Shown: piece after piece, positions 1 to 36,635 of the stretch
Layout of the letters: every line of letters begins with the position of its first letter
How positions within the stretch are numbered: the stretch's first letter is position 1
Assembly (NCBI GenBank): GCA_014382295.1
Contig: JACNJZ010000155.1
Span: 1 to 36,635, forward strand
Source of the DNA: Candidatus Desulfobia pelagia
GTDB taxonomy: Bacteria; Desulfobacterota; Desulfobulbia; Desulfobulbales; SURF-16
DNA: 36,635 nt
Direction of reading: 5' to 3'
Program-made: the position numbers and the translations under genes
Notes under the pieces: model-generated
The model's input: only the letters and a program-made list of their open reading frames with translations
Database searches by the model: none
Told to the model about the DNA's origin: nothing

Positions 1-686
1 AGTTCCTTTTCAATGTTATGAAAATTGGACATAAGGGTATTGATTCTGCTTCCAAACAGGTTGTCGAGTTCTGCGAGACGACGGAGGTCCGTGTCGAGTA
101 CTGTCACTTGTGCGCCAAGGGCTACGGCCACCCGGCCGGCATTGCTGCCGACAGTTCCCCCACCGATAATGGTGACATGGCCATGTTCGACACCAGGTAC
201 TCCCCCGAGAAGAATGCCGCGACCTCCTTCTTCCTTTTCCAGGAAATGGGCGCCAACCTGGACCGCCATCCTTCCGGCAACCTCGCTCATTGGTGCCAGC
301 AGGGGAAGGTAGCCGTTGTCAAGCTGTACCGTCTCATAGCCAATGGCGGTCACTTTTTTCTTTAGCAGGACATCGGTAAGATCGGCAAGGGGTGCAAGGT
401 GAAGATACGTGTAAAGAATGAGGCCTTCCTTCAGGTATTCATACTCCTCAGGCAACGGCTCTTTTACCTTGATAATCATGTCGGCATCCTTGTATATATC
501 AGCTGCTGCCGCAAGAATATCGGCTCCGGCCTCTGCATATTCGGTGTCGGAAATGTTGCTTCCGGTTCCAGCATTTTTTTCAATAATTACTGAATGGCCG
601 GCTGCCGAAAGACTTTTTACGCCGGCAGGAACGATACCGACTCGAAATTCTTTGTCTTTGATCTCTTTGGGAACGCCAATAATCAT
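1..686 (-). CDS. ald: Alanine dehydrogenase, N-terminal part (truncated by window edge)
   Basis: Reverse-strand translation from ATG at 686: [58 protein letters not shown]...; typical Ald N-terminus plus later [24 protein letters not shown] Rossmann motif. GAAAGGAG RBS upstream. No stop in the window, so it is missing from the ORF list. Confidence 0.93.
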
Positions 687-850
687 ATTCTGCTCCTTTC
701 AGTGGTGGAACTTTCTAAATCACGGCTTGACGCCTTTTCGATGGCCATCTATAATCAAAAAAGAAAATCAATGCTATTGAGAGTACTATTCTCACTCGAT
801 GAATTCTGGTCAAATAATTTTTATCCATAATCCTCATCCTCAGGAAAGAG

Positions 851-1639
851 ATGATTAACCACTGTCCGCATTGCAAGAAGAAGCTGAGTTTCACAGAGGC
901 GCAGCTTGAGAAAATAGAGGAAGCTCTTTTCAGACTCCAGCCCGGCCAGGTCATCAAGATGGGATGTCCGCACTGCAAGGTCCCTATAGAGCTGAAGAAA
1001 GAGGTCCAGCCCGAAAGAAAGGATGCCTCGACTTTTTTTCCGGGTCTTCTGGACGGTGATATCCCTGCAGAGTCTCCTCCGGCCGCGGCGGCCCCCCCCG
1101 CTGAGGAGGTCCCTGACCGCAGGCCGCAAGTCGCAGGTGCAGCGCCTCCGCCTCCTAAACCTCCGGATATCAGCTGGCTGAAAACAGGAGAGTACGGCGA
1201 AAAGGCACACAATCCCGATGATGCTACAATCCTGATTCTCATGCCTGATGGAGAAGGGAAAAATCAGGTTGCAGAGGCCTTTAAAAGGATGGATTACAGG
1301 ATAGATTATGCGGCCTCACTTGGAGAGACTATGGAAAAAATGGTCTCTGCCTCCTACGCCGGAGTTGTTCTGCACACAGGTTTTGAGGGCGGGTCGTTGG
1401 CCGAGTCCCGAGTCCATCACCACATGAAGTGGCTTCCCATGCCCAAGAGGCGATATATCTATTACGTTCTCGTCGGGCCGGACCTGCAAACCCTCTATGA
1501 CCTTGAGGCCTTTACCTTGAGTGCCAATCTGGTGATCAATGAAAAAGACCTGGGTAATATCAATGTGATTTTGCGCAAAGGGTTTCATGATCATGAGACC
1601 CTGTTTCACCCTTTTCTTGAAAGCCTTAAGAAAGGGTGA
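851..1639 (+). CDS. Zinc-ribbon protein with Pro/Ala-rich linker and C-terminal receiver-like domain (hypothetical)
   Basis: CPHC...CPHC pair at N-terminus; PPAAAAPPAEE linker; C-terminal DDATILILMPDGEGKNQVAEAFKRMDYRIDYAAS resembles a degenerate receiver fold. Confidence 0.75.
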   Translation: MINHCPHCKKKLSFTEAQLEKIEEALFRLQPGQVIKMGCPHCKVPIELKKEVQPERKDASTFFPGLLDGDIPAESPPAAAAPPAEEVPDRRPQVAGAAPPPPKPPDISWLKTGEYGEKAHNPDDATILILMPDGEGKNQVAEAFKRMDYRIDYAASLGETMEKMVSASYAGVVLHTGFEGGSLAESRVHHHMKWLPMPKRRYIYYVLVGPDLQTLYDLEAFTLSANLVINEKDLGNINVILRKGFHDHETLFHPFLESLKKG

Positions 1640-1662
1640 CGGAAGGAATGTAGAGACAGCCT

Positions 1663-2892
1663 TCAGGTGAAGAGTGAAATGCCTGCCGGCAGGTCATCAA
1701 AGATTTTCAATTTGCCCAGATCCCACTTGCCAGGATCCTCATAGCTGGCAACCTTGTCTCCGATTTTAAAGAGGTCTCTGTCGTATACGGGGACGGCAGA
1801 TTTTTTCTTGTCATTGTAAAAGACGCGAACGATGGGCTGCAGCACATTATCCGTCGAGCCGACAACCACCCCGATAAGATCACTTTCCAGCCGAACGCAT
1901 GTTCCTATGGGGTAGACCCCAATACAGCGGATAAACTTATAGGTCAGATCCTTGTTGAAATGATAATTGCTCCATTCGTAAAGTTTTCTCAGGGCTAATA
2001 TGCTTTCCATGCCCCCCTTGTAGCACCTGGCTGAGGTGATGGCATCGTACACGTCACAAATGGCGGCAACCTGGGAGCCGTATCCTATCTCCTCACCTTT
2101 CAGGCCGTCGGGATACCCGGTGCCGTCGTAGCGCTCATGGTGGTGCAGTCCCATGTCGAAAGCCTCGTGGGGCAGGTTGGTGGCATTGACCATAACCTCT
2201 GCCGAATATTCGGCATGCCGCTTCATTTCTTCAAATTCGGAATCCGTCAGTTTCCCAGGCTTGTTGAGGATTTCGAGTGGTATCCTGGTTTTGCCGATAT
2301 CATGGAAAAGAGCACCCACGGCAAGGTTTAATGTCATCTCATGGGGGATTTTGGCGAAGTAGCAGAAAGACAGGACAAGAGAGCCGACGCTGATGGAATG
2401 CATTAATGTGTATTCGTCTTTTTGACGAATTCGGGTCAGCAGAATAAGGGCATCCTTATTGCGGGTGACAGAATCACCCATTTTTTCGATGAGCTGAAAA
2501 GCGTCTTCGGTCTCCAGCGGTTCTCCTGCCAGTATGTTCGCTGTGGCCCGCTGAATAACACTGGCAGCTTCTTTTTTGATGTTTTCGGCAATGGCAATTT
2601 CTTCTTTGAGCGGAATATAATAGGATGAGGAAGGGTCAGCTTTTGCCAGTTCGTGCAGGCTTTTATCCGTCTCATCCCGGACCTCGCGGGCTGTTTTCGC
2701 TGCATCAATATCGAGGCCCCTTTCCGTATCAATATAGACTTCTTTGATTCCCCAGGAACGAATGATGTCTATGGTTTTTACGTTCTTAACCAGGGTCTGG
2801 TTGATGAAGAGGTTTTCCGTATGCCAGCCGGAATCAAAATCATGAATGAAAACTCCCGGCTTGAGCTGATCTATGGTTATTTTTTTGATCAT
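1663..2892 (-). CDS. HD-GYP domain protein (predicted c-di-GMP phosphodiesterase) with N-terminal DUF3391-like domain
   Basis: HDIGK and HHHERYDGTGYPDGLKGEEI motifs; N-terminal MIKKITIDQLKPGVFIHDFDSGW. Confidence 0.92.
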   Translation of the reverse strand: MIKKITIDQLKPGVFIHDFDSGWHTENLFINQTLVKNVKTIDIIRSWGIKEVYIDTERGLDIDAAKTAREVRDETDKSLHELAKADPSSSYYIPLKEEIAIAENIKKEAASVIQRATANILAGEPLETEDAFQLIEKMGDSVTRNKDALILLTRIRQKDEYTLMHSISVGSLVLSFCYFAKIPHEMTLNLAVGALFHDIGKTRIPLEILNKPGKLTDSEFEEMKRHAEYSAEVMVNATNLPHEAFDMGLHHHERYDGTGYPDGLKGEEIGYGSQVAAICDVYDAITSARCYKGGMESILALRKLYEWSNYHFNKDLTYKFIRCIGVYPIGTCVRLESDLIGVVVGSTDNVLQPIVRVFYNDKKKSAVPVYDRDLFKIGDKVASYEDPGKWDLGKLKIFDDLPAGISLFT

Positions 2893-3090
2893 GATATCTG
2901 TATTATATACATAATTCTGTTATAATAGCAAAAGATGTGTTAGGGATTCAGTGATTTTATATGTCGTAAACGTAGCCTCCCAATGATAGCTTTTTTTCGA
3001 CTTGTTACGGGTTCATTATAATTGAAGCCTGCAGTGTCCTTTTTGGCAACAGCAAACTGCCTTGGAAGGATTGCGGAGTAATTTCATTTC

Positions 3091-4341
3091 ATGGAAAACG
3101 AGAAAAATTCAGCTCCGAGCAGCACTATTTTTATCGCCAGGCAGCCCATTTTCCGGTCGAATCTACAAGTGTATGGTTATGAGCTCCTTTTCCGGTCAGG
3201 TCTCTCCAGCTTTTTTGATCCCTCATTCGGTGGCGATCAGGCAACTTCTCACGTCATTACCAATTCATTTTTACTGATTGGCATCGATAAGATGACCGAG
3301 CAGAAAAAGGCATTTATCAATTTCACCGAAGATATGCTTCTTCGGGAATATCCCCTTTTATTTCCTAATAAATATACCGTTGTTGAGGTCCTTGAAGACA
3401 TAAAGGTTACCCCGGAAATAATCGCGGCATGTCGCACTCTGGTGAAAAAAGGATATACACTGGCACTGGATGATTTCGAATACAGCCCGGAAATGGACCC
3501 CCTTCTTGAAATTGCCGATATTGTCAAATTTGATGTTCTGGCAATGTCCATGGAGGATCTGCAGAAAGAGGTCGAGATTGTTTCCAGATATGATGTCAAG
3601 ATGCTGGCAGAAAAGGTTGAGACCAACGAGCAGTTTGAAAAAACCAGGGAAATGGGTTTTTCTCTTTTTCAGGGGTATTTCTTCAGTAAGCCGAATATTC
3701 TCCAGGGCAAGGATATTGCGGGGTCTCAGCTGCAGTATCTTCAGGTTCTGAAAATGATCCAGGATGATAATTATGATTTTGACAAGATAGCCGACCTTGT
3801 CTCCCAGGATGTTTCCCTGGCCTATAAACTTCTGAAATATGTCAATTCAGCAGGCATGCAGCGGCGGGTGGAGATCAAATCACTGCAGAGCGCAGTGGCA
3901 ATGGTGGGTGAGGTGACTCTTCGTAAATGGCTGGGCTTGATTATGCTCTCCTATCTGGCTGAAAATAAACCGGAAGAGCTTTTGCGTCTGTCAATCCAGA
4001 GGGCGGCATTCTGTGAGCAGGTCGGTGCTCAGATAGCGGATCTTGATTTCAAGCGGAGCTGCTATACCGTCGGCATGTTCTCCTTGCTTGATGTGTTGCT
4101 GGATCAGCCCATGGAGACAATCCTCAAGGAGATAAATCTCAGTGAGGATATAACGGATACTCTTCTCGGCATGCCGACAGGGCCCCTGGGGAATGTGCTC
4201 CTTCTTGCCAAGGCATATGAGCGCGGGGCCTGGAAATGGGTTGCTCGCGTATCAGAAGCGCTCAACGTGAATAAAGACTATCTTCCTCTTTATTTTGAAA
4301 ATGCACTGGATAAGGTAAGCGAGTTCTACCTGGCCTCCTGA
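3091..4341 (+). CDS. EAL-HDOD (YuxH-like) signalling protein
   Basis: FIARQPIFRSNLQVYGYELLFRSG start, LALDDFEYSPE, LAEKVE, FQGYFFSKP, followed by an HDOD region (VSLAYKLLKYVNSAG). Confidence 0.9.
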   Translation: MENEKNSAPSSTIFIARQPIFRSNLQVYGYELLFRSGLSSFFDPSFGGDQATSHVITNSFLLIGIDKMTEQKKAFINFTEDMLLREYPLLFPNKYTVVEVLEDIKVTPEIIAACRTLVKKGYTLALDDFEYSPEMDPLLEIADIVKFDVLAMSMEDLQKEVEIVSRYDVKMLAEKVETNEQFEKTREMGFSLFQGYFFSKPNILQGKDIAGSQLQYLQVLKMIQDDNYDFDKIADLVSQDVSLAYKLLKYVNSAGMQRRVEIKSLQSAVAMVGEVTLRKWLGLIMLSYLAENKPEELLRLSIQRAAFCEQVGAQIADLDFKRSCYTVGMFSLLDVLLDQPMETILKEINLSEDITDTLLGMPTGPLGNVLLLAKAYERGAWKWVARVSEALNVNKDYLPLYFENALDKVSEFYLAS

Positions 4342-6410
4342 TCTGCTCCATGCATTTTTGAAAAATCTCCCACCTGCAGGAAAAGGCGTGCTATGGCTCT
4401 TAAGAGAGACAAGCGGTTCTGCCTGATGTCACTGTTTTCAGCCATGACCATTACATCGTCAAAAAAAGAGTCAATGGGCTCTTTCATTTCCAGTATCTGG
4501 ACGAGCGCCTTTTCATAGTGTTGCGCATCCACCAGAGGTCGTACTTTTCCTGAAACATCCCCAAAGGCTTCAAAAAGTTTTTTCTCGGCAGGTTCCGAAA
4601 GCAGTGCCTGGTCGACAGTATCTTCCTGGTGGTCTTTGATGATGTTGTTAACCCGCTTGAAGGAGCCTGCCAGTAAAGTGAATGTTGTCCTGGAGCTGAT
4701 GGCTCGAAGGGCATCAATGCGCATGCGGCAGTCAACTATATCGTTGAATGAAACAGATGTGACTGCTTCCACAGCTTCAGCCGGGATTCCCTGGGCGGTG
4801 AGGTCGTTGAGGTATCTTCCTTTTATAAAATCAAGAATAGCGTCACGGGTTTGCTCTTTTCCCTGTGTCAGTTTGTCTCCATAGAGGTTTACTGCTTCTT
4901 CGATGCACTCTGTCAGGGGGAGCCGCAGTGAATGTCCGGAGATAATATTGATGAGAGCCAGGGTGTGGCGCCGTAAACCGTATGGGTCTGTCGTGCCTGT
5001 CGGTTTCTGTCCGATGCCAAAGCAGCCGGCCAGGGTGTCAAGCCTGTCTGCCAGACTGACAAGGGCTCCGGCAAGGGTTTTCGGCACGGTGCTGCCTGCT
5101 CTCAGAGGGAGGTAGTGCTCCTGGATTGCCGTGGCCACTGACGGGTCTTCTCCTTCAGCCAGGGCATAGTATTGACCCATAACTCCCTGCAGAGAAGGAA
5201 ATTCTCCAACCATATCTGTGACAAGATCTGCCTTGGCCAGTCTGGCCGCCCGCGATACAGTCATGCTCAGCGTTTCATCTGTCAGGCCGGCCAGGAAGGC
5301 AGCCAGTTTTTCTGTCCGGGCTGTTTTTTCGAGCATGGTTCCCAGTTTGGCTTGAAAGATAACACCTGAGAGTGTCTGCAGCCTTTCTTCAAGGCTGTGC
5401 TGGCGGTCTTCCCTGAAGAAGAAGAGGGCGTCCTCCAGTCGGGCGCGGAGAACTCTTTCATGGCCTGCCGCCGCAAGATGTGTATCAGCTATCCTGGTGT
5501 TGTTTGCGGCAACAAAATGAGCCATCAGATTGCCTTCCTTGTCGGCAATCGTAAAATATTTTTGATGCACACGCATGGAGGTTATAAGGACTTCACGGGG
5601 CAGTTCCAGGAATTTCGGGTCAAAGGAGCCGCACACGCCAATAGGGATCTCAATAAGGTTGGTTACGGTATCAAGAAGTTCAGGGTCAGGAACAATTGTC
5701 CCACCTACACTGGCTGCGGCAGCATTAATTTCATCTTCTACCATTTTGCGGCGCTCATCTATGTTCACAATAACATTTTTTTCGCGAAGGATGCTGATGT
5801 ACTGGCTGAAATCGGTAACGTCTGACTCGCCCTGATCCATGAAGCGATGGCCCCGTGTTGAGCGGCCGGAATGAAGATCGTTGTATTTTACCGGAACGAT
5901 TTCTCCTCCGAACAGTGCCGTCATCCACTGGATTGGACGTGCAAAGGTTGAGCGGTTTGTTCCCCATCGCATTGATTTGGGAAAGGGGATAGACTGGATA
6001 AATTCAGGGATATACAGAGTAAGAAGCTCCGCAGTGGATTTCCCCTTCAGCTCCTGGACAAGCATCAGGTACTCACCTTTTGGGGTGGTTTCAATTTTCA
6101 GCTGGTCGACAGTCACTCCCCGTGATGCAGCAAAACCAATGGCCGCTTTGGTTGGTTGGTTTTCGGCATCATAGGCAGCCTTTTTGGGAGGACCAAGGAC
6201 TTTTTCCATACGGTCCGGCTGTCTGGTTATCAGCTCGGTAACACATAACGCAAGTCGGCGCGGGGTGGCGACGGTTCTCATTTCTCCGTAGGAAAGTGAG
6301 AGTTCGGTCAGTTTTTTTGCCATTGCTTCCTTCATAAATGAAAGAGCTGGAGCAATATACCCCGCAGGGATCTCTTCTGTGCCTATTTCAAGTAGCAATT
6401 CCTGGTGCAT
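4326..6410 (-). CDS. glyS: Glycine--tRNA ligase beta subunit
   Basis: 694 aa; MHQELLLEIGTEEIPAGYIAPAL, FPKSMRWG, GVCGSFDPKFLELPREVLITSMRVHQKYF, DPYGLRRHTLALINI. Confidence 0.97.
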   Translation of the reverse strand: MHQELLLEIGTEEIPAGYIAPALSFMKEAMAKKLTELSLSYGEMRTVATPRRLALCVTELITRQPDRMEKVLGPPKKAAYDAENQPTKAAIGFAASRGVTVDQLKIETTPKGEYLMLVQELKGKSTAELLTLYIPEFIQSIPFPKSMRWGTNRSTFARPIQWMTALFGGEIVPVKYNDLHSGRSTRGHRFMDQGESDVTDFSQYISILREKNVIVNIDERRKMVEDEINAAAASVGGTIVPDPELLDTVTNLIEIPIGVCGSFDPKFLELPREVLITSMRVHQKYFTIADKEGNLMAHFVAANNTRIADTHLAAAGHERVLRARLEDALFFFREDRQHSLEERLQTLSGVIFQAKLGTMLEKTARTEKLAAFLAGLTDETLSMTVSRAARLAKADLVTDMVGEFPSLQGVMGQYYALAEGEDPSVATAIQEHYLPLRAGSTVPKTLAGALVSLADRLDTLAGCFGIGQKPTGTTDPYGLRRHTLALINIISGHSLRLPLTECIEEAVNLYGDKLTQGKEQTRDAILDFIKGRYLNDLTAQGIPAEAVEAVTSVSFNDIVDCRMRIDALRAISSRTTFTLLAGSFKRVNNIIKDHQEDTVDQALLSEPAEKKLFEAFGDVSGKVRPLVDAQHYEKALVQILEMKEPIDSFFDDVMVMAENSDIRQNRLSLLRAIARLFLQVGDFSKMHGADQEAR

Positions 6411-6455
6411 TGTGAGTCAGGGTATCCTTTGTTCTTTTGAGTTTCAGGCTGCCAG

Positions 6456-7211
6456 CTATTGCGGCGGTGTATAATTTTCCGGCCACTCGAGTGATGCAAA
6501 TGTACTGAAGCCTTTGGCGAAATTTTCTACATTTACAGAAAACCAGCTTATGTCGGTAAGATTGGTGATTGTGTTGCCGATAGCGTTGGCAATTCCTTCC
6601 ACAGAGAGGGAGTTGTCCTGGGGTTTTGCCAGGGCCGAGGACCATTGAAGGTCATGATTTGTAATCTCTTCAACCATGGAAATAATATCTTCTATCCAGA
6701 TAAAATGCTGGAAGCGAAGACTGGTAGTTACGACTCCCCAGAGCCCTAGGGATTCGGGAAGACCCGATCCTGTCTGGACAGGGGCGGGTGGCGCAACCGG
6801 GACCTCTATCTCCAGGATCAGGTCGTTTTCCTTTTGCAGGGAGCCATGCATTCTGCACAGGTATTCTCCCATGACAGTTCTTCCGGGACCACGCTTTTTC
6901 TTTAGAAAATAGGGGAACTCTATTTCAATATGCGCTGCTTCAGCCTGGAGTTTCTCCTTCATCTCCTCAAGGATGCGGTGAAAACTCTTCAGTTTGATTT
7001 CGCCATGAAAATCGTTGAGGATTTCCACGAAACGACTCATGTGGGTTCCCTTGAACTGGTGCGGAAGGTTGACGTACATGTTGACCTTTGCCACAGTTTT
7101 CTGGACCTTTTTGGCCCTGTCAAGAACAGTAACAGGGTAGGAGATGTCTTTTACGCCCACTTTTTTGATACTGATGCGGCGATAGTCAGGCTGACTCTGA
7201 ATATCCTTCAT
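6456..7211 (-). CDS. FolE2-family (GTP cyclohydrolase IB-like) protein, predicted non-canonical/degenerate active site
   Basis: DIQSQPDYRRISIKKVGVKDISYPVTVLDRA...VNLPHQFKGTHMSRFVEILN is the FolE2 N-terminal scaffold; the expected CPCSKxIS..GAHNQR and SIHNH motifs are absent (see findings). Confidence 0.82.
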   Translation of the reverse strand: MKDIQSQPDYRRISIKKVGVKDISYPVTVLDRAKKVQKTVAKVNMYVNLPHQFKGTHMSRFVEILNDFHGEIKLKSFHRILEEMKEKLQAEAAHIEIEFPYFLKKKRGPGRTVMGEYLCRMHGSLQKENDLILEIEVPVAPPAPVQTGSGLPESLGLWGVVTTSLRFQHFIWIEDIISMVEEITNHDLQWSSALAKPQDNSLSVEGIANAIGNTITNLTDISWFSVNVENFAKGFSTFASLEWPENYTPPQ

Positions 7212-7249
7212 TGTTGTCCAGGTTCGAAGTCCATTGTCCGTGAAATAGT

Positions 7250-7600
7250 TCAGGAAAGGTGTTTTTGGACGGCAGCTTTCAGTTCTTCAAGGTTTGCTGA
7301 TTTTACGATATATGCATCAGAGGCCCATGAGGCAAGATCCTGTTTGAACTCCTGGTAGGCTGAGCAGAGAATGATGGGTAAATTAGGATGGGTTTCTTTC
7401 ATGCGCCGCAATACATCAATTCCATTTAATCCAGGCATATTGATATCCAGGATTACCAGGTCGGGAGAGAGGATGCTGAGTTTGTCCAGGCCTTCTTCTC
7501 CTGAAAGGGCGGAGTGAACTTCATATCCCTCTTCTTCGAATTCTTCCCGGTAGAGGAGATGTATGCTTTCTTCGTCATCAACGAGCAGGATTTTTTTCAT
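7250..7600 (-). CDS. Stand-alone response regulator receiver protein
   Basis: MKKILLVDDEESIHLLYREEFEEEGYEVHSALSGEEGL...DLVILDINMPGLNGIDVLRRM; start placed at ATG 7600, inside the listed ORF. Confidence 0.93.
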   Translation of the reverse strand: MKKILLVDDEESIHLLYREEFEEEGYEVHSALSGEEGLDKLSILSPDLVILDINMPGLNGIDVLRRMKETHPNLPIILCSAYQEFKQDLASWASDAYIVKSANLEELKAAVQKHLS

Positions 7601-7626
7601 AAGGCACCATGTGTTCTGGGATTTTT

Positions 7627-8622
7627 TTATTTCACTTCCCTGAGGAATTTTGCAGCATCTTCTGGAGGTGTCGGGTTGATATAAAAACCGGATCCCCATT
7701 CAAAACCGGCAAATTTAGTCAGTTTCGGCATGATTTCGAAATGCCAGTGATAATGCTCCATGGCTTCGGAACGAATAGGTGACGTATGCAGGACAAAGTT
7801 ATATGGAACACCGGGAATGCAGGTGTTCAGCCGCCACATGGTCTCGGAGAAAATGGCGGCCAGGGCATGAAATGATGCGTCATCCTGGGTTCGATAGGCC
7901 GATGAATGTTTTTTCGGCAGAATCCACATTTCAAATGGTGAGCGGGGAGCATACGGGGTTATCGTTATAAAGTGATCGTTCTGGCAGACGATCCGTGTGT
8001 TTTCTTTTATTTCCTGGCGAATTATGTCACAAAAAACGCAGCGCTCTTTGTATTTATAGTAGGAAAGGCTTCCCGCCAACTCGGAAACGATCATTCTCGG
8101 TAAAATTGGCAGGGCTACAATCTGAGAGTGAGAATGCTCCAGGGATGCGCCTGCTGCCCGGCCGAAATTTTTAAAGACCATGACGTATTTGAAGCGGGGG
8201 TCTTTGCTGAGGTCGTTGATTCGGTCACGAAAAGCAAAGAAGACGTTTATCATTTTTTCCGGGGGGAGTTCGCTGAACACCTCGTTGTGGTTTGGTGTCT
8301 CAATCACCACTTCATGGGCCCCGATACCGTTCATTTTGTCGTAGAGCCCTTCTCCCTCTTTGCTGAGATCGCCTTCTATGACAAGGGCTGGGAATTTGTT
8401 CGGGACGACGCGTATCTGCCATCCCGGGGAGTTGGGCGCCTGGTGAGAATCTCCAAGGCGGTGCACTTCAGGAGGGGTCGTTTTTTCATTTCCGGGACAG
8501 AGTGGGCAGAAACCGCCGATTGAAAGGCTTTCTTCCAAAATGAAGTCGGTTGGTCTCTTGCCGCGTTCCTTCGCTATAATTATCCAACGGCCAAGAATTG
8601 GGTCTTTGCGCAGTTCAGGCAT
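7627..8622 (-). CDS. galT: Galactose-1-phosphate uridylyltransferase
   Basis: MPELRKDPILGRWIIIAKERGKRPTDF, CPLCPGNE, GASLEHSHSQIVALP (HxHxQ), YHWHFEIMPKLT. Confidence 0.93.
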   Translation of the reverse strand: MPELRKDPILGRWIIIAKERGKRPTDFILEESLSIGGFCPLCPGNEKTTPPEVHRLGDSHQAPNSPGWQIRVVPNKFPALVIEGDLSKEGEGLYDKMNGIGAHEVVIETPNHNEVFSELPPEKMINVFFAFRDRINDLSKDPRFKYVMVFKNFGRAAGASLEHSHSQIVALPILPRMIVSELAGSLSYYKYKERCVFCDIIRQEIKENTRIVCQNDHFITITPYAPRSPFEMWILPKKHSSAYRTQDDASFHALAAIFSETMWRLNTCIPGVPYNFVLHTSPIRSEAMEHYHWHFEIMPKLTKFAGFEWGSGFYINPTPPEDAAKFLREVK

Positions 8623-8663
8623 AATTTCAGGGAGTGGTAGTTAGCGGAAAAGGACAGGGCGAA

Positions 8664-9050
8664 TCAGCCGGTCTGAGCTTTTTCAAAGTCTTCCTGTTTT
8701 GTTTTGCAGTCAATGCACATTGCAGTTACCGGTCGGGCTTCAAGCCGCGCTTTTCCAATATCTTCACCGCAGGCATCACAGACGCCGTAGCTCTCCTCGT
8801 CGATGCGCTCAATGGCCTCAGTAATTTTGGAGAGAAGTTTTCTTTCCCTGTCGCGGATGCGCAGTTCAAAGTTGCGGTCTGATTCCGCTGAAGCCCGATC
8901 TGTTGGGTCAGGGAAATTTCCCCCGCCATCAGTCATTTCTGAAATGGTTTTATGTGCTTCTGAAAGGAGTTCATTTCTCATGTCCTCCAGCTTCTTTCTA
9001 AAATAGGCTAATTGTTCATCTGTCATGCGAATTTCTCCGTTTATTGCCAT
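8664..9050 (-). CDS. dksA: DksA/TraR family zinc-finger transcription factor
   Basis: DRASAESDRNFELRIRDRERKLLSKITEAIERIDEESYGVCDACGEDIGKARLEARPVTAMCIDCK. Confidence 0.92.
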   Translation of the reverse strand: MAINGEIRMTDEQLAYFRKKLEDMRNELLSEAHKTISEMTDGGGNFPDPTDRASAESDRNFELRIRDRERKLLSKITEAIERIDEESYGVCDACGEDIGKARLEARPVTAMCIDCKTKQEDFEKAQTG

Positions 9051-9210
9051 TGCATCTGGTTCTGCCGATTCAAAAAAGACTTTGAAGCCGCGTTCTCCTC
9101 TGGCATCAAGTGATATTACCGATAATGCTCTAAAATGATGATTTGGGTCCTGTGGGCATCATTAGGCAACCTTATCATCAAACAAAAATCCTAATTTTTC
9201 AAGGTACCTA

Positions 9211-9702
9211 TTATCTATTGTCGCGGATATACTCTCCGCTTTTCCCCCCTGATTTTCTGATCAGGCGGATGTTGTTGATGGTCATGCCCTTGTCAACAGC
9301 TTTACTCATGTCGTATATGGTTAAGGCCGCGACTGAAACAGCGGTCAACGCTTCCATTTCAACGCCGGTTTTTCCTGTGATTCCAACTGTGGCAAGTATG
9401 TCTATTTTACAACGTGCCTCGTCCAAAGTAAAGTTGATATCAGCCTTAGTTATTGGCAGGGGGTGGGTAAGTGGAATCAGGGCATCAACTTTTTTTGCGG
9501 CCATGATTCCGGCAATCCTGGCTACGCCAAGGACGTCACCTTTGGATATGGACCCTGCTTTGACGAGCTCAAAGCATTCCTTTGACATACTGATCGATCC
9601 GGCCGCGGTTGCTTCTCTGGTGCTGTCATTCTTCGTGCTGACATCGACCATCCGGGCATTTCCGGAAGCGTCAAAATGGCTGAATTCGGTAGCGTCTGTC
9701 AT
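9211..9702 (-). CDS. moaC: Cyclic pyranopterin monophosphate synthase MoaC
   Basis: [76 protein letters not shown]. Confidence 0.96.
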
Positions 9703-10835
9703 TAGTTGTCCTTCGTAGAGTCATCAACTCCGAGGCCTTTCAAGAGCTTTTTGAGGAAGCTTTCATGGGGGAGGCCTTCACCTCCGGATTCGATTTCTGC
9801 GAATTCCTCCAGAAGTTCTTTCTGTCTTTTGTTGAACTTTTTGGGGACAATGACCTGTATCTCAATAACCATGTCTCCCTTGCCGTGCCCACGAAGGCTG
9901 GGAACTCCCTCTCCTTTGATTCGAAAGGTTTCTCCAGGCTGCGTTCCCTTGGGAATATTCAGGCTGCTTTTTCCGTGGATCGTTGGAACTTCAAGCTTGC
10001 ATCCTAAAGCCGCCTGGGCCATGCCGAGGGGGACCTGGCAAAAGATCAGGTCGTTTTCCCGTTGGAAAAACTCGTGGGTTTCAACATGAATGACAATATA
10101 CAGGTCGCCTGGAGGGCCTCCCTTTCTACCGCCTTCACCTTCGTTGCGAAGCCGCATTCGGGCTCCGGTATCGACACCTGCAGGAATTTTCAGGGAGACT
10201 TTTTTGCTTTTGGATAAAAGGCCTGAGCCGCTGCAGTCCTCGCAGGGATCTGTAACTATTTCACCCTGTCCCTGGCATTGGGGGCATGGAGTCCTGACGC
10301 TGAAAAAACCCTGGGTTCTCGTAACCTGTCCTGCCCCATGGCACTGTGGGCATGTCTGGCTTTTATGTCCAGGACGTATGCCGCTGCCTTCGCAGGTCCA
10401 ACAGGTGTCCCTCTTGTTTATGTCAATTTCTTTTTCGATGCCGTGAACGGCTTCCATGAAGGAAATCGTTAGGTCATACCTGAGGTCATTCCCCGGAATG
10501 GGACCTTGGCTGGGCTGGCGGCGGCCGCCGCCGAAGCCGAAAAGATCTCCAAAGATATCTCCGAAGCTTGAAAAGATATCTTCAAAGTTTCCTGGACCGC
10601 TGTATCCACTGCTTCGAAGGCCTTCGGCACCATACCGGTCATATATTTTCCGTTTTTCAAGATCTCCGAGGACTTCATAGGCTTCTGCAGCTTCTTTAAA
10701 TTTATCCTCGGCTTCTTTGTTGTCCGGATTACGGTCCGGATGGTATTTCATGGCCAGTTTGCGGTAGGCCTTTTTTATTTCATCAGCGGAAGCATTTTTG
10801 CTGACGCCGAGAGTTGTGTAGTAATCTTGTTCCAT
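9702..10835 (-). CDS. dnaJ: Chaperone DnaJ
   Basis: J-domain [32 protein letters not shown] with HPD; CxxCxGxG zinc repeats; C-terminal substrate-binding domain. Stop overlaps moaC start (TAATG). Confidence 0.97.
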
Positions 10836-10859
10836 GGGGAATAATTCTATAACAATGGC

Positions 10860-11126
10860 TTATGACTGCGCTACTGTTGTATCCTGGGTTTCTGCGGGTG
10901 TCTCAATTGCGGGTGATGGTTTATCAAGCTCGTTGAGATTGTCAAAAGTGACAACACCGGCAGCTATTTCCCGTAGAGACATGACGATTTCTTTGTTTTT
11001 TCCTTTTGTCAGGTAGGGCTGTCCTTTCCTGTGCTGTTTGACACGGGCTACGGCAAGGTGGATAAGTTTAAAACGATTTTCGTTTCCTATTTTCTTCAGA
11101 CAATCTTGAACGGTAATGCGTGCCAT
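10860..11126 (-). CDS. rpoZ: RNA polymerase omega subunit
   Basis: MARITVQDCLKKIGNENRFKLIHLAVARVKQHRKG; start placed at ATG 11126. Confidence 0.88.
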   Translation of the reverse strand: MARITVQDCLKKIGNENRFKLIHLAVARVKQHRKGQPYLTKGKNKEIVMSLREIAAGVVTFDNLNELDKPSPAIETPAETQDTTVAQS

Positions 11127-11585
11127 AATGTGCAAGCGCCTCCTGTTATACAAATTTTGTTAATTTAACGGGGTTTAACGGGCTGAATATAATCTTTTTG
11201 CCTGATTTAGCAACTGTTTTTGTTGGTTTCCTTTAAGCCCCGGATAGAGGTGATAGTGGCAGTATTGAGGTGAAAATAAAATTATCAATAAAAAAAGATA
11301 GATTCTGATGGCATGTTTACTGCTAATTATCCTGGTAAGGAAGAATAGTCAGAAAAACAGCATGTTGCAGCAGCGCACAGTGATGTTGGCTTTGGTGGGT
11401 AAAATTTTTGCGGTAACTTTTTGAAATTATGTATTTTTTGGGTTATCCACGCTGAAGCGTGCATGGCTGTGTCTTCAATAAAAATGTGACGCAGTATGGG
11501 CCGAAGAAGGGTAAAATTTTCCTGCCTGTATGACAGGAATTTGACAGTGAGCGGCAAAGAGTTCAACTCTTAGGGGAGAATGTCC

Positions 11586-12329
11586 ATGGTGAAATGGAAA
11601 AATATGTCTTTTTTTTATATGGTAGTCATTTTTTTTGCGGTCCTGCTGTGGCAGGAGTCCTGGGCGGATCAGGAGGTGGCAAAAAAGGCTGACTATCGCT
11701 TTCGTTCCTATTCTTCAGAGGTAGTACCAGCCGAGAGAATAGATTGGCTCGAGGAGGTACAGAAGCTTTTTGTCTGGAGAAAAGCCGCAGGGAAGCCTGA
11801 GGTTCCCGCCGAAATGGCCATGGAGCTCAAACTTCGCATCCGGCAGTTGAGTCATCAGCTTCTTGATAACGTAACAGAGGACAGTTTTAATGAGTCAGTG
11901 GTTATTGTTACGACATTTGTCAATTTGAATGACCTCTATGAAACTTCAGGTCTCGGCAGGCTGATGGCGGAGCAGCTGATGGGGGAACTCCAGAAACGAG
12001 GCGTCGAAATTATTGATGCCAGAGTAGCAACGTCTCTGCAGGTCAGTGAAGGGTTCGGAGAATATGCCCTGTCCAGGGATATGAATCAGCTCAGTTATGT
12101 GCATGCTGCCCAAGCTGTTGTCGTTGGGACATACAGCGTTGCCGCAGATGAAATTGCCGTGAACGCCCGTCTGCTGAACCAGGGAAATGGTGCGGTTCTC
12201 TCCTCGGCAAGTATTGTTTTTCCGACAGATAATCTTGTGGCGGCTCTCCTCAGGGATACAGGGAAACCACCTTCGGCGGGGAGTATGGTTTCTCTTCGTT
12301 CATTTGCTGAAATTGATCCAGAAAAATAA
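11586..12329 (+). CDS. FlgO-family exported protein (paralogue 1)
   Basis: N-terminal signal peptide (FFYMVVIFFAVLLWQESWA); ESVVIVTTFVNLNDLYETSGLGRLMAEQLMGELQKRGVEIIDARVATSL. RBS AGGGGAG fits ATG 11586 better than 11580. Confidence 0.8.
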   Translation: MVKWKNMSFFYMVVIFFAVLLWQESWADQEVAKKADYRFRSYSSEVVPAERIDWLEEVQKLFVWRKAAGKPEVPAEMAMELKLRIRQLSHQLLDNVTEDSFNESVVIVTTFVNLNDLYETSGLGRLMAEQLMGELQKRGVEIIDARVATSLQVSEGFGEYALSRDMNQLSYVHAAQAVVVGTYSVAADEIAVNARLLNQGNGAVLSSASIVFPTDNLVAALLRDTGKPPSAGSMVSLRSFAEIDPEK

Positions 12330-12339
12330 AGGAACAGGC

Positions 12340-12642
12340 ATGCAGAATAAACATCGAATGGCCCTTGCCGTTATGGGGCTGATCTTTATTTTTATTGTTT
12401 CAGGGGGATGTTCTCTTTTGCCGCCCAAGGAAAGTGATCCGGTTGTCAGTGGTCTTCAGGAGCTGGATGCATATGCCTGGGATTGTTTTGGAAGAGGGCG
12501 GGATTATATGCAGGAAGGCCGCTATGAATTGGCCAAACAGCAGTTTTCGTTTGCTGCCGCTTCGGCTGTGTCCGAGACACTCTATGAAGATGCTGTGGAT
12601 GGGATACGTCGTGTTGATCGCATTATAATGGAAAGACGATGA
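12340..12642 (+). CDS. Small lipoprotein, TPR-like C-terminus (hypothetical)
   Basis: Lipobox IVSGGC after signal peptide; GRDYMQEGRYELAKQQFSFAAAS; start placed at ATG 12340. Confidence 0.72.
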   Translation: MQNKHRMALAVMGLIFIFIVSGGCSLLPPKESDPVVSGLQELDAYAWDCFGRGRDYMQEGRYELAKQQFSFAAASAVSETLYEDAVDGIRRVDRIIMERR

Positions 12643-12676
12643 TGGATTATAAAAGGTTGCCTAAAGGTAGAGTGCA

Positions 12677-13279
12677 ATGGGTATGAAAATGAAACGTATT
12701 TTAGCGGGCTGTATGGCGCTATGTTTGTTGGCGGGGGGGCTCTTTATTTCAGGGTGTGCTGGTACCGGTGCCAAAAACGATTTTACGGCAATAGCTCCGG
12801 ATTTTTTTGTATTTGGCGATACACTTGCTGATCAGCTTGTTGCCAACAAAAGGAGCAGTGCCACCAGAGAAGAGAGGCTGATATTGACAACATTTGTCAG
12901 TCTCGATGACTTGTATCACACTTCGGGATTTGGGCGCGCTTTGACGGAATCCCTGTCGACAGCACTTTTTCAGAAAGGATTTCGGGTAGCTGAAATCCGA
13001 AAAGCCCCCGGGCTTTATGTGAAGGCTGGAGGCGGAGAATTGACCCTGACCAGGGATATCTCCCTTATCGCCCAGCAGCAGGAAGTGCAGGCTATTATTG
13101 CCGGGACCTATTCGCTTACTCCAACAACCGTAGTCATAAACGCCAAAATGCTGGCTGCGGAATCGGAGGAGGTTCTTTCAGTGGCCCGGCTGGAGATTGA
13201 GAGGAGTAGTAATATCAATTATCTGCTTTCAGAAAGAAAAGGGCTGGTGGTTGGTCCTTTGTCCGCTTATGAACGTTGA
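12677..13279 (+). CDS. FlgO-family lipoprotein (paralogue 2)
   Basis: Lipobox LFISGC; RLILTTFVSLDDLYHTSGFGRALTESLSTALFQKGFRVAEIRKAPGLYV parallels the 11586 gene product. Confidence 0.82.
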   Translation: MGMKMKRILAGCMALCLLAGGLFISGCAGTGAKNDFTAIAPDFFVFGDTLADQLVANKRSSATREERLILTTFVSLDDLYHTSGFGRALTESLSTALFQKGFRVAEIRKAPGLYVKAGGGELTLTRDISLIAQQQEVQAIIAGTYSLTPTTVVINAKMLAAESEEVLSVARLEIERSSNINYLLSERKGLVVGPLSAYER

Positions 13280-13297
13280 GAAGAGTAGAGTGAGGGT

Positions 13298-13969
13298 ATG
13301 GGGAGAAGAGAAATGAAAGAAAAGAGATTTTCTTTTTCATTATGTGTTGCATGTGTTGCGCTGTTGGTGCTGGTTTCGGGCTGTGTGACTTTATCCGGAG
13401 AAAAAAAATCCGATATGGTTCCTGTCCGATCAGGAGAGCCCATGGTGTATATCCACCCGCTGTCGTCAGACCTCAGCAGGGCCAAAGTGGCGGTCTTGCC
13501 TTTTCTGATGCCTGAGGGTGCTGCCCGGGAAGACGGGAGAGGTGTGGCTGCCGTTTTCAGAGATGTGTTTCTGGCAAAGGAGACGTTTCAGACAATACGA
13601 CTTGTAGATGAATATTATGGAACTCTTGAGGAGGGGATGGCCCTTGGCCGGAAAAAAGGGGGAGACCTTGTTGTTGCTGGACAGGTTCATTATGCCCTGG
13701 CCGGAACAGAACTTGGCGGCAGCCGCCTGGATGTTTCCCTTCGTATTCTGGATATCCACACCGGTGATACGGTCTGGTATATAGAACAGACAGTGGACCA
13801 GCCGGTGGATTATCCGGATATCTCAGCCATTGCCCTGCTGGTTGATATTTTCACACCTTCCCGGGTCCGATCTTCCGGAGGTGCTCCTGCTGTTGCCAAC
13901 ATGCTGGTTCGGGTGGCATCAGATATGGCTGATGTCGTCTCCGGAGAAAAAACAGGAGCAATGATGTAA
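13298..13969 (+). CDS. Lipoprotein, GNA1162/LpoB/CsgG-like N-terminal fold (hypothetical)
   Basis: Lipobox VLVSGC; AKVAVLPFLMPEGA...GRGVAAVFRDVFLAKETFQTIRLVDE; GGDLVVAGQVHYALAG. Confidence 0.72.
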   Translation: MGRREMKEKRFSFSLCVACVALLVLVSGCVTLSGEKKSDMVPVRSGEPMVYIHPLSSDLSRAKVAVLPFLMPEGAAREDGRGVAAVFRDVFLAKETFQTIRLVDEYYGTLEEGMALGRKKGGDLVVAGQVHYALAGTELGGSRLDVSLRILDIHTGDTVWYIEQTVDQPVDYPDISAIALLVDIFTPSRVRSSGGAPAVANMLVRVASDMADVVSGEKTGAMM

Positions 13970-14037
13970 GTAGCCGGTCTGTTTGGAACTTGTTTTTAAA
14001 AACTTTGTGCCTTTCTGCCTTCTGCCTCTGTGCCTCA

Positions 14038-15443
<1,406 letters not shown>

Positions 15444-15553
15444 TCAATGCGCTAACGTTCTTGACACCCAAAATCAAATACCGTAGAGTGCCACGAAACT
15501 CATTCATTGAAACCGTTTTCTATCTTCTAATCTGAGGAATATCAAGAAGAAAA

Positions 15554-15970
15554 ATGTTTGGTATAGGTCTTCCTGAACTCATTCTTATCATGGCGCTGGC
15601 TCTTATTGTAGTCGGCCCGGATAAACTTCCTGATTTGGCAAAAAGTATTGCCAAGCAGATACTGGAGTTGAAAAAAACAGCACAGTCCCTGAAAGAGTCC
15701 CTTCAGGAAGAATTGCATGATGAGGATCAGGATTGGAAAAGAACCCCTTCAATAAGTATGGAGGAGAAACCCCTTCTTGAGACATATAGTTCCACGGATG
15801 ATACTTCACATTATCCGTCCCTGAAAGAGGATGCTGCCGCAGACCTGACCCCGCTTGACCCTGAGAGCTTTAACGCATCACGAGAAAAAACGCCTTCAGG
15901 GGGTGAGTTTGAATCCGGAAATGAAGAAAAAGACACCGGAGATAAGGATTCTGGCGAAAAAAGCGGATGA
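15554..15970 (+). CDS. tatB: Sec-independent translocase TatA/TatB family protein (likely TatB)
   Basis: [41 protein letters not shown]; acidic tail; 4-nt overlap with tatC. Confidence 0.88.
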
Positions 15971-16686
15971 GTCCTCTGGCGTCACATTTCAGCCTTCATC
16001 TTCGAGAATTACGGCGCCGGGTTTTTATTGCCTTTGCCGCTGTTTTTCTGGCTGCTGCAGTGGCCTATTTTTTTTCCAGGCCCCTTTCACAGCTCTTCAT
16101 GGTCCCTCTTTTTGCCGCCGCGCCTGATCTGACAGGGCTTGTCTATACCAATCTTACCGAAGCCTTTATCGCCTATCTAAAAATATCAATACTCGTTGGC
16201 CTGATAGGGGCCTTTCCTGTTATTTTGTATCAGGCGTGGATGTTTGTTATGCCGGGATTACATAAGCAGGAGAAAAAACTGGTACTGACAATTGTCTTCT
16301 GGGCAACAACTCTTTTTATCTTTGGGGTCTGTTTCGCCTATTTTGTTGTTATGCCGCGGGCGCTGATGTTTCTTATGAGCTTTTCCGGTGAAAATCTGGA
16401 AGCTCTCCCAAAGCTGGATTCCTATTTGACTTTTATCGTAAGGACATCCCTGGCCTTCGGGTTGTCGTTCGAGATACCTTTTCTTATGGTTGCTGCCGGC
16501 AAGATGAATCTGGTGGCCCAGGATTATTTTATTCGCCAGAGAGTCTATTTTTATCTGGCGATCCTGGTGCTTTCTTTTCTCTTAACAGCCGGAGACCTCT
16601 TTTCTGCCATGCTGCTGGCCATACCTCTTTTCGGTCTTTACGAGCTTGGTATTGCCGTGATGAAAATATTTTTGTGGCGGAAATAG
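15967..16686 (+). CDS. tatC: Sec-independent translocase TatC
   Basis: [20 protein letters not shown]; multi-pass; [42 protein letters not shown]. Confidence 0.95.
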
Positions 16687-16693
16687 TGTCTGT

Positions 16694-17704
16694 TTAGCCT
16701 TTGGCTGCTATGATTTCCTGCTTGAGGAGGCAGCAGGAGATCCGGTGTAATGGCTTTCCTGTTTCGTCGTAACTGATATTGCCGGGCTGCAGCAGTTTGT
16801 TCATGACGCAGCCCTCGGCAATGTTGAGTGTGAAAAAACGGTCTTCACACAGCCCTTCGTTGTTAATCAGCTGATTGTTCTCTATGCGATAGGCGTTAAC
16901 AGGAAAATCCTCACACAGGGGGCATTGGTATACCCTGCCGTTTGGGAAAATGAAGTAATTTTCAGCAGCCAGGCCGGCGCATTCAAATTTTTCGTCAGGA
17001 TCCAGAAAGACTTTCGGGTAGATGACATGCATGCCAAGACTGGCAGCCTTCTCTGCTACCGGGGGAATACTGGTGAGCCATTGTTCCGGGGAGACCTGGA
17101 GGGTTGTTTCACTGGTGGCGGATTTCCCTCTGATGCCGATGACCTGGATGAAAAAGCGCTTGACTCCAAGAGAGTGAAGAAGCTCCGGCATGGCAGAAAG
17201 TGCCGCGATATTCATCTGGCTCACTGTGTAGATAACACTGACATCAAATCCTTTTTTCACCGCTTTTTCAAGGTTTTCGATACAGGTGGCGTAGACCCCT
17301 TCACCCCGGATGGGATCATTTATCCCGGCAGTAGGTCCATCCAGGCTGAAACTGAGCACGGCATCTTCGGGACCGATAGTTTCAAGGATGTCGTGGAAGA
17401 GAAAGCCGTTGCTGTCCACAGTGACAGAATGATATCCTAGGGAATGTGCCGTTTGAATTGCGTGGGCCAGATCTTTATGCAGGGTGGGTTCACCGCCCAG
17501 GAAGATGACGTTTGTCTCTTTGGTCGGGCTGTAAAAAAGCTGGAGCCATGTGTCTATTGTTTCCCTGTCAAGTGTCTGGGTGCCGTGCTGTTCCGGGTTG
17601 ATGTAACAATGGCGGCAGGAAAGGTTGCAGGCGGTGAGTATATGGAAAAAGATGTTGCGTTCTCTGGGCTTGAAGCCCACTGTTCTGTTTTCGAAATGAG
17701 GCAT
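16694..17704 (-). CDS. Radical SAM protein with Cys-rich (SPASM-like) C-terminus
   Basis: LTACNLSCRHCYINPEQHG (CxxxCxxC), FLGGEPTLHKDLA, C-terminal FECAGLAAENYFIFPNGRVYQCPLCEDFP...CC. Confidence 0.88.
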   Translation of the reverse strand: MPHFENRTVGFKPRERNIFFHILTACNLSCRHCYINPEQHGTQTLDRETIDTWLQLFYSPTKETNVIFLGGEPTLHKDLAHAIQTAHSLGYHSVTVDSNGFLFHDILETIGPEDAVLSFSLDGPTAGINDPIRGEGVYATCIENLEKAVKKGFDVSVIYTVSQMNIAALSAMPELLHSLGVKRFFIQVIGIRGKSATSETTLQVSPEQWLTSIPPVAEKAASLGMHVIYPKVFLDPDEKFECAGLAAENYFIFPNGRVYQCPLCEDFPVNAYRIENNQLINNEGLCEDRFFTLNIAEGCVMNKLLQPGNISYDETGKPLHRISCCLLKQEIIAAKG

Positions 17705-17716
17705 GGTCAGGTTTGG

Positions 17717-18226
17717 TTACTCCTGGGACAGGGTGTATTCGGCAAGATAGGTGTTCTGCAGGTATGAGCAGGAAGGACTCTGGAAGAACGCCTTGAAAAG
17801 ATTCAGGCTTTCTCTCCTCATGACATTAGGGAATATGGAGACCTCCATATTGCGGTAGAGCGGAGTGAGATGGGCCAGGGGCAGATTGATTCCGCCGCCC
17901 ATGGCGTCTTCAAAGGCATACACGATGGCGCTGATCTGGTTTATCAGGAGGGCGCCATAACACATGAGACAGGGCTCAAGGGTTGTATAGGCTGTTATCC
18001 CGGACGGGTCGAGGTCCGGAAAACGACTGTTCATGTCCCGAATAGCCAGTATCTCGGCATGGTCGAGTTCGTTTCTGTCAACAAGCAGGCTGTGCTCCCT
18101 GCAGCCCTGGCCGACAATAGTGTTGTCATGAACCAGGATGCAGCCAACAGGAAACTCTCCATTGTTCAGAGCTGTTTCTGCCTGCTCCAGGGCGATCTTC
18201 ATATAGTGTTCATGACGTTCTGCCAT
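17717..18226 (-). CDS. CMP/dCMP-type zinc nucleoside deaminase (TadA/guanine-deaminase-like)
   Basis: NGEFPVGCILVHDNTIVGQG, DHAEILAI (HAE), LEPCLMCYGALL (PCxxC); start placed at ATG 18226. Confidence 0.87.
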   Translation of the reverse strand: MAERHEHYMKIALEQAETALNNGEFPVGCILVHDNTIVGQGCREHSLLVDRNELDHAEILAIRDMNSRFPDLDPSGITAYTTLEPCLMCYGALLINQISAIVYAFEDAMGGGINLPLAHLTPLYRNMEVSIFPNVMRRESLNLFKAFFQSPSCSYLQNTYLAEYTLSQE

Positions 18227-18366
18227 GTTGTCTCCAAGGAATAAGAGTAATCTGAAAACAGGAAGCACATCATAGTAACAACAGACAACCTGCGTCAACC
18301 AGGAAAAAGGTGTTTTTTTTACTTTATTGGTTACATAGTGTTGAAATTGAGGCGAAATCCATTTAT

Positions 18367-19413
18367 ATGAACACCATGTCGGTACGAGAGGAAATTGAAA
18401 AAAGAGAACTTACCTATTTGTCGCCTTATGCCTGTCCCAGTGTCAGGACAAAAGGTCGATTTAAGCCGGTTAAGCCATGCCCGATCCGGAGTGAGTTTCA
18501 AAGGGACAGGGATCGGATTGTTTATTCCAAGGCATTCCGGAGGCTGAAGCATAAAACCCAGGTATTTCTTTCTCCCAGTGGAGACCATTGTCGAACACGG
18601 CTCACCCATACTTTGGAGGTTTCAGAGATAGCAAGGACCATCGGCCGGGCATTGTATCTGAATGAAGATCTTATTGAGGCTATTGCCCTTGGTCATGATC
18701 TTGGCCATACGCCTTTTGGTCATGCCGGTGAGGCTGTCCTGAATGAGCTCGTTCCCGGTGGGTTTTCCCATTACCGGCAGAGTGTCCGGGTGGTTGATGT
18801 TCTGGAGAACGGCGGGAAAGGGCTTAACCTGACCTTTGAAGTCAGAAATGGCATTGCCAAGCATTCCAAAGGATACGGGGAAGTGATACCGAGCAGCGGT
18901 CATGGGCTGCCGACAACGGCTGAAGGATGTGTCGTGCGGTATGCCGATATTATAGCGTATCTGGGTCATGATCTTGATGATGCTATTCGCAGTTCCGTCA
19001 TTAAAAAAAGCGATATTCCGTCTGAGTGCCATAAAGTTCTGGGGAAAGGGCATTCCCGGCACATTGTTAGGATGATACAGGGAGTCCTGTCGGCAACAAA
19101 ACCCTGCGATGGTGTGTTGGTGTTCGGTGTTGATCCTGTCATCGGCACGGCCATGCAGCAGCTCCGGGAGTTTTTGTATCATAATGTCTACCGTTCTCCT
19201 GAGGTGCATAATGAATTTGTCAAGGCAAGCAAGATGCTTCGGGAATTATATGGCCATTTATTGTCAGATCGGGAGACCATGGAGAAGGAAATAGGATCTT
19301 TTGCCCCCAGCAGCTCTCCTGAAAGGCGGGTTTGCGACTTTATTGCCAGTATGACGGATCGATACGCCCAGAATATGTATGAACGTTTTTTCTGGCCCAA
19401 ATCCCTGGCGTAA
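18367..19413 (+). CDS. dgt: Deoxyguanosinetriphosphate triphosphohydrolase-like HD protein
   Basis: FQRDRDRIVYSKAFRRLKHKTQVFLSPSGDHCRTRLTHTLEVSEIARTIGRAL, ALGHDLGHTPFGHAGE; start placed at ATG 18367. Confidence 0.94.
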   Translation: MNTMSVREEIEKRELTYLSPYACPSVRTKGRFKPVKPCPIRSEFQRDRDRIVYSKAFRRLKHKTQVFLSPSGDHCRTRLTHTLEVSEIARTIGRALYLNEDLIEAIALGHDLGHTPFGHAGEAVLNELVPGGFSHYRQSVRVVDVLENGGKGLNLTFEVRNGIAKHSKGYGEVIPSSGHGLPTTAEGCVVRYADIIAYLGHDLDDAIRSSVIKKSDIPSECHKVLGKGHSRHIVRMIQGVLSATKPCDGVLVFGVDPVIGTAMQQLREFLYHNVYRSPEVHNEFVKASKMLRELYGHLLSDRETMEKEIGSFAPSSSPERRVCDFIASMTDRYAQNMYERFFWPKSLA

Positions 19414-19529
19414 CATGGTGTTTTTGTTTGTATTATAAAAAAACGCAGAGTCGGCAGGCCGCATAGAGAGAGAAAACTCTGTGAATTCTGTGTTTCTGCG
19501 AGAAACTTTTGTATAAGAGGATGTGAAAA

Positions 19530-19850
19530 ATGACAGATGAAGTGAAATGTATCCCGTATCAGAAAGCTCTGAAGATAGTTGGCAACGTTATTGAGGAAGA
19601 GCATCTTCATGAAAAAAACCGCAGGATTCTGACAGTGTATGATAAGCAGGGTAATGAAATCTGCTGGTATGATGCCGAGGAAATACTTGCCGAAGTGCGG
19701 CAGGAAGGAAAAATGCGGGAAAGCGAGGATGTTAAGCAGGCCGCAGTAGAGGTTATTTTGCGCCAGATTCCGGAGTGGGCGGCAGAGGCTGCTTTGAAAA
19801 AAATGGAGAGCTCTGACGGCCCCGGCCTCAAATGCAGCTGCAGTGATTAG
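19530..19850 (+). CDS. Conserved-looking small hypothetical protein
   Basis: 106 aa ORF with upstream AGAGGATGTG RBS-like sequence; no recognised domain; CSCSD C-terminus. Confidence 0.65.
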   Translation: MTDEVKCIPYQKALKIVGNVIEEEHLHEKNRRILTVYDKQGNEICWYDAEEILAEVRQEGKMRESEDVKQAAVEVILRQIPEWAAEAALKKMESSDGPGLKCSCSD

Positions 19851-19864
19851 TCGTTTGTGGCCTT

Positions 19865-19899
19865 AATCCGCAATCCGAAATCTAAAATCCAAAAATAAT
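19865..19899. repeat. Degenerate heptad tandem repeat (AATCCGC AATCCGA AATCTAA AATCCAA AAATAAT)
   Basis: Five consecutive 7-bp units read directly; ends exactly before the stop codon of the minus-strand SDR gene. Confidence 0.7.
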
Positions 19900-20715
19900 T
19901 TATAACACTCCCTTTGGCATAACCGGAATCCTGTCGGGGCCAAGGGTGAAGCCACCATCAAGCTTCACAACGCTTCCTGTCATGAATGGAGCGTCCTGGA
20001 TGAGAAAGAAGACGGCTTTTACTATGTCTTCATGGGAGCCGGTGCGTCCAAGAAGGGTGTAATCCAGGATCTCCTGCTGTTCCTCCCTGGAAAGCAGTGG
20101 CCATCCCCGTGTTCCTTCAGCATGGCGGCTTTTGAAAAAACCCAGCATCAGTTCGTTTACCCTTACCTCTGGAGCTCCCTGTCTTGCCCATGTCTCAGTG
20201 AAAGATGAGACAGCCCTGTTGGCTGCGCTGTAGCCATCATTGAAAATCATCCCGGCCGGGCCGTTGCGTCCCACAATTCCTGCAATTGAAGAAAAGGTGA
20301 TGACTGCACCGTCACCGGAAGCCTTCAGCAGGGGAAGCGCCTCATTGAAAACAAACCACTTGGCCTTGAGGGTTGTCTCCATTTCCAGGTCCCACTGTTC
20401 AGATGTGTACGGCCCGTGGACTATGGGCATTCCACCCCGTTCAATATTATTGATCAGGATATCAAGGGAACCGAATTGATGTATGATTTTGGAAAAGAGG
20501 GACCTGATCTGTTCCGGATTTCTTAAGTCCGTTTTGACGGCAAGGTGCTCGCAGTCAAGGGAGGCGAAGTCCTGCTGCATCTGCTCCGATGCTTCAGGCC
20601 AATCATAATAGGTGAGAACAACACGGGCCCCGGCTTGTGCAAGGGCCATTCCAACGGCTTTTCCAATTCCCTGGGCCGCACCCAGAACCAGGGCTGTTTT
20701 TCCCCGGATATTCAT
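19900..20715 (-). CDS. SDR-family oxidoreductase (YxxxN instead of YxxxK)
   Basis: ALVLGAAQGIGKAVGMALAQAGARVVLTYY, ILINNIERGG, TFSSIAG, DGYSAANRAVSSF, MTGSVVKLDGGFTLG. Confidence 0.88.
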   Translation of the reverse strand: MNIRGKTALVLGAAQGIGKAVGMALAQAGARVVLTYYDWPEASEQMQQDFASLDCEHLAVKTDLRNPEQIRSLFSKIIHQFGSLDILINNIERGGMPIVHGPYTSEQWDLEMETTLKAKWFVFNEALPLLKASGDGAVITFSSIAGIVGRNGPAGMIFNDGYSAANRAVSSFTETWARQGAPEVRVNELMLGFFKSRHAEGTRGWPLLSREEQQEILDYTLLGRTGSHEDIVKAVFFLIQDAPFMTGSVVKLDGGFTLGPDRIPVMPKGVL

Positions 20716-20717
20716 AA

Positions 20718-22430
20718 TTAATGGAGGCTGTTTTTGTCGGCCATGGATATGGGGCCTATGGCTTCAGGATCGGTCAGCAGCAGTCGGGTTCCAGGGTGGA
20801 TCAGGTTGTCTTTGATGTTATTCCAAAGTCTGATTGTTGCGGGGTCTACATTAAAGCGGCGTCCGATAGACCAGAGACTGTCTCCGGGCCGGACATCATA
20901 ATGCCTCGGAGCCGAAGCGGTTCTCTCTGTCGGGCTGGTGCGTGTCTGGGCAAGAGTTGACACGGCACCGTTTGAATCGGCAAGGTACAGGGCTATCTGC
21001 TGGCCGGCTTTGATAGTGTGAATATTCTGGAGATCGTTCCAGCCGGCAATCAGGTGCACTGGCACATTATAGCGGTGGGCGATAAGTGATACTGTCTCGC
21101 CGGGCTTGACCTTGTGGAGGATGAGATGTGAAGAACCGCTGCCCGCATGGCGGGGAGCTTCTTTGTCCCATAATGCATATGTTGTGGTCTGGTATGGGAT
21201 TCTGAGTCTCTGGCCGATCTCCAGTTTTGATTTCCGCAGGTTGTTTGCTTTCAGCAGAGTGGTTTTGTTCAGGTTGTATTTTCTGCAGATCATGGTCAGT
21301 GTTTCATTTTTCTGCACGATATGGGTCTGGTAGCTGGTGTTGATGGAAGTATGGACCTTGGGCAGATTGATTGCTGCCAGATCTTTCTTTCCTGCCGGAA
21401 CTTTTAGCGCATAAGACGCGTTGTCAGGGGGGGTGATAAGTTTGCGTAGCTCTCTGTTCAGGTCCTGGATCTCTTTCAGGTCGGAGTCGCATGCCACTGC
21501 AACGGCACGGAGGGATGTCCAGCGAGGCACCTCCAGAGTTTCGTAGGCCATTGGTGATGCATAGTTGATGTCGACAAATCCGTATTTTTCAGGATCTTTG
21601 GCAATAAGAATTGCTGCTATGAGTTTTGGGACATATCTTTTTGTTTCAAGGGCAAGATAGGGTTCCTGGGCGAGTTCCCAGAAGTTATCGGTGTTGTATC
21701 GTTTGAGACCCCTGCTTATTTTTCTGCCTCCGGCATTATAGGCAGCCACGGCTAAATGCCAGTCTCCAAACTGGTCGTAGAGGTCAGACAGGAATGATAT
21801 GGCTGACTGGGTTGCCTTGACCGGGTTCCGTCTTTCGTCGATATAGGAATTTATTTCAAGGCCGTACATTTTGCCGGTTGAGCGTATGAACTGCCATGGT
21901 CCTGCGGCGTGGGCACTTGAGTATGCCGTCAGGCTGTATCCGCTTTCAATCATGGGAAGATACACAAGATCCAGGGGCAGTCCAGCCTGTTTGAGATGCT
22001 CCTTCATCATGGGCAGATAGCGGCCTGACCGCTCGAGCCAGCGGGTAAAGGTGGATCTCTGTTTGTTTTGGAAAAAGTCGAGATAGAATTCTACCTGTTT
22101 GTTCATGGTAACGGGGAAATCATAGGTGATTTCCGGTTTAGTCAGGATTTTTTCCGGGGTGCCTTCTTCCCATGTCCCAAGGTTGCCGAGCTTTTCGACT
22201 TCTTCGGCAACGGTGATTTCCGGTTCTGGCACAGTCAGCTCTTCCAGAACGGTCTCCAGCTCCGGAGTATGGTCTTCCGGGGTGTGGAGTGCTGAAAGTG
22301 GTTTTGTGGAAAGAGAGCTGCCTGATTGCGTGGTCCTGTGCTCAGAAGAAGCACATCCCCAGAGAGAAGTGAGGAGCACCAGCGAAAAAATCAAAAGAGA
22401 TGTGTGGTAGTTGTAATTTTTATTTAACAT
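20718..22430 (-). CDS. mltD: Membrane-bound lytic murein transglycosylase D-like lipoprotein with three LysM domains
   Basis: Lipobox TSLWGC; LPLDLVYLPMIESGYSLTAYSSAHAAGPWQFIRSTGKMYGL; three LysM repeats (HIVQKNETL, HKVKPGETV, YDVRPGDSL); start placed at ATG 22430. Confidence 0.93.
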   Translation of the reverse strand: MLNKNYNYHTSLLIFSLVLLTSLWGCASSEHRTTQSGSSLSTKPLSALHTPEDHTPELETVLEELTVPEPEITVAEEVEKLGNLGTWEEGTPEKILTKPEITYDFPVTMNKQVEFYLDFFQNKQRSTFTRWLERSGRYLPMMKEHLKQAGLPLDLVYLPMIESGYSLTAYSSAHAAGPWQFIRSTGKMYGLEINSYIDERRNPVKATQSAISFLSDLYDQFGDWHLAVAAYNAGGRKISRGLKRYNTDNFWELAQEPYLALETKRYVPKLIAAILIAKDPEKYGFVDINYASPMAYETLEVPRWTSLRAVAVACDSDLKEIQDLNRELRKLITPPDNASYALKVPAGKKDLAAINLPKVHTSINTSYQTHIVQKNETLTMICRKYNLNKTTLLKANNLRKSKLEIGQRLRIPYQTTTYALWDKEAPRHAGSGSSHLILHKVKPGETVSLIAHRYNVPVHLIAGWNDLQNIHTIKAGQQIALYLADSNGAVSTLAQTRTSPTERTASAPRHYDVRPGDSLWSIGRRFNVDPATIRLWNNIKDNLIHPGTRLLLTDPEAIGPISMADKNSLH

Positions 22431-22482
22431 TAGTAGTGATATCGTGTTGAATGTATGTTTTTTTGTTATGCAATAAGAATAC

Positions 22483-22504
22483 CATCTCAAAGTTCTATGA
22501 GATG
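22483..22504. repeat. Inverted repeat CATCTCA-8nt-TGAGATG upstream of the PBP / mltD divergent region
   Basis: Perfect 7-bp arms read directly. Confidence 0.5.
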
Positions 22505-22690
22505 TGAGTTGCCTGGTGTATATATAGTTTCTCTATGAATGCCCGATTCTCTTTAGCCTGTGGGGCAATTCTGCAATTGAGGTTCATGTGTAAAAAAAGT
22601 CAGGCGCTAAAATTGCAAGTCATAGACAATTTCATAGTTTATAGCAAATTATTTTAACAGACAAATACATATAGAGCAAATTTCCATAAA

Positions 22691-25600
22691 ATGTTTAAAA
22701 AGTTTATTGTCTTTATCATTGCATTGGTTTGTGTGGCCATTATAGCCACTGTGGCCGCTTATTTCTGGCTGGTCGTCTACCGTCCCGGAGAGGCTATCAA
22801 GCAGGAAAATATCGAGAAAACCCTGTCAATGGAGAGCCCCGTCTATTACTCGGATGGAGAGACAAAAATAGGGGTTTTCTTTCAGGAATCACATCGGCAA
22901 TACGTCCCCTACAAAAAGCTTCCCCCCTATTTTGTCAACGGGCTGGTGGCGTCAGAAGATCATGATTTCTTCAACCATTACGGTGTCGATTTTTCAAGTT
23001 TTACCCGCGCCGTTTTTGCCAATTTGAAGGCAAGAAGGGTTGTCCAGGGCGGCAGCACCATTACTCAGCAGACTGCGAAAAATCTTTTCAAGCGTGAGGG
23101 GAGATCGATCAAGGCAAAACTGTACGAACTTCTCTATGCCCTGAGGCTCGAATATCATTATCCGAAAGAAAAAATACTCGAATTTTACGCAAACCAGTTT
23201 TATGTGAGTGGCAATGGACATGGTCTGGGAGTAGCTGCTCGTTATTATTTTGACAAGGAACCCCATGATCTCAATCTCCTTGAATGTGCGTTTATTGTCG
23301 GCAGCGTTAAACGCCCCAATTATTACAATCCATTTATAAAAAAAGACGCGGCAAGTGCTCAGAAGGCAAGAAGCAGTGCGAAAGATCGAACTGCCTATGT
23401 ACTGGGTCGGATGTACGAACTGGCGATGATCGATTCGGTTGATTATCAGCAGTCTATTGATAGGGAAATTCCTTTTCAGCAGGGTGAAATGCAGTTTCAG
23501 CTCAATACCCTTATGGATATGGTCCGGGATAGTCTGAACGAGCCGGTTATTGAAGAGAAACTGGCAGCCTATGGTATTGAAAATGTGGCTACGTCTGGAA
23601 TCCGGGTGATAACATCAATTGATCAGAAACTGCAGGCCAACAGCCTTTCTTCCCTTCGCAGTGAGCTTTCCATCTTGGATGTCCGGCTTAATGGCTATAG
23701 CCGTGATACTGTCCAGAAAATATATGGGTCTTTACCGTTTGGAAGTGGTGGCGAACCTGAAAGAGGCCAGTTTTTTGTTGGCAAGGTGCTTGATGTTAAG
23801 GGAACTCCGCAGCCGGAAATAAGTGTCGGCTTCAATCGGAATGGTAAAAGGCAGGAAACCTCAGGTGTAATAACTGAAAAGGGTTTGCGGCCTTTGTTGT
23901 CTGCTTTTGTAAAATACCAGAGACAGCGATGGAGTGAGCCTGAAAGTCGGGATATGGAAAAACTTCTCGGAGAAATCAAAGTGGGCGATCTCGTTTATGT
24001 CTCTGTTGCCGATTTTGATCCATTAACTTCCGTATACTCCTTTCAGCTGCAGAAATATCCGGAATTGCAGGGCGGCGCCCTCACCATGCAAAACGGGATG
24101 ATACAGTCACTTGTCGGCGGTGTGGATAATTTCTATTTCAACCGTGCGGTGATGGCCAAACGGCCAATGGGCTCTGTTGTGAAGCCCCTGTTGTATGCGG
24201 CGGCAATTCAATTAGGCTGGAATAGTCTCGATCTTTTGAATAATACCAGAGATATGTTCGTGTTCCAGGACACATTTTATATGCCGAGGCCGGATCATGA
24301 AATTGCCAATGATAAAGTGTCCATGAGCTGGGCCGGTGTCCATTCCGAAAATGTCGCGTCCGTGTGGCTGCTCTATCATCTCTGTGACCGATTGACTCCG
24401 GCTGAATTCAAGGAATTACTTGTCCATCTTGACATGGCGCGAATGCCTGGAGAATCATACAGTTATTACAAGCGGAAAGTCCGTGATGAGATGGGTATTC
24501 TGGTTGACAGACCGGTGTTGGAAAGAGCTGCTTTTGAAAAGGCGGTGGAACTCAGTGAGATTGATCTTATCTTTTCTGGAAAACAGGCAGAACTTGATAT
24601 GCTGCGCCTCTTCCACTATGAAGACACAACCCCGGAAACTGATGAGGAAGAAGACTCCGGTGATGCCAAGACCAAGGAAGCGGAACTACAGAAAGAGATT
24701 GTTGCCCGCAGCTATGAGAGAATCGTCAAGCTTCGCAATGAGCTGCGTGTCAGTATAGAGCAGGGAAAAGAAGGCCCGGAAACCTTGGAGGACAAGGCTG
24801 TGTTGTATTATCTTCCTGCCGTTGAAAGGACATTCCTGAGGCCTTCGCCGGCAGGTATCCTGAAGAAAGCTTCCCTTCTTTTTTCTGTTGTATATCCAGG
24901 TGGAGGATGGCATCCTGTTAACAAGGAAGATCTGGCAGAATATCTGGGAGACCTGACCGACAGTGAACGAAAGGATTTTTTGGGAAGGATAAAGCTCGAT
25001 AATCTTCTTACAATTGAAACAGTAGATCTCGTTAATACCTATTTTACCACAGAGTATAAAAGATTGAGCCGGCTGCCGGCATATGAGCCGGAAGTCCTTC
25101 ACTCAATAAAGGATTTCAGGACCCTGGCCGGGCTGAAATACCTTATCGCCCTGTCTCGGGAAATTGGTGTGACCAGTACCCTGGAGCCTGTTCTTTCATT
25201 CCCGCTGGGTTCCAATGTCCTGAGTCTGCTGGAGGTTGCTCAGATATATGAGGCCCTTACCAGCGGCAAGGCATATTTCTCACCTGAAAGTAATGAACCT
25301 GGCCTGCTGCTTATTGACCGCATTGAAGACAGTGACGGAAAGAGTATCTATCAGGCCAATATTCAGGAAAAGAGAGTTATCGATGAACAGACTGCACTGG
25401 CGGTTTCTGATATTTTGCGCAATGTTGTCGAATATGGTACCGGCCGGTATGCAAAAAGGAATATCCGTCTTCGCAGCAGTGATCCGGAAGTACAGAAACA
25501 GCTTATTGATCTGGATCTCAGGGTTCCTGTTATTGGAAAAACGGGAACTGCCAATCGTTTTACCAACTCTGCTTTTGCCGGAGCCGTTCCTGTTCCGGTT

Positions 25601-26050
25601 ATCAACGGGCAGGGTGTCAGCCTGCAGGGCGGGTATGTCATAGCTTCTTATGTCGGTTTTGATGACAACAGGAAGATGGAGAGAACGACGACTCACATAA
25701 CTGGTGCCAGCGGAGCTCTGCCTGTATGGACAAAACTTGTCAATGGGCTTATATTTGAAAAAAATTATGGTGGTACTGTGGATCTGGTAGACCTCATTTT
25801 CAGCGGCAGAGATGAAATGCCCCTGGTGTATCCGGAGATTGGACAGGTGGAAATCCCCATAGCTGTTCGTGAGGGAGGGGTTGCGGCCGGTACAGGTCAA
25901 AAGGAGCTGTCTGCAGAATCGAAGTATGCAAAAGTCCTGTCTTTTGGTGAATTCAAAACAGGAGGAAGATTGGAGTTGACACGGCATTTCAGACCTTTCT
26001 GGCACCATAACGCCACTATCAGTAATGAACAGCCATCCGTTTCCCAGTAA
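22691..26050 (+). CDS. Class A penicillin-binding protein (PBP1A-like transglycosylase/transpeptidase), 1119 aa with large insertion
   Basis: GT51: EDHDFFNHYGVDFSSFTRAVFANL, QGGSTITQQTAKNLF; transpeptidase: MGSVVKP (SxxK), SENVAS (SxN), GKTGTANRF (KTG). Confidence 0.93.
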   Translation: MFKKFIVFIIALVCVAIIATVAAYFWLVVYRPGEAIKQENIEKTLSMESPVYYSDGETKIGVFFQESHRQYVPYKKLPPYFVNGLVASEDHDFFNHYGVDFSSFTRAVFANLKARRVVQGGSTITQQTAKNLFKREGRSIKAKLYELLYALRLEYHYPKEKILEFYANQFYVSGNGHGLGVAARYYFDKEPHDLNLLECAFIVGSVKRPNYYNPFIKKDAASAQKARSSAKDRTAYVLGRMYELAMIDSVDYQQSIDREIPFQQGEMQFQLNTLMDMVRDSLNEPVIEEKLAAYGIENVATSGIRVITSIDQKLQANSLSSLRSELSILDVRLNGYSRDTVQKIYGSLPFGSGGEPERGQFFVGKVLDVKGTPQPEISVGFNRNGKRQETSGVITEKGLRPLLSAFVKYQRQRWSEPESRDMEKLLGEIKVGDLVYVSVADFDPLTSVYSFQLQKYPELQGGALTMQNGMIQSLVGGVDNFYFNRAVMAKRPMGSVVKPLLYAAAIQLGWNSLDLLNNTRDMFVFQDTFYMPRPDHEIANDKVSMSWAGVHSENVASVWLLYHLCDRLTPAEFKELLVHLDMARMPGESYSYYKRKVRDEMGILVDRPVLERAAFEKAVELSEIDLIFSGKQAELDMLRLFHYEDTTPETDEEEDSGDAKTKEAELQKEIVARSYERIVKLRNELRVSIEQGKEGPETLEDKAVLYYLPAVERTFLRPSPAGILKKASLLFSVVYPGGGWHPVNKEDLAEYLGDLTDSERKDFLGRIKLDNLLTIETVDLVNTYFTTEYKRLSRLPAYEPEVLHSIKDFRTLAGLKYLIALSREIGVTSTLEPVLSFPLGSNVLSLLEVAQIYEALTSGKAYFSPESNEPGLLLIDRIEDSDGKSIYQANIQEKRVIDEQTALAVSDILRNVVEYGTGRYAKRNIRLRSSDPEVQKQLIDLDLRVPVIGKTGTANRFTNSAFAGAVPVPVINGQGVSLQGGYVIASYVGFDDNRKMERTTTHITGASGALPVWTKLVNGLIFEKNYGGTVDLVDLIFSGRDEMPLVYPEIGQVEIPIAVREGGVAAGTGQKELSAESKYAKVLSFGEFKTGGRLELTRHFRPFWHHNATISNEQPSVSQ

Positions 26051-26079
26051 ATTTGTTAACAACACCCGGTAACAACTCT

Positions 26080-27807
26080 ATGAAATTGCCCATTCGCATC
26101 CCAATCTTTTTTTTCCTCTCCTGTTGTGTTCTTTTGGCAGCATGTCAAAAACCCATGGTGGCGGTACATCTTCCCCCTGAAGAGGTGTCGTACTCTCCTC
26201 CCCGGCAGGAATTCCCCCAGATACAAGCTGTTGAAGTCCTTGATCCTGTTGTTGAGGTCGACGGCAAAGAAAAAACAGGAGAGGAAAATACGTTTGTTGC
26301 TGAGGTAACTCCGGAAACAGAACCCCTGCCTGAGAGGAAGTCTTTGGCGGAAATTTTTTCTACAGACCGAACGGATCTGGAATTTGCCTCTTTGCGAAGG
26401 AAAACGTACAGCGACAAAATCAACCGATGGCAGACACTTAAGACAACTGCCGATTCTCTTGATATGACTCTTGATGAGCTGGACTTGTGGCAGAACTGTA
26501 TCGATGAGATGGGGAATATCCTGTCCGGTTATGAGGCGATTGCCAAAGGCATGCCTGGAATAACAGATTTTCAATCCGCGGTACTCCATCGCGATATTTC
26601 TTTTTCTGAAAATCGATGTGAATTGATTTTTGCGGATACTGTTGATTCTGTCTCCGGGAAAACGAAGCACTATTCAGAGTTGGCAGCGGGACAGGCTGAA
26701 AAAGTGGTCAGTTATTATGACGGGATGGAGGATTATGAAAGCGTTATCTCGAATTATCGAATCCTGATCGGCTCCTCCGATAGAAACGCTGACTATCAAG
26801 TCCGGGAGATGTATGGGCATGCCCTGCAGCGCGCCGGGAGGCTGTCAGAAGCTGCAGATGTCCTGCTCGCTGTCGCAGATTCCAGAAAAGATGCATACAA
26901 CTGGAAACTTCGTCTTCATGCCGCTGAGATTCTCATTGCCATGGGTGATTTTGGCAGGGCTCTGGAAGAGTCCGCGAAAGTTGCAGAGATTTTTTCCTCC
27001 TGGAGCACCTTTGATGAGACAGTGAACGCCCGGATGGAATTACTGCAGGATGGTGATTCCCGGCAGAATGAGGCCCTTTCGCTCTACGCCCAGGCACTGC
27101 ACGCCTGGATGACTGGAGATGGAAAGGAGGTTCCTGCTGTTCTGCTCGAAAACACCAGCCTTCTGGAGAGGAAATATAGTGGGACGATCTACGCTGTAGA
27201 GGCTGAGAGGCTTCGCATTCAGGTGGAAAACAGTGTGCACGCCTATGTGCTTGGCGGGCTCGATGAAGTCGAAGCGCTCATTGCAGAAAAAGAATTCAAT
27301 AAGGCTCAGGCCATTATCGACTCATTGAGGCAGTTGAAAAGCCCAGGGGAATCTGAGGGGCTTGTCGCAAGTGCGGGGGAAGATATAAAGCAGGCCGAGT
27401 CTGCAGAAAAGATCATGCAGCAGCGGCTTCTTGAGGAATCCATTGAGGCAAAATGGCAGCAGGCAAATCTGTTTTTTGACCAGAAAGAATATGATAAAGC
27501 GATTGATCTCTTCAGGGAACTCATGAACTCTGAATATCGCAAAAAGGCCATCAGGCAGATCGATAAGGCTGCGGAACTTGCTGCTGCGGATATGAGAAAA
27601 AAAGCCGCCTTTCTTTTTTCCAAATCTCGCAGGGTGAATGGTGTTGAAAAAAAATCAGCGCTGCTGCTTGAGTCGCGGTCAGTTTTAAAAGATATTATTC
27701 TTCGCTATCCGGAAGCGAAAGTCATTGATAAGGTTGTTGTCAACCTGCAGGTTATAGAGGAAGAGATCTATAATCTTGACCCGTCTCTTCTTGATGTTTT
27801 TCCTTAA
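26080..27807 (+). CDS. TPR-like lipoprotein downstream of PBP
   Basis: MKLPIRIPIFFFLSCCVLLAAC lipobox; repeated helical segments (QVREMYGHALQRAGRLSEAADVLLAVADS; ANLFFDQKEYDKAIDLFRELMNSEYR). Confidence 0.8.
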   Translation: MKLPIRIPIFFFLSCCVLLAACQKPMVAVHLPPEEVSYSPPRQEFPQIQAVEVLDPVVEVDGKEKTGEENTFVAEVTPETEPLPERKSLAEIFSTDRTDLEFASLRRKTYSDKINRWQTLKTTADSLDMTLDELDLWQNCIDEMGNILSGYEAIAKGMPGITDFQSAVLHRDISFSENRCELIFADTVDSVSGKTKHYSELAAGQAEKVVSYYDGMEDYESVISNYRILIGSSDRNADYQVREMYGHALQRAGRLSEAADVLLAVADSRKDAYNWKLRLHAAEILIAMGDFGRALEESAKVAEIFSSWSTFDETVNARMELLQDGDSRQNEALSLYAQALHAWMTGDGKEVPAVLLENTSLLERKYSGTIYAVEAERLRIQVENSVHAYVLGGLDEVEALIAEKEFNKAQAIIDSLRQLKSPGESEGLVASAGEDIKQAESAEKIMQQRLLEESIEAKWQQANLFFDQKEYDKAIDLFRELMNSEYRKKAIRQIDKAAELAAADMRKKAAFLFSKSRRVNGVEKKSALLLESRSVLKDIILRYPEAKVIDKVVVNLQVIEEEIYNLDPSLLDVFP

Positions 27808-27904
27808 GAAGGAAGGTCGATCGTCGAAGATGCCGACGAAAAAACTTGCAAAAAGGGCTTGAATCTGAGCAGGATATAAAAGGAAGTGGAGAAGGGAAAG
27901 AGTT

Positions 27905-27949
27905 TTGACAGGCTGTTTACAATAACTGTTACTTAGCAATAGTGTAACA
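27905..27949 (+). promoter_or_regulatory. Candidate promoter/operator region upstream of cheA
   Basis: TTGACA at 27905-27910; TGTTAC...GTAACA inverted repeat at 27927-27932 / 27944-27949. No experimental or alignment support. Confidence 0.3.
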
Positions 27950-27962
27950 ACTCAATAAAAAA

Positions 27963-30752
27963 TTGGCATCAGGGATGGCTGAAACAGGAAATATAGTAAA
28001 ACTGCTGGATGATCTGGCAGTGAAAATTTTGTTGATAGAGCCTGGCGATCTCTCTTCTGTGGGCGATCTGCTTGACATATTGGAACAGTTGCATTCTGAT
28101 GAGCTGATCGGGTCGTTTCCCGGTCTGCCCCAGATGGTGACAACGCTCAAAACAACGGTTGAGAAGATGATTATGGGGGAGTTTGCTGATTCAGCAGAAA
28201 CCTATGATCACCTGGGACAGGCCGTCTCTTCTATGCAGGAGATTCTGCGGGATGGAGAGGCCGGCCCCGATGTGATTCAATCGTTTTGTGAAAACATGAA
28301 AAAGGTCGGCTGTGCAATAGATGCGGCCGACCTTTTTGGCTTTGATGCTGAATCTTCTGAGGCTGTTGACCTGGAGCTGGATACCCGCTTTCTCAGGGAC
28401 AAAGAACTCCTGGAATGTTTTCTTGAGGAGGCAGAGGATCATCTCGGTTCTATTGAGAGTAATATCCTGGCCCTTGAGAAGTCTCCGGATGATACGGAAA
28501 GTATCAATACCATCTTCAGAGCCTTCCATACTATTAAGGGGACTTCAGGCAGTGTATATCTTGAAGATATTGCTGTTCTTTCCCATGCAACCGAGAACCT
28601 TCTTGATGATGTCAGGACCGGCCGTCACGCTATGGATGCCGAAGTCTCTGAAGTGATCCTGCAGGTGACAGATTTGTTGCAGTCCATGGTTCATAATGTG
28701 AGGGATATGTATGAAAATGGCCTGGAGCAATACAGCTATCATGATATAGCCGATCAGGTTGAACAGGTTCGTGCCGTGCAGGCTGGAGAAAAGGCTCTGC
28801 ATGCTGTTCCCGATGATGCAGTGGTCGATGAGGAGCCGGAACCGGTTCCTGAGCCTGCACTTGCGGCAGAGCCTGTTGAGGCTCAGGAGCCTCCGGAGAA
28901 AGCTGCACCGCCGGCAGAGCGTCTCGATTTTCTGCAGGATCTTGATCTGCTCAGCGGCTTTATCAGTGAGGCTTTCGAGCATCTTGAAACCATTGAAGTA
29001 AATGTTCTGGATTTGGAACAAAATCCCGGTGATGAGGAAATAATTAATAATATTTTCCGGCCGTTTCATACTGTGAAGGGTGTGTCGGGGTTTCTGAATC
29101 TGAAAACCATAAATGCCCTTGCCCACAGCACAGAAAATCTCCTTGATGACGTGCGAAGCGGCAAACTTGCCATGAACAATGAGATCGTTGATCTCGTTCT
29201 CGGAGTCGGTGATTATCTGCGGACTATGATTCAGAATCTCAGTGATGTTGTTGAGAAGGGCCCTGAAGTTTACAAAAAGTATGATATCAGTGATTTTTTG
29301 ACGCGAACCCAGGCCATACGGTCGGGAGAAAGCGTTCCAGTTGCAGATATTGATACTGACGTTGCCGTTCTGAAAACTCCTGTCCCTCAAGAAAAGGGAG
29401 ACAAAAAAGCCGAAGTACCCCCCAGGGCTGTTGCGAAGAAAACCCCTCAGTCTGCCGCTTCGTCCTCGCCGGTTTCAGCTCCTGCACGCACCAGAAAATC
29501 GCAGGTCGAGGCATCTATCAAGGTTAATGTCGAAAAATTGGATGATCTTGTCAATGCAGTTGGGGAGCTTGTCATTATGCAGGCCATGGTCAGGCATAAT
29601 CCGCAGATTACCACCATATCAGACCCTAAGCTCAATAAAGATTTTGCCCAGCTGGGAAGAATAACAACAGAGCTCCAGAAAACAGCCATGTCTATGCGGA
29701 TGGTTCCTATCCGACAGACTTTCCAGAAGATGACGCGTCTTGTCAGGGATCTTTCCAAGAAAACAGGCAAGGTGGTTGATCTGGTTATGGACGGTGAGGA
29801 GACGGAAATCGATCGCAACATGGTTGATTCCATCTATGACCCTCTTGTTCACATGATGCGCAATTCCGTGGATCATGGTGTGCAGTCCCCTGAAGAACGG
29901 GAAAAGGCCGGAAAGCCTCCCATCGGAACTGTGAAACTCAGTGCTTATCAGAAAGGTGGCAATATCGTCATCGAGATCCATGATGACGGTCTAGGGGTGA
30001 ATACTGAAAAGATCAGGGAAAAGGCAATTGATCGCGGGTTGATCAAGAAAAGCGATAATCTCAGCGCTCATGATATCAATAATCTCATATTTCTTCCCGG
30101 TTTTTCCACTGCGGACCAGATTACCGATGTCTCCGGTCGGGGTGTGGGCATGGATGTGGTTAAGAAAGGCGTGGAGAAATTGCGGGGTAAGGTGGAGTTG
30201 AATTCGACTCCGGGAGAAGGCTCACAATTTCTTATCCGGCTGCCTCTCACCCTTGCTATTATTGACGGCATAATCGTTCGTGTCGGCAGTGAGAGATATA
30301 TCATTCCAACCATTGCCATTCATGAGTCAATGCGGCCCACGCCTGAACAGTATAAAACGGTACAGGGCAAAGGTGAGGCTCTATTGATACGTGATACCCT
30401 GATTCCGGTCATTCGTCTTTGTCAAATTTTTGACGTGGAGTCGGAATGCAGGGACATCTGTGAAAGTATCATCGTGGTTGTTGAGAACGAAGGTCGCCTG
30501 CGGGCGTTAATGGTTGACGAGTTGCTTGACAAGCAGGAAGTTGTGATAAAAAGTCTTGGCGCCTATATGACAGATGTTGAGGGGGTCGCCGGCGGAACTA
30601 TTCTTGGAGATGGCAGAGTGGGATTGATTCTTGACCTTGCCGGCCTGATCACGGTCTGCGAGAGGAAGGGATCGACTATTCCCGTAATTCCGGAGAAGGG
30701 GGAAGAGGCCATGGGTGTCAGAGATGAAAAGTCACTGAAAGCGAAAACGTAA
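27963..30752 (+). CDS. cheA: Chemotaxis histidine kinase CheA with two Hpt domains
   Basis: Two Hpt motifs (FRAFHTIKGTSG and FRPFHTVKGVSG); HATPase NSVDHG, GRGVGMDVV; C-terminal CheW-like domain. Start TTG 27963 or ATG 27975 uncertain. Confidence 0.95.
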   Translation: MASGMAETGNIVKLLDDLAVKILLIEPGDLSSVGDLLDILEQLHSDELIGSFPGLPQMVTTLKTTVEKMIMGEFADSAETYDHLGQAVSSMQEILRDGEAGPDVIQSFCENMKKVGCAIDAADLFGFDAESSEAVDLELDTRFLRDKELLECFLEEAEDHLGSIESNILALEKSPDDTESINTIFRAFHTIKGTSGSVYLEDIAVLSHATENLLDDVRTGRHAMDAEVSEVILQVTDLLQSMVHNVRDMYENGLEQYSYHDIADQVEQVRAVQAGEKALHAVPDDAVVDEEPEPVPEPALAAEPVEAQEPPEKAAPPAERLDFLQDLDLLSGFISEAFEHLETIEVNVLDLEQNPGDEEIINNIFRPFHTVKGVSGFLNLKTINALAHSTENLLDDVRSGKLAMNNEIVDLVLGVGDYLRTMIQNLSDVVEKGPEVYKKYDISDFLTRTQAIRSGESVPVADIDTDVAVLKTPVPQEKGDKKAEVPPRAVAKKTPQSAASSSPVSAPARTRKSQVEASIKVNVEKLDDLVNAVGELVIMQAMVRHNPQITTISDPKLNKDFAQLGRITTELQKTAMSMRMVPIRQTFQKMTRLVRDLSKKTGKVVDLVMDGEETEIDRNMVDSIYDPLVHMMRNSVDHGVQSPEEREKAGKPPIGTVKLSAYQKGGNIVIEIHDDGLGVNTEKIREKAIDRGLIKKSDNLSAHDINNLIFLPGFSTADQITDVSGRGVGMDVVKKGVEKLRGKVELNSTPGEGSQFLIRLPLTLAIIDGIIVRVGSERYIIPTIAIHESMRPTPEQYKTVQGKGEALLIRDTLIPVIRLCQIFDVESECRDICESIIVVVENEGRLRALMVDELLDKQEVVIKSLGAYMTDVEGVAGGTILGDGRVGLILDLAGLITVCERKGSTIPVIPEKGEEAMGVRDEKSLKAKT

Positions 30753-30794
30753 CTATTCAGCGAAAAAGCTTATAGCTTCGAAAACCACGGAACT

Positions 30795-30902
30795 GTAACG
30801 GTTCAGCAGTGCTCCAGGTGCGCACAAGCAGGTCGTCGAACTATAGTAACTCTATGTGAGAAGGCCTGATCGTGTGTAGATGGGGTGCTGCTGAACAGTT
30901 AC
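30795..30902. repeat. Inverted-repeat element in the cheA-cheW gap
   Basis: GTAACGGTTCAGCAG (30795-30809) pairs with CTGCTGAACAGTTAC (30888-30902), 14/15 complementary, 78-nt loop. Confidence 0.65.
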
Positions 30903-30934
30903 TTGAAAACAAGGAATGAGCAGGGGGCAAATTG

Positions 30935-31447
30935 ATGGAAGCAGCAGAGCATGAACAACAGGAAGTTTCTCTTAATACCCAGAATCTGGCCGGGAAATAT
31001 CTTACCTTTGCCCTGGGCAAGGAGGAATATGGTATCGGCATCCTTAAGGTGAAAGAAATTATCGGTATGATGGAAATTACCGCAGTTCCCCAGACCCCTG
31101 CTTTTGTCAAAGGGGTTATTAATTTGCGGGGCAGTGTTATTCCCGTCCTGGAATTGAGAACAAAATTCGGCATGCCAATAAAGGAATATGACGACAGAAC
31201 CTGCATTATTGTCTCTGAAGTTCAGGGTGGTTCCGGGCAGATCCAGGTGGGTATGATAGTGGATTCTGTTTCAGAGGTTTTGAATGTGAGGCAGGAAGAT
31301 ATTGAACCTCCCCCAGTATTTGGAGGGGCTTCGGTAGATACGTCCAATATCCTTGGAATGGCCAAAATGAAAGGGGAAGTCAAGATATTACTGGATGTGG
31401 AGCATGTCGTCAGTGAAGGCATGCTGGAACATTTTCAAAACGACTAG
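30935..31447 (+). CDS. cheW: Chemotaxis coupling protein CheW
   Basis: KYLTFALGKEEYGIGILKVKEIIGMMEITAVPQTPAFVKGVINLRGSVIPVLELRTKFGM. Confidence 0.96.
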   Translation: MEAAEHEQQEVSLNTQNLAGKYLTFALGKEEYGIGILKVKEIIGMMEITAVPQTPAFVKGVINLRGSVIPVLELRTKFGMPIKEYDDRTCIIVSEVQGGSGQIQVGMIVDSVSEVLNVRQEDIEPPPVFGGASVDTSNILGMAKMKGEVKILLDVEHVVSEGMLEHFQND

Positions 31448-31465
31448 CAGGCATTCGGTATTAAT

Positions 31466-32293
31466 TTGCAGCTTCTTCGCTTAACAGATAAGGAATTTGA
31501 AAAATTCAGCATTCTGATCTTCGATAAAACGGGTATTCATTTAAAGTCGGAGAAGAAAGAACTGTTGAATGCCAGGCTCGGGAAACGCCTCAGGGCACGC
31601 CAGGTTAATTCTTACCAGCAATATTACGACATCGTTATGAATGATTCCAGCGGTAGTGAGCTGGTGCATCTCATTAATTCTGTATCCACAAATTTCACCA
31701 GCTTTTTCAGGGAAAAAGCCCACTTCGATTTTTTGACCTCAGATGTTTTGCCGAAGTTTGTTAATTCCGGTGGGAGAAATCCCCGCAATCTTACTGTCTG
31801 GTCTTCTGCCTGTTCCTCTGGGGAAGAACCCTATACTCTGGCCATGGTCATTGACCAGTTTATGCGATCTTCTCCGGGTGTTTCCTGCTCGATAATGGCA
31901 ACGGATATTTCCACAAAGGTTTTGGGGGCGGCTGAGAAGGGTGTGTATCCTCTGGAAAGGGTCGAAAAAATGCCCAAGAATTTTCTGCACACCTATTTTC
32001 AGAGAGGTGTTGGCCAGTGCAGCGGCTATGTGAAGGTGAAACCGAATATCAGAGATCTTGTGACTTTCAAGAGATTCAACCTCATGGACCAGTTCCCCTG
32101 GCAGGGCGAGATTGATGTCATCTTCTGTCGTAATGTTATGATTTATTTTAATAAGGAAACGCAGGACGAGCTTGTCCGCAAGTTTTATGACTGTCTGTCA
32201 CCAGGAGGATTCCTTTTTATAGGACACTCTGAAAGTCTGGGGAATATCAAAAGCAAATTCAAGCCGGCAGCAACAACGGTTTACCAGAAATAA
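31466..32293 (+). CDS. cheR: Chemotaxis protein methyltransferase CheR
   Basis: NSVSTNFTSFFREKAHFDFL, VWSSACSSGEEPYTLAMVI, DVIFCRNVMIYFNKETQ; apparent TTG start. Confidence 0.94.
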   Translation: MQLLRLTDKEFEKFSILIFDKTGIHLKSEKKELLNARLGKRLRARQVNSYQQYYDIVMNDSSGSELVHLINSVSTNFTSFFREKAHFDFLTSDVLPKFVNSGGRNPRNLTVWSSACSSGEEPYTLAMVIDQFMRSSPGVSCSIMATDISTKVLGAAEKGVYPLERVEKMPKNFLHTYFQRGVGQCSGYVKVKPNIRDLVTFKRFNLMDQFPWQGEIDVIFCRNVMIYFNKETQDELVRKFYDCLSPGGFLFIGHSESLGNIKSKFKPAATTVYQK

Positions 32294-32318
32294 GGGTAGA
32301 GTTTATTTTAGAGGTAAT

Positions 32319-32798
32319 ATGAAAATTATAGTTGGCATTTCAGATATGAAGGTCAGCAATACACCCGGAGAGGTTCTGATTACCTATTCCCTGGGGTCAT
32401 GCATCGGCCTGGTAATATGGGATCCGCAGGTCAAAGTCGGTGGTCTTCTTCATTATATGCTGCCGGAGTCCAAGCTTGATAAAGACAGGGCCCAGAAGAG
32501 GCCGCACATGTTTGGAGATACCGGGATACCGGCACTGTTCAAGGCGGCATATGAGCTTGGAGCCGTCAAAAGCAGACTTATTGTCACGGCTGTAGGAGGC
32601 TCGCAGCTTCTTGACACTGCCGGCGTATTTAATATTGGCAAAAGAAATTATGCGATTATGAAAAAGCTGTTTGAAAGAAATAAAGTTGCTGTTGCCAGGG
32701 AAGATATCGGCGGGACAGTGAACAGGACCATCAGCCTGGATGTGAAAACCGGGCGGATATTGCTGAAAGTGTCAGGAAAGGGAGAGTTTGAGCTATGA
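32319..32798 (+). CDS. cheD: Chemoreceptor glutamine deamidase CheD
   Basis: LITYSLGSCIGLVIWDPQVKVGGLLHYMLPES; FNIGKRNYAIMKKLFERNKVAVAREDIGGTVNRTISLDVKTGRI. Confidence 0.93.
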   Translation: MKIIVGISDMKVSNTPGEVLITYSLGSCIGLVIWDPQVKVGGLLHYMLPESKLDKDRAQKRPHMFGDTGIPALFKAAYELGAVKSRLIVTAVGGSQLLDTAGVFNIGKRNYAIMKKLFERNKVAVAREDIGGTVNRTISLDVKTGRILLKVSGKGEFEL

Positions 32799-33640
32799 GT
32801 CGGTTAGATGAAATTTTGGCCCTGGTAAAACATGTTCCTCCGTTTCCGAAGGTTGCCCAGCGTGTCATGGATCTCCTCAAGGAGGATGATGTCAATGCCG
32901 CCCAGCTTGCCGAAGTCATTCAGTATGATCAGGCCATTACCGCTAATGTTCTCAAGATGTGTAATGCTTCATATTTCGGGTTGCCGCGTAAAGTGACCTC
33001 TCTGGATGATGCCCTTGTTATCCTCGGCCATGACACCCTGAAAGATATTATTATTGCCAGCAGCAGTGCCAAATTCTATGTGGGAAAGGTTGGAGCCGGA
33101 TATCAGCTTGAACAGGGCGAGATGTGGAAACACTCTGTGGCTGTTGGGATTATGGCAAAACTCCTAGTCCGTCATATAAAAGACGTTGATCCCGGAAGCG
33201 CCTTCACCTGCGGCCTTCTTCATGATATCGGCAAACGGTTTCTCAGTGCCTTTGTGTCCGATGAGTTCCAGGAAATCATGGAAAAGGTTGATGACGCACA
33301 ATGCAGTTTTGTTGAGGCTGAAAAAGCCCTCCTCGGCATGGATCATGCCGAACTTGGAGGGGTTATTCTGGAGAGATGGGAGTTTCCCCGGGATCTGGTT
33401 GATGCTGTAAGGGAACATCATGACCCCAGAGCGCTGGAACAGGCACCGCTGACAGCACTTATTTCTTTAAGTAACAGTCTAGTTGTCTCCATGGGTATTG
33501 GTGTTGGAGCCGACGGTCTTGCCGCTGAGATGCAGGGAGAGGGTTTGAAAAAGATTGGAGTTTCGCCGGCAATGCTGCAGGTGTGCATGATGGATCTTCT
33601 TGAAGAAATGGATAAGGCTGAGGAGATGTTGAATCTCTAG
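32795..33640 (+). CDS. HDOD domain protein inside the che operon
   Basis: PPFPKVAQRVMDLLKEDDVNAAQLAEVIQYDQAITANVLKMCNASYFGLPRKVTSLDDALVILGHDTL; GLLHDIGK; 4-nt overlap with cheD. Confidence 0.92.
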   Translation: MSRLDEILALVKHVPPFPKVAQRVMDLLKEDDVNAAQLAEVIQYDQAITANVLKMCNASYFGLPRKVTSLDDALVILGHDTLKDIIIASSSAKFYVGKVGAGYQLEQGEMWKHSVAVGIMAKLLVRHIKDVDPGSAFTCGLLHDIGKRFLSAFVSDEFQEIMEKVDDAQCSFVEAEKALLGMDHAELGGVILERWEFPRDLVDAVREHHDPRALEQAPLTALISLSNSLVVSMGIGVGADGLAAEMQGEGLKKIGVSPAMLQVCMMDLLEEMDKAEEMLNL

Positions 33641-33646
33641 TGATGA

Positions 33647-34693
<1,047 letters not shown>

Positions 34694-34762
34694 TAATGCA
34701 ATTAGAAATTACGAATTATGAACGAGAAATTGATGCAGGAAAATTATTCAGTCAGTACATTT

Positions 34763-34822
34763 AATTCGTAATTCGTAATTCGTAATTCGTAATTCGTAAT
34801 TCGTAATTCGTAATTCGTAATT
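34763..34822. repeat. Heptad tandem repeat, 8 perfect copies of ATTCGTA
   Basis: Units at 34764-34770 through 34113-equivalent positions ending 34819, then partial ATT; a reverse-complement copy (AATTACGAATTAT) lies at 34707-34719. Confidence 0.92.
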
Positions 34823-35372
34823 ATTTCTCCAGTTCCAGCAGCATCTCTTTTATCACTTCCCCTCCAGCAAATCCCCCCAGAGTATTTTTCCCGACGACCC
34901 TATGGCAGGGGATAAGCAGAGCTACCGGGTTGCTGTTACAGGCGCCGCCTACTGCTCTTGCATAATTGGTATTCCCGAGTTTCTTGGCCAGGTCGCCATA
35001 CGTGAGCCTGGCCCCAAAGGGAATTTGCGCGATAAGTCTCCATACCTGCTTCTGGAAAGTTGTTCCCTGTGAAAGAAAGGGAGAAGGGGAGAATTCCGGC
35101 ATAATGGCTTTGGAGGCCAGTATCTTTTTCAGGTCATTGAGTGAAATTGTTATGTCTATAAACTGCTGCAGGCATAATTTTTTACTACCTATATGGTTTA
35201 CTGCCTGTTGGTGTCTGGTGAAGTCAAAGGTCATGTGCCACGTCATATTTTTCGACATAATAACGTAAAAACAGATAGTTGTCTCTTCTGTAGTTATGCG
35301 GAATCTTTGTGGTTGATGTGGTGTTTCGGGGCTAGAGTCTTTGGCGGAAAAGAGGGCGTTTACGTCTAACAT
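34821..35372 (-). CDS. ogt: Methylated-DNA--[protein]-cysteine S-methyltransferase
   Basis: GTTFQKQVWRLIAQIPFGARLTYGDLAKKLGN...RAVGGACNSNPVALLIPCHRVVGKNTLGGFAGG; start tentatively ATG 35372. Confidence 0.93.
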   Translation of the reverse strand: MLDVNALFSAKDSSPETPHQPQRFRITTEETTICFYVIMSKNMTWHMTFDFTRHQQAVNHIGSKKLCLQQFIDITISLNDLKKILASKAIMPEFSPSPFLSQGTTFQKQVWRLIAQIPFGARLTYGDLAKKLGNTNYARAVGGACNSNPVALLIPCHRVVGKNTLGGFAGGEVIKEMLLELEK

Positions 35373-35465
35373 GATAATATGGTTGCATTTTTTCTGGTAG
35401 TTTAATATCATTTTTTGATGGGGAAGTAATAATACAGATATTTGCATAAGAAAAGGATTTACCAG

Positions 35466-36608
35466 ATGACCCAACTAGCTGCAGCATTTCACAAAAGATC
35501 AGTTCTCACAGTGATGATGCTACTGCTTTTCCTGCTACCATTTTTTACCGCTATTCAGCCTGTCCAGGCAAAAAAAAGTTCTCATTCATCGATTATAGCA
35601 ACCACTCATAAGTGTGCGCCGGGTAAAGAAGAAAAAACAGAAAAAACGGTGACACGTTCGGTAAGCAATACCCAGACACTTATTACCTCTTCTCCATCTA
35701 TCAAGCGAAAACCTGCACGCCAGCGGGTGTCACTACCTTCTGTTGCGAAATTGCGGAAGAAGTTATCCTCCCGGAGCGCCCTGGTCATGGATTCCCGGAC
35801 AGGAGAGATTCTGTATGCCCATGATCCTGATCGTCCTGCTCAGCCTGCCAGCACCATTAAGGTTTTGACGGGTTTATTGTCCATCCAGGCCCTGCAGAAT
35901 AAAGAATATGTGTTTGCCAGTAAAAATGCAGCCAGGATGCCACGATCCAAAATTGATTTGAAGCAGGGGAAATCATACAGGGCTAATGATCTGATTAATG
36001 CGGTTCTGCTCGCTTCTGCAAATGATGCCAGTGTCGCTTTGGCAGAGAAGGTGGCAGGGTCTGAAAAGAATTTTGCCCAACTGATGACAAATAAAGCCAG
36101 AGAACTCGGAGCGGGTAATACCGTGTGCAAAACGGCATCAGGATTGACCGCCCGTGGTCAGAAGTCAACGGCACGGGATTTGGCAATTATCTTTAATAAG
36201 GCAATGACAAACCGGGAATTTGCCGCCCGTATTGCCAAAACAAAAACACAGACCAGTTATGGCAAAACTCTTCGGAATCACAACAAGGCTCTCTGGAGGA
36301 TTAAGGGCGCAATGGGTGGAAAGACCGGCTATACCAGTGCTGCACGCCAGACCTATGTCGGGAAGTTCGGCCGGGATGATGATGAGCTTGTTGTGGCTAT
36401 TATGGGCAGTGAAACCATGTGGGATGACATAAGTCGCCTTGTTGAATACGGGTTTGCAAAGCAGCAGAGACTTGCATCCGCAAGGCCGGCAATGCAAAAA
36501 GATACCCATGACGATACTGCCGCAGCTATAGCGAAACTGACTTCAGAACTCCACCAGGAACCCCTTCAGGTCTTGGCCGGCGTAAAAAAATATTCCAAGT
36601 TGCAGTAA
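35466..36608 (+). CDS. D-alanyl-D-alanine carboxypeptidase (S11, PBP5/6-like)
   Basis: SRSALVMDSRTGEILYAHDPDRPAQPASTIKVLTGLL (SxxK), LLASANDASVALAE (SxN), AMGGKTGYTSAA (KTG); start tentatively ATG 35466. Confidence 0.92.
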   Translation: MTQLAAAFHKRSVLTVMMLLLFLLPFFTAIQPVQAKKSSHSSIIATTHKCAPGKEEKTEKTVTRSVSNTQTLITSSPSIKRKPARQRVSLPSVAKLRKKLSSRSALVMDSRTGEILYAHDPDRPAQPASTIKVLTGLLSIQALQNKEYVFASKNAARMPRSKIDLKQGKSYRANDLINAVLLASANDASVALAEKVAGSEKNFAQLMTNKARELGAGNTVCKTASGLTARGQKSTARDLAIIFNKAMTNREFAARIAKTKTQTSYGKTLRNHNKALWRIKGAMGGKTGYTSAARQTYVGKFGRDDDELVVAIMGSETMWDDISRLVEYGFAKQQRLASARPAMQKDTHDDTAAAIAKLTSELHQEPLQVLAGVKKYSKLQ

Positions 36609-36635
36609 ATTCTCCAGGAATTCATTCATCTCCTT

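Follow-up and report, generated by a model that had tools for sequence, protein, structure and literature searches.

What does a FolE2 paralogue do once its metal ligands are gone? The question is raised by a gene, here called B, in a 36,635-nucleotide stretch of DNA (the window) from Candidatus Desulfobia pelagia, of the order Desulfobulbales (GenBank contig JACNJZ010000155.1). An original prediction, made from the sequence alone, described its product as a FolE2-family protein without the expected catalytic and metal-binding residues, and read it as repurposed, non-catalytic or carrying new chemistry. Here, we describe B, its homologues and a second FolE2 of the same genomes, called A, and conclude that B is quite likely the non-catalytic subunit of a heteromeric GTP cyclohydrolase IB whose other subunit is A, the two most likely being functional only as a pair.

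As predicted, B is an intact open reading frame of 251 aa with an ATG start on the minus strand (6456-7211); the plus-strand frame across the same positions is broken by interruptions. It matches the Pfam profile GCHY-1 (PF02649, GTP cyclohydrolase IB/FolE2) with 141 bits against a cut-off of 25, covering profile positions 1-144 of 260 only, and its first 140 residues are FolE2 at the sequence level. FolE2 chains matched in the PDB are 2r5r, 8g6c and 3d2o (2r5r being the N. europaea enzyme, and 3d2o, like 5k95, that of N. gonorrhoeae). An AlphaFold2 model built with 29 homologues (pLDDT 78, pTM 0.75) gives a predicted fold that is a complete bimodular FolE2, and Foldseek ranks FolE2 structures first over its full length, with uricases, the other bimodular T-fold enzymes, next. 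The predicted fold thereby supports the FolE2 scaffold from end to end. With the NCBIfam FolE2 equivalog (NF010200), B scores 113.3 bits, under the cut-off of 215; the concern that pipelines would name B a GTP cyclohydrolase by homology is therefore plausible where Pfam is used, and does not extend to the equivalog. The N-terminal half carries both FolE2 signatures, an initial D-x-Q-x3-D-x-R segment (residues 1-13, 7173-7211, minus strand) and KGTHMSRF (residues 54-61, 7029-7052, minus strand), which is invariant in B; both are lost in the co-resident A.

Ligand positions are numbered after N. gonorrhoeae FolE2, the alignment reference, in which we take Cys147, His159, Glu201 and His246 to be the metal ligands and Glu216 (in 'FVED') to be the purine-anchoring Glu. 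The ligand numbers land exactly on C, H, E and H in the retrieved sequence, and these residues occupy the four positions in 69/69 ligand-bearing FolE2 of the alignment set. (The reference record, NZ_CP119140.1, and NZ_CP119142.1 are filed in PLSDB as N. gonorrhoeae 'plasmids' of ~2.17 Mb and look like misfiled chromosomes.) All four ligands are missing from B. The segment in place of CPCSKEIS...GAHNQR (residues 141-160, 6732-6791, minus strand) holds no metal ligand, the TEKAYENP stretch that houses the ligand Glu is deleted, and His246 and His248 are both gone from the segment in place of NFESIHNHSAYA (residues 229-240, 6492-6527, minus strand). None of the four positions is conserved in the B family, where Cys147, His159 and His246 are kept in 0/68 homologues and 66/68 have a gap at position 201. 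The predicted loss of Cys, His and Glu thus holds for the four ligands and fails for the Glu of 'FVED', a C-half pocket residue that B retains as Glu205 (codon 6597-6599, minus strand) and that is Glu in 67/68. A leftover purine-binding, regulatory site in the otherwise degenerate C-terminal module is possible; QueF, also a T-fold enzyme, anchors its substrate through an invariant Glu (PMC5372742). No new invariant set of His, Cys, Asp or Glu appears at other positions in the B homologue alignment, which rules out relocated metal ligands.

The ligand loss is common to 68 B homologues, all from Desulfobulbales, so that the clade-mates looked for in the original prediction do exist; in the tree they are monophyletic (100/100). 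A search for related loci recovered 53 B-type loci followed by a sharp break, past which the matches (L056-L082) are ligand-bearing FolE2 of other Deltaproteobacteria. One homologue (L003, 89% identity) reads through the equivalent of 6740-6800 in the same frame, as do ~50 others. Values of dN/dS for B lie at ~0.03-0.15 in the computable pairs and at 0-0.06 in the N half, the smallest being rough on account of synonymous saturation, and B is under purifying selection. Its fastest-evolving part is the C-terminal module, with a pairwise identity of 0.34 over 189-222. B is present in ~225 of 243 genomes of the order (all but 18 by table count); five of the 18 belong to one genus, g46, in two (G131 and G193) the contig stops within B, and the others are mostly assemblies 68-92% complete. 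A plasmid collection of 16 records gave no sign of B.

Wherever flanks are present, the order loci share a fixed gene order, dnaJ-moaC-dksA-galT-receiver-B-glyS. In the window these genes all lie on the minus strand, with dnaJ at 9702-10835, moaC at 9211-9702, a dksA/TraR-type gene at 8664-9050, galT at 7627-8622 and a single-domain response-regulator receiver at 7250-7600, upstream of B, and glyS, conserved in all order loci with flanks reaching it, at 4326-6410, downstream; B thus sits between the receiver gene and glyS, as first described. The stand-alone receiver (L178-L198) is strongly conserved between galT and B within the order, and outside the order it is found near galT without B.

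The second FolE2 of this genome, A, is encoded on a separate contig (C12, locus L001), and its presence supports the description of B as a non-catalytic paralogue. A keeps all metal ligands together with CPCS, GAHNQR, TEKAY and ESIHxH, passes the NCBIfam equivalog (241.5 bits, cut-off 215) and, alone in view, would look like an ordinary FolE2; its predicted fold is likewise a complete bimodular FolE2 (pLDDT 89). Where FolE2 has KGTHMSRF, A reads RETCVNTF or similar, and the N-terminal D-x-Q-x3-D-x-R is missing. Both losses are common to all 24 A sequences from the order, which form a single clade (100/100). A has a conserved synteny of its own, purH and an S4-domain gene adjoining it in most order genomes (L001, L105-L175), and the genes for A and B are unlinked. 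The two paralogues are thus alike in family, order-wide distribution and conserved synteny, and differ in what they have kept.

This difference was scored against 45 one-gene FolE2 sequences, at the positions that reach an invariance of 95% or more among them. Of those in the N half, B alone retains 13 and A alone 2; of those in the C half, A alone retains 29 and B alone 1 (Fisher exact p=1.9e-8, a value that measures only the cleanness of the sorting, as positions within a clade share history). Identity to one-gene FolE2 follows the same division, at 0.58 for the N module and 0.26 for the C module of B, and at 0.34 and 0.57, respectively, for A. Two co-occurring paralogues have therefore undergone reciprocal loss of conserved residues.

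Co-occurrence was surveyed in 243 genomes of the order with back-translated DNA patterns for KGTHMSRF, for GAHNQR and for both in one gene. KGTHMSRF was matched in 229 genomes and GAHNQR in 220, and both signatures fell inside one gene in 4, all of genus g46. There (G100, G138, G141 and G214) the locus dnaJ-moaC-dksA-galT-receiver is intact and B is missing (L199-L202); glyS is also missing from it. These genomes hold a single FolE2 with all motifs (L157-L160) and neither A nor B; it is not adjoined by purH, and it groups with FolE2 of Neisseria, Cupriavidus, Burkholderia and Priestia (99/99), and is of beta-proteobacterial type. Where a complete FolE2 is present, then, A and B are both gone, a pattern expected if a transferred one-gene FolE2 made the two dispensable together, and one that, coming from one genus, counts as one evolutionary event.

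In a sample of the phylum, the one-gene form was found in 275/395 genomes and in 0/16 of the order members therein. Those exceptions outside the order that were inspected encode the enzyme in one gene, with conservative changes in its signatures (RGTHMSRF or GAHSQR, for example), and so are not further split systems. Two genomes outside the order, G561 (L229/L233) and G584 (L225/L234), were rejected as two-paralogue systems, because their FolE2 matches are neighbouring pieces of a single gene; the break could reflect a frameshift, a fault in the assembly or a genuine split. The unrelated FolE (PF01227) was found in 0/146 order genomes, with controls matched in the same search, and consequently A and B are the only GTP cyclohydrolase I found in the order outside g46. 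The proposed check for a second folE or folE2 returned a ligand-bearing FolE2, but not a canonical one.

FolE2 is a bimodular T-fold enzyme, and T-fold enzymes form their active sites between modules. We propose that two FolE2 copies coexisted in an ancestor of Desulfobulbales and degenerated in complementary fashion, B keeping the N-terminal module elements (D-x-Q-x3-D-x-R and KGTHMSRF) and losing the metal site, and A keeping the metal and catalytic residues of the C-terminal module and losing the N-module elements. In an A/B heteromer, the C module of A and the N module of B would make a functional site; the reverse pairing, of the C module of B with the N module of A, would make a dead site, free to drift, which would account for drift in the dead halves of both genes. 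Homomers of either protein would have no complete active site, so that A is probably inactive alone and a homomer of B is predicted to be without GTP cyclohydrolase activity. From GTP, the complex would make the dihydroneopterin triphosphate used for folate (and queuosine), and g46 would have acquired a one-gene FolE2 and dropped A and B. The physical complex, its trans active site and its enzymatic activity are what we infer from sequence and by analogy.

The analogy is with urate oxidase, which like B has two T-fold modules per chain and in which two protomers share each active site, one half coming from each (PMC7792999). It differs in being a homotetrameric, cofactor-free oxidase with ~10% sequence identity. 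Together with the conservation of KGTHMSRF, it suggests that this motif would lie at the active site and be contributed in trans. FolE2 itself is the closest structural match of B, which shares with it the full-length fold, the N-module sequence, both N-half signatures and the purine-anchoring Glu; B differs in having no metal ligands, in the loss of the catalytic loop and the TEKAYENP segment, and in coexisting with a FolE2 from which the reciprocal half has been lost.

Several observations count against the heteromer. In V. cholerae QueF, also bimodular and T-fold, the active site lies between the domains of one subunit (PMC5372742), a counter-example to a site formed in trans. The genes for A and B are not linked, some order genomes show A only or B only (mostly drafts, with a few >95% complete), and Glu205, kept in the otherwise dead C module of B, is not needed by the model.

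Among other explanations, the one that fares best, though it is unlikely, is that B is a regulatory pseudoenzyme which binds A as an activator or stabiliser and gives no active-site residues. It accounts for the co-occurrence of B with A and for the absence of both in g46, and activation by a catalytically dead paralogue has a precedent in the trypanosome AdoMetDC-prozyme pair (PMC5201418), where the live paralogue needs the dead one; for A and B such dependence is only proposed. The prozyme relieves autoinhibition, whereas B would donate half an active site, and the losses in A and B are reciprocal. That reciprocal retention (13 positions to 2 in the N half, 29 to 1 in the C half) is left unpredicted by a purely regulatory role.

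We give still less weight to a B repurposed, for instance, to sense purines or pterins together with the adjacent receiver, A acting alone with an altered N module. The receiver gene is always adjacent to B, the purine-anchoring Glu is retained and the N module of B is strongly conserved. Yet the receiver does not depend on B for its presence: g46 retains it, and genomes outside the order have it near galT, in both cases without B, which weakens a receiver-B pair as the main explanation; nor would a sensor be expected to disappear where a complete FolE2 is present, and A lacks residues that are invariant in the one-gene FolE2 examined. A new-chemistry T-fold enzyme independent of A is very improbable. 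Diverse reactions are known on the T-fold (PMC5485725) and B is under purifying selection, but its C module, the seat of FolE2 chemistry, is the part that evolves fastest, and it has gained no new invariant set of candidate catalytic residues. That B is a decaying pseudogene or a sequencing artefact, as the loss of every metal ligand might suggest, has a negligible chance given its retention across the order, a dN/dS well below 1, its fixed synteny and the in-frame homologues, which together also refute the frameshift that had been considered at 6740-6800.

Reciprocal loss and joint absence in g46, together with the finding of no further GTP cyclohydrolase I, point instead to a two-subunit GTP cyclohydrolase, and the repurposing or new chemistry of the original prediction is set aside in its favour. 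On the evolutionary course we judge it likely that across the whole order the sole GTP cyclohydrolase I has been divided between two unlinked genes, each product inactive alone and the site rebuilt in trans through complementary degeneration of paralogues, and that one genus escaped with a one-gene FolE2, dropping both.

In a literature search that reached few subscription journals, we found no paper on FolE2 in Desulfobulbales or on a FolE2 pseudoenzyme, and no earlier report of a two-gene GTP cyclohydrolase IB. If the proposal is correct, B would be a variant of a known enzyme, GTP cyclohydrolase IB, new in its two-gene form, and A and B would provide a clean example from nature of an obligate heteromer arising by complementary loss, a subfunctionalisation of one active site seen over a sample of ~240 genomes with a natural reversal. 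The pair would also reveal which FolE2 residues act in trans, already sorted by evolution into two chains. The annotation of two genes would be corrected in most Desulfobulbales genomes, A being named FolE2 though probably inactive alone and B matching FolE2 without any metal site, and the start of folate and queuosine synthesis in these sulfate reducers and cable-bacteria relatives would be explained.
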